From contig JAAYAD010000078.1 in assembly GCA_012719545.1 (NCBI GenBank), positions 92,597-156,596 on the forward strand: a stretch of DNA of 64,000 nucleotides. The letters are read 5' to 3'. Under the pieces are notes generated by a model. That model searched no databases and was not told the origin of the DNA. It worked only from the letters and a program-made list of their open reading frames with translations. This document shows positions 1 through 64,000 of the stretch, piece after piece (within the stretch, counting starts at the first letter, position 1; each line of letters begins with the position of its first letter). The translations under genes and the position numbers were made by a program. Origin of the DNA: Clostridiaceae bacterium (GTDB lineage: Bacteria; Bacillota; Clostridia; DSM-8532).

Positions 1-1280
1 GCCGGCTCCATCCTTAACATCCTTATATGCTCATCATTAAGTACCTGCGGCGGATTTTTTACATAAGGATGCTCATAATCATCAGCCAGAAGGTATCTAT
101 GCCTATTAGGATCATACTTTCCCGGATCCAGGGCAAGCTCTGCTCTCACATCATTGTAATCTGATAACATTACAATTTCCACATCACTGTCCTGGGGAAC
201 GTAATTGGTATAGCCAAATATATCCATGTTGATGGCAAAGAATGCGAGGGTCAGAATAACAGCATATACCACAAATCCCTTATACGCATTAAACACCCTG
301 AAACTCTTTCTAAGAAGCATCTCGCATACGAAATAACCTATTAAGCCGCCAATAAGATAAGTAATGATAAAACCAGCCAGGTTATACTGCAAGTCAAATA
401 TGTTGACCATTATGCTGCCAAGCAATGCCGATGAGCAAAAAGTTGCGCTGTATTTAAATATGGGCTTTACCACCTTGATACTGACAACATCGGTGGCTGT
501 TTCCATATGTCTCTTCCTGTAAAGGAAAAAGCTTGACACAAGGAATATAATTCCTGCAACAAAATATGCGGCTAATAGCAGCCATTCACCCTTGTCATCT
601 CTGAAAGCTCTGAACAGTTCGGAAATCTTTAATAGGGGCGACAGGGCAAAAAGCCTTTCTCCTTTTTCGTAAAAGCCAAACAATAAATTGCTCATTACAT
701 AATTAAATACGCTTTCCAGAAAAATGGCCAGGAAATTAAAAATTAAGTAGTAGAATGTCTGGGCAGCCAAATGTCCAGTAAACATCCCCGCAAATACTGC
801 AAAGGTGTATAAAAGGAATGTCAGCACTATGTTAACCAAAAGCCAGATAAATGTATAGCTTAGGGAAGGTATCTTCAGTACTGCCTCAGCAATAAGAAAT
901 ATAACTGTGTTAAGAAGGAGCGGAAAAACAACCATAAAAAGCCCTGACAGATAGTTTGTCACAAACAGGGTATCACGGCGAATGGGCAGTGAATGAACCA
1001 TTGCAGTGCTCTTTGGAAAATGCATATAAGAAAATACTGCAAGAGCTGCAACAAGGCTGTAAAAACCAATAAAAATCGTCATGAACTCGCTGTTCTGTAA
1101 AATCGAGGTCGACAAATCCCTAATGTCAGTACTGGCGTATTCCAGACGGTGTGATATGGTATTTATAACGCCCATTATAAACAGAAACAGAAAAAATGTA
1201 TAGGAAAACGTAATGAGCCAGAATCGCTTAATATTGTTGAAGAAAACTCCTTTATTAAAGAATGATGTTTTTAACTGCAT
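1..1280 (-). CDS. ABC-2 type transporter permease (partial, runs off left edge)
   Basis: Open frame on the minus strand from ATG at 1280 (MQLKTSFFNKGVFFNNIKRFWLITFSYTFFLFLF...) through 1, multiple hydrophobic helices; overlaps the 3' end of the ATPase gene. Not in the ORF track because it is truncated by the window. Confidence 0.8.
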   Translation of the reverse strand, partial: MQLKTSFFNKGVFFNNIKRFWLITFSYTFFLFLFIMGVINTISHRLEYASTDIRDLSTSILQNSEFMTIFIGFYSLVAALAVFSYMHFPKSTAMVHSLPIRRDTLFVTNYLSGLFMVVFPLLLNTVIFLIAEAVLKIPSLSYTFIWLLVNIVLTFLLYTFAVFAGMFTGHLAAQTFYYLIFNFLAIFLESVFNYVMSNLLFGFYEKGERLFALSPLLKISELFRAFRDDKGEWLLLAAYFVAGIIFLVSSFFLYRKRHMETATDVVSIKVVKPIFKYSATFCSSALLGSIMVNIFDLQYNLAGFIITYLIGGLIGYFVCEMLLRKSFRVFNAYKGFVVYAVILTLAFFAINMDIFGYTNYVPQDSDVEIVMLSDYNDVRAELALDPGKYDPNRHRYLLADDYEHPYVKNPPQVLNDEHIRMLRMEP

Positions 1281-2151
1281 AGTTCATACCTCCCAGCTCA
1301 TAGATAAAGATTTCTTCCAGTGAAAGAGGCAGGGCATCCACTAAAAGAGGATTGAGCTTATTTACGTGTTCCATGATTTGCTGTCGCTCTCCCCTGACAA
1401 TAAGTATTAATATACGTCCGCTGGATTGCCTGTTTAGTATGTCAAGTTTGTTGATTTCTTCAGGAACCTCCCCTTCAAAGGCAATCTGGAGCTTGACTAT
1501 GTTGTTTTGCATCTCGGAAAGGCTGCGCTCCAGTATAATTCTTCCTTCATGCATAATTCCAACATGGTCGCACACATCCTCAAGCTCCCTTAAATTATGG
1601 GAAGATACAAATACGGTCATGTTTCTTTCTGCCACGTCCTGCAAGAGAACACTCCAAACCTTTCGTCTCATAACAGGATCAAGCCCGTCAACTGGTTCAT
1701 CCAATATCATAATGTCAGGCCTTAGGCAAATTCCCAGCCAGAATGCGGCCTGTTTTTGCATACCGCGGGACAGGCGCTTAAGTCTTTTCTTCGGGTCAAT
1801 TGGAAATACTTCTCTAAGCTTTGTAAATCTTTCTTCGTCAAAGACGGGGTAAATGGACTTGTAGTATTTTTTCATGTCCAGAATGGTAGCCTGCGGGAAG
1901 AAATAAATATCATCGGGAATATAGGCAATCTTTGACTTTAATTTAACATTTTCAAATACTGGCTCGCCGTCAATGGTGATAGAACCTTCATCAGGTATCA
2001 TAATACCAGTCAAATGCTTTATCAAAGTGGTTTTACCTGCGCCATTGGGTCCTACCAGGCCATAAACTGACCCTTTTTTCACGCTGGAATTAACGCCATT
2101 CAGCGCAAAAAATCCGTCAAAGGACTTTTTTAACCCTTTTATTTCAATCAT
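1255..2151 (-). CDS. ABC transporter ATP-binding protein (YtrB-like)
   Basis: Walker A GPNGAGKTT, signature LSRGMQKQ, Walker B IMILDEP. Confidence 0.93.
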   Translation of the reverse strand: MIEIKGLKKSFDGFFALNGVNSSVKKGSVYGLVGPNGAGKTTLIKHLTGIMIPDEGSITIDGEPVFENVKLKSKIAYIPDDIYFFPQATILDMKKYYKSIYPVFDEERFTKLREVFPIDPKKRLKRLSRGMQKQAAFWLGICLRPDIMILDEPVDGLDPVMRRKVWSVLLQDVAERNMTVFVSSHNLRELEDVCDHVGIMHEGRIILERSLSEMQNNIVKLQIAFEGEVPEEINKLDILNRQSSGRILILIVRGERQQIMEHVNKLNPLLVDALPLSLEEIFIYELGGMNYAVKNIIL

Positions 2152-2527
2152 GCTTTAATCCTCCTTGAAGTAAGGTGTTGCGGACAAAATCCAGGATCTG
2201 TTCTGCCGGTATTCCTAAAAAGTTCAGCTCAGTAACGGTATCTTTGAGTATTGAATACAGTTCCTCAATCTTTTTGGGATCCAGGTTTTTTGGCGCGGGC
2301 GCAACAAAATTGCCCCTTCCTGGCACAGTGTAGATAAAGCCTTCGGACTCAAGCTCCCGGTATGCCTTTTGAATAGTATTTGGGTTAATGGAAGTCATTT
2401 GGGAAAGCTCCCTTATGGACGGAAGCTTTTCGTCCTGTTTTAAGGCACCTGTAATAATCAGCTGCTTAATATTGTCTCTGATTTGTTCAAATATGGGTTT
2501 TGGACTTCTGACGTCAACTACTATGAT
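2144..2527 (-). CDS. GntR family (YtrA subfamily) transcriptional regulator; probable non-ATG start
   Basis: The frame extends upstream of the track ORF (2398) as I-I-V-V-D-V-R-S-P-K-P-I-F-E-Q-I-R-D-N-I-K-Q-L-I-I-T-G-A-L-K..., completing the winged-HTH. In-frame TAA lies just upstream; only ATT/ATC/ATA/GTA/GTT codons are available as start after a GGGGGAGGG Shine-Dalgarno. Confidence 0.8.
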   Translation of the reverse strand: MIVVDVRSPKPIFEQIRDNIKQLIITGALKQDEKLPSIRELSQMTSINPNTIQKAYRELESEGFIYTVPGRGNFVAPAPKNLDPKKIEELYSILKDTVTELNFLGIPAEQILDFVRNTLLQGGLKHD

Positions 2528-2572
2528 AGTAATCCCTCCCCCTTAAAGTCCTATAAAAAAATCCAAAAGCAC

Positions 2573-2605
2573 AATAAGTGTACTATGTATGATAGTACAC
2601 TTATT
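2573..2605. promoter_or_regulatory. Perfect inverted-repeat operator (14-bp arms, 5-bp centre), probable GntR/YtrA binding site
   Basis: AATAAGTGTACTAT-GTATG-ATAGTACACTTATT, abutting the -10 of the GntR-ABC operon promoter. Confidence 0.8.
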
Positions 2606-2631
2606 ATATATAACTAATTTTTTCCTGTCAA
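2603..2631 (-). promoter_or_regulatory. SigA-type promoter of the GntR-ABC operon
   Basis: Minus strand TTGACA-17 nt-TATAAT, overlapping the operator at the -10. Confidence 0.8.
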
Positions 2632-2676
2632 GTATAATATACGAAATGTAAAAAAGATAATGAGGGGAAATTTATA

Positions 2677-3942
2677 TCAGCGGTGAGCTTTAATGGGCCT
2701 AAAGCCTGTACCGTCACAGGCGCTGCAAACTTCTGTAAAGCTCTTGTACAGGGGCTGGCGAATTTTTTTCCTTGTGATTTCCACTAATCCCAGCTCGGTC
2801 ATGCCCATAACCACGGTATGGGTTTTATCCTCCTTTACAAGATCTCTGAGAGTCTGAACTACCTGTTCCCGGTGTTCTTTTTTATGCATATCAATAAAAT
2901 CAACTATTATAATTCCGCTTAAATTACGGAGGCGAATCTGGTGAGCAATGCTTTTTGCAGCCTCAAGATTTATTTTTAGTGCCGTATCCTCAAGGTCCAA
3001 CTTTCCGACAAATTTGCCGCTGTTCACATCAATAACCGTTAGTGCCTCGGTGTAGTCAAAAATAAGATAAGCTCCGCTTTTAAGCCATACTTTTCGTGAC
3101 AGGGCTTCAAGAAGTGCGCTTTCCACATTATAATAGGAAAACATATCATAGTCCCTTGTAAAATACTGCACCTTAGGTTTTAGTTCGGGAGATGTGTCCT
3201 CAAGAATGGAAATTATTTTTTCATATTCCTTTAGATCATTTACTATAAAACGGTTAATGTCAGGTTTTAAGTATTCTCTTACAGTTTGGGCGATTATTCC
3301 CGGCTCACCGTAAAGAAGCCTTGGAACCTTTCCCTTTCTTTCTTTGTTCAGGATGGATTCATGCAGAATTTTAAGATTTTCTATATCCTCGGAAATCACT
3401 TCATCAGGAACACCTTCAGCTGCAGTTCTGACAATTATGCCTGCATAAGGAGGCATGGAGGCCTGGGCAATCTGACGTAAGCGCTTTCTTTCTTCCTGGT
3501 CCTTAATTTTCTTTGATACTCCAAGGACATTGCTTCGGGGCATTAAAACAGAATACCTGCCGGGCAGGGACAGTCTTGTTGTAACCCTTGGCCCTTTTTC
3601 ACCCAAAGCGTCCTTGATTACCTGAACAGATATCTCCTGTCCCTGGGTAAGAAGCCTTGAGATGTCCTGATTGCTAATTAAAGTGATTTCGCCATTATCG
3701 TCATATTTGATGGGAGCTATATCTTTTACATATAAAAAAGCGTTTTTATCAAGGCCTATATCCACAAAGGCTGATTGCATGCCTTTAAGAACCCTGACAA
3801 CCTTTCCTCTGTAGATATTGCCCACAAGGCTTTTGTTTTCACGCTTCTCAATATGAATTTCCACCGGCACCCCGTCTTCCAGGATTGCCATCCTTATCTG
3901 GTTATGTCCAGAATCCAAAAGAATGTCCTTAAGCATTGGCAA
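2677..3942 (-). CDS. rng: Ribonuclease G (Rne/Rng family)
   Basis: Rne/Rng family sequence with S1-like N-terminus (VGNIYRGKVVRVLKGMQSAFVDIGL), catalytic region VIDVNSGKFVG and C-terminal CSACDGTG. Confidence 0.93.
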   Translation of the reverse strand: MPMLKDILLDSGHNQIRMAILEDGVPVEIHIEKRENKSLVGNIYRGKVVRVLKGMQSAFVDIGLDKNAFLYVKDIAPIKYDDNGEITLISNQDISRLLTQGQEISVQVIKDALGEKGPRVTTRLSLPGRYSVLMPRSNVLGVSKKIKDQEERKRLRQIAQASMPPYAGIIVRTAAEGVPDEVISEDIENLKILHESILNKERKGKVPRLLYGEPGIIAQTVREYLKPDINRFIVNDLKEYEKIISILEDTSPELKPKVQYFTRDYDMFSYYNVESALLEALSRKVWLKSGAYLIFDYTEALTVIDVNSGKFVGKLDLEDTALKINLEAAKSIAHQIRLRNLSGIIIVDFIDMHKKEHREQVVQTLRDLVKEDKTHTVVMGMTELGLVEITRKKIRQPLYKSFTEVCSACDGTGFRPIKAHR

Positions 3943-4660
3943 CCTCTAAAGGATTTTTCCACTCATTGAAAGTGGACGCGTAAAGAGCTTTCCTATGGAT
4001 GGAAATAACCCTTATATCAAGACCCGTCTCTTTTTTTATGGCTTCCATCAATAAATCAGCTCTTAAATTGCTTTCAGCCCCGGCACTTAAAAAAGCCTCA
4101 AGCTCAAAAATTCCAGATCCCTTTTTTGTGGCTGAAATGGAATATATCATTTGTCTTATGTTGGTTTGCCGCATTCCCTTTTTTGTCTTTTTCTCAACAA
4201 GGATTTCTTCCTTAGAAAGCATCCTGTATATGAGGTTTTCCATTTCTTCCTGGCTTATGTCTTCGGATGTTTCAAAAGGCACTATATACCTGGCAGCAGC
4301 AATTTGATTCATAATGTTTTCCTTGTTATTAAGCTCAACGGCTTCATGTAATCTGATGCCTTCGGGAAGCGACCTGTTCAGGGTTTCTATAAAATACTCA
4401 GGGGTTACATCCTCTTCCAAAACTATGTCGGCGTATTCAGCCTCACTTGTAAGGCCAATGGACATGGGAAGGCCAAAAACAAGCCTTTGTCTGGGGTTGA
4501 AGCCCTGAGTATATGATACATTGAGTCCTGACCTTTTCAACGCTCTTTCAAAAACTCTGAGGATATCCAAATGTGCAAGATATTTTAATCCTTCGCCTCG
4601 GGAAAATCTGAATCTTAAAGATTTCGCCATATTTATACACTCCGTCTGGTTCTTACGCAT
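3929..4660 (-). CDS. TIGR03936/DUF2344 family radical-SAM-linked protein
   Basis: RFRFSRGEGLKYLAHLDILRVFERALKRSGLNVSYTQGFNPRQRLVFGLPMSIGLTSEAEY is typical of the family; adjacent to radical SAM partner and rng. Confidence 0.87.
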   Translation of the reverse strand: MRKNQTECINMAKSLRFRFSRGEGLKYLAHLDILRVFERALKRSGLNVSYTQGFNPRQRLVFGLPMSIGLTSEAEYADIVLEEDVTPEYFIETLNRSLPEGIRLHEAVELNNKENIMNQIAAARYIVPFETSEDISQEEMENLIYRMLSKEEILVEKKTKKGMRQTNIRQMIYSISATKKGSGIFELEAFLSAGAESNLRADLLMEAIKKETGLDIRVISIHRKALYASTFNEWKNPLEVANA

Positions 4661-6492
4661 ATTCCGGTCTTATAATCCTGAGCACCGCATAAGGAGCAGC
4701 CCACTGCGCAGTTTCTTGTTAAATCCCCCTCATGGGCCTTCTCGCATTCCTTTTGCAGAAATGCCTTGCTGATACCCATGTCAATATGATCCCAGGGAAG
4801 GACCTCTGAAAATTCCCTTCTTCTGTTTGCATAGAACATGGGATCAATGCCTTCTTCCCTGAAGGCCTCCATCCATTTGTCAAAGGAGAAGAATTCATCC
4901 CAGCCGTCAAATTTGCAGCCTTTCTTCCAGGCAGTATAAATTACCCTGCCAACCTTTCTGTCTCCCCTTGCCAGTACGGCCTCAAGCATGCTCAGCTTGG
5001 CATCATGATAATTGTAGGTAATCCTGGTCAGCTTTCTGATTCTGTCCTTTAAATTATGCTGCTTTTCCATTAAGCTTTCCATGGTGTCCATGGGCTCCCA
5101 CTGAAAAGGAGTAAAAGGCTTTGGAACAAAGCAGGATGTGCTTAATGTTATCTTCAATGATTTGCCTGCATCCCCGGGAAGAGTCCTGCAGGACTCAATA
5201 AGCTTTATGCCAAGGTCGGCAATTCCGTATACATCTTCCATGGTCTCGGTGGGAAGGCCAATCATAAAATAGAGCTTTACAGAATTCCATCCCCCTGCCA
5301 CAGCAAGCTTTACAGAAGCCAAGAGATCTTCCTCGGTGACACCCTTGTTAATTACGTCCCTAAGTCTCTGGGTTCCTGCTTCGGGAGCGAAAGTTAAGCC
5401 GCTTTTTCTTACCTTTGACGCCTTTTCCATAAGGCCAAGGGTAAAATTATCAACCCTTAAGGAAGGCAATGACAAGCTTACTTTCTCTTTTTCGGTATAT
5501 TCAATAAGATTGTTGCAAAGATCAAAAAGACCAGAATAATCGCTTGTGCTTAACGAAACCAGCGAGATTTCTTCATAACCGGTTTTTTTCACCGAGGATT
5601 TTGCCTGCTCCAAAAGCTTTTCAGGGCTTTTTTCCCTGACAGGCCGGTATATGAATCCTGCCTGGCAGAACCTGCAGCCGCGTATGCAGCCTCTGAAAAG
5701 CTCCAGCATAATCCTGTCGTGAACAGTGCCTACATATGGAACAATTATATCATCGGGGAAATCAACCGAATCCATGTCTTTTATTATGCGTCTTTTAACT
5801 TTTTCGGGGATACCGCTTATATTAGGCCTTATCTCTTTAACGGTGCCGTCCTGATTATATGAAACATCGTAAAAAGAAGGTACATAGACCCCTTCAATAC
5901 GGGCGACCCGCATTAAAAACTGTTCCCTGTTTTCCCCGGATTTCTTCCAGTCCTTGTACTCATCAATTATCTCGTTTATAACTTCTTCGCCTTCACCAAT
6001 TACAAAGAAGTCAATAAAATCTGCAAGAGGCTCTGGATTACAGGCGCAGGGACCTCCGGCAAGGACAAAAGGATCCCCCTCTTTGCGATCCTTCGCAAGA
6101 ACAGGGATTCCGCCCAGATTAAGCATATTCAGTATATTGGTAAAGCTCATTTCATACTGAAGGGTAAAACCTACAAGGTCAAACTCTGAAAGTGGAGTAT
6201 ATGTCTCCAAAGTATAAAGGGGCAATCCCTTCTCTTTAAGCAAGGCTTCCATGTCTGCCCATGGGGCAAAGCATCTTTCGCAATAGGTATCTTCACGCTT
6301 ATTCAAAACATGGTAAAGGATTTTCATGCCCAAGTGGGACATGCCTATTTCATAATCATCCGGAAAGCAGAAGGCAAAACGCACATCCACATTTTCCGGG
6401 TTCTTTTTTACCATATTCCACTCGTTTCCTGTATATTTAGCAGGTTTTTCAACCTTTAAAAGAATGCTGTCATCCAAATTTACTCTCATCAC
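4633..6492 (-). CDS. TIGR03960 family B12-binding-domain/radical SAM protein
   Basis: Radical SAM motif CIRGCRFCQAG; TIGR03960-like architecture; start may be ATG at 6489. Confidence 0.88.
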   Translation of the reverse strand: MMRVNLDDSILLKVEKPAKYTGNEWNMVKKNPENVDVRFAFCFPDDYEIGMSHLGMKILYHVLNKREDTYCERCFAPWADMEALLKEKGLPLYTLETYTPLSEFDLVGFTLQYEMSFTNILNMLNLGGIPVLAKDRKEGDPFVLAGGPCACNPEPLADFIDFFVIGEGEEVINEIIDEYKDWKKSGENREQFLMRVARIEGVYVPSFYDVSYNQDGTVKEIRPNISGIPEKVKRRIIKDMDSVDFPDDIIVPYVGTVHDRIMLELFRGCIRGCRFCQAGFIYRPVREKSPEKLLEQAKSSVKKTGYEEISLVSLSTSDYSGLFDLCNNLIEYTEKEKVSLSLPSLRVDNFTLGLMEKASKVRKSGLTFAPEAGTQRLRDVINKGVTEEDLLASVKLAVAGGWNSVKLYFMIGLPTETMEDVYGIADLGIKLIESCRTLPGDAGKSLKITLSTSCFVPKPFTPFQWEPMDTMESLMEKQHNLKDRIRKLTRITYNYHDAKLSMLEAVLARGDRKVGRVIYTAWKKGCKFDGWDEFFSFDKWMEAFREEGIDPMFYANRRREFSEVLPWDHIDMGISKAFLQKECEKAHEGDLTRNCAVGCSLCGAQDYKTGICVRTRRSV

Positions 6493-6664
6493 TTAAAAGG
6501 ATGCATCAAAAGCACCCATACCTCCCAGTATAATATGTATTATGTACTATAAATCTACTTTAAATGATACCTTAAGGCATATAAAAATACAAGCACGGCA
6601 GACTTTGTGATAACTTGTACTCAGCTTTTAAATGGCATAAGTCAAATCCGGGACTTTGGGGATA

Positions 6665-6693
6665 TTGACCTTATATTTTTACCGTGCTATACT
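6665..6693 (+). promoter_or_regulatory. SigA-type promoter of the btu operon leader
   Basis: TTGACC-17 nt-TATACT immediately upstream of the riboswitch. Confidence 0.7.
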
Positions 6694-6708
6694 CAGCCAT
6701 AAAGAAAC

Positions 6709-6881
6709 ATGTGTATCTGCAAAATCTTTTTGCTGGCATCCATTGATGCCAAGGGAACGCGGATGAGATTTCCGGACTATCCCAGTAACCGTGAAGCTGA
6801 CCAAATGGCATTATGTCACTGTCGCAAGACGGGAAGACGCCAGAGTAGGATGAAGCCAAGTCGGGAGACCTGGATACACAT
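6709..6881 (+). ncRNA. Cobalamin (B12) riboswitch
   Basis: 9-bp closing helix ATGTGTATC/GATACACAT; conserved core AAGGGAACGCGGATGAGATTTCCGG..., AGTAACCGTGA and the B12-box-like GAAGCCAAGTCGGGAGACCTG; followed by a terminator and a btuF-like gene. Confidence 0.88.
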
Positions 6882-6926
6882 TATGCCTCTGGGGTTGGGA
6901 ATACATGCTTTTTTTCTGCATTTTAA

Positions 6927-6962
6927 GGCTGCTCCTCAATCCTTGAGGGAGCAGCTTTTTTG
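6927..6962 (+). terminator. Intrinsic terminator / riboswitch expression platform
   Basis: GGCTGCTCCTCAATCCTTGAGGGAGCAGCTTTTTT hairpin plus T-tract between riboswitch and btuF. Confidence 0.85.
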
Positions 6963-7021
6963 CGCTCCTTCAATTCAATTCCCATCTTGTCAGAGAGAAT
7001 TATTTTTTGAAAGGAGTCATT

Positions 7022-7990
7022 ATGAAAACACAAAAACGCATTTCTGCCATACTGGCATTTATTCTGCTGGTATTCTCTTTTGCCGGCTGCACCAATGCCG
7101 GAACCAATAATTCATCCAATACACCTGCTTCATCCATTCAAACAGAGACCCAGAAGCCTGTAACCGACAAAATTGAAGTTACCGATATGGCTGGACGCAA
7201 AATAACACTGGACAAGCCAGCCGAGAAAATTGTGGTGCTCTCTGCCGCCGACTGCGAGATTTTATACGCTATTGGTGCCGGAGACAAACTTGTTGGCCGC
7301 GGGGAATACTGTGATTATCCTGAAGAGGTTAATAGTATACCAAGCGTCGAGTCCGGCATGGAAACCAATATAGAACAGATTATAGCCCTAAACCCTCAGG
7401 TTGTGATTATGAGCAAAATGGCACAAAGCAAAGAACATGCCGAAACCCTTGAAAAAGCAGGAATCAAGGTTGTAGTATCAGATCCTCAGAACATTGAGGG
7501 CGTTTATACCGCCATAAAGCTCATTGGAACAATTGCAGGAAAAGATAAGGAAGCTGATGCAGTAATAGACAATATGAAATCAGTTTTTTCAGATATTTCT
7601 GCAAAGGCAGATAAGAATAGCGGCAAAACCATTTATTTTGAAGTATCTCCTCTTGAATTCGGCCTTTGGACCGCAGGCAAGGGAACATTTATGGACGAAC
7701 TTGCAGCAATGCTTGGCTTAACAAACGCCTTTTCAGACGTTGAAGGCTGGGCCGAGATTTCTGAAGAACAGGTCATTGAGCGTGACCCGGACTATATAGT
7801 TACCATAGCCATGTATTTCGGTGAAGGCAAAACTCCCACCGAGGAGATAATGGGAAGAAGCAGTTGGCAGAATATGAAAGCAATTAAGAACAAGGCTGTC
7901 CTTAATGTAGACTCAAATGAAATCTGCCGCCCCGGCCCAAGACTTGTAAATGCACTTACCGACATGTATAAGTTTATTTATGAGAATTAG
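7022..7990 (+). CDS. btuF: Cobalamin-type ABC transporter substrate-binding lipoprotein (BtuF-like)
   Basis: Lipobox FAGC, periplasmic-binding fold (DMAGRKITLDKPAEKIVVLSAADCEILYAIGAGDKLVGR); riboswitch context. ATG at 7022 with AAAGGAG RBS. Confidence 0.85.
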   Translation: MKTQKRISAILAFILLVFSFAGCTNAGTNNSSNTPASSIQTETQKPVTDKIEVTDMAGRKITLDKPAEKIVVLSAADCEILYAIGAGDKLVGRGEYCDYPEEVNSIPSVESGMETNIEQIIALNPQVVIMSKMAQSKEHAETLEKAGIKVVVSDPQNIEGVYTAIKLIGTIAGKDKEADAVIDNMKSVFSDISAKADKNSGKTIYFEVSPLEFGLWTAGKGTFMDELAAMLGLTNAFSDVEGWAEISEEQVIERDPDYIVTIAMYFGEGKTPTEEIMGRSSWQNMKAIKNKAVLNVDSNEICRPGPRLVNALTDMYKFIYEN

Positions 7991-8125
7991 GCATCAGGTT
8001 CCTAAAAAAACACTCTAACATTATTAACCAAAGATTATCGGCCATTATGAATATAATCCCTTTGCAATAACAAGTCAGATATTATTCTGATTCTTACATC
8101 AAAAATAAAACAACTGGAAAGAAAT

Positions 8126-9160
8126 ATGGGAAAAACAACTGAGAACATTAAATTTACAGAACATTTAATATTTATATTATCTGTCATTGCCGTAATGGTT
8201 ATGTGCGTGTGTCTTGGAAGCGTGTCAATACCATTGGCTGAGACTTTCACGGTTATATGGAACAGCATATTCGGGCTTCCCATACCCGAGGGAATGTCTC
8301 AGTCAATAATTTTATTTGTGCGCCTGCCCAGGGTTCTTAGTGTCGCACTTACCGGCGCCTCCTTATCCCTCTGCGGCTGTGCCATGCAGGGTCTTCTTCG
8401 AAATCCCCTGGCAGACGGTTCCACCCTTGGAGTATCCTCCGGAGCTTCCTTAGGAGCCGTTATCGCCATTGCCTTCGGCATAACCATTCCGGGTTTTTCT
8501 CAGGGCGGCACAATGGCGGTTGCAATGCTGTCCGCCTTTCTTTCCCTAATTTTTATTCTTTCAGTTACTTACAGGCTGGACTCTTCTCTTTCCACAAACA
8601 CCATAATACTCATGGGCATTATCTTTACCATGTTTGTAAACAGCATAATAAGTCTTGTTACGGCTATTGCAGGTGAAAAGATAAAGCCCATTGTATTCTG
8701 GACCATGGGTTCCCTCGCAGGAAGCACCTATCTTAACGTCATAGCCCTTTTGGCATCCCTCATTGTATTTGGAACTATTATTCTCATTCATTCAAGGGAG
8801 CTTAATGCTTTTGCCATAGGCGAGGATAATGCAAGGCACGTGGGAGTTAATGTAAAGAAAGTTAAAATGCTTATTCTTATATCGGTTTCAGCACTTGTGG
8901 GGGCCTGTGTATCCGTCGGGGGCAATATTGGATTTGTGGGACTTGTAATTCCACATATGGCAAGGATGATTGTGGGTCCTAACCACAAGCGCCTGCTTTT
9001 CGCATCTTTGTATGGCGGCGCAATATTTCTTATGCTTGCAGACCTTGCCGCACGCACAATCGTAAGCCCTCTGGAGCTTCCCATAGGAGTTGTTACGTCC
9101 TTCATTGGATCTGTAACCTTTGTGTATATATTCTATTTGACAAGAAAGGCAAGTAAATGA
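8126..9160 (+). CDS. btuC: FecCD/BtuC family ABC transporter permease
   Basis: Polytopic; RLPRVLSVALTGASLSLCGCAMQGLLRNPLADGSTLGVSSGASLGA motif. Confidence 0.9.
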   Translation: MGKTTENIKFTEHLIFILSVIAVMVMCVCLGSVSIPLAETFTVIWNSIFGLPIPEGMSQSIILFVRLPRVLSVALTGASLSLCGCAMQGLLRNPLADGSTLGVSSGASLGAVIAIAFGITIPGFSQGGTMAVAMLSAFLSLIFILSVTYRLDSSLSTNTIILMGIIFTMFVNSIISLVTAIAGEKIKPIVFWTMGSLAGSTYLNVIALLASLIVFGTIILIHSRELNAFAIGEDNARHVGVNVKKVKMLILISVSALVGACVSVGGNIGFVGLVIPHMARMIVGPNHKRLLFASLYGGAIFLMLADLAARTIVSPLELPIGVVTSFIGSVTFVYIFYLTRKASK

Positions 9161-9164
9161 AGCC

Positions 9165-9920
9165 ATGCTTGAAGTTAAGAACCTTACCGTAAAATTCGGC
9201 AATTTGACAGCCGCAAAAGACATAAGCTTTTCCGTTAAAGAAAAACAATGGCTCATGGTTGTAGGGCCCAACGGCTCAGGAAAATCAACCATTGTAAACG
9301 CCATTTCTCAGTGCGTTCCATATTCGGGGAAAGTATATTTTGAAGGTACAGATGTTTCAGGCCTTAAGCCGTCACAGCTTGCCAAAAACATAGGTGTCTT
9401 AAGCCAGAACCATTTTATAAGCTATGGCTTTAGTGTGGAGGAAGTGGTTAGTCTTGGCCGTTACGCCTATTCCAGAGGTATTTTTTCAAGCGGCAATGAG
9501 GATTCAGAAAAAATAGACATGGCTCTTAAAATTACCGGAATGGAGTCTTTTCGCAGGCAATCCATATTAACCTTGTCCGGCGGTGAACTTCAGAGAGCCT
9601 TTCTTGCCCAGGTATTCGCCCAGGACCCAAAGCTTCTGATTCTTGACGAACCCACCAATCATCTGGATCTTGTATATCAGAAGCAGATATTTGAGCTTAT
9701 AGCAAATTGGATAAAGGAAGGCAACAGGGCGGTGATTTCTGTTGTACACGACCTTTCACTTGCTATGGCTTACGGAACCCATGCCCTGCTTCTTGACAAA
9801 GGAACCGTTGTATCATCTGGAAAAACCAATGATGTATTAACCGCAGAAAATTTAAAAACCGTATACGCCATGGACGTATACGGTTGGATGCAAAGCTTGC
9901 TTGCACAGTGGAAATTATGA
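9165..9920 (+). CDS. btuD: ABC transporter ATP-binding protein (BtuD/FecE-like)
   Basis: Walker A GPNGSGKST, LSGGELQR, LLILDEPTNHLD. Confidence 0.9.
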   Translation: MLEVKNLTVKFGNLTAAKDISFSVKEKQWLMVVGPNGSGKSTIVNAISQCVPYSGKVYFEGTDVSGLKPSQLAKNIGVLSQNHFISYGFSVEEVVSLGRYAYSRGIFSSGNEDSEKIDMALKITGMESFRRQSILTLSGGELQRAFLAQVFAQDPKLLILDEPTNHLDLVYQKQIFELIANWIKEGNRAVISVVHDLSLAMAYGTHALLLDKGTVVSSGKTNDVLTAENLKTVYAMDVYGWMQSLLAQWKL

Positions 9921-11000
9921 ATTTTTCTCTTCAAACTCTTTCATGAACTCAACAAGGGCCTTTACACCCTCAATGGGCATTGCATTGTAGATACTTGCCC
10001 TCATACCGCCAACAGTCCTGTATCCTTTCAAGTTTACAAGACCTCTCTCGGCTGCTTCCTTGACAAACTTCTTATCAAGTTCCTCATTTCCTGTTACAAA
10101 GTTCACATTCATAATTGAACGGTCGTATTTTTCAACAGTGCCTTTAAAGAGATTGGAGCTGTCTATGCAGTCATACAGGAGTTTGGCCTTTTCTTCATTA
10201 ATCTTTTGGATGGCCTCTACTCCGCCCTTCTTTTTAATCCATTCAAAGACAAGTCCGCAAATATAAATGCTGTAACAGGGAGGGGTATTGTAAAGGGAAT
10301 TGTTATCTGCATGAATCTTATACTGAAGCATTGTGGGAACCGATTCGTCAATTTCCTGGATGAGATCTTCACGGATAATCACCACAGTAACACCTGCCGG
10401 TCCCATATTCTTCTGTGCCCCGGCATAAATCATGCCAAACTTTGATACGTCATAGACCTCAGAAAGGATGTTGGATGACATATCAGCTACAAGGGGAACA
10501 TTGTCATGACATACTATGTCCTTGTCACGAAGGCGGGTGCCGTAAACGGTGTTGTTGGTTGTAATATGGAAAAAGTCCGCATCTTCGCTTAACATTGATT
10601 TATCTATTTTGGGAACATAGGTGAATTTCTTGTCTTCAGATGAGGCAACAACTTTGGCCGAAAGGAACTTTTTACCCTCTTGATATGCTTTTTTGCCCCA
10701 TACGCCCGCTACCAGATAATCAGCCTTTCCATTCCTTATGAGGTTTAATGGTACCATGGAAAATTGCTGGTGAGCACCGCCCTGGAGGAAAAGCACCTTG
10801 TAGTTGTCAGGGATTCTCATAATCTCACGGAGGTCGCTTATGGCCTTGTTATGTATATCTTCATACCAGGATGAACGATGGCTCATTTCCATAACCGACA
10901 TGCCGGAACCTTTGTAATCAAGCATTTCTTCTGCCGCCTGCCTCAACACTTCCTCAGGAAGAGTTCCGGGGCCTGCTGAAAAATTAAATACTCTTGCCAT
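9915..11000 (-). CDS. serC: Phosphoserine aminotransferase
   Basis: NFSAGPGTLPEEVLRQAAEEMLDYKGSGMSVMEMSHRS... and GAQKNMGPAGVTVV PLP-lysine motif. Confidence 0.96.
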   Translation of the reverse strand: MARVFNFSAGPGTLPEEVLRQAAEEMLDYKGSGMSVMEMSHRSSWYEDIHNKAISDLREIMRIPDNYKVLFLQGGAHQQFSMVPLNLIRNGKADYLVAGVWGKKAYQEGKKFLSAKVVASSEDKKFTYVPKIDKSMLSEDADFFHITTNNTVYGTRLRDKDIVCHDNVPLVADMSSNILSEVYDVSKFGMIYAGAQKNMGPAGVTVVIIREDLIQEIDESVPTMLQYKIHADNNSLYNTPPCYSIYICGLVFEWIKKKGGVEAIQKINEEKAKLLYDCIDSSNLFKGTVEKYDRSIMNVNFVTGNEELDKKFVKEAAERGLVNLKGYRTVGGMRASIYNAMPIEGVKALVEFMKEFEEKNS

Positions 11001-11333
11001 AATTGGATCACTCCATTCTCCGTATTATTAATACCATATTCAGCCGGAATAAAGGTATTGCCTTAAGTTTGTCATTATTTTAACACTATGCAATGCTAAA
11101 GTCTATAATCATAAAGAATTTTGATATTTACCTAAATGTTAAGGGTAATAAAGCCCCAAAAATATGAGTTCTGACCAATATCAAAGAGGCAGGTTTTTGC
11201 CCTGCCCCCTTTAATTACATTATTATGATTATACTTACTAAAATATCAGATATTTTGAAGCATTGCATGGTATCAAAAGTTGCATTAATTAACATAGCAT
11301 CAGGAATACCTTGCTGCCTCCTTTTTAGGACAA

Positions 11334-13085
11334 TCAGGCTTTGGCAATGACTGCTCCTCCAAAAGGAGGAAGATTAAGCCTGATGCCGTTTGCTGAACAC
11401 TTGACAGATGTTCCGTTTAACAGATCAACCGCACCTGTTACAAAGCCTTGCAACGGAATATCAATTTCCCTGTGGACATCGCTGTTATTGAGAACCACTG
11501 TAATTTCTTCATTTCCATCGAACCTTTTATATGCGTATGTACCGGTTGCATTATCCTTAAATACGGTTTTCACGCCGCCGGTAAATACATTGATATGCTT
11601 ATTTCTAATCCCGATAATCTTTTTATAGTACTCTAAAACATCTTTTTCTTTTGGGCCGTCATTCCAGATCATTGGCGAGCGGTACTCAACATCCTCAAAT
11701 CCTGTCATTCCCTTTTCGTCGCCGTAGTAGACCGACGGAATGCCCACATAGGTCATCATAAACAGAGCTGCAAGCTTTAAGCGGCGTATGTCTTCCCCGC
11801 AGTAATGCAAAAAGCGCGGAACATCATGGGAGTCAAGCATATTCATCTGTACCAGTGTTATTGGCCTTTTATAGCGCATCAGCATGTAGCCCAGGTTATT
11901 GTCAAAATCATCCACACTCATATCATTGCTGGCAAAGAAGTCCTTGCAAAGGTAAGTGAACCTGTAATTCATGGCTGAGTCAAACTGGTCTCCCATAAGC
12001 CATTGCTCTGCATCCTCCCAGATTTCACCTATAAGGAAGGCATCGGGTTTTTCTTCCCTTACAGCTTTTTTGAAAGCTCTCCAGAAGTCATGGTTAATTT
12101 CGTTGGCAACATCAAGGCGCCATCCGTCTATTCCTGCTTCGCGAATCCAGTAGCGACCCACATCACAGAAATATTTCACAACTTCCGGATTGCCGGTGTT
12201 AAGCTTTGGCATGTTGGGCACATAGGCAAATGCCGCATAATTGGGTTTTTTAGTGTCAACGGGAAAATCTATTTGGTAGAACCAATCTTTATAGGCTGAT
12301 TTTTCCCCCTTCTCCAATACATCCTTAAAGGCAAAGAATTTCCAGCCGCAGTGATTAAAGACGCCGTCAAGGATAACCCTGATACCATTTTTATGGCAGG
12401 TATCGACAAATTCCTTGAAGTCTTCCATGGTCCCGAAGCATGGGTCTATGGAATAATAGTCTATAGTGTCGTATTTATGATATGATTCGGCTGAAAAAAT
12501 GGGATTAAGATATATGCAGTTTACTCCAAGTTCTTTTATGTAATCAATGTTCTCGGTTATGCCTTTTATGGTTCCGCCAAGTCTGTGCCTTGATTCATCT
12601 TTTGTAGCCGTTAATTTGGAGCCGCTTGTTACATTCATCTTTCTTTTTGATGTGGCAAAGCTATCAGGGAAAATCTGGTATAGAATTGCATTTTTTGCCC
12701 ATTGGGGAACATCTGCAATATCTTCTCTGCGAACAAAGGGGAACTGATAATATTCGCCTCTGTTGGCACCAGGTTTATGGGCAAAGATACCTGAATAATA
12801 ATAGTAGTCCTCAACACCGTCTGTAAGCCAGAAATAATAGCAAATCCTGTTTATATCGGTTTCAAAATCGGCTTCAAAATAGTCAAATAGCCTGTCTGAA
12901 GCAACTTTGACCATTTCGACCGATGTCATCTTTACTTTTTGTTCATGATAAAACCTGTCACCATAAAAGAGTACGCACTTTTTAATTTCTCCCTTGGCCG
13001 TTCTGAGTCTTAAACACACTCGCTTTTCATTTAAGGCGAAGGCATAGCTTGAGTCAGGCAAATGAAATACGGCATGCTTGTTCAT
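11334..13085 (-). CDS. GH13 alpha-glycosidase (neopullulanase/cyclomaltodextrinase-like)
   Basis: GH13 motifs DGVFNHCG, DGWRLDVANE, GEIWED, LDSHDVPR. Confidence 0.9.
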   Translation of the reverse strand: MNKHAVFHLPDSSYAFALNEKRVCLRLRTAKGEIKKCVLFYGDRFYHEQKVKMTSVEMVKVASDRLFDYFEADFETDINRICYYFWLTDGVEDYYYYSGIFAHKPGANRGEYYQFPFVRREDIADVPQWAKNAILYQIFPDSFATSKRKMNVTSGSKLTATKDESRHRLGGTIKGITENIDYIKELGVNCIYLNPIFSAESYHKYDTIDYYSIDPCFGTMEDFKEFVDTCHKNGIRVILDGVFNHCGWKFFAFKDVLEKGEKSAYKDWFYQIDFPVDTKKPNYAAFAYVPNMPKLNTGNPEVVKYFCDVGRYWIREAGIDGWRLDVANEINHDFWRAFKKAVREEKPDAFLIGEIWEDAEQWLMGDQFDSAMNYRFTYLCKDFFASNDMSVDDFDNNLGYMLMRYKRPITLVQMNMLDSHDVPRFLHYCGEDIRRLKLAALFMMTYVGIPSVYYGDEKGMTGFEDVEYRSPMIWNDGPKEKDVLEYYKKIIGIRNKHINVFTGGVKTVFKDNATGTYAYKRFDGNEEITVVLNNSDVHREIDIPLQGFVTGAVDLLNGTSVKCSANGIRLNLPPFGGAVIAKA

Positions 13086-13105
13086 TATTCAAAATCCTCC
13101 CTTTA

Positions 13106-13120
13106 GGAAAACGCTTTCTT
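13106..13120. promoter_or_regulatory. LacI/CcpA-type operator upstream of GH13 gene
   Basis: GGAAAACGCTTTCTT just downstream of a minus-strand TTTACA-17-TATATT promoter (13127-13155). Confidence 0.6.
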
Positions 13121-13353
13121 AACTCTAATATATATCTTTCAGGCAATTTTGTAAACACATATTTTCGTAATATGAAATCAGGGATTTATTATTGGAAAAG
13201 TTATATGTGTCAATATTCGCCCTATGTTTCAGGCATTATGGAAAAATTGAAATCTCAAAAACTGACTTTATTAGAAGCGCATAAAGGAGATAATATTGTA
13301 AAGCCATAAAATCAGTTATAAAATATTATCATCAGATATACGTGATTATTAAA

Positions 13354-13365
13354 GAAACCGGTTTC
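13354..13365. promoter_or_regulatory. LacI-type palindrome upstream of lacI-family gene (possible autoregulation)
   Basis: Perfect palindrome GAAACCGGTTTC, 15 bp upstream of the inferred TTG start. Confidence 0.55.
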
Positions 13366-13380
13366 CTACGAGGTGATATT

Positions 13381-14397
13381 TTGGCAGTTACCATTAAAGA
13401 TGTAGCCAAGAAAGCAGGCGTGTCAATTTCAACCGTATCCAAAGCTATTCATGACAACCCGTCTATCCCTGCCGCCACCAAGCAGAGGATTTTTAATGCC
13501 ATGAAGGAGCTTAACTATTATCCAAATATCATAGCCCGAAGCTTTGCCCAGCAGAGTTCTTACCATATTGGCCTTATTATGAGCCTCAACAGAGAGGACG
13601 CCTTCCTAAATCCCTATATATACGAGATTTTAAGCGGTGCTGAGGAAATTGCAAAAAAGAACGGATACCTTATCACTCTCATCAACATGAGTACTGTAGT
13701 TAATGACTGTAAAGAACTTGAAAGGCTGATAATGCAAAAAAGCGTGGACGGCTTTCTTATCCATCTTGCCGGGTTTGATCCAAAGCTTGTCAAAATATTA
13801 AAAAAGCATAATTTCCCTCTGGTGTATATAGGCCGTCCTTGGTTTGAGTCAAGCGAGTGCTGGGTTGATATTGACAATGCAAGAGCCGGAGAAATTGCCG
13901 CTAAGCATCTTATAGACAGTGGCTGCGAAAGAATTGCCTTTATAGGGGACGGTTTAAACAATTATATTTGCAAGATGAGATATGAAGGATATCAGAAGGC
14001 GCTATTGTCTTCGGGACTTGAGTTAAAAAACGAATACGCCAAAGATATGTCGAATACAAATATTCCTGCTTTGGTTGATGAACTTGCAGCAATGAAGGAA
14101 CCCCCTGATGGGTTAGTCTGCTCAAACAATTTTATAGCCTTTGAGGTTCTGAAATGTCTTAATAAAAAGAAAATACGCGTACCTGAGGATATGGCTCTCA
14201 TAACCTTTGACAATTATCCTTTTGCGCCATACACCGAACCTAAAATGAGCGTGGTTGACATTGATGTTTATGAACTTGGAATCCAGTCGGCAGATATCCT
14301 GATTAAAAAGCTTAAGACACCGGCATTAACAATGCAGTGCAGCCTTTTATCTCCCACGCTGGTTGCAAGAGAATCAACCCGGAAAACGGAAGATTAA
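13381..14397 (+). CDS. LacI family transcriptional regulator (probable maltodextrin regulator)
   Basis: VTIKDVAKKAGVSISTVSKAIHDNPSIPAATKQRIFNAMKELNYYPN HTH; probable TTG start at 13381 after GAGGTG. Confidence 0.92.
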   Translation: MAVTIKDVAKKAGVSISTVSKAIHDNPSIPAATKQRIFNAMKELNYYPNIIARSFAQQSSYHIGLIMSLNREDAFLNPYIYEILSGAEEIAKKNGYLITLINMSTVVNDCKELERLIMQKSVDGFLIHLAGFDPKLVKILKKHNFPLVYIGRPWFESSECWVDIDNARAGEIAAKHLIDSGCERIAFIGDGLNNYICKMRYEGYQKALLSSGLELKNEYAKDMSNTNIPALVDELAAMKEPPDGLVCSNNFIAFEVLKCLNKKKIRVPEDMALITFDNYPFAPYTEPKMSVVDIDVYELGIQSADILIKKLKTPALTMQCSLLSPTLVARESTRKTED

Positions 14398-14469
14398 CAA
14401 TATTAATTTTGCATTATTCGTACTTTGAGGCCATTCAAGGACAGATCCCTTACCTAAGTTCCCCTTTTC

Positions 14470-16584
14470 CTATTTTTTTGTCTTTTTGCGTTTTTTAAGA
14501 TAATGTGCCCCCAATATTCCTGCAATAGCAGCAACCCCTGCTCCGATTGCGACAAGCAATGCACCTGTTTTGCCGGATGTATCCTTTGCCGTTTCTGCGT
14601 CATATGCCACAATGGCGCTCATAGCAGGTACAATTATTAAATCACCCTGTAAAGTGGCAAGGGTCTCAACTCCTGCCTTATTCCCATCTACAACTATATT
14701 CCATTTGGTTTTAAGAGGAAGGCTTACCTTTTCATCATTGCCTGACGCATTAAAGGCAACCAGGATAGTCTTCCAGTTATCTTTATTGGCATAGTTTTCA
14801 ATTGTGTAGGCTATAAGATGGTCAGGAGTATCTATAAATTTTAACTTGGAAGCAACCTCCTCAGCAGTTTTTATGCGGAAGGCAGGATGTGCTTTTCTTA
14901 ATGCAATAAGGCCCTTATGATATTCAAATACGTCCATGTATTTGCTTTTAAGCTCCCAGTCTATGGCGTTTATATCGTCTGGTGACTTATAGGAATTTTC
15001 ATCCCCTTTCTTTGTTCTCATAAAGTCCGTACCTGAAAGCATAAAGGGAATTCCCTGGGATGTTATTACAATTGCGCTTCCGAGCTTTGTCATGGTTTTA
15101 AGCTCTTCCTCGGATTTACCCTTTGTGGAAGCTATAAGCTTGTCAAAGAATGTAAGATTGTCGTGGGAAGCCACGTAATTGACGCACTGACAGGGAGATA
15201 CGGCAAATGGCATCCTATCGTAATTAACCTGGGAATAATTAATTCCCGGATGGCTTACTGCTCCAACTATTCCGAACTTAACACTTTCCTTTAAATCATA
15301 TTTGCCGCTTATAAATCCGGGTGCCTCTGAATCAAAGACATGCCCCTTTATGCCGTCCCGTATGTTGTCGTTAAATACCGCAATATCCGGCACCTTAGAT
15401 ATATTGGACTTTATGGCCTGTTTGTTTTGGGGAAGGGTTGAAGCTCCGGCTGTCCAGCCCTCGCCATAAAGAAGAATTGACGGGTTCACTTTCTTTAATT
15501 CCCTTGCAATCCCGTTCATGGTATCAATATCGTGTAGACCCATAAGGTCAAATCTGAATCCGTCTATTTTATATTCTTTTGCCCAATATACAACTGAATC
15601 CACAATAAATTTTCTTACCATGAGGCGTTCCGATGCCAGCTCATTACCGCAGGCCGAGCCGTTTGAGAAAGCGCCTGAAGAGGTAATGCGGTAGTAATAG
15701 CCGGGAACTATTTTATTAAAGTCTGAGTCGGCTGACAGAGCCGTATGGTTGTAAACAACATCCATTACAACCCCTATTCCCTGACTCTTGATTGCCTTGA
15801 CCATTTCTTTAAATTCTCGTATCCTTACATCTCCGTTAAAGGGATCCATAGAGTAGGAACCTTCAGGTGCGTTATAATTCTTTGGGTCATAGCCCCAGTT
15901 GAACTGTGGTGTGTCAGGATTTTTCTCATCAACCGAATTAAAATCAAAGGAGGGCAATAGATGGATATGTGTTGCTCCCAGCTCTTTTACATGGGAAAGT
16001 CCTGTAAGAACTCCGCTTTCAGGTGATTTTGTCTTTATCTCTGTAAAGCCAAGATACTTACCCTTGTTTTTAATTCCCGATGAAGGATCTATTGATGTAT
16101 CCCTGATATGCATTTCGTAAATGACTGCATCTGTGGGACTGTCAAGCTTTATATATCCCACTTTTTCCCAGCCCTTGGGATTAGTTGCGGCAAGGTCAAC
16201 AACCATGCCCCTGTTTCCGTTAACCCCAACTGCCTTTGCGTATGGGTCCACTGCTTCATTTGTCTGGCCGTTTACTGTTATCTCATATGTATAGTACACT
16301 CCATTTAAGTCACCTTTGACTTCTGTATACCAGGTTCCTTTTTCTGTACGCACCATATCCACTGTACTTGTGGGTGTTCCTCCATCCCCTTTGTCATAAA
16401 GCTTAAGAATTACTTTTTCAGCAGTGGGAGCCCATAGTCTGAACCTGGTTTCATCCTTTTTGTATACCGCCCCCAGGTCATCCCCGTCATAATAGAAATT
16501 CTCATTAAAATTGTCTGTATTATATATCCTTGCTGTTGATACGTTTATTTCTCCGAAATCTTCCTTTGACAAAACATAAGACAT
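14470..16584 (-). CDS. pulA: Type I pullulanase (GH13) with C-terminal transmembrane helix
   Basis: FNWGYDPKNYNAPEGSYS type I pullulanase motif, DGFRFDLMG, GEGW; C-terminus GALLVAIGAGVAAIAGILGAHYLKKRKKTKK. Confidence 0.92.
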   Translation of the reverse strand: MSYVLSKEDFGEINVSTARIYNTDNFNENFYYDGDDLGAVYKKDETRFRLWAPTAEKVILKLYDKGDGGTPTSTVDMVRTEKGTWYTEVKGDLNGVYYTYEITVNGQTNEAVDPYAKAVGVNGNRGMVVDLAATNPKGWEKVGYIKLDSPTDAVIYEMHIRDTSIDPSSGIKNKGKYLGFTEIKTKSPESGVLTGLSHVKELGATHIHLLPSFDFNSVDEKNPDTPQFNWGYDPKNYNAPEGSYSMDPFNGDVRIREFKEMVKAIKSQGIGVVMDVVYNHTALSADSDFNKIVPGYYYRITSSGAFSNGSACGNELASERLMVRKFIVDSVVYWAKEYKIDGFRFDLMGLHDIDTMNGIARELKKVNPSILLYGEGWTAGASTLPQNKQAIKSNISKVPDIAVFNDNIRDGIKGHVFDSEAPGFISGKYDLKESVKFGIVGAVSHPGINYSQVNYDRMPFAVSPCQCVNYVASHDNLTFFDKLIASTKGKSEEELKTMTKLGSAIVITSQGIPFMLSGTDFMRTKKGDENSYKSPDDINAIDWELKSKYMDVFEYHKGLIALRKAHPAFRIKTAEEVASKLKFIDTPDHLIAYTIENYANKDNWKTILVAFNASGNDEKVSLPLKTKWNIVVDGNKAGVETLATLQGDLIIVPAMSAIVAYDAETAKDTSGKTGALLVAIGAGVAAIAGILGAHYLKKRKKTKK

Positions 16585-17053
16585 AGTAAGGTCAATCCCT
16601 TCTTTAAGTTTATTATAAAGCCCTTTCCATCTGAGCCTCGTATAACCTCGCTAATTCCTATCTCCTTTTTATCACCCAAAGCTTAAAGCCTTCATTGCCT
16701 CCAATATTTAAGCTAGAGTCTGAAGGATAACGCGTATACAATCTTCTCCCGTAAATTCAGCTACCTCTATTTTGGGTTAAAGTGAGGTTTTGCCTAGCTT
16801 TTGAATATGAAATATGCTCAATAGCAGCTTTTCATTTCCCAGCCCTCCATTTGATTTTCCAGGTTCAGTAAATTCAAATTGAATTAATTATATCAGAAAG
16901 CGTAACCGATTGCATATTGCATTCACACAAAAACATTAAAAATTTGAGCAAATCATATTAACCTATTCAACAGACAAACAATTATATGTGCATTTCTTTA
17001 TTCAATTATTACAAATGTTTAATAATTATTTGGCATAATTTATTAAATATGCA

Positions 17054-17082
17054 TTGACAAATTTATACAACGGTATTATATT
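17054..17082 (+). promoter_or_regulatory. SigA-type promoter of malE-like operon
   Basis: TTGACA-17-TATATT. Confidence 0.75.
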
Positions 17083-17097
17083 TAAAGTGTGCCAAGT

Positions 17098-17109
17098 GCA
17101 AACGCTTGC
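17098..17109. promoter_or_regulatory. LacI-type operator downstream of the malE promoter
   Basis: GCAAACGCTTGC. Confidence 0.65.
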
Positions 17110-17150
17110 TTGAACAGTAAAATATCAAAGTTATTAAGGAGGAAAATTAA

Positions 17151-18413
17151 ATGACTAAGCGCAGAATTTTATCCTTAGTTCTTTCAGTCATCCTGTCTGT
17201 ATCGCTTCTTGCTGCATGCGGACAGCCTGCATCAAACGATGCCACAACTACTCCGGAAAACTCATCTACACCTCAAAACAATGATTCCAACAAACCAGAG
17301 CCAGTCACCCTGAAAGTATGGGAATCCGATGGCCCTGAAAAAACCTTCCTGGAAGAAATGGCAAAAGCATACATGGCTGAGAATCCTCATGTAACCATTG
17401 AAGTTGAGCCTGTTGCTCACACCGATGCAGCTCAGAGGATTCAGCTTGATGGTCCTGCAGGCGTTGGCGCCGATGTATTTGCGGCTCCCCACGATAAGCT
17501 TGGCGAAATGCTGGTAAGTGGAATCATCCTTGAAAACCAATACGCCGATGAGATTAAAAAGAATATGATAGAAGCTGCGATAACAGCTACTTCTTCAGAA
17601 GGTGTTCTTTACGGTTTCCCAACAGGTGTTGAAACCTACGCTCTTTTCTATAACAAGGATATAATCTCAACTCCTCCCAAGACATGGGAAGAAGTTAAGG
17701 AATTTGCTAAAACATTCAATAATCCTGCAGAAGGCAAATACGCCATCGTATGGGACGTTGACGACGGATACTTTAACTACATGTTCCTCTCCGGTTATGG
17801 AGCAGACCTCTTTGGTCCTGAGGGAACAGACAAATCACAGCATATGGTTAACAGTCCTGAAGCCATTAAATCCATGGAATACTTCCAGTCACTCAGAAAA
17901 GAAATTTTGGACGTAGATGCTGCTGACCTTACAGGAGACTTTATGAACGCTGGTTTCCAGAACGGCACTATTGCCATGGCAGTTACAGGTCCCTGGTCAA
18001 TAGCAGGCTACAGAGAGGCAGGAGTTAACTTTGGCGTTACCACCTTGCCAAGACTTCCTGGAAACGATAATCCTCCGAAATCCTTCTCAGGTATTCGCGC
18101 AATGTATGTATCAGCATTCACAAAGCATCCTGAAGAAGCTCAGAAGTTCGCAAATTATCTTGTAAGCAAGGAAGCACTTGCAAAGCGCTATGAAATCACC
18201 AAACAAATTCCCCCGCGCACTGACATTACTATTTCCGATGAAGCACATGAAGGTATATTGGCTCAGTTCGAATTCTCCAAGCCAATGCCCAGTATACCTG
18301 CTATGAATACATACTGGCCTTCCGTAGCCTCCGCCTATGCAAACATCTGGAACGGCAGTGATATAAAGACGGAGCTTGATCTTGCTGCATCAGCAATTGA
18401 GCAGGCCGAATAA
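17151..18413 (+). CDS. Maltose/maltodextrin ABC transporter substrate-binding lipoprotein
   Basis: Lipobox LLAAC; MalE-like (LKVWESDGPEKTFLEEMAKAYMAENPHVTIEVEPV...); followed by two permeases and GH13 enzyme. Confidence 0.9.
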   Translation: MTKRRILSLVLSVILSVSLLAACGQPASNDATTTPENSSTPQNNDSNKPEPVTLKVWESDGPEKTFLEEMAKAYMAENPHVTIEVEPVAHTDAAQRIQLDGPAGVGADVFAAPHDKLGEMLVSGIILENQYADEIKKNMIEAAITATSSEGVLYGFPTGVETYALFYNKDIISTPPKTWEEVKEFAKTFNNPAEGKYAIVWDVDDGYFNYMFLSGYGADLFGPEGTDKSQHMVNSPEAIKSMEYFQSLRKEILDVDAADLTGDFMNAGFQNGTIAMAVTGPWSIAGYREAGVNFGVTTLPRLPGNDNPPKSFSGIRAMYVSAFTKHPEEAQKFANYLVSKEALAKRYEITKQIPPRTDITISDEAHEGILAQFEFSKPMPSIPAMNTYWPSVASAYANIWNGSDIKTELDLAASAIEQAE

Positions 18414-18427
18414 ATTATGAAAGTTCA

Positions 18428-18456
18428 AGGCGGTTCCGTAAACCGGAATCGCCTTT
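18428..18456 (+). terminator. Intercistronic hairpin (partial terminator/processing element) between malE and malF
   Basis: AAGGCGGTTCCGTAAACCGGAATCGCCTTTTGTTT. Confidence 0.6.
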
Positions 18457-18543
18457 TGTTTGAAAAATCTTTCATTTCATTCTATTTATGGCGTAACTTG
18501 TATTATCTCAAGGTATAACAACAGAAGGGGGAGTTTTCTTAAA

Positions 18544-19875
18544 ATGAAGAAGAACCTTGGTACATCTGCACCAATTGCTTCGGCCGTCTTTATGGGTCTA
18601 GGCCACATTCTTTTTCTTAAGCAGTACATAAAAGGAATTTTATTTTCCGCACTTGAAATTATTGTCCTGTTAAACTCCGGCATTTTCGCAAAGGCAATCC
18701 ATGGACTGATATCCCTTGGCGAGCCAAAGCCCCATTTACCTGTAGCTCAAAGGGACAATTCAACCTTCATGATGCTGGACGGGCTTATTGCAGTTGTTTT
18801 TCTCATAATCTTTTTCCTGATTTACATATGGAATATTGTAGATGCAAGAAAAGTCGGCAAAAAATATGATAAAACGGGCGAATTACAGACCGAGCGCGAG
18901 TTTCTGCATGATCTGGGAGAAAAAGCTTTCTCATATGTAGCCTTGTCGCCCGCATTTGTTATGATTGCATTCTTTGTTATCATACCGCTGGTTTATGCTT
19001 TTTTAGTTGCTTTCACCAATTATTCCGCTCCCAATCATATACCCCAGAAAAACACCGTGGACTGGGTAGGTTTTGAAACCTTCAGTGAAATGATTAAAAT
19101 CAAGCATTTTTCCCAGGCCTTTGCCCGTACAGCTCTCTGGACTGTTGAATGGGCATTTTTGGGAACAGTAACATGTTATTTCGGCGGCATGTTTCTTGCT
19201 CTGGCGCTACTTGACAAGAAAATAAAAATCGCCGGATTCTTCAGAACCATATTTATTCTTCCTTACGCAGTTCCGGCTATGATAAGCCTTTTTATCTGGA
19301 ACATTCTGCTTAACGGGCAATTCGGTCCAATAAACCGCGCATTTAGAGAATTGGGAATAATGCAGTGGCTTCAGAGCATCGGAATTCTTGACCGGGATAT
19401 TATACCCTGGCTGTCTGAACCTACTTTAGCTAGAATAATGCTGATTGTGGTTAATCTCTGGCTTGGCTTCCCCTACTTCATGCTTATGATTACAGGAATC
19501 ATGACATCCATGAGCAGGGATATTTTTGAAGCTGCCACAATAGACGGAGCTTCCAAATCACAACAGTTCAGATACATTACTTTCCCGCTTTTGATGTACC
19601 AGACACTTCCGCTCTTAATCATGAGCTTTTCATATAATATGAACAACTTTGGCGGAGTCTTCTTCCTGACCAACGGAAACCCGCCAGACACAATAACTAC
19701 CCAATCCTTTGCGGGTACAACCGACACCCTTATAACATGGATGTATAAGCTGACCCTGGATCAACGACTTTATAACAAGGCATCGGTGGTAGCTATAATT
19801 ATGTTCCTTATCATTGCTCCTTTTGCCATGTATCAGTTCTCCAGGACAAAATCATTCAAGGAAGGTGAGCTATAA
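18544..19875 (+). CDS. Maltodextrin ABC transporter permease (MalF-like)
   Basis: Binding-protein-dependent permease with EAATIDGASKSQQFRYITFPLL EAA loop; ATG at 18544 after AGAAGGGGGAG. Confidence 0.9.
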   Translation: MKKNLGTSAPIASAVFMGLGHILFLKQYIKGILFSALEIIVLLNSGIFAKAIHGLISLGEPKPHLPVAQRDNSTFMMLDGLIAVVFLIIFFLIYIWNIVDARKVGKKYDKTGELQTEREFLHDLGEKAFSYVALSPAFVMIAFFVIIPLVYAFLVAFTNYSAPNHIPQKNTVDWVGFETFSEMIKIKHFSQAFARTALWTVEWAFLGTVTCYFGGMFLALALLDKKIKIAGFFRTIFILPYAVPAMISLFIWNILLNGQFGPINRAFRELGIMQWLQSIGILDRDIIPWLSEPTLARIMLIVVNLWLGFPYFMLMITGIMTSMSRDIFEAATIDGASKSQQFRYITFPLLMYQTLPLLIMSFSYNMNNFGGVFFLTNGNPPDTITTQSFAGTTDTLITWMYKLTLDQRLYNKASVVAIIMFLIIAPFAMYQFSRTKSFKEGEL

Positions 19876-20714
19876 TGAAAAAGATTCTGACTGCTTTAAG
19901 ATACATATTAATCTACCTCATTTTCATCATTATAGCTCTGATAGTATTGTATCCCATTGCATTTGCTATCAGCGGCGCTTTTAACAAGGGCAAATCACTT
20001 GCTTCAATGAATATTCTGCCAATACCCAACAATCCGACCACAGAGAACTTTACAAGACTCTTTACAACAACCAATTATTTAAGCTGGTATAAAAACTCTC
20101 TGACCATAGCGTGCTTAAACAGCGTTTGCACAACCTTTATTGTGCTTATTACAGCCTACGTGTTCTCAAGGTTCAGATTCCGCTTAAAAAAGGCTGCGCT
20201 TATGAGTTTTCTCATTCTTAACATGTTTCCCAACGCAATCGGAATGGTGGCAATTTACGTTGTTTTAAGCAGGCTCGGTCTTTCAGATAATTTTTTAGGC
20301 CTTGTACTTGTTTACTGCGCAGGAAACATTCCCTATAACACATGGCTTTTAAAAGGATATCTCGACACCATACCAAGAAGCATAGATGAAGCCGCAAGAG
20401 TGGACGGTTCAGGACATTTGTCAACGTTTTTCAGGATAATACTCCCAAACACCCTGCCCATGATAGCCTTCCTTGCGGTGACAAGCTTTACTCAGCCCTG
20501 GATGGACTTTATACTTCCAAGGTTTATTCTAAGAAGCGATAAAAACAAGACCCTGGCGGTTGGCCTTTTTGAAATGATAAACGGAAGATCCAATGACAAC
20601 TTTACCATGTTTGCCGCAGGAGCTCTCCTGATTGCTGTACCTTTTGTAATTCTGTTTGTCATAAACCAGAAATACCTTGTAAAAATTATGTCCACCGGAG
20701 CGGTTAAGGAGTAA
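19875..20714 (+). CDS. Maltodextrin ABC transporter permease (MalG-like)
   Basis: DEAARVDGSGHLSTFFRIILPNTLP EAA loop; overlaps the stop of malF. Confidence 0.9.
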   Translation: MKKILTALRYILIYLIFIIIALIVLYPIAFAISGAFNKGKSLASMNILPIPNNPTTENFTRLFTTTNYLSWYKNSLTIACLNSVCTTFIVLITAYVFSRFRFRLKKAALMSFLILNMFPNAIGMVAIYVVLSRLGLSDNFLGLVLVYCAGNIPYNTWLLKGYLDTIPRSIDEAARVDGSGHLSTFFRIILPNTLPMIAFLAVTSFTQPWMDFILPRFILRSDKNKTLAVGLFEMINGRSNDNFTMFAAGALLIAVPFVILFVINQKYLVKIMSTGAVKE

Positions 20715-20768
20715 TATCCTGTTGCGATGCTAATGGCAGTTTAAGAGACAAAAAGGAGGATAATTCAA

Positions 20769-22457
20769 ATGTCCGGTATTATAAAACGGGCTATGCCGCT
20801 TGTTCTGGCAGTAGCTTTAGTTATGGCTTCTTGCGGAAAGTCCGATTTACCATCCAATACTTCCGCTCCCGTACCTTCGGAGAAAACAGAAACTCAGACT
20901 CCGGTTGCCGAACCCACCCCGGTAAGCAAAGCCGACCCTGTTTATGAGCTTGGCGAAGTACCCCAAAATGCGTCCGGTAATAAGCAGGGTGTATATTACG
21001 AGATTTTCGTAAGGTCATTTGCTGATTCAGACGGTGATGGCATAGGAGATCTTAAAGGGCTTATAGATAAGCTGGATTATTTAAATGACGGGGATCCCAA
21101 AACAACCAGCGATTTGGGAATTACAGGAATTTGGCTTATGCCAATAAATAAGACCGTTTCATATCACGGTTACGATATCACAGATTATTATGACATTAAC
21201 CCTGAATACGGGACCCTTGAAGACTTTGAAAAACTTTTGGATGAAGCACACAAAAGGGGAATTTCAGTAATTATGGACCTGGTATTGAACCATACCAGCG
21301 ATAAACACGAGCGGTTTATAAGCTCCAAAAATCCGGACAGCCCCTACAGGAACTGGTACAGATGGGTTAACGAAGATACAAAGGATTATAACCTTAAAAC
21401 CGTGGTATGGGGTCACAATGTATGGAATAAAGTCAACGGTTCCTATTACTATGGCATCTTTTGGAGCGGAATGCCCGATTTGAACTATGATAATCCGGAT
21501 GTCCGGAAGGAAGCCAAAAACATTGCGGCCTTCTGGCTTGATAAAGGTGTGGATGGATTCAGGCTTGACGCGGTTCCCCATCTTTTTGACTCAACCGAGG
21601 TGCGTCCCGGAGAAAGCGGACTTAATAAAACCAATGAATGGTGGAAGGAGTTCACAGACTTTTGCCATGAAAAGAAGCCGGGAAGCCTTATTGTAGGAGA
21701 AGTTCTCAACGACAGCACCGCAATCAGGGCCTCGTATCTTCCCTCTCTGGATTCAACCTTCCATATAGGTCTGGGTACTCAAATAGTGAATGCCATAAAG
21801 GCCGGAGCCAGCAAGAACAATTATTTAAGCACATTTATTGCAAACAATTATGAAAAGTACAAAGAAGCAAATCCCCAATATATAGACGCGCCCATGCTTT
21901 CAAACCACGACCAGAACAGAATTATCGGGCTTTTAATGGGCAAAACAGAACGCATGAAGGTTGCAGCAAGCATATATCTTACTCTTGAAGGCATACCCTT
22001 CATTTATTACGGTGAAGAAATAGGCATGTTTGGGTCAAAACCCGATGAGGATATAAGGCTTCCTTACTTGTGGGGAGAAAACGATCCATATCAGACAAGC
22101 TGGAGAAAGTCCAAATATCAGAACGTGGTTCCTGTATCAGATCAGGAAAAAGACCCAAACTCACTTCTTACCCATTATAAAAGGCTTATAAGGGTAAGAA
22201 ATGAAAATGAAGCTTTGTATGCAGGAAAGTTTAAGCCCATGGCCGTAAATAATGACTGTATTGTGGCCTATAACATGGTTTCTGAAAACCAGACTGCCAT
22301 AATACTTCATAATCTGGCAGAAACACAGCAGTCTGTGAAAGTTGATACGGAAGGCTTTGTTCTTAAATTCTGCCAGACAAAGGACGGATTTTCTGAAAAT
22401 AACGGAGAAATAACAGTTCCCCCTTTAAGTACCGTTATTTATGTTAAGAATCATTGA
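20769..22457 (+). CDS. Extracellular alpha-amylase family lipoprotein (GH13)
   Basis: Lipobox VMASC; DLVLNHTS, DGFRLDAVPH, GEVL, LSNHDQNR motifs. Confidence 0.92.
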   Translation: MSGIIKRAMPLVLAVALVMASCGKSDLPSNTSAPVPSEKTETQTPVAEPTPVSKADPVYELGEVPQNASGNKQGVYYEIFVRSFADSDGDGIGDLKGLIDKLDYLNDGDPKTTSDLGITGIWLMPINKTVSYHGYDITDYYDINPEYGTLEDFEKLLDEAHKRGISVIMDLVLNHTSDKHERFISSKNPDSPYRNWYRWVNEDTKDYNLKTVVWGHNVWNKVNGSYYYGIFWSGMPDLNYDNPDVRKEAKNIAAFWLDKGVDGFRLDAVPHLFDSTEVRPGESGLNKTNEWWKEFTDFCHEKKPGSLIVGEVLNDSTAIRASYLPSLDSTFHIGLGTQIVNAIKAGASKNNYLSTFIANNYEKYKEANPQYIDAPMLSNHDQNRIIGLLMGKTERMKVAASIYLTLEGIPFIYYGEEIGMFGSKPDEDIRLPYLWGENDPYQTSWRKSKYQNVVPVSDQEKDPNSLLTHYKRLIRVRNENEALYAGKFKPMAVNNDCIVAYNMVSENQTAIILHNLAETQQSVKVDTEGFVLKFCQTKDGFSENNGEITVPPLSTVIYVKNH

Positions 22458-22545
22458 TTATTAATTAAATCCAAAGAAATTAGGTTAATTAAATTAATCT
22501 CAAGTATTATCCCAATAAGTTTTATATCTGCCATGTATATGAATT

Positions 22546-22585
22546 AAGGGCCTGAAATCCACAACGGAAAACAGGCCCTTTTTCT
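22546..22585 (+). terminator. Intrinsic terminator after amylase
   Basis: AAGGGCCTG...CAGGCCCTTTTTC. Confidence 0.8.
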
Positions 22586-22610
22586 TTTCCTAAATAAACT
22601 CTTATTATAA

Positions 22611-22632
22611 ATCCCGGACAAATGTCCGGGAT
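22611..22632 (-). terminator. Probable terminator/inverted repeat downstream of the chemoreceptor
   Basis: ATCCCGGACA-AA-TGTCCGGGAT perfect 10-bp arms. Confidence 0.5.
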
Positions 22633-22662
22633 AAACGGGGGGAAATATGAATGTGAAAAGAT

Positions 22663-24888
22663 TCAGGCAGTATAATCATCAATAACAAATTTTGAAACTG
22701 CCTCTCTTAGCTTTAAAGCATTCTCATCGGCCGATATGGCTTTTTTAAGGACATCCTCGGAGCCAACCAATATTCTTGATGCTTCCTTTGCAATTACAGA
22801 GGCTCCTTTGGCACCGTCATTTGTCGCCGTCACAACCTTTTCAATGGTATTGTTAAGCTGAAGTATAGCTGCCGAAAGTGACTCCGCAGTTGAAGCAAGC
22901 TTTAAAGACATTTCCTGATAAAGCATTGCATCCTGATTGTACTGCTCACCTGTCATGTCAAGAAGGCTGTAGCTCTCCTTTACATTTGTTTCAATGTAGT
23001 TTAAAAGATCATTGGCGCTCTCTGACAAATGGTTAACCGACTGCAATACAAGATTTGAGATATCCTGAATCTGTGAAGCATTGTTTTTTGCCTGTACGGC
23101 AAGCTTTCTTATTTCCTCAGCAACAACACTGAAACCTGCACCGTACTCACCTGCTCTTGCCGCTTCAATTGCTGCATTTAAGGACAATAAATTGGTCTGG
23201 GATGCAACTGCCATGATGTTGTCAAGAAGAGTTGTAATTCTATGTATGGAGTGTGACTCGGATATGGCTTCTTCAAGTTTTTTCTGGGTTGCCTCCTGTA
23301 TCGCCTGGTTTTCCTGGCCACTCTGCCGCACCTTTTCAAATACCTGCTGTGCCCTGTTCCTTATCTCAATGGAGGACAGATTTCCTTTCTCGGCGTTCAT
23401 TTTGATGGTTTCAACAGCCTGTTTGAGGCTTCCCACAGCCTGATCCATCTGGTTTGCCGATGTGCTTGTGTCAATTAAGGCGGCAGACAGCTCCTGGGTA
23501 TTTGAAGAAATAGTTTCAATATGAAGATGCAGATTATCGATGTATTCTTTGACTGTGGCCACCGCTTCGGCTACTTCTGATGCCTCTTTGCGAACACTTC
23601 TTATAATTTCAGTAACAGACTGCTGCATTTTTTCAGTTGAACAGGCAAGCTTACCTATTTCATCCTTACGTTTTAGAAGTTTAGCAGGTATTTTCCCTGT
23701 AAAATCGGCATCTGCAAATTTTTCAATATGGGCAGTAAGAGCTTTAATTGGTGTTATCTGCTTTGTCACAAGCCCAGATACGGTGACTATAACCACAAGA
23801 ATACTTAAAATGCTTATTATGGTCATAACCATCATAAGCTGGTTGACACCTGACATAAATTGGCTTATAGGTATCTCTGACCAGAAAACCCAGTTTACAT
23901 TTGCCTCAGGCAATATTACCGGTGAAAAGCAGTAAAGCTTTCCTGATGCATAATCCAGCCTGCTTACGGTTCTTTTTGACTCAACTGCTTTGTTAAAATC
24001 CTCAATAAGCTTATCATTAAAATAGGAATTTACTGTCCCCCCTCTATATTTGTTATCCTCTCCATAGGAGATGATTTCCCCACTGTCCATAGCAAGCCCG
24101 CTTACACCTATTTCAGACGTTGCTTCCTTAATAAAGGAGTCAAAGGAATCTGCATATATCTCTGTTCCTACAATTCCGTTGAAATCTGTGCCGTGAATTG
24201 AAATGGGAAGGGAAAAAGAAATAACCTGGTACTCATTTTCACCTTCTTTTACTGTGTAGGGTGAGGATACATAAGGCTTTAAGGTTTCCTTAATCCTGGA
24301 ATAGTACTCGGTATCGTCAAGATTTGACGGATGCTCAGGGTCCAGAAGAAAAACATTAAGGGTTCCCACAGAATTATAATTTTTTATGGTATGAAGCCTC
24401 CCTCTTCCCTTGCTGTCCCCTGTATCGGTGTTTATAAAGGTAAAGTCAAGCTCGTCAATTGCTTTTGGCTCTCCCAGGATAAAAAATCCGAATATATGGT
24501 CAGGAGAGTTTTTCAAATAGTTTTCAAGGAGCATTCTTACGTTGGGTCTGGAAAGTACTCTGTGGAACCTTTGAATCTTCATGGTCTCTTGAAAGAAATT
24601 TGAATAGCCGTAAATATTACTGATAAATCCTTCGATGCTTTTTGCCGTTTCATCTGCTATGCTTTCGTTTATCCTTATGCTTTCTTCTATTTTGCTCTGC
24701 CTTACATTGCTGATTACATAACTTAAAAGTATGAGGTTTCCAAGTAGAACTATAGATGCTATGATGGAAATCATTTTAAGTATGAGATGGTTTTGAAATG
24801 CCCTAAAAATTGAGGATATTTTACGCTTTTCACGATCCTTTCTTTGTTTGGATTTTGGTTTTGTTCTTGGATTATAAACAAACCGCAT
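22663..24888 (-). CDS. Methyl-accepting chemotaxis protein with dCache-like sensor
   Basis: Two TM helices, extracytoplasmic Cache-like domain, HAMP, and MCP signaling tip region [40 protein letters not shown]. Confidence 0.95.
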
Positions 24889-24923
24889 CCAAAATCCCTC
24901 CTGACACTTATTAATTAATAAGT

Positions 24924-24935
24924 GAAAACGCTTGC
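24924..24935. promoter_or_regulatory. LacI-type operator upstream of chemoreceptor gene
   Basis: GAAAACGCTTGC immediately downstream of the minus-strand -10. Confidence 0.6.
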
Positions 24936-24941
24936 GCTATT

Positions 24942-24970
24942 ATTATACAAGTTTTTTCAAACAATAACAA
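24942..24970 (-). promoter_or_regulatory. SigA-type promoter of chemoreceptor gene
   Basis: TTGTTA-17-TATAAT on the minus strand. Confidence 0.6.
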
Positions 24971-25177
24971 GATTTTTGGGGATAATATTGATGGATTTTG
25001 TTGAAAAGCATCATAATTGAGCAAAATTTATGCAAACAAAAATCAACTCTTTCAATTAACGAATACATTAAAAGACTTTAATTGCTGGACACTTTTAATA
25101 GTTGACTAAGGCATGGAAAACTCCCTGCAAAGACTCGCCGAAAAAGTTCTGCAAAGCTTTACCCACATTCACAAATT

Positions 25178-25212
25178 AAAAACCACGACCGGAATTGCCG
25201 CCGTGGTTAGTG
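25178..25212 (-). terminator. Intrinsic terminator of M28 peptidase gene
   Basis: AACCACGGCGGCAATTCCGGTCGTGGTTTTTAATTT on the minus strand. Confidence 0.75.
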
Positions 25213-25253
25213 TTATTTATGGGATATTTCATGTTTTCATGACAATTCAGTAG

Positions 25254-27212
25254 TTATCTTCCGTAAATTGCCCTGAAATAGCTTTCTCCCTTATTTTTAA
25301 AGTCAAAGGAATCAATGAACTCATATACTTGTTCTTCGTCAAGGAAAGCTGTTGTTATCCTGTATCCCGTATTGCCGTCAACGGTAATGGGTTCTCTTGT
25401 GTAAAAGTATACGTAAAAATACTGCTTTTTGGCGTTATCATAATAGCCAAAGCCTTCTGGCTTACCATCATAATCACCTATAAAGATACGATATCCTTCA
25501 TAATCACCGGTAAGTTCTTTTTCTGAATATTCCGGATCTATTACTACCATTGGACTTGGATGCATATTTATTTCTACAGCTTTATTGCCAGAACTATATA
25601 TAAGCCTTGCATTCCTTGTTTTATCCATTTTTAAATCCAATTCGACTTTGCCGGTTTCTTTTCCCCAATAATAATTCACAAATTCATAATTGTCATTTGA
25701 TATATCTATTGTGTCTATGGTGTAATCTTTAAGAATATTTACATTTGAAAAGTCAGGTAATTGTGCATCAGGATAGTATTTTTTTAGCTCTTCTTCAGAA
25801 CGCAAGGGCCGATACCCGGATTTACAAAACAGCTGGTTTTTGAATTCAAACACAAATAGCTCATTAAAATCAAGCTCCATATCCTTGGTAAGAAGCTCCG
25901 CCTTTTGTCTTATTTCATCCCATTCAGCAGGAGATAAATCTGTACCTGCATTAGAATTATAGAATGTATTGCCATCATTCTTAACAATAAAATCTACTAA
26001 TGCATCGCATATATTCTTTATTTCACTGATATTAATATTTTCAATCTTGTCACTGGCTCTATGGGCAAGATTAAACACATCATTCTCCCCTATAACTAAA
26101 ACCGGGATTCCGTTGGAAGCAAGATTTGCGTGATCGCTTGATGGGTACAAGCCATCTTTTTTAATGGGTATATTCCATTCCTGCAAGTGCTTTGTCATAG
26201 CTTCATACAAAAGATTTGACATTTCATCAAAAGGCTTCATTGCAAGTGGTCCGCAATTTTTGCCTCCCACACAGTCAATATTAATATTATAAACCTTATC
26301 CTTTTCATACTTGGTATTTAGTATCTGGGTAAAAGCTTTGCTTCCTTCCAGCGCTGCCTCTTCCCCATTAAAGAAACAAACTATAATATCCAAAGCAAAA
26401 GGCCTCTTCTTTGCCCTTTCAGCCAATTGCCGGGCTACTTCCATTAGGGCTGCAGTACCAGTTGCATTATCATAGGCACATGTCATGGCTAGTTTTCCAA
26501 AAGAAGCAACTCCGTCAAAATGGGCAGACAAAACCAAGGCTTTCTCAGAACTTTTGCCCTTTAAGACCCCTATTATATTGCTGGCCGTGCCATTTTTATT
26601 ATTTGGCTGATACTCAGCTTCAATTTGGACATTTTCTGCTTCAGACAGCTTATTATAAACCTCCGGCGAAATATCAATCATGTTATATGGTAGATTTAAT
26701 CTGTAAGCGTTGGATGCAACCCTGAAATTATCATTTTTCACCAGTAAGAGTTTACAGCTCTGATGGATGTCCTGACTCTTAATGCTTTCAGAGGAAAGTA
26801 TGATTTCAGTTTTTTCTCCTTCATCCCAAGCTTTTGATAGTTCACCCTTGATAGAAAAGGAAGAACCTCCCCGATTGATAATAAAATCTATACCTGGTTC
26901 AAGTTCTTCGATATTGCCGCTTTCATAAATGATTTTAAAGGTTGGAAGTGCTTCTGAATCAGTAATGTACTGTGAGTATGTATGGTAATAGCTTTCTTCA
27001 ATAAAAGTCTCATAGCCTAAATTTTTGAGTAGATTCGTAAGATATTCCCCGGCCTTAATATTACCATCGGTTCCTACCTGACGACCGTTCCATGAAGCTT
27101 GTGATAACTCTTTCAATACAGGTTCCACATAGTCAGAATTTTTATTGCATGAGCAAAAAATAAGAGCTGTTATTAGTATGTATATTACAACTAGCCATCT
27201 TCTGTATTTCAT
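25254..27212 (-). CDS. M28 family zinc aminopeptidase lipoprotein
   Basis: Lipobox LIFCSC; metal-site segments LSAHFDGV, AYDNATGTAALMEVARQL, FFNGEEAALEGSKAF, YPSSDHANLASNGIP. Start ATG 27212 fits the signal peptide better than 27275. Confidence 0.9.
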   Translation of the reverse strand: MKYRRWLVVIYILITALIFCSCNKNSDYVEPVLKELSQASWNGRQVGTDGNIKAGEYLTNLLKNLGYETFIEESYYHTYSQYITDSEALPTFKIIYESGNIEELEPGIDFIINRGGSSFSIKGELSKAWDEGEKTEIILSSESIKSQDIHQSCKLLLVKNDNFRVASNAYRLNLPYNMIDISPEVYNKLSEAENVQIEAEYQPNNKNGTASNIIGVLKGKSSEKALVLSAHFDGVASFGKLAMTCAYDNATGTAALMEVARQLAERAKKRPFALDIIVCFFNGEEAALEGSKAFTQILNTKYEKDKVYNINIDCVGGKNCGPLAMKPFDEMSNLLYEAMTKHLQEWNIPIKKDGLYPSSDHANLASNGIPVLVIGENDVFNLAHRASDKIENINISEIKNICDALVDFIVKNDGNTFYNSNAGTDLSPAEWDEIRQKAELLTKDMELDFNELFVFEFKNQLFCKSGYRPLRSEEELKKYYPDAQLPDFSNVNILKDYTIDTIDISNDNYEFVNYYWGKETGKVELDLKMDKTRNARLIYSSGNKAVEINMHPSPMVVIDPEYSEKELTGDYEGYRIFIGDYDGKPEGFGYYDNAKKQYFYVYFYTREPITVDGNTGYRITTAFLDEEQVYEFIDSFDFKNKGESYFRAIYGR

Positions 27213-27618
27213 ACATACACCCCGTGATATACATAAAAATGTGCATGATTTTATTTCCTCCACCATGCACCCCAATTTATTAGAAATATTATCATATATA
27301 TCTTTAAAATTTCAATATATACAATATATATAAAATATTATAAACTCATACATCCAATGAAAATCAATCGAATATATACTCAAATATTCTGTCTTCTGTA
27401 AGTAAAACAAATAATATTTAAGTGAGCTTTCTTTGTAAATGGCCATTTTTGGAATATACTTAATATATACAATTTAGCTTTTTTAAAATTTTAACCTTAT
27501 TGACCCGTATAAACTGGAAAAAAATATTAACTGATACTAAACCATGCACCGTCATATACGTCTAATTGGATAGGTGTGAATATTTACCACACAGGTTTAA
27601 AAGAGGAGGTATACTCTT

Positions 27619-30600
27619 ATGTGGAAAAAGGCCATTGCCTGTATCCTGGTTTTTGTTTTATGTGTATCGGTAATATGGTACGCAAACCCCATAGCACCCA
27701 CGATTGCTTCCGCCAAGCAATACCGCAGCGGTTTTTTGGTTACAGCTGAAAAGGAAGATGAAACCGGCGTTGCATTGGACAGCGGTTTTGTATTAAGCTC
27801 AGAAGTTCCCCTGTCCCTTGATTATGTAAAAGAAAATGTTACTTTAAGGGATGGCGGTTTATTGACAATTACCCCTATCACTGACAGCAAGTTTTTGCTC
27901 AAGCCTTTAGATGAGCTTACTCAGAATAAAGTTTACTACATCGATATAAAAACCCAGAATGGTGATGTTATAACTTTTGCATTTCAGACAAAACGTGACT
28001 TCACCGTTCTGGGTAGCCTCCCTGCTGACACCTCAACATATGTTCCCCTGGATACCGGAATTGAACTCTATTTTTCCTACCCCGATGTAGAAAAAATAGA
28101 TAAATATTTTGAAATCATGCCCAATGTCCAGGGACGCTTTGAAACCAACGGCTACACAGTTGTTTTTATCCCCAGTGAACCTTTAAAAGCGGGGACAATT
28201 TACACTGTAACGATTAAAAAAGGCCTTTCGGCAGCTAAAGGCGCGGCCGTTCTTTCAGAAAACTACACTTTTTCCTTTGAAACTTCTCCTGATCCAAAGA
28301 GCACAGCGGACCCCATACCTGGATATATTGGCATCAATAATAGCTGGAATGAATTCGGAACAGATGAGAAACCTGTCATTCCATTTGACTTATATTTAAA
28401 TGACAACCCTGAATCAGTGGATGTAACTCTTAAGGTTTATAAGTACAAGAACCTTGATGCTTTTGTAAAAGCAGTCCGTGAAAAGGATAAAGTTCCTGCA
28501 TGGGCATCCTATGCTTTAAGCAAAAATAAGATAGATACATCAAGGCTTAATAAGGTTCTTGAGTTTTCTCAGAGCTTTAACCTAAAAGTATGGCAGTCAA
28601 GATACATGATGTTCCCCGAAACCCTGCCTCACGGCTATTATGTTATTGAACTGTCATGCGGTAAATTATCAGCCCAGGCTTTTCTGCAGATTTCAGACGT
28701 AACTGCCTACTCAATAAGCGATAAGAACAATACCATATTCTGGCTCAACAACTTAAAAACACAGGGTCCTTTACAAGGTGCCGAAATATATGACTATATT
28801 ACAGGCAATAGCCAGAAAACAGATAACTCGGGACTTGCAAAGCTTCCCAACTCGAATAATTATGACGAAAACCAAGAATCACAGCTTGTTCTTTATAAGG
28901 TTACAACATCCGATGGCAAAGAGAGCCTTATAAATGCAGGATATTCATACGGCTATAGCTATAGTTCCGAAAACAACCTTTACTGGCGATATATCCAGAC
29001 AGACAGAACCTTATACAAGCCCAATGACACAGTGGAATTCTGGGGCTATATCAAGAGCCGCCTTGACGGTTCTTTCCCCAAGGAAGTCACCGTTGAGCTT
29101 TCAAGCGGTGGTTATTTCTTCCCTATGAAAACCAGCGTCATGCAATTCTTCCTGCCTTATATCTCAAACTCTCTTGAGACCATTAAACTTAAGACCGAGG
29201 GCGGTTTTTATGAAGGCAGCCTGAAACTTCCTGCCCTTGATCCGGGTTCCTACACAATTTCCGTAAAAGACGGAGATAAGGTAATCTCCAGCACCTGGTT
29301 CAGAGTTGAGAATTACATCAAGCCCCAGTATGAGCTTAAGATAGAAAGCGACAAAAATGCTGTATTCACTGATGAAAAAATTAACTTCACCATAAAGGCG
29401 ACTTTCTTTGACGGAACTCCCGTTGCCAACGTTCCTTTAAAATATACCATCTACGGCCCCAACAAGTCTTATAACGGCGAAGGCAAAACCAATGCACAGG
29501 GCATACTCAAAGTTTCCTATACTCCTTCCTACGAAAATGGCATGCAGGGAGAATGCTATTACAATATATCAGCAAGCGCCCAATTGCCTGAAACTGCTGA
29601 CATCTCTGAATCATACAGTTTCAGAGTCTTTGCCAACAACATTGTACTCTCTCCTAAAGGCGAAATAAAAGAAAACAAAGGTACTCTGGAAATCAAGGCC
29701 AACAATGTTGACCTTAAAACCCTTAATGATGAAGACACCACAAATGACAACTATTTTGGCGAAGCTATAAAAGGTCATGACATAAACATCAGGCTCTATC
29801 ACATTGTTTGGGAAAAAATCGAAACTGGCAGCCAATATGACGCTATCAACAAGGTGGTCAGAAAAACCTACGAATACCGTGAAAAGCGCACCCAGGCAGG
29901 CCAATCCGTTGTAACAACAGATGCTGAAGGTATCGCTCGCTATGAATTTTCAGCAAAAGAAGACGGCTATTATGTTGCAGAAATTTCAGCCAAAGATAAG
30001 AATGGCCGCAGTATAAAAAGCGAAGTATGGATTTACAGGAATAACAATATCGAGGGTCTGAAATCCTTTGATTATGAGTATTACACTCTCAGAACCGATA
30101 AAGAATCCTATAAGGCCAATGACAAGGTTAACGCAAAGGTTCTTAAAAACAATGAAGAACCCTTGAAAAATATGCGTACTCTCTTTGTTCAGGCACGAAA
30201 CGGCATCCAAAGCTATGCAGTCAACACCCAGCCTGAGTTTAACGGTTCTTTCCCTGAAGGATATGCACCCAACTACTACCTTGAAGGTATTGTTTTCAAC
30301 GGAAAAGGATATATTTCCACAAGCACAAATGTAGTCTATGACTACAGCGAAAAGAAAATCAACCTTGAAATTAAGACTGACAAGGACAGCTACAGGCCGG
30401 GAGAAAACATAACCATTGAGGTTAAAGCAACTGATAATTCAGGAAAGCCTGTTGCTGCAAAAGTTAATTTATCAATGGTGGATGAGGCACTGTTAAAGCT
30501 TTCAGGCCAGTATATAGATCCTCTTTCCGAACTTTACAGCTGGATTGACAGCGGTATTGTAAGATATATGAATTACCGCACCACCGGAAGAGCCGGCATT

Positions 30601-32586
30601 GGTTATGGTGCCGCAGAGGGAGCCATAACTACTGATACTGCAGTTATGGCAGATGCCCCCAAGTCTTCAGCCGCACCAATACCCGCTCCCGGTCTGAATA
30701 ACCAATCAGGCAGAGTGCGCTCTTATTTTAAAGATACCGCTCTCTTTGAAACCATTACCCTTGACAGCAGCGGTAAAGGCATCTACACCTTTAAACTTCC
30801 CGACAATATTACTTCTTTCAGCCTTGCGGCCGCAGCCGTTTCAAGTGACCTTTACGCAGGCTCAGAAATAAAGTCCACAAAGGTTACGATGCCCTTCTTT
30901 ATAAATGATGCTTTAAGTACCGAATATCTTGCCGGGGACATTCCATACGTAGGAGTAACAGCCTATGGCACCGACCTTAAAGAAAATGAAAAGGTGACCT
31001 TTGAGCTTACCATAAAGGAACTTCCAAATTTCATCAGGCGTGCATCTTCCAATGCTTTTGAGCGTGTCAACATAGGTCTTCCCGCCCTGGAAGAGGGAAG
31101 CTACACCCTGGATATAACAGCCAGATCCGAATCAGGAAAAGTCGATGCCTTAAGGCGTACCATCACAGTCCTTCCTTCATTCAGGACTATTGAGGCAGCT
31201 AGCCTTAAGAAGCTTTCCCCAGGCACAAGGCCTGATGCCGGAAAGAGCGGTATTACCACCTTGATATTCACCGACGCAGGACGTGGAAGCCTTATTAATT
31301 CACTCCACAGCCTTGCATGGGAATACGGCAACCGCATAGACCAGAAGCTTGTGTCCAATTATGCCCGTAATCTGCTTAATGAATTAATTAAGAGCGAAGA
31401 CTATTACCTCGAAGACAAAGAACTTAATATTTCCTCATACAAAAATCAGGACGGCGGTTACGGAATTCTTCCCTATGCAGGAAGCGACTTAAAATTAACT
31501 GCCCTCATTACTCCCTTGATTAAGGAAAAAGCGGATGCAAATTCCCTTAAGATGTATTTCTACAATGAAATTCTGGCAGACAGCAATGTTAAGGCTCCTG
31601 CACTTTACGCTTTGGCTGTTCTTGGGGAACCGGTTCTTCTGGATCTTCAAAAGGCTGTTAAGGTGCAGAATCTTAGCCTGGAGGATTATATATTCCTTGC
31701 TCTGGCTTGCGATGCAATAGGCGATTTATCTACTGCAAACCAAATCTACAGTGGAATAATAAGCCCTCAGCTTGAGCGCAAAGACCCATATATCAGGGTT
31801 AAGGCAGAAGGAAAAAACATTGATGAAATATACAGCCTTACCGCCCTCGCTGCTGTTCTTGCCTCCAGAATTGACAGTCAGAACGCTCCGAAATTCTACC
31901 ACTATGTAGAAAATAACTATTCAAAAACATGTTATGTTGGAGTTGAAAAAATCCTTTATCTTGCAGAAATGATGAAGAAGCTCGAAGATACAGAAGCTTA
32001 CTTCGAATACAGCCTGGCAGGCTCCCAGGTAACCGGCGTTGATTTGTCAAAGGGCCGGACAGAGGTATTAAAGGTGCCATCCGTCAATATTGGACGCCTC
32101 AATATATCAAAGGTAAAAGGAGATGTTTCTGTTCTGTCCCTTTATTCCGCTCCCTACAACCGCGGCGCATCATATGAATCGGGAGTAACCATTCAGCGTA
32201 AATACTACAATGCGGTTACAGGTGAGGAAACCACAACATTTAAGCCCCAAGACATAGTTAAGGTTGAAATCACTTATAACATTGATAAAAGCGCCATTGA
32301 CAATACCTATGAAATCAGCGACTATGCTCCAGCGGGATTAAAGCCCATAGCAAATCCCTTTGACTACGGGGTAAAAGATCTGACCGGCTGCTGGTACCGC
32401 CAGTTTGACGGTCAGAAGGTTACATTTGTGGTTGGAAAATCTGAAGAAACTCCGAAGCCATTGGTATACTACGCAAGGGTTGCAAGCCCCGGTGAGTATA
32501 CGGCAGAAGGCACAGTGGCTCAGGGCTCCCTGGTTAAATCCAGCATTATGGCAATAGACAGCGCAAAGATAGTTATTGAACCCTAG
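27619..32586 (+). CDS. Alpha-2-macroglobulin-like secreted protein lacking thioester cysteine
   Basis: 1655 aa with signal peptide, Ig-like/MG domains, YRPGENITIEVKATDNSGKPVAAKVNLSMVDEALL (A2M MG domain), FKDTALFETITLDSSGKGIYTFKLPDNITSFSLAA, degenerate thioester region WEYGNRIDQ, NQDGGYGI helical-domain repeat. Confidence 0.9.
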   Translation: MWKKAIACILVFVLCVSVIWYANPIAPTIASAKQYRSGFLVTAEKEDETGVALDSGFVLSSEVPLSLDYVKENVTLRDGGLLTITPITDSKFLLKPLDELTQNKVYYIDIKTQNGDVITFAFQTKRDFTVLGSLPADTSTYVPLDTGIELYFSYPDVEKIDKYFEIMPNVQGRFETNGYTVVFIPSEPLKAGTIYTVTIKKGLSAAKGAAVLSENYTFSFETSPDPKSTADPIPGYIGINNSWNEFGTDEKPVIPFDLYLNDNPESVDVTLKVYKYKNLDAFVKAVREKDKVPAWASYALSKNKIDTSRLNKVLEFSQSFNLKVWQSRYMMFPETLPHGYYVIELSCGKLSAQAFLQISDVTAYSISDKNNTIFWLNNLKTQGPLQGAEIYDYITGNSQKTDNSGLAKLPNSNNYDENQESQLVLYKVTTSDGKESLINAGYSYGYSYSSENNLYWRYIQTDRTLYKPNDTVEFWGYIKSRLDGSFPKEVTVELSSGGYFFPMKTSVMQFFLPYISNSLETIKLKTEGGFYEGSLKLPALDPGSYTISVKDGDKVISSTWFRVENYIKPQYELKIESDKNAVFTDEKINFTIKATFFDGTPVANVPLKYTIYGPNKSYNGEGKTNAQGILKVSYTPSYENGMQGECYYNISASAQLPETADISESYSFRVFANNIVLSPKGEIKENKGTLEIKANNVDLKTLNDEDTTNDNYFGEAIKGHDINIRLYHIVWEKIETGSQYDAINKVVRKTYEYREKRTQAGQSVVTTDAEGIARYEFSAKEDGYYVAEISAKDKNGRSIKSEVWIYRNNNIEGLKSFDYEYYTLRTDKESYKANDKVNAKVLKNNEEPLKNMRTLFVQARNGIQSYAVNTQPEFNGSFPEGYAPNYYLEGIVFNGKGYISTSTNVVYDYSEKKINLEIKTDKDSYRPGENITIEVKATDNSGKPVAAKVNLSMVDEALLKLSGQYIDPLSELYSWIDSGIVRYMNYRTTGRAGIGYGAAEGAITTDTAVMADAPKSSAAPIPAPGLNNQSGRVRSYFKDTALFETITLDSSGKGIYTFKLPDNITSFSLAAAAVSSDLYAGSEIKSTKVTMPFFINDALSTEYLAGDIPYVGVTAYGTDLKENEKVTFELTIKELPNFIRRASSNAFERVNIGLPALEEGSYTLDITARSESGKVDALRRTITVLPSFRTIEAASLKKLSPGTRPDAGKSGITTLIFTDAGRGSLINSLHSLAWEYGNRIDQKLVSNYARNLLNELIKSEDYYLEDKELNISSYKNQDGGYGILPYAGSDLKLTALITPLIKEKADANSLKMYFYNEILADSNVKAPALYALAVLGEPVLLDLQKAVKVQNLSLEDYIFLALACDAIGDLSTANQIYSGIISPQLERKDPYIRVKAEGKNIDEIYSLTALAAVLASRIDSQNAPKFYHYVENNYSKTCYVGVEKILYLAEMMKKLEDTEAYFEYSLAGSQVTGVDLSKGRTEVLKVPSVNIGRLNISKVKGDVSVLSLYSAPYNRGASYESGVTIQRKYYNAVTGEETTTFKPQDIVKVEITYNIDKSAIDNTYEISDYAPAGLKPIANPFDYGVKDLTGCWYRQFDGQKVTFVVGKSEETPKPLVYYARVASPGEYTAEGTVAQGSLVKSSIMAIDSAKIVIEP

Positions 32587-32627
32587 TGGTTGAACCCTCT
32601 TTTCATAAAAAACCGCTTAAGCAAAAA

Positions 32628-32659
32628 AAGAAGCGGCCTTAAACTTAAGGCCACTTCTT
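32628..32659. terminator. Bidirectional terminator between convergent genes
   Basis: AAGAAGCGGCCTTAAACTTAAGGCCACTTCTT. Confidence 0.7.
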
Positions 32660-33368
32660 ACACCAATTGCTTAAACAGATTCCATGGATAACCATCCGGC
32701 GGAGGGGATGAAAATTTCATCCTCTCTTTTTTTATGGGGTGGGTTATTTCCATCTGATAGGACCACAGGGCAAGATTCTCTTCCCCGCTTCCTGCAAATC
32801 CGTACTTAACATCGCCAAAGAGGGGTGTACCGTTATGGGCCATCTGAACACGAATCTGATGGCTTCTTCCTGTAAGGAGCCTTACCTTGACAAGGCTTAA
32901 GCCCTGCTTATGTTCCAGAACCTCGTATTCCAAAATGGCTTCCTTGGAATTTGGTGTATTGGGCTTTACAACCTTTACCTTATTGTTGACTTTGTCTTTA
33001 AGAAGAAAGTCCCTTAAGCGACCCTTCAATACATCCGGGCATCCCTTTACTACGCAGAGATATATTTTTTCAGTTTCATGCTCGCGAATCTGCCAGGAAA
33101 GCCTTGATGCTGCCTTCGAGGTTTTGGCAAAGACCATTACCCCGCCAACTGGCCTGTCAAGCCTGTGTACAAGACCAAGATACACATTTCCGGGCTTATT
33201 GTACCTTACCTTTAAATCTTCCTTCAGTATATTCAATAAGTCCCTGGCCCCGCTTATGTCCTCCTGTACCGGAACATAGGGTGGCTTTACAACAACAAGC
33301 AAATGGTTATCTTCGTATAAAATCTTTACACTCACTTTAATTTCCCTTTTGTAAAACGTATTTTCCAC
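32658..33368 (-). CDS. RluA family pseudouridine synthase
   Basis: VHRLDRPVGGVMVFAKTSKAASRLS and LLTGRSHQIRVQMAHNGTPLFGDVKYG. Confidence 0.95.
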   Translation of the reverse strand: MENTFYKREIKVSVKILYEDNHLLVVVKPPYVPVQEDISGARDLLNILKEDLKVRYNKPGNVYLGLVHRLDRPVGGVMVFAKTSKAASRLSWQIREHETEKIYLCVVKGCPDVLKGRLRDFLLKDKVNNKVKVVKPNTPNSKEAILEYEVLEHKQGLSLVKVRLLTGRSHQIRVQMAHNGTPLFGDVKYGFAGSGEENLALWSYQMEITHPIKKERMKFSSPPPDGYPWNLFKQLV

Positions 33369-33619
33369 TTATTATACCACAAAAGCTATGAAATCTTGCC
33401 ATGCTTAATCCTCCCCTTTTTGCTCCCCATAACTGTGACTCTTAAAAAAAAGCTTTTTTAATGTGACATTTTTGTCATCTTTAAGTCACCTTGTCGTCAT
33501 CTGGCACAGGTACAATAGTAAGCAGAATAGAATTTATGCAGGTACAGAAATCAAAGCAAGACCAAACGTAAAATTGGAAGACTTAAATAGAGTTCAATTT
33601 GAAAGGAAGTAAGACAATA

Positions 33620-34333
33620 ATGAGAAAGTGGATTCTTCGGATCATCACTGCCATTATGGCAGTTTGTATACTTACAGCAACGTTTTTTATAGCTAAAGGG
33701 TATTTTATGTTTCAGGAAGCCTTGAAGGAATGCAGCCTGGAAGAGAAGGTTGAGAGTATCCGGTCCCGGGAAAACTATACTCTCCTCAAAGATTTGCCAA
33801 AGATGTATATAGACGCGGTAGTGGCCGCTGAGGATCATCGTTTTTACCAGCATGGCCCCATTGATATAATTTCCATTGGACGTGCCATGTGGGTAAATCT
33901 GACCTCTTTTAGCCTTATTGAAGGAGGAAGTTCCATTACACAGCAACTTGCCAAGAATATATACTTCACACAGGAGAAGAAACTTGAGAGGAAAATTGCC
34001 GAAACCTTCATGGCTTTCGCTTTGGAGAATCAATACAGTAAGGATGAAATCCTGGAGTTATATGTCAACACCATCTATTTTGGAAGCGGTTATTATGGTA
34101 TCTATGATGCCTGCCAAGGTTACTTCGGTAAAAAGCCGTCAGAAATGACCTATTACGAGAGCACTTTGCTTGCAGGCATTCCAAATGCGCCATCTGTCTA
34201 TTCCCCTGATGTCAATCCGGAGCTTTCCTACCAAAGGCAGCAGCAGGTTCTGGCAAGAATGGTGGATTGCAACTACATAACAATTGAAGAGGCTCAGGCC
34301 ATTGCGGCAAGCAAAAATATCGAACCTCAATAA
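33620..34333 (+). CDS. Monofunctional GT51 peptidoglycan glycosyltransferase
   Basis: VVAAEDHRFYQHGPIDI, EGGSSITQQLAKN, RKIAETFMAFALENQYSKDEILELYVNTIYFG; no transpeptidase domain; N-terminal TM. ATG 33620 after GAAAGGAAG. Confidence 0.94.
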   Translation: MRKWILRIITAIMAVCILTATFFIAKGYFMFQEALKECSLEEKVESIRSRENYTLLKDLPKMYIDAVVAAEDHRFYQHGPIDIISIGRAMWVNLTSFSLIEGGSSITQQLAKNIYFTQEKKLERKIAETFMAFALENQYSKDEILELYVNTIYFGSGYYGIYDACQGYFGKKPSEMTYYESTLLAGIPNAPSVYSPDVNPELSYQRQQQVLARMVDCNYITIEEAQAIAASKNIEPQ

Positions 34334-34336
34334 TAC

Positions 34337-34550
34337 CGCCAGGCTGTGAGAAAACTTAACATATATAATCATGGAATTTAAGCTGCTGTAGACTGTCTGC
34401 GATTTAGCGCTCCGTGAGAACATCCGGTTTTCAAGTCGCGCTCGCTACGCAATCCGTGCTCCGCTTAAAATCGCAGCAGGCACGCCGCTTGGTATAACCT
34501 TGTTAAGAAAGATTAATCTATGGTAAAAAGTGTTTCCTCACAGCCTGGCG
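34337..34550. repeat. 214-bp inverted-repeat-bounded hairpin element (MITE/REP-like)
   Basis: Terminal perfect 14-bp IR CGCCAGGCTGTGAG/CTCACAGCCTGGCG plus inner IR CTGCGATTTAGCG.../...CGCTTAAAATCGCAG; starts 3 bp after the GT51 stop. Confidence 0.65.
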
Positions 34551-34562
34551 AATTCAAAAAAG

Positions 34563-34599
34563 AAGCACCTGCCGGATACATACCACAGGTGCTTTTTTA
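34563..34599 (+). terminator. Intrinsic terminator
   Basis: AAGCACCTGCCGGATACATACCACAGGTGCTTTTTTA. Confidence 0.8.
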
Positions 34600-34721
34600 T
34601 TGAATAGTATTTGCTAATTACTTTGCCTTGATTAAAAGACATCTTCCATATTCCGGCTGATTGCATCAATCTTGCCGCCGAACTCCTTGGAAGGTGTTAG
34701 GAAATCATACAGAGGTATGGG

Positions 34722-35435
34722 TTAAAACAGGTGTCTCATTATTTCTGCAAGCTTAATTCTTGAATTCTGGAAAATCTCTATAATGCGGAACTTAATTTTT
34801 ACATTCACATTGCCTCTGTCGGCAATATCGGTTATAAGGCTGTAATTTTCAGGACCTAATTCCTCCTTTAACTGTTTCATTGCCTGCTCGTCTATTCTAA
34901 GGCTGTTGGCATCGGCAACACAAAGGGGCGGAAACATAACGCACCACCAGTTCTGGCCTTTGGCCTGCCCTATCTCTACCCGTACAGCCTCATACATTCC
35001 GGCAGGAAGGGTTAACCCTTCATATCCTTTTGTTGGGAAGGGGAAAACGCCATATTTGGCCACAACACTATCATTGGAGCCGTTTTCCTCCAGCACTTTC
35101 TTAGCTATTTTTTCAATCTTCTCAAGGTTGTCCTTTAAATACTGTGCTGTCTCTTCCTTTGTAGCTCCGTCAGGATATTCTTCCCTTATATGGGTCAATA
35201 TAGCATCTCTGACCTTGAGCTTTAATTCCTGGTCCTTCTCTGAATCGCTGTCTGCTATAATATGGAGCCTTACAACATTATCTGCTATACTTTTCTGGGC
35301 AGTTACACTGTAAACAATGCATATAATAAGTACAATGGCTAATGCCTTTACAAAACCCGTTACAAATCGCAAAAGGGAGCTTTTTTTATTCATAAACGGC
35401 AAAGTTTTATTTATTAACTTCATCCCCATCACCAT
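34722..35435 (-). CDS. spoIIR: Stage II sporulation protein R
   Basis: NVVRLHIIADSDSEKDQELKLKVRDAIL and LPAGMYEAVRVEIGQAKGQNWWCVMFPPLC. Confidence 0.95.
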   Translation of the reverse strand: MVMGMKLINKTLPFMNKKSSLLRFVTGFVKALAIVLIICIVYSVTAQKSIADNVVRLHIIADSDSEKDQELKLKVRDAILTHIREEYPDGATKEETAQYLKDNLEKIEKIAKKVLEENGSNDSVVAKYGVFPFPTKGYEGLTLPAGMYEAVRVEIGQAKGQNWWCVMFPPLCVADANSLRIDEQAMKQLKEELGPENYSLITDIADRGNVNVKIKFRIIEIFQNSRIKLAEIMRHLF

Positions 35436-35516
35436 CCATTTGATTTCTCACTACAATTATTCTCTAAAACCATAAATTAAATTCAGGCGGTCAAATTTCC
35501 CATGGCATCAAATGAA

Positions 35517-35550
35517 AAAAGAGCCGAAATTACTTAATTTCAGCTCTTTT
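35517..35550 (-). terminator. Terminator of pyrG
   Basis: AAAAGAGCTGAAATTAAGTAATTTCGGCTCTTTT on the minus strand. Confidence 0.75.
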
Positions 35551-35570
35551 CACTAACTTTTATCGTCTTG

Positions 35571-37196
<1,626 letters not shown>

Positions 37197-37307
37197 TCAA
37201 TAAGGATATTTTAACTTCAAAAAGTTAAGGGTGTCAAGTAATGTCGAGCATTTGGTATTTTATAATTCTCCATTTTTGCCGATATAATAAGTGTATGGAG
37301 GAAGGAT

Positions 37308-38000
37308 ATGAATATACAAAATGTTAATGATATATTAAACCAAAAAATAGCATCTGTAAGAGCGCGGCTTAACGAAAAACTAAGCATATTAAGTCAAATT
37401 AATTCCGGTTCCACAGAATTCGACAATGCTCTTTCCGAGGCAACGGAAAAAGTAGAGTCGGAAGCCCCGGTTATAGACCCGGAGCTTGTGGAAGGCCGTA
37501 AACCAAGAGCATATAAAACATCAAAAACAAAATATCCCCTTGTATCAGGTTCATATGAGTCAGTTTATCCACGACTTTCCCAGGCACAGATCCAGGAACT
37601 GATGCCAAGGATTGAGGCTGCAATTAATAAATATTCACAACAGTACGGAGTAGATCCAAAGCTGGTTCGTGCGGTTATGAAGCAGGAGTCGGGCTTCCAG
37701 CCCTTTGCACTATCAACCTCAGGCGCCATGGGCTTAATGCAGCTTATGCCCGGAACAGCCGCAGGCCTTGGTGTCACTGACCCGTACAATATCGAGGAAA
37801 ATATAAGAGGCGGTGTCCAGTACCTTTCCTACCAGCTCAAAGCTTTCAATAATGTCGAGCTTGCCCTGGCAGCTTACAATGCCGGGCCAAACGCTGTCAG
37901 AAAGTACGGCGGAATCCCGCCCTATGCACAAACTCAGGATTATGTTAAAAAGGTAATGAATTATTTCGAAATCTATCAGAGCATGGGGGATAATCAATAA
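37308..38000 (+). CDS. Lytic transglycosylase (SLT domain)
   Basis: AVMKQESGFQPFALSTSGAMGLMQLMPGTAAGLGV...ALAAYNAGPNAVRKYGGIPPYAQTQDYVKKV. Confidence 0.94.
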   Translation: MNIQNVNDILNQKIASVRARLNEKLSILSQINSGSTEFDNALSEATEKVESEAPVIDPELVEGRKPRAYKTSKTKYPLVSGSYESVYPRLSQAQIQELMPRIEAAINKYSQQYGVDPKLVRAVMKQESGFQPFALSTSGAMGLMQLMPGTAAGLGVTDPYNIEENIRGGVQYLSYQLKAFNNVELALAAYNAGPNAVRKYGGIPPYAQTQDYVKKVMNYFEIYQSMGDNQ

Positions 38001-38086
38001 GTAATAAACAGGCTTATCCACAATATCCACATAGTTTTCCACAGGTGAAATGGGCAATATAAAAGGTTTTTATGACTATTTCCACA

Positions 38087-39130
38087 TCATTCACAATCAT
38101 TTTTTCTACAGCCTATGTTAAGATACGGGATAGCATTTAAGTCTAAACCGGCAAAATCACCAGTAAGATATGAGTAATAACCGGCAGCCGCAATCATGGC
38201 AGCGTTGTCGGTGCAATAAATTGGTGCAGGATAAAGGGATCTAATCCCTTTCTTTTTTGCCCTTTTTGCTAAAGTATCCCTTAGCTGCGAGTTGGAAGCA
38301 ACGCCCCCTGCAAGGCATATGGTTTTTGCACCAAAATACTGGGCGGCTTTTATTGTATGGTCAACCAAAACATCCACCACAGCCTTTTGGAAAGATGCGC
38401 AGATATCCGGTATGGAAAGCTCTTCCCCCGTCTGACGGGCATGGTTTACATGGTTAATGACGGCAGTTTTTAAGCCCGAAAATGAAAAGTCATAGGGAGC
38501 GTCATTAAAATTGACCCTTGGAAAGCGAATAGCTTCAGGATTTCCCTCTCTTGCCATTCTGTCCACGGCAGGACCTCCGGGATATCCCAGGCCAAGTACA
38601 CGTGCAATTTTATCAAAGGCTTCTCCTGCAGCATCGTCCCTTGTTTTGCCCAAAACTTCAAACTCCAGATAGTCCCGGACATAAACTATATGGCTGTGTC
38701 CTCCCGATGCTACAAGGCATATATAGGGAGGTTCCAAGTCCTCATGGGTTATATAATTGGCGGCAATATGCCCTTCAATGTGATGTACCTTTAAAAGGGG
38801 CTTGTCCAAAGCAACGGCAATAGCTTTTGCCGCAGAAACTCCTACAAGAAGGGCACCCACAAGGCCGGGGCCGTAAGTCACCGCTATGCCGTCAACCTCG
38901 TTTAATGTAACCTGCGCTTCCTTTAAAGCAGAGTCGATTACAGGCAGAATAAGTTCCACATGCCTTCTTGATGCTATTTCAGGCACTACTCCCCCATATT
39001 CTGCATGAAGGTCGGCCTGGGATGAAATTATGTTTGACAAAACCTTTCGACCGTTTAGTACAACTGAAGCTGATGTCTCATCACAGCTTGTTTCTATTCC
39101 TAAAATAATAGTATCTTTAACCTTTTCCAT
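38087..39130 (-). CDS. tsaD: tRNA N6-threonylcarbamoyladenosine transferase TsaD
   Basis: [32 protein letters not shown]. Confidence 0.97.
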
Positions 39131-39142
39131 TTTTTCACCCGT

Positions 39143-39952
39143 TTATATAAGCCAGCCTAAGCTATCCTTAAAGAATAACTGACCAATAATTATAAGAGCC
39201 CCAAGGGCAAAGACATAGTAGGAAAAATACCTGAGCTTCATTTTCTTAACAGCCGCAAGCATAATCTTTATGGCCAAAAATCCTGTAATTCCTGCGGCAA
39301 GCATTCCTGCAACAAGGTTTACAATACCTACGCTTTGTAAAGCCATGCTCTCTCCTTTTATAATATCGATACCATCCAAAAGCGCTCCTCCAAGAATGGG
39401 AGGAATGGACATTAAAAAGCAGAAATCTGCCGCAAATCCTTTTTCCAGACCCAGTGCGAGGGATGCGGTAATGGTCATGCCAGAGCGGGATACTGCCGGC
39501 ATAAGTGCAATGCCCTGTGCAGCACCAATCAGCAGTGAATCGGAGGTTTTAAGCTCCTGTAAACCCTTGCGCCCGTTTGCCATCTTCTCGGCGAAAATAA
39601 GGGCTAGACCTGTAAATATAAATCCGGGGCCCAAAACAAAAGGATTTACATATGTACTTTCTATGGCATCTCCAAAAAGGACAGTAAGAATTACCGCAGG
39701 TATAGTAGCAACCACAATCTGTATAGGAAGCTTGGAAAAAGGATTTTTTATCATGTCCCAAATCTTTTTCCAGTAGAAGAATACAACGGCAAACAGTGTA
39801 GCCACATGCATGGCAACAGATATGGTCATAATAGCCGCTTCATCAACGCCTAAAAGCCGTTGAACAAGCACAAGATGTCCTGAGCTGCTGACAGGAAGAA
39901 ATTCAGTAACACCCTGGACAATACCTATTATAATTGCATCAATAAGTTCCAT
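39143..39952 (-). CDS. uppP: Undecaprenyl-diphosphatase
   Basis: GIVQGVTEFLPVSSSGHLVL and GIALMPAVSRSGMTI motifs. Confidence 0.96.
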   Translation of the reverse strand: MELIDAIIIGIVQGVTEFLPVSSSGHLVLVQRLLGVDEAAIMTISVAMHVATLFAVVFFYWKKIWDMIKNPFSKLPIQIVVATIPAVILTVLFGDAIESTYVNPFVLGPGFIFTGLALIFAEKMANGRKGLQELKTSDSLLIGAAQGIALMPAVSRSGMTITASLALGLEKGFAADFCFLMSIPPILGGALLDGIDIIKGESMALQSVGIVNLVAGMLAAGITGFLAIKIMLAAVKKMKLRYFSYYVFALGALIIIGQLFFKDSLGWLI

Positions 39953-39999
39953 TACTACATCTCCAATCCAATTAAACTAGCTTACTGATTTAAAATTGG

Positions 40000-40019
40000 A
40001 AGGGGCATATATGCCCCTT
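40000..40019. repeat. 20-bp perfect palindrome upstream of uppP
   Basis: AAGGGGCATATATGCCCCTT. Confidence 0.5.
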
Positions 40020-40097
40020 AAATTCAGTTTTCCAAGTCTCATTATATTATATAGGACTTGATAATATTTCCACAAGTTAAATCCTTGTTCCTCCCAA

Positions 40098-40199
40098 AAG
40101 ACTGTGCGAAACCATTGCGCTGCATAAGGCTTAAATCGTTTTAATAGTTATGATATAACTCAACAGGCTTACAGCCGTAAATAATTCTCGCACAGTCTT
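40098..40199. repeat. 102-bp inverted-repeat-bounded hairpin element
   Basis: Terminal 12-bp IR AAGACTGTGCGA/TCGCACAGTCTT with further imperfect pairing GCTGCATAAGGCTT/AGGCTTACAGC; abuts the stop of the DUF4015 gene. Confidence 0.6.
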
Positions 40200-40202
40200 C
40201 CA

Positions 40203-41498
40203 TTATTCCGGCAAAAAGGCTGCTTCAACATAATCGTTGCGTGCATTCCAGAATATCCACTCGTCATAGCCTGCATCATACACAGCCTTAATCTGGGCGC
40301 GGTATTCTTCAACACCGTATTTCTTCCAATAACCTGATGGCAGGTAATCTGCCGTAAAGCCCTGTATATATGGTCTCATTTTTAGGTTGTAGCCTTCCTG
40401 CTTTTCTATCCTCTCTTTACCCACCATGAGGGTGTTATAGACTACTTCATATGGCTTTAAGTCAGGATGGGTAAATAATACACCATTGATTCTTTGTCCT
40501 ACGCCATTGCCCATGGAACCTTTTTTGGCGTTATTGGCAAAATGTGAAGGATAAATCATGGGGCAGATATAGTCAAGGCTCCGTCCTATTGTCTCCAGGG
40601 TTTGGCCTATTTCACCGTTGTCCTTTGTAGAGATAAGAGGCATGCCAAATACATCTGCCGACAAAATTGTGTCGGGTGGCAGGCTGTTTCTGGCATAGCG
40701 TATGAAGCCTTCGATAATATCACTTCTTGTCTTTCCTTCGGGAAGATCCAGCTTATAGTCATAAAGGCTTGTTTCAGGGAAACGTATATAGTCAAACTGG
40801 ATTTCGTCAAAGCCAAACTGGATTGCCTCCTTGGCTATGTCAACAACATAGTCCCAGGCCTCTTGCTTTGTGGCATCTAGCCACATGGAATTTTTATTGA
40901 ATACGCTTCCTGATGCTGTCTTTATGGCTAAATCAGGATTATATTTGGTTATGGTTGAATCCTTGAAGGTTACCATACGGGCTATAACAATAATGTTATT
41001 GTCATGGAGCTTTTTGGTAACCTCCCTGATATCAAAGCCCGGGGTATCTGCCTTTGCCTTGTTGACAATATCCAGCTGGGAATCATACATGATGACTCCG
41101 GCATCATTCTTTATATCAATGACATAAGCATTTATCTCGGTTTTATTGGCAAGTTCAATATAATGATCCAGATTGTTTCTTACAGAGGTACTGTTAAGGT
41201 AAAGAGCCTTTACCGGAACATCAATCTTTCTGGTGCTCCGTCTGTCTTCACCATTTCCTTGAGCAGGGTCAGGTGTTGGCTCCGGAGTCGGAGTTGGTGT
41301 TGGAGTGGGTGTCAAAGTTTCTGTTGGTGTCGGAGTAGGAGATGGTGAATCCGTTGGTAACGGACTTTCCGTTGACGGTGCGGGATTGGTATTATTGTTC
41401 CTTGTGGACATAATTACCCCAAGGACAACTAAAGATACAATGGTCAGAACTACTGCGACTATCATTGCGGTATTTTGTCTTTTGTTTTTGCCCTGCAT
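40203..41498 (-). CDS. DUF4015 putative glycoside hydrolase, membrane anchored with PT-rich linker
   Basis: VKALYLNSTSVRNNLDHYIELANKTEINAYVIDIKNDAGVIMYDS; FDEIQFDYIRFPE; N-terminal TM and (PT)n linker. Confidence 0.88.
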   Translation of the reverse strand: MQGKNKRQNTAMIVAVVLTIVSLVVLGVIMSTRNNNTNPAPSTESPLPTDSPSPTPTPTETLTPTPTPTPTPEPTPDPAQGNGEDRRSTRKIDVPVKALYLNSTSVRNNLDHYIELANKTEINAYVIDIKNDAGVIMYDSQLDIVNKAKADTPGFDIREVTKKLHDNNIIVIARMVTFKDSTITKYNPDLAIKTASGSVFNKNSMWLDATKQEAWDYVVDIAKEAIQFGFDEIQFDYIRFPETSLYDYKLDLPEGKTRSDIIEGFIRYARNSLPPDTILSADVFGMPLISTKDNGEIGQTLETIGRSLDYICPMIYPSHFANNAKKGSMGNGVGQRINGVLFTHPDLKPYEVVYNTLMVGKERIEKQEGYNLKMRPYIQGFTADYLPSGYWKKYGVEEYRAQIKAVYDAGYDEWIFWNARNDYVEAAFLPE

Positions 41499-41567
41499 TT
41501 TCTTTTTCTCCTTTTTAATTGAAGTTGGATTACTTAAGCTGCTTTTTCAGGATTTATTTTTTCCATA

Positions 41568-41602
41568 AACAATCCAGCCCATTTGACATGGCTGGATTGT
41601 TT
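41568..41602 (-). terminator. Terminator of spoVA operon
   Basis: AAACAATCCAGCC...GGCTGGATTGTTT. Confidence 0.75.
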
Positions 41603-41631
41603 CTTCCTGTAATATTCTATCATATTAGACG

Positions 41632-41991
41632 TTAATTTTTTATCTTAGGTTTTGATATTATCGACATAATATAACCAAAAACAACAGCAGCCGTAATTCC
41701 TGCCGCCGATGCCTTTACTCCTCCGGTAAAGGCTCCTAACAGACCGCTGTTATCCACTTCTTTAATAACACCCTTTGCAAGAAGATTGCCAAAACCGGTG
41801 AGTGGTACCGAAGCTCCTGCACCTCCCCATTCCACCAGGGGCTGGTAGAGGCCGAAATACCCAAGAACTACGCCTGTCACAACATATATAACCATAATCC
41901 TGGCGGGAGTAAGCTTAGTCAAATCTATCAGCAATTGTCCTATTACACAAATAACTCCACCCAATACGAAGGCTTTGAGAATCTCGTTCAT
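41632..41991 (-). CDS. spoVAE: Stage V sporulation protein AE (SpoVAEb)
   Basis: VIYVVTGVVLGYFGLYQPLVEWGGAGASVPLTGFGNLLAKGVIKEVDNSGLLGAFTGG. Confidence 0.94.
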   Translation of the reverse strand: MNEILKAFVLGGVICVIGQLLIDLTKLTPARIMVIYVVTGVVLGYFGLYQPLVEWGGAGASVPLTGFGNLLAKGVIKEVDNSGLLGAFTGGVKASAAGITAAVVFGYIMSIISKPKIKN

Positions 41992-42061
41992 TGCCGTCCC
42001 TTCCTTTGCTAAAATAAAATGCCGTCAATGGTCGTAATATAAAGTTTAATGCGGTTCACAA

Positions 42062-43069
42062 TCAGGCTTCTATACACACCCCGTGGGCTATGGATGGTAT
42101 GGTCTCGCCCTGTTTAATTCTTGTAGGGCTTAACAGCGCACCGGTTGCTACAAAGAGAATACGTTTAAGCTGATTATTCCTAAAACGCTCCATAATATAT
42201 GAAGACAAAACAGTCGCACTGCAGGCACAGCCGCTTCCGCCGCATACAACATCCTGCCTGTTTAAATCAAAAATCATGGTTCCGCAGTCATGATGCTTGT
42301 CCTTGGTATCTATGCCGTTTCTTTTCAAAAGCTCAACAAGCATCTGGCTTCCGAAACTTCCAAGGTCGCCTGTTAAAATCATATCATACTCATCAACGGT
42401 TCTGCCCGTATCCTTAAGATGGGCCATGATGGTATCGGCTGCCGCCGGAGCCATTGCCGCGCCCATGTTGTTTGAGTCTTTGATTCCCTCATCCACAATT
42501 TTTCCGGGGGTTACACAGGTTATTCTTGGACCCTGGCCTTCCTTTGAAAGTATAACGGCTCCTGCCCCCGTAACGGTCCATTGTGATGTGGGAGTTCTTT
42601 GGGAGCCATATTCAAGTGGGAACCTGAACTGTCTTTCGGCAGAGCAGAAATGGCTGGATACAGCACAAACCACATTGGATGCAGCCCCGCTGTCAATCAG
42701 CATGGAGGCCAGCACCAGAGATTCGCTCATGGTGGAGCAGGCACCGAACAGACCGAAATAAGGAATACTCACATCCCTGAATGCATAGCTTGCTGCCGTA
42801 CACTGATTAAGTAAATCACCCGAGAGAATGAAATCAATATCAGATGCAGATTTGCCGCTTTTTTCAAGAGCCTTGTTATAGGCGTTCAGCATGAAGCGTG
42901 ATTCAGCGGCTTCAAAGGTCTTTTCTCCCGCGTATTCATCCTCAATGATGTCATCAAAATATCTGGCAAGGGGGCCTTCCCCTTCCTTCTTTCCAACTAT
43001 CGCAGCGCTTCCTATGATTACGGGCTGAGTATCAAGAACTACAGTCTGGGTTCCGAGCTTTTTAGCCAA
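42062..43069 (-). CDS. spoVAD: Stage V sporulation protein AD
   Basis: FGACSTMSESLVLASMLIDSGAASNVVCAVSSHFCSAERQFRFPLEYGSQRTPTSQWTVTGAG. Confidence 0.96.
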   Translation of the reverse strand: MAKKLGTQTVVLDTQPVIIGSAAIVGKKEGEGPLARYFDDIIEDEYAGEKTFEAAESRFMLNAYNKALEKSGKSASDIDFILSGDLLNQCTAASYAFRDVSIPYFGLFGACSTMSESLVLASMLIDSGAASNVVCAVSSHFCSAERQFRFPLEYGSQRTPTSQWTVTGAGAVILSKEGQGPRITCVTPGKIVDEGIKDSNNMGAAMAPAAADTIMAHLKDTGRTVDEYDMILTGDLGSFGSQMLVELLKRNGIDTKDKHHDCGTMIFDLNRQDVVCGGSGCACSATVLSSYIMERFRNNQLKRILFVATGALLSPTRIKQGETIPSIAHGVCIEA

Positions 43070-43522
43070 TTATATCACCTGCTTCCAGATAAAATAGACT
43101 AATCCCGCAATTACAGATGCAAAAATGCCATATACCAGAACCGGGCCGGCTATTAAAAACATCTGGGCTCCAACTCCCATAATGTATCCTTCTTTTTTGT
43201 ATTCCATGGCAGGAGATACTATGGAGTTGGAAAAGCCGGTTATAGGAACCAGAGCTCCCGCTCTGCCAAACTTGCTTATATTGTCATAAATATTGACTGC
43301 TGTTAAAAAAGCCCCCAGAAATATCATCGAAATGCTTGTAATGGCTGCAGCCGTTTCTTTATCGGCACCGTAATTTTCCGCTATCATCATAATGATTTGA
43401 CCCACAGAGCAGATTGCCCCGCCTGTTACAAATGCTGCAAGCACGTTTCTGACTGTTCGAGATCCGGGAGCTTTTTTCTCAACAAGTTCCTGATATTCAA
43501 ATTTGCTTAAGGTTTTACTCAT
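43070..43522 (-). CDS. spoVAC: Stage V sporulation protein AC
   Basis: YDNISKFGRAGALVPITGFSNSIVSPAMEYKKEGYIMGVGAQMFLIAGPVLVYG. Confidence 0.95.
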   Translation of the reverse strand: MSKTLSKFEYQELVEKKAPGSRTVRNVLAAFVTGGAICSVGQIIMMIAENYGADKETAAAITSISMIFLGAFLTAVNIYDNISKFGRAGALVPITGFSNSIVSPAMEYKKEGYIMGVGAQMFLIAGPVLVYGIFASVIAGLVYFIWKQVI

Positions 43523-43648
43523 ACATTATCCGGCAACTAAAGTGCCGCCCCCATCTCCTTCCTGATTTTGATTACTCATTTGCATCAAAAGCGAAGCACA
43601 ATAAAACAGTCAATTGCTTAAATGTTTGCTACTTTGATACATTAATCC

Positions 43649-43831
43649 CTATAAACAGGTTAATTTATGGGTATGCACAATGCTTCTTTCGCCCATAACA
43701 TAGGTTCCTCTGTTAGGTTCTTTGTTTTTTCCGCCGAAGGCTACAAAATAAATAACGGCGGCAGTGGTGAGAATAAGTACTATTATTGCTATAAGGACCG
43801 GAATTTTAATTTTACGTACTGTTTTTTCCAT
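43649..43831 (-). CDS. Small single-TM protein of unknown function (60 aa)
   Basis: MEKTVRKIKIPVLIAIIVLILTTAAVIYFVAFGGKNKEPNRGTYVMGERSIVHTHKLTCL; TM helix after basic N-terminus; GGGGTG possible RBS. Confidence 0.5.
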   Translation of the reverse strand: MEKTVRKIKIPVLIAIIVLILTTAAVIYFVAFGGKNKEPNRGTYVMGERSIVHTHKLTCL

Positions 43832-43837
43832 AAAAAC

Positions 43838-43882
43838 ACCCCGCATCATGAATTCACATTTAGATTTTCATTAATGCGGGGT
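43838..43882 (-). terminator. Terminator-like hairpin of clpE, whose T-tract abuts the small ORF start codon
   Basis: Minus strand ACCCCGCAT...ATGCGGGGTGTTTTT followed directly by ATG at 43831. Confidence 0.65.
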
Positions 43883-43927
43883 TTTTATTCTTTTCAGCTA
43901 TTTCAACATATTTCTATTTTGAAAAGA

Positions 43928-46279
43928 TTAATTTTGATTGGCCTGAACCTGCGCAAGCTGTGGAAGTTCCGCAATCAGCATGGAAATCTTTCCGTCTTCG
44001 CATGTTACATGAATGGAACTGCCTTTGCTTATTTTACCGGCAAGGTAAAGCTCGGAAAGCTCATCCTCAATATAGCGCTGAATTGTTTTTCTTAAAGGAC
44101 GTGCGCCATATTTTGAATCATAGCCTTTTTCAAGAAGGAAAGCTTTTGCCTTGTCATCAAAGGTTATTGCCATTCCCTTTTCCTGAACATCCCTTATTAT
44201 ATCCTTAAGCATAATGTCGAGTATTTTTTCAAGCTGTTCACGAGTCAGCTCTTCAAATACAATTATTTCATCCACGCGGTTTAAGAATTCGGGACGGAAA
44301 GTCTCCCTTATGGCATTGTTGACCTTCTTTTCAAGAGCCTCATATCCATCCCTGTTAAAGCCTATTCCATTGGAACGCAGGCTTGTTCCGGCATTGGAAG
44401 TCATAATGAGAATGGTGTTTTCAAAGCTGACGGTTCTTCCGTTGCTGTCGGTTAAGCGTCCATCCTCCATAACCTGAAGAAGCATATTGAATACGTCAGG
44501 GTGTGCCTTTTCAATTTCATCCAGCAAAAGAACAGAATAAGGTTTTCTTCTTACCTTTTCGGTAAGCTGTCCTCCCTGGTCAAAGCCAATATATCCCGGA
44601 GGTGCGCCGATTAGCTTGGATACCGTGTGCTTTTCCATATACTCTGACATATCAAGCCTTATCATGGCGTCTTCATTTCCAAAAAGTTCGCATGCCAGGG
44701 CTTTTGCCAGCTCTGTCTTGCCTACGCCGGTGGGGCCTACGAAAATAAAGCTTGCGGGCTTTTTCTTTCTTCTGAAGTCGGAGCGTGTCCTCCTTATGGC
44801 TCGTGCAAGGCTGGATACACCTTTCTCCTGACCAACAACCCTCTGGTGGAGGCGTTCTTCAAGTTTAAGGAGCTTGGCAGCCTCTGTTTCGGAAATCCTC
44901 TGAACCGGTATACCCGTCCAGTTCTCAATTACATAGGCTACGTCATCCACTGTAACATCAAGGGTTCCAACTTCCTGCTCAAGCTTTTTAATCTGTTCCT
45001 GAATACGGCATTCTTCAACCTTATAGTCAGCCGCCTTTTTATAGTCATCGGCCATGGCAGCCTGCTCTTTGAGCTCCTGAATGTTTTTAAGCTCTTCCTT
45101 AAGCTTTGCAAGCTCAACAGAGCCCTGATTCTTAAGGTTAACCCTGGAGCCTGCCTCATCGATAACGTCAATTGCCTTATCAGGCAGGAAACGGTCATGG
45201 ATATACCTTGCAGACAATTTTACGGCTGCTTCAATTACCTCATCGGAGATTCTGGCCTGGTGGAAATCTTCATAATACTGCTTTATACCCTTCAGTATTT
45301 CAATGGTTTCCTCAATTGTAGGCTCATTTACCATTACAGGCTGGAACCTTCTTTCAAGTGCGGAATCCTTCTCGATATGTTTTCTGTAATCCTCAAGAGT
45401 TGTGGCTCCTATTACCTGTATATCACCGCGGGCAAGGGCAGGCTTTAAGATGTTTGCGGCATTCATGGCGCCGCCTTCGGCTTCCCCCGCTCCAACAATA
45501 TTATGAACCTCGTCTATAACGAGAATAATGTTTTTCTGTTCCCTGGCCTCGTCAATAATTGCCTTCATCCTTGCTTCAAACTGGCCCCTGAACTGGGTGC
45601 CTGCAACAATTGCCGCAAGGTCCAAAAGATAAATCTCCTTATCCAAAAGCTTCATGGGAACATTTTTTTCAACTATGCGCAGGGCAAGACCTTCAGCAAT
45701 GGCAGTCTTTCCAACCCCGGGCTCTCCCAGGAGAATGGGATTATTTTTTGTCCTGCGGTTTAAAATCTGCACAACCCGCTCTATTTCCTTATCACGGCCT
45801 ATAATTCTGTCAATGCCTCCTGCTTTGGCCTTTTCGTTTAAGTTTATACCAAAGTTATTAAGATTCTTTCTCGATGATTTGGCTTTGCCGGCATCATTTT
45901 TTACAGGATTTGAAGCCTTCTGGCTCTGGCTGTCTGTTCCTCCGCCAAAGCTTGCAAATGCATTGTTTATAAAGCGGAGCATTGAACTTGCATCAGCATC
46001 ATTCATAATGTTTTTCTTGCTGTCAGGGTCATTGCTGGAGGGCAGGGACTGGACAAACTCGTCCATGCTCATATTTCCAAAAAGCTCGGCCATCTGATTA
46101 TTCAAATTTTCCATATCCTCCTGGGTCATGCCTGACTGGGCAATCATCTGCTGCAGAGGTGCCAATCCCTGCTTTTGTGCACAGGTCATGCAAAGGCCCA
46201 TAGGTTCTGTTTTACCATCTATAACACGGGTTATAAAAACAACCGCAACATTTTCCTTGCAAATGGAACATTTCATCAT
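43928..46279 (-). CDS. clpE: ATP-dependent Clp protease ATP-binding subunit with N-terminal zinc finger (ClpE/ClpC-type)
   Basis: CSIC...CMTC zinc finger, two AAA modules (GEPGVGKTAIAEGLA; GPTGVGKTELAKALA). Confidence 0.9.
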   Translation of the reverse strand: MMKCSICKENVAVVFITRVIDGKTEPMGLCMTCAQKQGLAPLQQMIAQSGMTQEDMENLNNQMAELFGNMSMDEFVQSLPSSNDPDSKKNIMNDADASSMLRFINNAFASFGGGTDSQSQKASNPVKNDAGKAKSSRKNLNNFGINLNEKAKAGGIDRIIGRDKEIERVVQILNRRTKNNPILLGEPGVGKTAIAEGLALRIVEKNVPMKLLDKEIYLLDLAAIVAGTQFRGQFEARMKAIIDEAREQKNIILVIDEVHNIVGAGEAEGGAMNAANILKPALARGDIQVIGATTLEDYRKHIEKDSALERRFQPVMVNEPTIEETIEILKGIKQYYEDFHQARISDEVIEAAVKLSARYIHDRFLPDKAIDVIDEAGSRVNLKNQGSVELAKLKEELKNIQELKEQAAMADDYKKAADYKVEECRIQEQIKKLEQEVGTLDVTVDDVAYVIENWTGIPVQRISETEAAKLLKLEERLHQRVVGQEKGVSSLARAIRRTRSDFRRKKKPASFIFVGPTGVGKTELAKALACELFGNEDAMIRLDMSEYMEKHTVSKLIGAPPGYIGFDQGGQLTEKVRRKPYSVLLLDEIEKAHPDVFNMLLQVMEDGRLTDSNGRTVSFENTILIMTSNAGTSLRSNGIGFNRDGYEALEKKVNNAIRETFRPEFLNRVDEIIVFEELTREQLEKILDIMLKDIIRDVQEKGMAITFDDKAKAFLLEKGYDSKYGARPLRKTIQRYIEDELSELYLAGKISKGSSIHVTCEDGKISMLIAELPQLAQVQANQN

Positions 46280-46363
46280 GGTCTTCTCATCTCCTCACTA
46301 TAATTATAACATAGACTTTGGACAAAGAACAGAATTCAATTTGTCCTTCCCTTACCTTTGAGA

Positions 46364-46391
46364 TTTTAAAAAGCCGGCTCTATATAGCCGG
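46364..46391 (-). terminator. Terminator of the sigma-factor cluster
   Basis: CCGGCTATATAGAGCCGGCTTTTTAAAA on minus strand. Confidence 0.7.
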
Positions 46392-46399
46392 ACGAAATC

Positions 46400-46855
46400 T
46401 CATGTTGTGCAATAAAGCCTTTTTATTACCTTAATTGCATTTCCCGTGCTGTTGAACTCCATACAATCGCAAAGGTTCTGAACTATAAACAATCCTCTTC
46501 CTGATTCATCCATATTGTCGGGATCAAGCTCTGAGATCTTTGAATATGCCAGATTCATAGTGGATATTAGATCAAATCCGCATCCCTGGTCCCTTATGGT
46601 AATTTCCAGTATATTTCCGCTGTCCCCAAGCCTTACCTCGAGGCATATCTTTTTATCCTTATCGCACTCATTCCCATGCTTTATAGCATTCTGAAGCAAT
46701 TCGCTCAAAATGACCTTAACATCAAAGCATTGTTCTTTATCTATGTCTGAAGCCGCCTGAAGCCTTTCTACAATTCTTTTTACCTCTTTGCAGACTTCAA
46801 AGGCATCATTTTCTATTACTCCCCTATATATTTCTATATTATTCTCTATTTCCAT
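46400..46855 (-). CDS. HATPase_c anti-sigma/anti-anti-sigma kinase-like protein (RsbW/SpoIIAB-like), intact ATP motifs
   Basis: N-box SELLQNAIKHGN, G1 DQGCGF, G2 ESGRGLFIVQNL; ATG 46855 follows GGAGGG. Confidence 0.88.
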   Translation of the reverse strand: MEIENNIEIYRGVIENDAFEVCKEVKRIVERLQAASDIDKEQCFDVKVILSELLQNAIKHGNECDKDKKICLEVRLGDSGNILEITIRDQGCGFDLISTMNLAYSKISELDPDNMDESGRGLFIVQNLCDCMEFNSTGNAIKVIKRLYCTT

Positions 46856-46931
46856 TTCGATGATACCCTCCGCTGGCACGAATACGGAACCCTTGGCAAT
46901 GGATTACATTCTTAATAATATATACCCTTAT

Positions 46932-47690
46932 TTACTTCCGCAAAATCATTCTAAATTTTTCTAGGGTCCTTTTTTCAAGCCGGGATATGTACATCTGGGA
47001 TACCTTAAAGCGGTTGGCGATTTCCTTCTGTGTCATGTTCTCAAAGAACCTGAGCCTTATAAACTCCTTCTCGCTGTCACTGAAGTTCTTCATGGCCTTC
47101 TCAAGAAAATCCCGATTATTGATTTTCTCAAAGGTATCGTCATCTTCTCCTATGGTTTCATGCAGTTCCAGATCGTCCTCATCAAAGACTGCCTGGTCAA
47201 ATGACTGAATATTATAGACATTCCAGGACTCAATTATTTCAAGAACAGTTTCTTCCTTAAGGTTCAGGTACTCTGCTATTTCATCCATACGGGGAGCGCG
47301 CTTTAGCTTCTGCATGAGATATTCACGGGCCTGGTTAACCTTCTGGTAAACTTCGTATATGCGTCTGGGAATCCTTATAACTGACGCCTTGTCTCTGAAA
47401 TAGCGCTTTATTTCCCCTATTATGGTAGGTGTTGCAAAGCTGACAAATTTAACTTCCTCTTCCAGGTTAAAGCGGTCAACGGCATTTATAAGCGCAACAC
47501 AAGCAACCTGGTATATATCTTCGTAATCCACACCTCGGTTGATAAACTTCTTTGATATAATTTCAGCAAGATACAAATACCGGGATACAATCTCGTTCCT
47601 TGTTTCTATATCCTTATTGATGCTGTATTGCCTGAATAACTCCTGTTCGGTTTTCTCCTTGTATTTTAATGCCCCGGACACTTTACCCAT
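46932..47690 (-). CDS. RNA polymerase sigma factor, SigB/SigF/SigG family
   Basis: EDIYQVACVALINAVDRFNLEEEVKFVSFATPTIIGEIKRYFRDKASVIRIPRR and C-terminal HTH FENMTQKEIANRFKVSQMYISRLEKRTLEKFR. ATG 47690 follows GGAAAGG; TTG at 47708 is an alternative. Confidence 0.94.
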   Translation of the reverse strand: MGKVSGALKYKEKTEQELFRQYSINKDIETRNEIVSRYLYLAEIISKKFINRGVDYEDIYQVACVALINAVDRFNLEEEVKFVSFATPTIIGEIKRYFRDKASVIRIPRRIYEVYQKVNQAREYLMQKLKRAPRMDEIAEYLNLKEETVLEIIESWNVYNIQSFDQAVFDEDDLELHETIGEDDDTFEKINNRDFLEKAMKNFSDSEKEFIRLRFFENMTQKEIANRFKVSQMYISRLEKRTLEKFRMILRK

Positions 47691-47691
47691 A

Positions 47692-48078
47692 CTAAATTGC
47701 CTTTCCAAGCCCTTTTGTTATGGTTATAACGGTATTATCGCTTTTAACCATTTTTATTTGATCCATCAGTGCGCTGACAATAGCCAGAGAAAAGCTGTCT
47801 TCGTCATTATCAAAGATATTTCCTGCATTATTGTCATTGAGTATAAAGCTTATAGATATTCCGTCTTCTACATTGGACATCTCAATAGATATATGATCAT
47901 CGGAGGGCTTTATTTCTATTATCTTGCCAATGATCTCAGAAAGAGACACCTTAATATCTTCGATGGCATCAAAATCAAAGCCCATAAGGCTTGCGATTCC
48001 TGAGGCCGTAAGCCTGGCGATGCTTACATATTCAGCCTTTAAAGGAATCCGTAGTGACACGGTCTCCATTGCGCTCAT
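47692..48078 (-). CDS. RsbW-like anti-sigma factor with degenerate ATP-binding motifs
   Basis: AEYVSIARLTASGIASLMGFDFDAIEDIKVSLSE matches the RsbW N-terminal half; downstream motifs eroded. Confidence 0.8.
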   Translation of the reverse strand: MSAMETVSLRIPLKAEYVSIARLTASGIASLMGFDFDAIEDIKVSLSEIIGKIIEIKPSDDHISIEMSNVEDGISISFILNDNNAGNIFDNDEDSFSLAIVSALMDQIKMVKSDNTVITITKGLGKAI

Positions 48079-48395
48079 TGTTCGGCCTCCTCCATTATAA
48101 ACACCTTGTCCAGCCCTGTAATTTTAAAGAGCTTTCTTATTGTGCTTCTGGGATTTTTCACAACTATTTTCCCGTCGCGTTCCTTTATGCGCTTTAGGGC
48201 ACCAACCAGAATACCCAGTCCCATACTGTCTATGTACTCAAGGTCGCTGAAATCCAGCACAATATTCTTATGGCCATCGTCAAGCCAGTTGTAAAGCTTG
48301 TCCTTAAAACTGGGAGCCGAATATATGTCTATCTCACCCTTTGCCGCAATGACCATGGTCTCGTTATCATTGGCTTTGATATTTAATTCGAACAT
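48075..48395 (-). CDS. Anti-sigma factor antagonist (STAS, RsbV-like)
   Basis: GEIDIYSAPSFKDKLYNWLDDGHKNIVLDFSDLEYIDSMGLGILVGALKRIKERDGKI; phospho-acceptor Ser in DSMGLG. Confidence 0.93.
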   Translation of the reverse strand: MFELNIKANDNETMVIAAKGEIDIYSAPSFKDKLYNWLDDGHKNIVLDFSDLEYIDSMGLGILVGALKRIKERDGKIVVKNPRSTIRKLFKITGLDKVFIMEEAEQ

Positions 48396-48412
48396 TTTTA
48401 CCCCCTCCGAGG

Positions 48413-49273
48413 TTATTTAACAATTAATTTCATAAACTCGGCAGCATTATCCAGGTTTTCTGCCGAATATCCAAATGCTGCAATGAATCTGTCCCCAACT
48501 AACTCCATTTCTTTAAGCAGCTTGCTGTCGGTTACGTCAATTCCATAGATATCAGGCTTTGTGCTGATGCTCTCAGCTGTCAGAATAAGATCCTCATACT
48601 TATTTTCATCTATTCCTAAAGCATCAAGATCCCCAAGTACTTCTTCAACGGGGAGGAATGCTCCCTGTCTGGCTAGTTCAAAAAACTTTTCCTCATCCAA
48701 TATAAATATATCATTCTTTCCTGCGGAAATCTCGACTACAAATTTTGTCTGCATTGCTGCCTGAAACTGAGCATCAAAATTATCGGACAGGCTAATATTC
48801 TGAACAAGGGCTTCTTCAACACCCTCTATTTCATCTTTTATGCGTTCCTCTAATTTGGCCGTGTCATAAACAAAAATGTCCCCTGCCACAATAACTTTTA
48901 AGTCGGGCTCAGTTTTGTTTACTATTGAAACTATTATGGAAATGACAGCTATAATAGCCACAAGGGCTATTATAGCGTGCCATTTATAGTAATGTATGAT
49001 ATTCCGTGCCTTTTCCTCATCAATTCCCAATAGCTTAAAGATAGGATTTGGATGCTCCTGCCTGTACCTTTTTTCGGCTTCGGCCTTTTCATCAATGTAT
49101 GTAATACCGCAAACTATTTTGTAAGCCTCATCAATATCAGAAAGGGTATACCCACGTTCATCCCTTTCTATATTCTTAAATTTGCGGTATAGTACATCCA
49201 TCCTTTTCACAATTTCATCCTGAGTGGCATCTTCCTTTAACCCCAGAATTTCAAAGGCCGTTTTTCTATCCAT
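48413..49273 (-). CDS. J-domain-like membrane protein with extracytoplasmic domain, unknown function
   Basis: N-terminus TAFEILGLKEDATQDEIVKRMDVLYRKFK resembles a J domain without HPD; one TM helix (AIIALVAIIAVISIIVSIV); about 160-aa C-terminal domain. Confidence 0.75.
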   Translation of the reverse strand: MDRKTAFEILGLKEDATQDEIVKRMDVLYRKFKNIERDERGYTLSDIDEAYKIVCGITYIDEKAEAEKRYRQEHPNPIFKLLGIDEEKARNIIHYYKWHAIIALVAIIAVISIIVSIVNKTEPDLKVIVAGDIFVYDTAKLEERIKDEIEGVEEALVQNISLSDNFDAQFQAAMQTKFVVEISAGKNDIFILDEEKFFELARQGAFLPVEEVLGDLDALGIDENKYEDLILTAESISTKPDIYGIDVTDSKLLKEMELVGDRFIAAFGYSAENLDNAAEFMKLIVK

Positions 49274-49301
49274 TGAACCACCCTCTTTGAAATTATGAAT
49301 C

Positions 49302-50804
<1,503 letters not shown>

Positions 50805-50865
50805 CTATAGCCATCAATATCCACTGTAGCACCAAATGCTTACAAGTTTTTATAATACATGAAAA

Positions 50866-50897
50866 AACAGTTTACAAGTAAATATGTAAACTGTTCA
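50866..50897 (-). terminator. Terminator between greA and lysS
   Basis: AACAGTTTACATATTTACTTGTAAACTGTTTTTTC on the minus strand. Confidence 0.7.
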
Positions 50898-50935
50898 TAA
50901 TATTATACAGTAAATTTAAACCATTAACAAGCGTA

Positions 50936-51412
50936 TCACTTGTTTATGTCAACAATCTTGTATTTAATTTTGCCTCCGGGCACATCTACTTCTACCGTAT
51001 CGCCCACTTTGTGTCCCATAAGTGCGCTTCCCACAGGTGACTCATTGGAAATTTTAAATGATGCAGGGTCTGCCTCTGTTGAGCCTACAATCAGGAACTC
51101 AAATTCTTCCTTGGATTTCAGCTCGCGAATCTTAACCTTTGTGCCGAGATTTACCACCTGGGTATCGACCTCATCTTCATCGATAATGGTGGCATTTTTC
51201 AGCATATTTTCAAGCTGCATTATCCTTACTTCATTCTGAGCCTGTTCATTTTTGGCTTCATCATATTCCGAGTTCTCAGATATATCTCCGAAAGCAAGTG
51301 CCTGTTTAATCCTATCTGCTATCTCTTTTCTTTTTTCTCCTTTAAGATATTCAAGCTCTTCTTCGAGCTTTTTAAGGCCTTCGTAAGTAAGAAGTATTTC
51401 TTTGTTGCTCAT
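50936..51412 (-). CDS. greA: Transcription elongation factor GreA
   Basis: [50 protein letters not shown]. Confidence 0.97.
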
Positions 51413-51502
51413 TTTACTCTCCCCTTTTTAGTATCAATGCCCTAAAAAATCTGATACCTTATCTAGCATTACGTTACATTATAGTTTACGGTTTTTTTAA
51501 TG

Positions 51503-52378
51503 TCAAGCTTTATACGAGAGCCTCATGCCTAGTCTGGTGGAGGCCTCTGAAACGCTTATATTCCAAGAGTTTGAACATATTGCAATAATTGCTGCTTCTA
51601 AAAATCCACTCCTCCATCCTTCAAGAATACTGTGTCCTATTTTTCTCCCTATTTTATCTGAAAATTCAAAAACTATGTTGAATATTTTCTTCGACCTTGT
51701 GTCAATAATTTGCATCGAACCTAAATCAATTATAACTCCGTTATATTTTGCCGGTAACAGATCGAAGCATTCATGGTCATCCGGAAAGCGAATCCATAAC
51801 GGAGTCCTGTTTAGAACCTCATAGTCAGTTGTGATATGCACAGGAATTCCTGTCTCTGCAAAGGCCATCTCTGCCTCAACAGGTGCCGGAGTTCCTTCAG
51901 GCAATAAAAGGTTCAATGATTTTACTTTTGTTATGAGCATGGTAATGGCAAGTTCCAAATGGGCGGCGTGACCTGTTACGGTTATTTCCCGCATTGATAA
52001 GTCACCAATCCCCCTAATAAGCCTTAAAAGCTCCGGCAGGCGGTTCACTGCTGCCTCTCTTACCACCTCTTCGAAATAATATTCCTCTGAGTTGAAAATC
52101 CCCTTTACCTTGGGATGTTCCAGAACAGGCCAGGCTCTTTCCCTTTCAAGTATTTTGGCAAGTTTGACTCTGAGTCTTTTTCTGACAGCATCGGAATGAA
52201 TTTTTGAAGCATCATGGCTTACAGTGCACAATACCAGGGAAAAATCCTGCATAATCCTGATTCTGCTTGTTTCAACCGGGAGTGACATTAAAGCTGCGGC
52301 ACCCATGGTCTGAAATATCTCTGCAATAGGTTTGTGTCTTTTATTCTCCCTTGCAGGCACAATTAGCCCAATGTTCAT
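51503..52378 (-). CDS. Conserved-looking protein of unknown function (291 aa)
   Basis: Long ORF in the greA cluster orientation; I recognise no family. Segment ITVTGHAAHLELAITMLITKVKSLNLLLPEG could be a beta-alpha-beta unit. Confidence 0.75.
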   Translation of the reverse strand: MNIGLIVPARENKRHKPIAEIFQTMGAAALMSLPVETSRIRIMQDFSLVLCTVSHDASKIHSDAVRKRLRVKLAKILERERAWPVLEHPKVKGIFNSEEYYFEEVVREAAVNRLPELLRLIRGIGDLSMREITVTGHAAHLELAITMLITKVKSLNLLLPEGTPAPVEAEMAFAETGIPVHITTDYEVLNRTPLWIRFPDDHECFDLLPAKYNGVIIDLGSMQIIDTRSKKIFNIVFEFSDKIGRKIGHSILEGWRSGFLEAAIIAICSNSWNISVSEASTRLGMRLSYKA

Positions 52379-52679
52379 GCCAACACCTTAAATTAAAATC
52401 CTTCTAAATCATACGGGGCTTGCACAATAAAAAGAACTGCAATCATCTTTTCCGGTAAAGCGCTTAAATAAATGCAAATTCAACTTACATAAAAGCTTAA
52501 TTCTCATATTTTCCGGCATAGCAAGAACACATTCAGCTATTCATATTCTCTTTAAAATGGCCTTATGCTGAAGGTTTGCCTTGAAAAATAAAAAGGACGG
52601 CTTTTAGCCGACCTTGTATATCTTACTTTGCGAATATTTATTGTCCTCCTTAAGCGGAAGAGAAGCACCAGGAAATCAA

Positions 52680-54167
<1,488 letters not shown>

Positions 54168-54347
54168 TCAACAATTGGAATGTATACAAAGTGCACTTGT
54201 CAGATATCTCAAAAATATTACACCTATTATACTGTATAAGGTTATAAAAATCAATTGTATAGCTTTATCAAACGCAGAGAGCATTTTATAAATTTTTGAA
54301 TATTTCTGCACTGTATTGTTTCCCTTTTTCTTTCTTGACTTACCCAT
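54168..54347 (-). CDS. Possible small membrane protein (59 aa)
   Basis: [59 protein letters not shown]: basic N-terminus plus one hydrophobic helix; no convincing RBS. Confidence 0.25.
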
Positions 54348-54573
54348 AGATATTGGTATTTTTTGCCCCACAATAACTCCCGTGCCCTTATATACTTCCA
54401 ATGCCCTTATTATCTTCTTTTTGCATGGCAAGCTCTGGAAAAAGATTATACCGACCTGATTGCCCAAAATTTTATTTCTTATTATAAAATATGATATAAT
54501 TAAATACAGCCTTTGACACTTTTTTATCAATGGATAACTCCACTTTGCAAAGGCTGTAGGAACGGTGAGTATT

Positions 54574-56112
54574 ATGGAAAAAGACAAGGCAGTAGTTGAT
54601 TTTTTGCTTTCAGAATGTGACAGACAAGTCTCTGAGTTCACCGGCAAAGAATGCGTCTACGCCCAAAAAGCGCTGGAACTGTCCACATTAATTAATTACG
54701 ATATCGGCATCTATGAAAGCCGTTTTAGACTTGCCCGTTCCTTAGTCTCAAACAATACCGAGCAGGCCATCAAGCATCTTCTTTCCTGTTACAGTATAGC
54801 CCAGACCCTTGATGATAAGCAGCGAATTGCAAGAGCTGCCAATTCTCTGGGCATTGCCTACTATAATCTTGGCATCACCTCCAAAAGTCTTGACAGTTTG
54901 CTTGAAGCTCTCGATATATCCAAGGCAAACGGTTATGTTGACATTGAATGCCGTGTTTACAATAACATATGCAATATTCTTACTGAGCTGGGCGACTATG
55001 AAACTACCTTAAAATATCTGTTTAACCTGCTTCAAAAATGTGATGTGGATGGAAAGGTTGTATTCCCCAAAAGCATAGCATACAGAAATCTGGCCAATAC
55101 ATATTACAATATGGAATCTCTCAAGGAAGCAGAACATTATGCCAACCTTGCCCTCAATGAGGCAACAGAAAACTATAATCCTCAGATTCTTTGCGAGGCT
55201 AACTATATATTGGGGCAGATACGCACTACCCAGAAAAGGCTTGATGAAGCTCGCAGCCTTTTATTATGCGCTTTGAACCTTGCCGAAAAAACCCTTAACG
55301 ATTACTATATGGTTCAAATTCGCATAGACCTTGCCAAACTCTACTGCGAGCTTAATAATCCGGATATTGCCTTTGCCACTATTAAGGATGCCTACAATCT
55401 TGCCTTCCAGCTTGACAATCCTGTATTAAAAAGAAATACCGCTCTGACAATGATAGATATATGCGAGCTCACCAATAATCAACCAATGCTCATTGAGGCG
55501 CTGACGGCCTTTAAGAACATTACACTGGTTCTGGAAAAAGAAAATCTAAAAAACCAGCAAAATTACACCAAATCACAACTCCTGCTTTTCAACCTGAAAA
55601 AGGACAATGAAAGGCTCAGAGCCGAGGTAGAAAGGGATCCCCTTACAGGCTGTTTAAGCAGCCGCACATTCCCGGGAAGAATACTCCAGGCTTTGTCCAC
55701 TTATGGCCAAAAAGGAGCCCTTGTTTTCATGGACATTGATAATCTTAAGGTTGTAAACGATACCTACGGCCATGACGCAGGAGATGAGCTTCTTAAGTCA
55801 TTTGCCCGTGACCTGATGGATGTCATGCCCAAGGAATCATTGAAGATAAGGATTGCCGGAGACGAATTTATAGTCTTTATTCCCAACGTGGGAATAGAAG
55901 AAACAACCCAGGCACTTGACAAGTTAATCAAGGTGCTCTCGGTTCCGCGCCCCATAGGCAAAACAAAAATGCCTGTACTGTTAAGTGCAGGCATAGCCCT
56001 TTATCCCGAACATTCCTCAGATTTGATTAATTTAAGGAAAATGGCGGATGCCGCTATGTATTCGGCAAAGCAGGCAGGTCGCGGCAAGTACAAGATATAC
56101 AGCACCAGCTGA
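54574..56112 (+). CDS. TPR-repeat protein with GGDEF (diguanylate cyclase) domain
   Basis: N-terminal TPR-like repeats; DPLTGCLSSRTFPGR..., FMDIDNLKVVNDTYGHDAGDELLKSFARDL, RIAGDEFIVFIP. Confidence 0.92.
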   Translation: MEKDKAVVDFLLSECDRQVSEFTGKECVYAQKALELSTLINYDIGIYESRFRLARSLVSNNTEQAIKHLLSCYSIAQTLDDKQRIARAANSLGIAYYNLGITSKSLDSLLEALDISKANGYVDIECRVYNNICNILTELGDYETTLKYLFNLLQKCDVDGKVVFPKSIAYRNLANTYYNMESLKEAEHYANLALNEATENYNPQILCEANYILGQIRTTQKRLDEARSLLLCALNLAEKTLNDYYMVQIRIDLAKLYCELNNPDIAFATIKDAYNLAFQLDNPVLKRNTALTMIDICELTNNQPMLIEALTAFKNITLVLEKENLKNQQNYTKSQLLLFNLKKDNERLRAEVERDPLTGCLSSRTFPGRILQALSTYGQKGALVFMDIDNLKVVNDTYGHDAGDELLKSFARDLMDVMPKESLKIRIAGDEFIVFIPNVGIEETTQALDKLIKVLSVPRPIGKTKMPVLLSAGIALYPEHSSDLINLRKMADAAMYSAKQAGRGKYKIYSTS

Positions 56113-56113
56113 A

Positions 56114-56674
56114 TTAACCGTTGTACTTGCTCATGGCACAATCCACAGAAACGCACAGAATGGTGGCTGCAGCAAGAGCCGCCTTTTCTATTGCCGCATT
56201 TACAAGTTTTCTCTCTTCCTGGGAGAAACGGCTTAATACAAAATCAGCCAAATCCATCTTCTCAGGCGGCCTTCCCACTCCTATACGAATCCTTGGAAAA
56301 TCCTCGGTCTTAATCTGGGAAATAACAGAACGCATTCCGTTATGTGTGCCGGCGCTTCCCTTGGCACGTATTCTTATGCGCCCCACATCCAGATCTATAT
56401 CATCGTAAATAACCACTAAGTTCTGGGATTCTATTTTATAGTAATCCAAAATTTCTCTTATAGCCTCGCCGCTGTTGTTCATATATGTCTGGGGCTTAAC
56501 CAGCATTACCTTCTTGCCTTGTATAATACCTTCTGCCACAAGGGCATTGTGCTTGTATTTAAAGTTATTAAGCCTGTAAAGAGCGGCTAAATAATCAATG
56601 GTGTCAAATCCTACATTATGGCGGGTGCCGTCATATTTAGGCCCCATATTACCTAAACCAGCCAGAACAAACAT
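56114..56674 (-). CDS. pth: Peptidyl-tRNA hydrolase
   Basis: AGLGNMGPKYDGTRHNVGFDTIDYLA; GSAGTHNGMRSVI; ATG 56674 after GGAGG. Confidence 0.96.
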   Translation of the reverse strand: MFVLAGLGNMGPKYDGTRHNVGFDTIDYLAALYRLNNFKYKHNALVAEGIIQGKKVMLVKPQTYMNNSGEAIREILDYYKIESQNLVVIYDDIDLDVGRIRIRAKGSAGTHNGMRSVISQIKTEDFPRIRIGVGRPPEKMDLADFVLSRFSQEERKLVNAAIEKAALAAATILCVSVDCAMSKYNG

Positions 56675-56754
56675 ATCTGCCTCCAAAACAAAAGCGGATA
56701 TATAACCAATTGGTAAGATATCCGCAGCTAAGATTGTATACTGTAAAAGCAAGA

Positions 56755-57717
56755 TTATTGCTGAGTAAACAAGGTAGAAATTGAAATGTCCCCGTAAATT
56801 CTTTCAATGGCCTCTGCAAAAACCTCGGCAACTGAAAGGGAAACAATCTTGCTTATCCTCTTCTCTTTAGGAAGAGAGATGGTGTTCAATGTAACCAATT
56901 CCTTGATGCATGAAGTTCTGATTCTGTCTATGGCAGGACCGGACAGAACTCCGTGGGTACAGCATGCATAAACTTCAGTTGCTCCAATGTCGCTTAAGGC
57001 ACTGGCAGCGTTAACAATGGTACCACCGGTATCTATCATATCATCCACAAGGATAACTGTCTTGCCTCTGACATCACCAATAATATTCATTATTTCGCAG
57101 ACATTGGCCTTGGGTCTTCTTTTATCTATTATTGCAAGGGGAACGTCAAGCTTCTCGGCAAATTTTCTTGACCTTCCAACGCTTCCTATATCGGGAGAAA
57201 CAACTACCACATTATCAAGCTTATTCTCAAATTTTTTCAGAAAATACTGGGCAAGTATAGGAGCACCCAACAGATGATCCACTGGGATGTCAAAAAAGCC
57301 CTGCAGCTGTGGCGCGTGAAGATCCATGGTCAAAACTCTGTCGGCACCTGCAGTGGTTATAAGGTTTGCCACAAGCTTTGCTGAAATGGGATCTCTGGCC
57401 TTTGCCTTTCTGTCCTGACGGGCATATCCGAAATAAGGCATTACCGCTGTGATACGGCCTGCCGATGCACGCTTTAATGCATCAATCAAAATCAGCAGTT
57501 CTACAAGGTTGTCATTTACCGGTGTGCAAGTGGACTGGATTATGAAAACATCGCTGCCTCTTACCACTTCATTGATACTGATGGCAATTTCGCCGTCAGA
57601 AAATCTTGAAACCACCGATGCTCCAAGAGGCAACCCCACCTTGGCTGCTATTTCTTCAGCCAGTTCTCTGTTTGAGTTACCCGCAAAAATTTTAATATCT
57701 TTCCCGTGAAGATTCAT
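56755..57717 (-). CDS. prs: Ribose-phosphate pyrophosphokinase
   Basis: [44 protein letters not shown]. Confidence 0.98.
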
Positions 57718-57749
57718 TTATACAACCTCCATAAATAACCCAAAAAAAA

Positions 57750-59015
57750 TCATTTTTTATCAAGACCTTTTTCTCTAACCCAGTTTTCTTTTATGGTCTG
57801 CCGGCTTCTTGCTATAGCCAGCGAATATGCGGGCACTTCGTCAGTTATGGTTGAACCTGCAGCTATGTATGCATGTTCATTTACAACAACCGGTGAAACC
57901 AGATTTACATTGCAGCCAATAAATGCATTATCGCCCACAACTGTTCTGTGTTTCTTCCTGCCGTCGTAGTTGACTACAACGCCCCCGCACCCTATATTGA
58001 CATTCTTTCCTATATCAGCATCGCCAACATAGGATAAGTGAGATACTTTTGTCTTATCACCAATATTGGAATTCTTAACTTCAACAAAATCGCCGATTTT
58101 GACATTCTGGCCAATTTTTGAACCAGGCCTTATATAAGCAAAGGGTCCAACATTGGTGTTATCTCCTACTTGCGACTGTGTCATAACCGAATTTTCAAAG
58201 CGAACATTATTTCCTATAAGGCCGTTTTCAATCCTTGAATTGGGTCCTATTACGCAATTCTCACCTATAACAGTTTCACCTTCAAGGATGGTTCCGGGGT
58301 AAATTACAGTGTCCCTGCCAATTTTAACATTCTTATCTATCATGCAGGTTTCAGGAAGGTGGAATGTAACCCCGTTTTCCATATGCTTATTGATAATACG
58401 CCTTAAAATAACGTGCTCTGCCTCGTTAAGCTGTTTTCTGTCGTTAACCTTCAATAATTCCTGAGTATCCTTTACAACATACGCGCCGGTCTTATTTCCT
58501 CTTAATACAGCTTCATTTATTATATCCGATAAATCAACGGTTTCATCGGCATTATTTCTTAATTCGGAAAGTATTTTGCTTAAAGTTTGGACTTCTAAAA
58601 AACAGATTTCTGAATTTTGGAAGCCTGTATCTTCCTTATCGGTCAGAAATGTAATCAGGTTACCCTGCTGCTTGTGATACTCATATGCTGACTTGAGAGT
58701 TTCCCCGGTTATAGCGGGAGTATCAACGCCAAGAACAAGAATTGTACCTTCATTGCATAAATTAAGCCCTTCAAATATGGCTTGTCCAATACAGGGCTTT
58801 TCGTTTACTAATAATACTGAATTCTCAGGTAATTCTGCGTTTTCTATATTATTCCTTATAAAAATAGCAAAAGCTTCTGAGCCTGCTTCTTTAGAAGCAT
58901 CTATAGCATAATCCAGAAGCGTCGAGCCGCATATTTTATGAAAAGCTTTATCACAGGATGAATTCATCATGGTCCCATCTGCTTGTGCAAGGATTATCGA
59001 AACCAGCTGCCCCAT
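57750..59015 (-). CDS. glmU: GlmU-like protein: intact acetyltransferase LbH domain, degenerate uridylyltransferase domain
   Basis: Hexapeptide repeats and VEVKNSNIGDKTKVSHLSYVGDADIGKNVNIGCGGVVVNYDGRKKHRT; N-terminal SIILAQADGTMMNSSCDKAFH. ATG 59015 after AAGGAGG. Confidence 0.9.
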   Translation of the reverse strand: MGQLVSIILAQADGTMMNSSCDKAFHKICGSTLLDYAIDASKEAGSEAFAIFIRNNIENAELPENSVLLVNEKPCIGQAIFEGLNLCNEGTILVLGVDTPAITGETLKSAYEYHKQQGNLITFLTDKEDTGFQNSEICFLEVQTLSKILSELRNNADETVDLSDIINEAVLRGNKTGAYVVKDTQELLKVNDRKQLNEAEHVILRRIINKHMENGVTFHLPETCMIDKNVKIGRDTVIYPGTILEGETVIGENCVIGPNSRIENGLIGNNVRFENSVMTQSQVGDNTNVGPFAYIRPGSKIGQNVKIGDFVEVKNSNIGDKTKVSHLSYVGDADIGKNVNIGCGGVVVNYDGRKKHRTVVGDNAFIGCNVNLVSPVVVNEHAYIAAGSTITDEVPAYSLAIARSRQTIKENWVREKGLDKK

Positions 59016-59282
59016 GAAAATATTATCCTCCTTAACGAGTAAATCCATTTTTCAAAACCATTCTCTCATGTTTGCCCTTGTAATGCAATTGTCATTTTAG
59101 ACATTTTAATTATTACATAATTGTTATATATATTTAACCCAGGAATTTATTTCTAGTTTCTGGCTTATTTGGCCAAAAAAAGAATCCCTCGGCTATGCCT
59201 CAGGATATAATGCATTTGTTAATGGTCTGTAATAAATTTTAATGTCAGGCACTCCGAAAAGGAGTGGCTAAAACCATATGTA

Positions 59283-59573
59283 TTATTCCTTCACTGTTGT
59301 ACCTGCAGCTTCTTCTTCGGCCAACATGGACTGATACTTTTCCAGTATGGCGTTTTGAATCTTGTTCCTTGCATCTGCATTGATTGGGTGTGCAATATCT
59401 CTAAACTCACCTGAGGGAGTTTTGCGGCTTGGCATTGCAATAAACAATCCACCCTGGCTTTCAATGATTTTGATGTCGTGAACAACAAATTCATTGTCAA
59501 ATGTTACCGACACTACTGCTTTCATTTTGCCTTCAGCTTCAACTTTGCGAATTCTAATGTCTGTAATCTCCAT
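59283..59573 (-). CDS. spoVG: Septation/regulatory protein SpoVG
   Basis: [65 protein letters not shown]. Confidence 0.97.
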
Positions 59574-59944
59574 CTTAGTAGCCCACCTTCCGATAATCAA
59601 TTGTAGTTTTTGTATCATCTTATAATTTCGCCAAAAATTCCAAAATTCCTTCTTTATCCCTAAAAAAAATTAGGAATTATTATAAATTAAAATATTCAGA
59701 GAAAATATTATATTGGTAAAATCAACAAAGCATTATTTTTTACAATAAGTATAACAGTATTTTATTTTTTTAGATACTGGCAAATTAAAAGTGTGTATCA
59801 TAAAATTGGCAATAGGCATACTTATCATATGGGCCTTTATTGAAATCAAATTTTATTTAGAGACAGAACAAAATAGAAGCAATATTGTTAAAAATCTTGT
59901 GCTTGGTATATAATCTTAGCTGGATATTTTAAAAGGAGTATAAA

Positions 59945-61354
59945 ATGGATAGTTTTTTTACTTTGGACAGCAGCAATCTTACCATACACATGGTGGGAAT
60001 AGGCGGAATAAGCATGAGCGGACTTGCAGAGATACTCATGCGCAAGAATGTTAAAATAACAGGCTCGGACATAAACCAGTCAGAAATAACAGAAAAGCTA
60101 AAAAGCATGGGAGCAGTGATTTATCCTTCCCATGACCCTCAGAACATAAAGGATCAGAGCCTGGTGGTATATACAGCCGCGGTAAATAAGGATAACCCCG
60201 AGCTTGTTGAAGCAAGAAAGCGGGGTATACCTGTTATTGAGCGTGCCGACCTTTTAGGCGCCATTATGGATCAGTTTAAGGAAAGCATAGCGGTATCAGG
60301 CACCCACGGAAAAACAACAACCACCTCCATGATTTCATCCATAATTATAGAAGCCGGCCTTGATCCCACAATACATGTGGGCGGCATTCTCGATCTTATC
60401 GGCGGGAATACCCGTATAGGAAACAGCTCATGGTTCATAGCAGAAGCTTGCGAATACAAGAACAGCTTTTTAAAGTTCCGTCCTTATCTGGCAGTTGTCC
60501 TTAATATAGATGAGGACCATCTGGACTTTTTCAAGGATATAGATGATATAAGGCATTCCTTTGAGGCTTTTTTGTCCAACGTGAAAAATCCCGGCTTCAT
60601 AGTCCTCAATATGGATGACCCTCAAACCAAAACTCTTTCAAAATCACTTGCAAGGACAGTTGTAACATATGGGGTCAACACCCCGGGTGTGGACTGGACT
60701 GCTGAGAATATTGCCTTTAAAAACGGATATGCAAGCTTTGACGCTATATACAAGAATGAGTTCTGGGCAAGGATAACTCTCTCGGTACCAGGAAGCCACA
60801 ATGTTTCAAATGCCCTTGCAGCCATTGCCGCATGCCATTGCCTTGGAGTTCCCAAAAACGCAATTGTAAGAGGCATAGAACACTATAAAGGTATCCACAG
60901 GCGCCTTGAGGATAAAGGTACTGTTCATAATATCAGGGTTATGGATGACTATGCCCATCACCCAACGGAAATTCAGGCCACTTTAAGCGCTGCAAGAGCC
61001 CTTGCCTCGGGAAAGCTGATTTGTATATTCCAACCTCACACCTATACAAGGACATATGAGCTTCTGGACGACTTTTCCCGCTCATTCGCCCTCGCGGATA
61101 CGGTGGTGGTAACAGATATCTACTCTGCCCGTGAGAAAGATACCGGCCTTATCCACTCCCGCACATTAACAGACAGGATTAATCTCCAGACCGGAAATGC
61201 CGTGTACATTTCCAAATTTGAGGATATTTCCGATTTCCTTATGGAAAATGCACAGCCAGGTGATCTTGTTCTTACCATGGGTGCAGGCGATGTCTATAAG
61301 GTTGGGGAAATTTTCCTTGAGTCCAGGCGCAGTCAGAGTCTGGTATCCCTTTAA
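59945..61354 (+). CDS. murC: UDP-N-acetylmuramate--L-alanine ligase
   Basis: HMVGIGGISMSGLAEIL; SGTHGKTTTTSMIS; DDYAHHPTEIQATL. Confidence 0.97.
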   Translation: MDSFFTLDSSNLTIHMVGIGGISMSGLAEILMRKNVKITGSDINQSEITEKLKSMGAVIYPSHDPQNIKDQSLVVYTAAVNKDNPELVEARKRGIPVIERADLLGAIMDQFKESIAVSGTHGKTTTTSMISSIIIEAGLDPTIHVGGILDLIGGNTRIGNSSWFIAEACEYKNSFLKFRPYLAVVLNIDEDHLDFFKDIDDIRHSFEAFLSNVKNPGFIVLNMDDPQTKTLSKSLARTVVTYGVNTPGVDWTAENIAFKNGYASFDAIYKNEFWARITLSVPGSHNVSNALAAIAACHCLGVPKNAIVRGIEHYKGIHRRLEDKGTVHNIRVMDDYAHHPTEIQATLSAARALASGKLICIFQPHTYTRTYELLDDFSRSFALADTVVVTDIYSAREKDTGLIHSRTLTDRINLQTGNAVYISKFEDISDFLMENAQPGDLVLTMGAGDVYKVGEIFLESRRSQSLVSL

Positions 61355-61364
61355 TCTTTACAGC

Positions 61365-63704
61365 TTACCAGAGCCTTGTAACCAGCACTGTTAAATCATC
61401 GTGATTGCCGTTAGAGCGGGTTATGGCTTCCTCAAGGATGGTATCGGCAAGATATTGGGCATTTACGGTATCAATGCTCTCTATAAACCACTGAAGAGCT
61501 GATACCTCCCCTTCATCAGAAAAGGCCTCCATTATTCCGTCAGATATCATTATGACAAAATCTCCGGAGCCTATGACGGCAGGTTTATAATGAGATGATT
61601 GATCCTGGGTGCTTCCGTTGTCATTATTTATAATTGACACTCCATGGGGTCCCTTTATAAATGAAGGTGCAGCATCGTATTTATAGAAAGATACGCTTCC
61701 GTTTGAAAGGTCAAGGGAACAAATATCCATTGTAGCCAGTCTTTCATTTTTCCCCCTGATATCAAGGTATAAATTCAGTATTCTGATTGCATGACCAAGC
61801 TCTATGCCGTCTTCTATAAGATTTTCAAGCATCTGAATGGCGGTTCTGCTATACCTTTCGGCCCTGCTTCCCGAACCCTTGCCATCGCTTATGGCGCTGA
61901 TATGGCATCCGTCACCTGAGATTAGGAAGGTCAGGTTATCTCCCGATACGCTGCTTCCTGATTTATTGGCTCTGGCTACACCTGTTGCCGTCTTGTACCT
62001 TGGCGGCTTCATATAACGTACTACCGAATAGCCCATCATATCCCTTCTGCTTTCACCGACACGTACGAATTTGCTTTGCAGCACTTCTTTGACAATTTCG
62101 TCAAGCTCATTGAAAGCAAACTTATTCTTGCCCTCAAAGACAGCTTCAATATATGGTTTTGATTCCTGACGGCCATTATACCTGAAATTGGTGACAGGAA
62201 TTCCGCTGCTTGCGGCAGCATCCAGAAGTGCCTCTTCCAATTCGATATTTCTTCCCGATGTGTCAAGGAGGCTGCGTGCCGCCGACATTATGCTTCCTGA
62301 AACCAAAGATGCGTGCTTTGCAAGCATAAGGCGGCTTTCATTTATTTTTTCCCTCCAGATGCTTTCGGTCTTGTATATGGAATAAACTGTTCCAAGGGTA
62401 TCGAAGAACTTATCGTATTTTGCGCAAGCCTGCTTAAACCAAGCCGGAATTTCAAGCCTTCCTGTTTCGTCGGTTTTTATATCGGATATGGCTTTTTCCA
62501 CCATTTTGTAGGTCTTTACGAAATTAACCCGCCAGCATTTGTAGCACAGGCTGCAGTAGCTGCATACCTTTTCCGATACCATTTCACTTATCCACTGGGC
62601 AGCAGAGCTTTCATCAGATTCATCCAACGCTGTTTCCTCAATATTCATTGCTGCTCTTGAAAGTGCCTTGCTTAAAACAAAAAGCCTGTCCGCAGCTTCA
62701 TGAATCTGTCCAAGTTCAAGATTTCTTCCCTGGTCCCTTGCCTTTAAGCCTGCAATTTCATCACAGAGAAGATTAACAAGTGAATTGGGCATTATAAGAA
62801 AGATTATTCCTGAAAGCAAAGCCTCGTAATATATAAGCACAAGTTTCCCTTCCAGCACCGAAAGTCCCGAAAAGAAAATTGAAACCAATAGCCATAAAAT
62901 GGATGACATTGTCCTGGTCCTCACAGGAAGTCCCGCAGCCGCCCCGGCAAGAGCCATCATTCCCGGAATCTCCATGGAAGAAGGGATATCATAAAGGGCA
63001 ATTACCAATCCCATAAGAGCTCCTGTACAGGCTCCATAGGCACTTCCCATTCTGCGTGCCACAAGCAGTACCGATAATCCTGCAAGGATTGTACCTACCT
63101 CGCACTCCCATATAGCTATCCCTTTAAGGCTTATTACAAGGGCACATATAAGGGCTGCTTTGGAAAAAAGAACCCTTCCGCTGTAAGCCACTTTCCGTCT
63201 TGAATTTTGAAACAGCCCGGAAGCAGGCTCAAGAATGACGGCAAGAGAAAAAACAAGGCATGATAAGAGAATTGAAACTACAAGATCATAAAGACCAAAG
63301 CCCTGCATGGTTCCGCGTAAGATCCCTGTAAAACAGGTTATTGTCCCCATTAGTGCTGCACGGTTTACAGGAGTCTCTTTTCTGTTCAGGTTTATGTAAA
63401 TCAAACGTGAAAACGCCTCATACAACAGAAGTGCTAAAGCCTGCCTGGATGATTCATAGAAATTGGAAAACATTAAATTACCTGCGGTTATTGAAACTAT
63501 TGCAAAAAGCTTTGATATACCTGTAAAGCCTGCCGATACATAAAAGGCTGTTGCAAAAGGCTTTATTACACCAAAAAAATTGGCTCTGGAAAGGATGAAG
63601 CATACAATCCATGCAGCTATTCGTGGCACTGTTATATCCTGAAGCCATGTTGAAATAAGCTTTGTCCACTTCTTTTCACCCTTAAGGGCGAAAATATTTT
63701 CCAT
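61365..63704 (-). CDS. spoIIE: Stage II sporulation protein E (PP2C phosphatase)
   Basis: N-terminal polytopic region, C-terminal SpoIIE/PP2C domain (ISDGKGSGSRAERYSRTAIQMLENL; VIMISDGIMEAF); ATG 63704 after GGAGG. Confidence 0.96.
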   Translation of the reverse strand: MENIFALKGEKKWTKLISTWLQDITVPRIAAWIVCFILSRANFFGVIKPFATAFYVSAGFTGISKLFAIVSITAGNLMFSNFYESSRQALALLLYEAFSRLIYINLNRKETPVNRAALMGTITCFTGILRGTMQGFGLYDLVVSILLSCLVFSLAVILEPASGLFQNSRRKVAYSGRVLFSKAALICALVISLKGIAIWECEVGTILAGLSVLLVARRMGSAYGACTGALMGLVIALYDIPSSMEIPGMMALAGAAAGLPVRTRTMSSILWLLVSIFFSGLSVLEGKLVLIYYEALLSGIIFLIMPNSLVNLLCDEIAGLKARDQGRNLELGQIHEAADRLFVLSKALSRAAMNIEETALDESDESSAAQWISEMVSEKVCSYCSLCYKCWRVNFVKTYKMVEKAISDIKTDETGRLEIPAWFKQACAKYDKFFDTLGTVYSIYKTESIWREKINESRLMLAKHASLVSGSIMSAARSLLDTSGRNIELEEALLDAAASSGIPVTNFRYNGRQESKPYIEAVFEGKNKFAFNELDEIVKEVLQSKFVRVGESRRDMMGYSVVRYMKPPRYKTATGVARANKSGSSVSGDNLTFLISGDGCHISAISDGKGSGSRAERYSRTAIQMLENLIEDGIELGHAIRILNLYLDIRGKNERLATMDICSLDLSNGSVSFYKYDAAPSFIKGPHGVSIINNDNGSTQDQSSHYKPAVIGSGDFVIMISDGIMEAFSDEGEVSALQWFIESIDTVNAQYLADTILEEAITRSNGNHDDLTVLVTRLW

Positions 63705-63837
63705 ATTGGTACCTCCATTCGTTCTTCTTTTGTAAAACAAGGTGCATAATATGCATGTACATTATATGCGCAAACCCGCATAAATAGCATTTATTACCTA
63801 TATGGGGGAAATAAGCCTAATTGACAATCAGCAACAA

Positions 63838-63862
63838 AAAACCGCCTTTTTTAAGGCGGTTT
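63838..63862 (+). terminator. Hairpin/terminator
   Basis: AAACCGCCTTTTTTAAGGCGGTTT. Confidence 0.55.
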
Positions 63863-63875
63863 CAGACTGAAGACA

Positions 63876-63904
63876 AAGCTCACTGAAAAGTGGGCTTTTT
63901 TTAT
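63876..63904 (+). terminator. Intrinsic terminator on plus strand
   Basis: AAAGCTCACTGAAAAGTGGGCTTTTTTTA. Confidence 0.65.
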
Positions 63905-63989
63905 CTAAAAGAGTAGTTAAGGACATAACAATCATGGTATAATATAAATACATGAAACGCTCATGTAATAAGGATTTCAAGGTGATTAT

Positions 63990-64000
63990 GTGCTAAATAA
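63990..64000 (+). CDS. Start of a truncated ORF at the right edge (tilS is a guess from common synteny)
   Basis: AAGGTGATTAT-GTG-CTA-AAT-AA with a preceding TATAAT at 63940; only 11 nt visible. Confidence 0.3.

Follow-up and report, generated by a model that had tools for sequence, protein, structure and literature searches.

In Bacillus subtilis, RsbW acts both as an anti-sigma factor and as a kinase and has the full N, G1 and G2 motifs. In the window, the whole 64,000-nucleotide stretch of DNA analysed here (contig JAAYAD010000078.1, Clostridiaceae bacterium), an RsbW-like protein that we denote W1 has lost these motifs and the ATP lid, whereas a second HATPase gene, W2, lies after the sigma factor gene. 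The question raised by this locus is whether the two activities of RsbW are divided here between two proteins, as the first-pass annotation had suggested. When the open reading frames were re-read, its gene order and coordinates all matched, and the four frames from STAS to W2 are open on the minus strand. These genes and their two neighbours are as follows.

48413..49273, minus strand: protein with a DnaJ-like N-terminus, one membrane span and an SBP-like part (weak DnaJ and SBP_bac_1 matches)
48075..48395, minus strand: STAS anti-anti-sigma protein, RsbV/SpoIIAA-like (PF01740 E=1.1e-24; TIGR00377 above cut-off)
47692..48078, minus strand: W1, degenerate RsbW-like protein, predicted nucleotide-independent anti-sigma factor (nearest solved structure by sequence, B. 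subtilis RsbW, 6m36, E=2.5e-12)
46932..47690, minus strand: sigma-70 factor of the SigB/SigF/SigG type with regions 2, 3 and 4, the putative target of W1 (TIGR02980 SigBFG)
46400..46855, minus strand: W2, motif-complete GHKL protein (HATPase_c_2), predicted STAS kinase (PF13581 E=4.8e-18)
43928..46279, minus strand: ClpC-like Clp ATPase with an N-terminal zinc-finger segment, the downstream neighbour, in an order kept in relatives

The STAS stop and the W1 start form an ATGA overlap, and the sigma ATG at 47690 lies one base past the W1 stop. W2 starts with the ATG at 46855, an in-frame GTG being present also at 46879, and is the last gene of the operon, about 75 nt past sigma and ahead of clpC. 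On the same strand, the DnaJ-like membrane protein, lysS and greA are encoded upstream of STAS and the ClpC-type ATPase downstream of W2. The sigma factor scored 241.6 bits against the NCBIfam SigBFG model (TIGR02980; cut-off 234.35), which assigns it to the SigB/SigF/SigG subfamily.

The W1 motifs SEIIGKII, NDNNAGNIF and DEDSFSLAIV were exact on re-reading. Lys52 occupies the position of the Mg-binding Asn in the N-box, and G1, G2 and the ATP lid are lost. W1 scored 22.0 bits against Pfam HATPase_c_2, under the cut-off of 27.4, and while its top NCBIfam models were those of RsbW, the scores were far under the cut-offs (72.3 versus 145 and 65.8 versus 155.05 bits); the SpoIIAB equivalog model gave 22.5 bits against a cut-off of 135. 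By profile, W1 matched B. subtilis RsbW over nearly the full length with E=1e-27. A weak AlphaFold model of W1 (two-row alignment, pLDDT 64) had RsbW 6m37 as its top fold match (E=4.7e-9), with UsfX (8ih8/8jzt) and SpoIIAB as further top PDB matches. The W1 proteins of 13 further genomes from the genus, as well as those of the family and of distant families, likewise lack the N-box Asn, the G1 DxG, the G2 glycines and the ATP lid, and W1 was degenerate in 108 sequences when those with a linked and an unlinked W2 are taken together. At the Mg-Asn position, 54 of the 87 sequences of the linked type carry Lys or Arg, the others Leu, Ile, Tyr, Phe or another residue, versus Asn in all 27 intact W1 sequences. 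No alternative conserved nucleotide motif was seen in W1 across the 87 sequences.

Since all orthologues in the genus and family, and others beyond, share the degeneration, it is due neither to sequencing error nor to chance. The dN/dS values among genus members were about 0.15 for W1, 0.14 for W2, 0.10 for STAS and 0.03 for sigma, rough figures in which many pairs are synonymous-saturated, and that of W1 points to a maintained gene. Based on this value and on the open frame in all genus members, we ruled out a pseudogene or a sequencing error. As such, the degenerate ATP site that the first-pass annotation had read in the window is confirmed as a loss of motifs kept across relatives, and the degeneration of W1 is, judged from these alignments, real and old.

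To see which half of RsbW each protein retains, we compared contact and catalytic residues. In a sequence alignment to RsbW, for which we assume native residue numbering, R22, D41, K43, S47 and E48 of W1 are the equivalents of residues through which RsbW contacts RsbV. R22, D41 and E48 were present in 87/87 sequences of the linked type and K43 in 86/87, and position 47 was Ser or Ala. In the RsbV-RsbW crystal structure, Arg23, Asp42, Lys44/Ser48 and Glu49 of RsbW are among the RsbV contacts, and Glu49 touches the phospho-acceptor Ser of RsbV (PMC7340262). W2 is motif-complete, with SELLQNAIKHGN, DQGCGF and ESGRGLFIV exact on re-reading, and scored 65.8 bits against HATPase_c_2, over the Pfam cut-off of 27.4, and 54.3 bits against the SpoIIAB equivalog model (cut-off 135). 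Among W2 homologues, the catalytic N-box Glu, the Mg-Asn and both G2 glycines were present in 95/95, and the G1 Asp and Gly in 94/95. The equivalent of Arg23 is not conserved in these homologues, the W2 profile aligns to RsbW from residue 32 onward only, and the sigma-binding N-terminal helix (helix 1 of RsbW) is not recognisable in W2; an AlphaFold model from the single W2 sequence (pLDDT 47) was too poor for use. The conserved contact residues of W1 and the invariant motifs of W2 suggest that W1 keeps the docking half of RsbW and W2 the catalytic half. The predicted substrate is intact as well, with the phospho-acceptor Ser of the STAS protein lying in YIDSMGLG and present in all 134 STAS neighbours (133 with DSxGxG and one with DSTGLS). 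A pattern search that seemed to place Cys at this position in a few sequences proved to be a false match.

To determine how far the two states go together, we ran W1 and W2 profiles over 393 Clostridia genomes and then fetched about 140 loci, which fell into three groups. The first comprised 86 degenerate-W1 loci, not counting the window, from 20 families; in 79 of them W2 lies past sigma on the same strand, with a median gap of 95 nt, and the remaining seven were accounted for by four contig ends and three masked (N) stretches. The contig ends are those of G015, G021, G117 and G013, and in G013 W2 sits at the edge of a different contig. The second comprised 21 degenerate-W1 loci of families f32 and f45, where every genome had a W2 match elsewhere; in the 14 fetched (L193-L206), W2 stands mostly just before a typA/bipA-like GTPase gene. 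The third comprised 27 loci with an intact W1 from 11 families, and in none of the 27 was W2 found beside W1 or sigma. By family, the 20 with a degenerate W1 and linked W2 did not overlap with the 11 with an intact W1, and every genome with a W2 match of more than 100 bits also had a degenerate W1. The strongest W2-like matches checked in intact-W1 genomes were W1 itself, SpoIIAB (three) or other HATPases.

We also sought a degenerate W1 without a second HATPase, which the first-pass annotation had named as evidence against its proposal. Three closed genomes (G056, G203 and G306) appeared as candidates, with only weak matches unlike W2 in whole-genome searches, but all three carry masked sequence (N) directly behind sigma, which leaves them unscorable for W2. 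For every degenerate W1 with readable downstream sequence, in 22 GTDB families, W2 was adjacent or elsewhere in the genome; the pairing that the annotation had asked about in related Clostridia is thus kept across these families. In the sigma tree, the first group formed one clade (SH-aLRT 98) and the second another (99), and this topology calls for no more than one or two origins of the degenerate W1 state, after which the pair was long retained together. The association between W1 and W2 therefore rests on few independent events, and Fisher p-values overstate it.

A division of this kind is known from mycobacteria. Of the M. smegmatis proteins, RsbW1 is the one that binds SigF, and it shows no kinase activity towards RsfB. 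RsbW2 carries the N, G1 and G2 motifs and phosphorylates Ser63 of RsfB without binding SigF. The authors call the pair specialised as anti-SigF and kinase, and the split was found in vitro and in vivo (PMC7693655). The RsbW1/RsbW2/RsfB/SigF system resembles ours in having, in one genome, a motif-less anti-sigma factor, a motif-complete second homologue and a phosphatase, there of the PP2C type, that opposes the kinase (PMC7693655, PMC10950880), although the roles in our case are predicted. It differs in that rsbW1-sigF and rsfB-rsbW2 lie at separate loci, whereas here STAS, W1, sigma and W2 share one operon. The remark in the first-pass annotation that no such module had been described does not hold, given this experimentally shown split. 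A search on C. thermocellum or Clostridia found no description of a split module among the papers covered, and what is new here is the single-operon clostridial form, its breadth over families and how closely the decay of W1 is tied to W2.

Among the systems compared, B. subtilis RsbV-RsbW-SigB (6m36/6m37, PMC7340262) shares with our locus the order STAS, anti-sigma, sigma as well as the fold, the RsbV-contact residues and the STAS Ser. SpoIIAA-SpoIIAB-SigF (1l0o, 1th8, 1til) shares the fold and the logic of the module, but SpoIIAB is motif-complete and dual-function, and both W1 and W2 are far under its equivalog cut-off. The W1 profile match to UsfX had an E of 5e-7, compared with the 1e-27 for Bacillus RsbW. 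Considering that W1 is nearer to Bacillus RsbW and that its clade lies among clostridial sigma loci with an intact RsbW, the clostridial split probably arose independently of the mycobacterial one, a judgement based on similarity rather than on a rooted tree across phyla.

We considered whether W1 and W2 could instead form a heterodimer, in which sigma would bind to W1 while W2 would contribute the active site, keeping binding coupled to phosphorylation. RsbW and SpoIIAB are dimers, a heterodimer of RsbW1 and RsbW3 has been proposed in M. smegmatis (PMC7693655), and W1 and W2 are near neighbours on the same strand in the 79 loci and strictly co-retained. However, W2 lies outside the operon in f32 and f45, its N-terminal part, where RsbW has the interface helix 1, bears no recognisable likeness to RsbW, and the M. 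smegmatis kinase RsbW2 acts without binding sigma. We regard a heterodimer as unlikely; if it were true, the pair would be one obligate split enzyme, an RsbW divided over two genes, convergent with mycobacteria.

Another possibility, which we consider quite improbable, is that W2 belongs to a different pathway, say as a second regulator or as the kinase of some other STAS protein, and that the STAS protein of the operon either has another kinase or is never phosphorylated. While W2 is the last gene, between sigma and clpC, and the genome encodes SpoIIAB and other HATPase_c_2 proteins, the coupling of strong W2 matches to a degenerate W1, with none beside sigma in intact-W1 genomes, argues against it. 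So does the inventory of the window's own genome, which has two stand-alone STAS proteins and two linked, motif-complete kinases of the RsbW/SpoIIAB type (SpoIIAA-SpoIIAB and STAS-W2), with the SpoIIAA-SpoIIAB-SigF module lying separately on contig C87. The same genome has two clear SpoIIE-family phosphatases. The first is a 798-aa frame inside the window and is probably SpoIIE itself. The second, on contig C46, has 563 aa, a hydrophobic N-terminal half and a PF07228 match with E=1.6e-37, and is predicted to be membrane-anchored; a protein of similar length is found in G010, G320 and G053. Each STAS protein would thus have one kinase and one phosphatase candidate, and the C46 protein is the likely opposing enzyme of the STAS/W1/W2 module.

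A further, reduced state of the module is seen in family f3. Its six loci (L080, L153-L156 and L159) have a partly degenerate W1 and sigma, with neither a STAS gene next to them nor a linked W2; the Asn is kept in 4/6, G1 and G2 are altered to varying degree, and no STAS domain is encoded anywhere in 4/6 genomes. The absence of the kinase where its substrate is absent fits W2 as the STAS kinase. The f3 loci adjoin a gyrA-like gene.

M. tuberculosis UsfX/RsbW (8ih8, 8jzt) is a degenerate anti-SigF that, like W1, has a basic residue in place of the Mg-binding Asn (Arg, in DEVCTRLI) and lacks canonical G1 and G2 motifs. When the structures are aligned, only 18-19% of residues are identical between UsfX and W1, and the STAS partners of UsfX are encoded elsewhere. 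UsfX has nevertheless been reported to bind and hydrolyse nucleotide (Malik et al. 2008, cited in PMC10950880), so lost motifs are no proof of lost ATP binding. UsfX, and the catalytic-position Glu48 kept in all W1 homologues, could speak for a W1 that has a non-canonical site for nucleotide binding or slow kinase activity, with W2 as a second anti-sigma factor or accessory kinase. We nonetheless consider this very unlikely, for Glu48 is explained by direct contact with the STAS Ser (PMC7340262), the 87 sequences hold no conserved substitute for the nucleotide motifs, and M. smegmatis RsbW1 is without kinase activity (PMC7693655).

Taken all together, we consider it likely that this is a partner-switching sigma module in which the two activities of RsbW reside on two proteins, with W1 as an ATP-free anti-sigma factor and W2 as a separate STAS kinase. 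Of the split first suggested for this locus, the comparative side is borne out by the coupling of degenerate W1 to W2 over 22 families and by the retained STAS-contact residues of W1 and catalytic residues of W2, while the biochemical steps are drawn from homology. W1 would be a descendant of RsbW that no longer binds or uses ATP, and its dimer, as in RsbW and SpoIIAB, would hold sigma. Unphosphorylated STAS protein may dock on helices 1-3 of W1 and cause the release of sigma, whereas phosphorylation of the YIDSMGLG Ser by W2 would leave W1 free to hold sigma, and a SpoIIE-type phosphatase, for which the C46 protein is the candidate, would reverse the phosphorylation. If W1 has no ATP site, any effect of the ATP level must act through W2; in such a design the nucleotide state could not directly set the affinity of the anti-sigma factor, and the switch would rest on kinase and phosphatase activity. 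The comparison indicates that the two jobs combined in the single RsbW of Bacillus fall to different proteins in much of the Clostridia. The annotation of W1 as a 'serine-protein kinase' would then be wrong, and the W1/W2 pair would offer a natural separation-of-function system for asking whether sigma binding needs ATP at all.

Several smaller observations accompany these loci. In G056 (L075 2580-5053), a 478-aa ORF between STAS and W1 splits an otherwise tight operon. In family f39, L226 and L227 encode small HATPases that resemble W2 (about 65-70 bits), in genomes lacking a strong match to W1; these may represent a further kinase of the W2 type that works with a different partner. The protein at 48413-49273, to which no function is assigned, is encoded between lysS and STAS in most relatives and is possibly a co-regulated candidate for signal input. 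At the other end of the operon, the Clp ATPase at 43928-46279 has a CxxC zinc-finger N-terminus (MMKCSICKENVAVVFITR...CMTCAQ) that replaces the usual Clp N domain, and among f1-family loci that extend far enough, most keep its place after W2.

Follow-up and report, generated by a model that had tools for sequence, protein, structure and literature searches.

Loss of the uridylyltransferase active site of GlmU in a clostridial genus and a candidate enzyme for the missing step

Introduction

The synthesis of UDP-GlcNAc is essential, and GlmU, an antibiotic target, is a textbook bifunctional enzyme. The stretch of DNA analyzed here, called the window, comprises 64,000 nucleotides from a Clostridiaceae bacterium (GenBank assembly GCA_012719545.1, contig JAAYAD010000078.1, positions 92,597 to 156,596). 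It carries a glmU gene whose product has lost the active site of its uridylyltransferase domain. The window also contains murC, a gene for peptidoglycan-precursor synthesis beyond UDP-GlcNAc, so this part of the pathway is encoded in the genome. Which enzyme, then, converts GlcNAc-1-P and UTP into UDP-GlcNAc in this organism?

The GlmU protein encoded in the window

The open reading frame of glmU spans positions 57750-59048 of the minus strand, opens at 59048 and comprises 432 aa. The likely start, predicted from a preceding Shine-Dalgarno sequence, is the ATG at 59015 (Table 1), in agreement with the coordinates of an earlier note on this DNA. That note had described a GlmU with an apparently inactivated N-terminal active site, an intact acetyltransferase half, and the gene order spoVG-glmU-prs-pth. 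All three descriptions hold. The neighbors were identified by profile matches, and all catalytic residues checked in the C-domain are present. The strings LAQADGTMMNSSCDKAFH, NEKPCIGQA, DTGFQNSEICFLE, ETVDLSD, VEVKNS, SHLSYVGDADIG, and NYDGRKKHRT were all found in the ORF translation. Convergent with pth, a gene at 54574-56109 encodes a protein with tetratricopeptide-like and GGDEF-like parts (sequence reading only); the two genes end within a few bases of each other, and a comparable gene lies at the equivalent place in L007.

Table 1. Positions of the glmU features and neighboring genes in the window
Feature	Position	Strand	Basis or remark
glmU with decayed N-terminal domain	57750..59015	minus	421 aa from ATG at 59015; TIGR01173 382.6 bits
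Shine-Dalgarno sequence TAAGGAGGAT of glmU	59026..59035	minus	upstream of ATG 59015; read from sequence
Decayed uridylyltransferase (pseudoenzyme) domain	58437..59015	minus	residues 12-204 of 432-aa ORF; Pfam NTP_transf_3 E 1e-9
Nucleotide-binding loop remnant LAQADGTMMNSSCDK	58947..58991	minus	alignment with intact GlmU
Catalytic Arg to Met at residue 27	58968-58970	minus	alignment with intact GlmU
NEKPCIGQA replacing QxxLGTGHA motif	58779..58805	minus	alignment with intact GlmU
DTGFQNSEICFLE, deletion site of GYGRI...VEHKD...EIN	58593..58631	minus	junction 58616/58617
Intact acetyltransferase, left-handed beta-helix domain	57753..58436	minus	residues 205-432; profile matches and residue alignment
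spoVG, upstream neighbor	59286..59618	minus	NCBIfam NF009749
prs, downstream neighbor	56758..57717	minus	NCBIfam
pth, downstream neighbor	56117..56674	minus	TIGR00447
murC, divergent, beyond spoVG	59945..61354	plus	TIGR01082 515 bits

The alignment with intact GlmU clearly revealed the losses in the N-domain. The LAAG-x-G-T-R-M loop reads LAQADGTMM, with M27 as the equivalent of R18. N82 stands in the place of Q76, and G81, T82, and H84 are lost. A deletion between residues 144 and 145 has removed approximately 31 residues, from GYGRI through EIN. Thus, the protein fails two tests for GlmU features, namely the nucleotide loop LxxGxGTRMxS...K with the catalytic Arg and the uridine-binding QxxLGTGHA motif together with the sugar-binding GYGRI...VE...EIN segment. 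The equivalents of K25 (K34), D105 (D109), and N227 (N202) are still present. A third test, a beta-helix with the catalytic His and the residues binding CoA and GlcN-1-P, is passed, with R333, K351, H363, Y366, N377, N386, and Y387 (numbered as in E. coli) all conserved.

Pfam returned a weak match for the NTP transferase domain and a strong one for the hexapeptide helix, and the match to TIGR01173 broke into two parts around the absent middle of the N-domain. Carried by the C-domain, the TIGR01173 score of 382.6 bits still exceeds the cut-off of 366.85 bits. The protein is consequently labeled bifunctional, and annotation hides the loss. In the AlphaFold model, predicted with moderate confidence (pLDDT 74), strands and helices alternate as expected for the core. 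GlmU structures ranked first in the Foldseek search with this model, with whole-chain rmsd values mostly above 10 Å, a probable consequence of uncertainty in how the two modeled domains are placed relative to each other.

Decay of the N-terminal domain within the genus

The comparison set consisted of 13 further species of the window's genus. A decayed GlmU N-domain was found in 11 of them, and GlmU is intact in the remaining two (G004 and G009) and in the sister genera g2, g3, g6, and g7. The co-linear decayed orthologues in 11 further species rule out a frameshift, sequencing, or assembly error; a sequencing or frameshift error was what the earlier note had named as refuting its observation. 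R18 and the G140-E154 segment are absent from all 12 decayed proteins of the genus, and the other N-domain sites drift; the acetyltransferase residues are invariant across the same 12. The C-domain tree would allow the decay to have arisen once in the genus, although its support is weak (57/43).

For protein pairs with a C-domain identity of 0.70-0.75 (about 0.73), the mean N-domain identity was 0.30 in decayed versus 0.62 in intact GlmU. In close pairs, NG86 dN/dS values amounted to 0.15-0.24 for the decayed N-domain, 0.05-0.08 for the adjoining C-domain, and 0.08-0.18 for intact N-domains; they are approximate, with dS often near or above 1. The decayed domain is in frame in all 12 species and contains the conserved stretches ICGxxxxSYxI, TLKxAYxYH, and SxICF. 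Judging from its dN/dS, the domain evolves fast and under relaxed selection, yet remains under purifying selection, indicating that a folded remnant is being kept.

A candidate uridylyltransferase outside the window

With an inactive N-domain, the earlier note had reasoned, a second uridylyltransferase would be needed elsewhere in the genome. Our search of the N-type matches in the genome yielded neither a second GlmU nor a stand-alone GlmU N-domain, and the eukaryote-type UDPGP pyrophosphorylase profile PF01704 had no match in the genome, a result without weight since the control gave none either. The survey of NTP transferases returned look-alikes of common sugar and isoprenoid enzymes and a single unplaced protein of ~308 aa, P0001. 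The look-alikes, set aside as candidates, resemble IspD, RfbF, RmlA, GalU, GlgC, and GlgD, as read from their sequences without an annotation search.

P0001 is a stand-alone nucleotidyltransferase encoded at G000:C96:4523-5446 on the minus strand (L137). Contig C96 belongs to this genome, as its gene neighborhood is shared with G010 and G013. The solo gene is unlinked to glmU or other cell-wall genes. P0001 matches the PDB entry 3pnn with an E value of 2e-77 over ~302 residues, nearly the full length, and no NCBIfam equivalog covers its family. Invariant columns of the family are G12, G14, R16, K21, Q80, G100, T101, H103, D122, and D123. P0001 meets the test for a GT-A UDP-sugar pyrophosphorylase, featuring the GxGSR loop, the Lys, a GTGHA-like motif, and the metal-binding Asp. 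The family aligned with GlmU N-domains over most of the length (hhalign 96%), with R18, GTGHA, the metal Asp D105, E154, and the EYxL motif in or near register. The search thus supplied what the note had called for: P0001 keeps the GlmU N-domain motifs and is a strong candidate for the missing GlcNAc-1-P uridylyltransferase, a task that it very probably performs, with both activity and substrate inferred.

Outside the genus, the P0001-family gene adjoins a gene for N-acetylhexosamine 1-kinase (NahK; PDB match with E 6e-94) in 18 of 31 loci, often together with galE (TIGR01179), and adjoins nagB in two. The order nucleotidyltransferase-nahK-galE is the layout of a UDP-GlcNAc/UDP-GalNAc salvage operon and suggests UDP-HexNAc pyrophosphorylase activity, an assignment that rests mainly on this context. 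In the genus, G007, G008, and G013 have this operon, with NahK and GalE both confirmed, plus a second, solo copy. The remaining carriers within the genus, this genome among them, have the solo copy only, and no NahK turned up in any other genus member; P0001 is thus without a salvage kinase feeding it. The retained acetyltransferase of GlmU makes exactly its presumed substrate.

In the tree, the solo copies of the ten species form a group of their own, distinct from the operon copies, with moderate support (87/79; operon copies 100/98), and the branching among the solo copies largely tracks GlmU. The genes of g4 and g5, which belong to the window's family, branch elsewhere in the tree, away from the genus copies. 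Hence, the P0001-family gene entered the window's family at least twice, and each entry went together with the loss of GlmU or its N-domain. In G007 and G008, the operon is preceded by a gene for a 642-aa protein (L197:1862-3787 and L198:1501-3426, respectively; DUF4838 in G007), possibly a glycosidase feeding the operon.

Co-occurrence of the P0001 family with GlmU loss

Within the genus, the P0001 gene is present in 10 of the 12 species with decayed GlmU and in neither of the two with intact GlmU. For the two decayed species without a copy, G005 and G011, genome completeness is 86% and 81%, which does not prove that incompleteness accounts for the absence. Among 197 relatives, an intact bifunctional GlmU is missing in 53 of 71 carriers of the family versus 39 of 126 non-carriers (Fisher p 3.6e-9). 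The association persisted in a family-stratified Cochran-Mantel-Haenszel test (p 8e-5), by family majority (p 1e-3), and with the window's family excluded (p 4e-5); the stratified signal comes mostly from the window's own family. Both the gene and an intact GlmU occur in 18 genomes. The 39 genomes with neither, some of which have a separate N-domain, imply that other replacements exist and that there is more than one solution. In a phylum-wide repeat, few genomes outside the class carried the family (8 of 399). A GlmU above the cut-off is missing, in addition to this genome, from at least four of these eight carriers (G033, G121, G146, and G560), compared with 22 of the 391 others; given the small numbers, this comparison is supportive only.

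Further lineages combining the gene with GlmU decay or loss include f6, f8, f12, f18, f26 (397-aa GlmU), f42, and f57. In the window's family, g5 carries the gene beside a full-length GlmU that has lost the Arg, and g4 carries it without any GlmU. The g4 genomes G016, G022, and G026 also lack the acetyltransferase half (best TIGR01173 match E 8e-19 or weaker), and in G016 the P0001-family gene lies beside galE.

Three other situations were observed. In f40 (G070, G097, G124, G148, G171, and G193), f7, f15, f58, f33, and f35, GlmU lacks an intact N-domain or is absent and no P0001-family gene is present, so that another uridylyltransferase or UDP-GlcNAc source would be needed. The GlmU of G036 (f6; L174/L063) keeps the equivalents of R18, K25, D105, and N227 but is missing the G140-E154 segment, a state that may mark an early phase of the same decay; its P0001-family gene lies beside nahK. 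Finally, G052, G116, G141, G185, and G191 encode GlmU N-domain-like proteins of 259-335 aa with most of the C-domain missing, and the two GlmU activities are apparently split into separate genes.

Discussion

We consider it probable that P0001, with its inferred activity, has displaced the uridylyltransferase of GlmU non-orthologously and left a monofunctional acetyltransferase with a pseudoenzyme domain. In this clade, GlmU would act as glucosamine-1-phosphate acetyltransferase only, its N-domain being a remnant without catalytic activity that is retained as a folded portion of the protein. The conversion of GlcNAc-1-P and UTP into UDP-GlcNAc would be performed by the separate GT-A-type P0001. 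The latter would derive from amino-sugar salvage operons, in which it would convert GlcNAc-1-P or GalNAc-1-P to UDP-HexNAc. A solo paralogue, split from nahK, may have taken over the de novo step, relaxing the selection on the GlmU N-domain. Directly observed are the decay of this domain and its spread over the genus, the retention of the acetyltransferase, and the motifs, co-occurrence, and operon context of the candidate. The catalytic activity and substrate of P0001, UDP-GlcNAc synthesis in this cell, and the arrival of P0001 before the decay are inferred. Against displacement speak the missing copies in G005 and G011, the genomes with neither or with both, the unlinked position of the solo gene, and the retention of the K25, D105, and N227 equivalents in the window's own copy of GlmU.

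GlmR (YvcK) represents another possible source. In Listeria, it converts GlcNAc-1-P and UTP into UDP-GlcNAc in vitro and serves as an accessory uridylyltransferase (PMC10128056). GlmR is encoded in this genome (G000:C87:41712-42647) beside murB, rapZ, and whiA, and the CofD-related YvcK profile TIGR01826 was matched at L202:3704-4960 with 402.8 bits. It is, however, equally present in relatives with intact GlmU, including G004, which does not explain who lost the domain. Moreover, it is absent from seven P0001-family carriers without an intact bifunctional GlmU (G033, G036, G038, G039, G042, G044, and G049). GlmR may contribute to the UDP-GlcNAc supply, but we think it unlikely that GlmR made the N-domain dispensable. 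GalU-like and similar enzymes are likewise present alike in intact and decayed species.

Compatible with displacement by P0001 is the idea that the pseudoenzyme domain has acquired a regulatory or docking role, for example, recruiting a separate uridylyltransferase to the GlmU trimer. The in-frame retention in 12 of 12 species, the conserved stretches, and dN/dS values well below 1 would fit such a role. A pure folding scaffold would give the same conservation, however, and other lineages have shortened the domain or dropped it altogether, which leaves the proposal doubtful. Very improbable is a remodeled N-domain that still acts as a uridylyltransferase, or on another substrate, through a different catalytic arrangement: purifying selection continues, the core fold is predicted to persist, and K25, D105, and N227 are kept in the window's copy, but the 12 decayed species vary at the site of D105 (D, E, or N) and at that of N227 (D, Q, H, K, or N), neither R18 nor LGTGHA has a new invariant motif in its place, and comparable decay, up to complete loss, occurs in other families.

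Beyond the genus, we lean, with somewhat less assurance than for the window's clade, toward repeated loss of the GlmU uridylyltransferase across Clostridia, with a 3pnn-family UDP-HexNAc pyrophosphorylase from NahK/GalE operons taking over in a large share of cases and leaving the acetyltransferase with a pseudoenzyme domain. If displacement, the best reading, is correct, this is a clear example of how a fused enzyme can lose one of its halves once a salvage enzyme has displaced it. Inhibitors of the GlmU uridylyltransferase site are then predicted to be ineffective on many Clostridia. For the missing activity, the analysis offers a specific gene family that is amenable to testing, and it suggests a function for the orphan structure 3pnn. 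In the open-access literature, we found no report of this N-domain loss or of a function for 3pnn.

Comparison with known systems

Compared with the bifunctional GlmU of S. pneumoniae, S. aureus, and E. coli (TIGR01173), the window's GlmU has the same locus, domain order, and intact acetyltransferase half, and GlmU structures are the best fold matches of its model; it differs in the lost uridylyltransferase active site and the deletion in the N-domain. GlmR is, as proposed here for P0001, a second UDP-GlcNAc source beside GlmU (PMC10128056), but it is an unrelated CofD-type protein whose distribution does not track GlmU decay. The structure matched by P0001, 3pnn, belongs to an uncharacterized nucleotidyltransferase family, and its title ("Conserved domain protein") names no function. 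AmgK and MurU form a peptidoglycan-recycling pair in Pseudomonas, consisting of an APH-fold anomeric kinase and a sugar-1-phosphate uridylyltransferase, in which MurU makes UDP-MurNAc. The P0001 family resembles this recycling pair of Pseudomonas (PMC5371407) in the coupling of kinase and nucleotidyltransferase. Its partner kinase, however, is of the NahK type, and P0001 as a solo copy stands without one.
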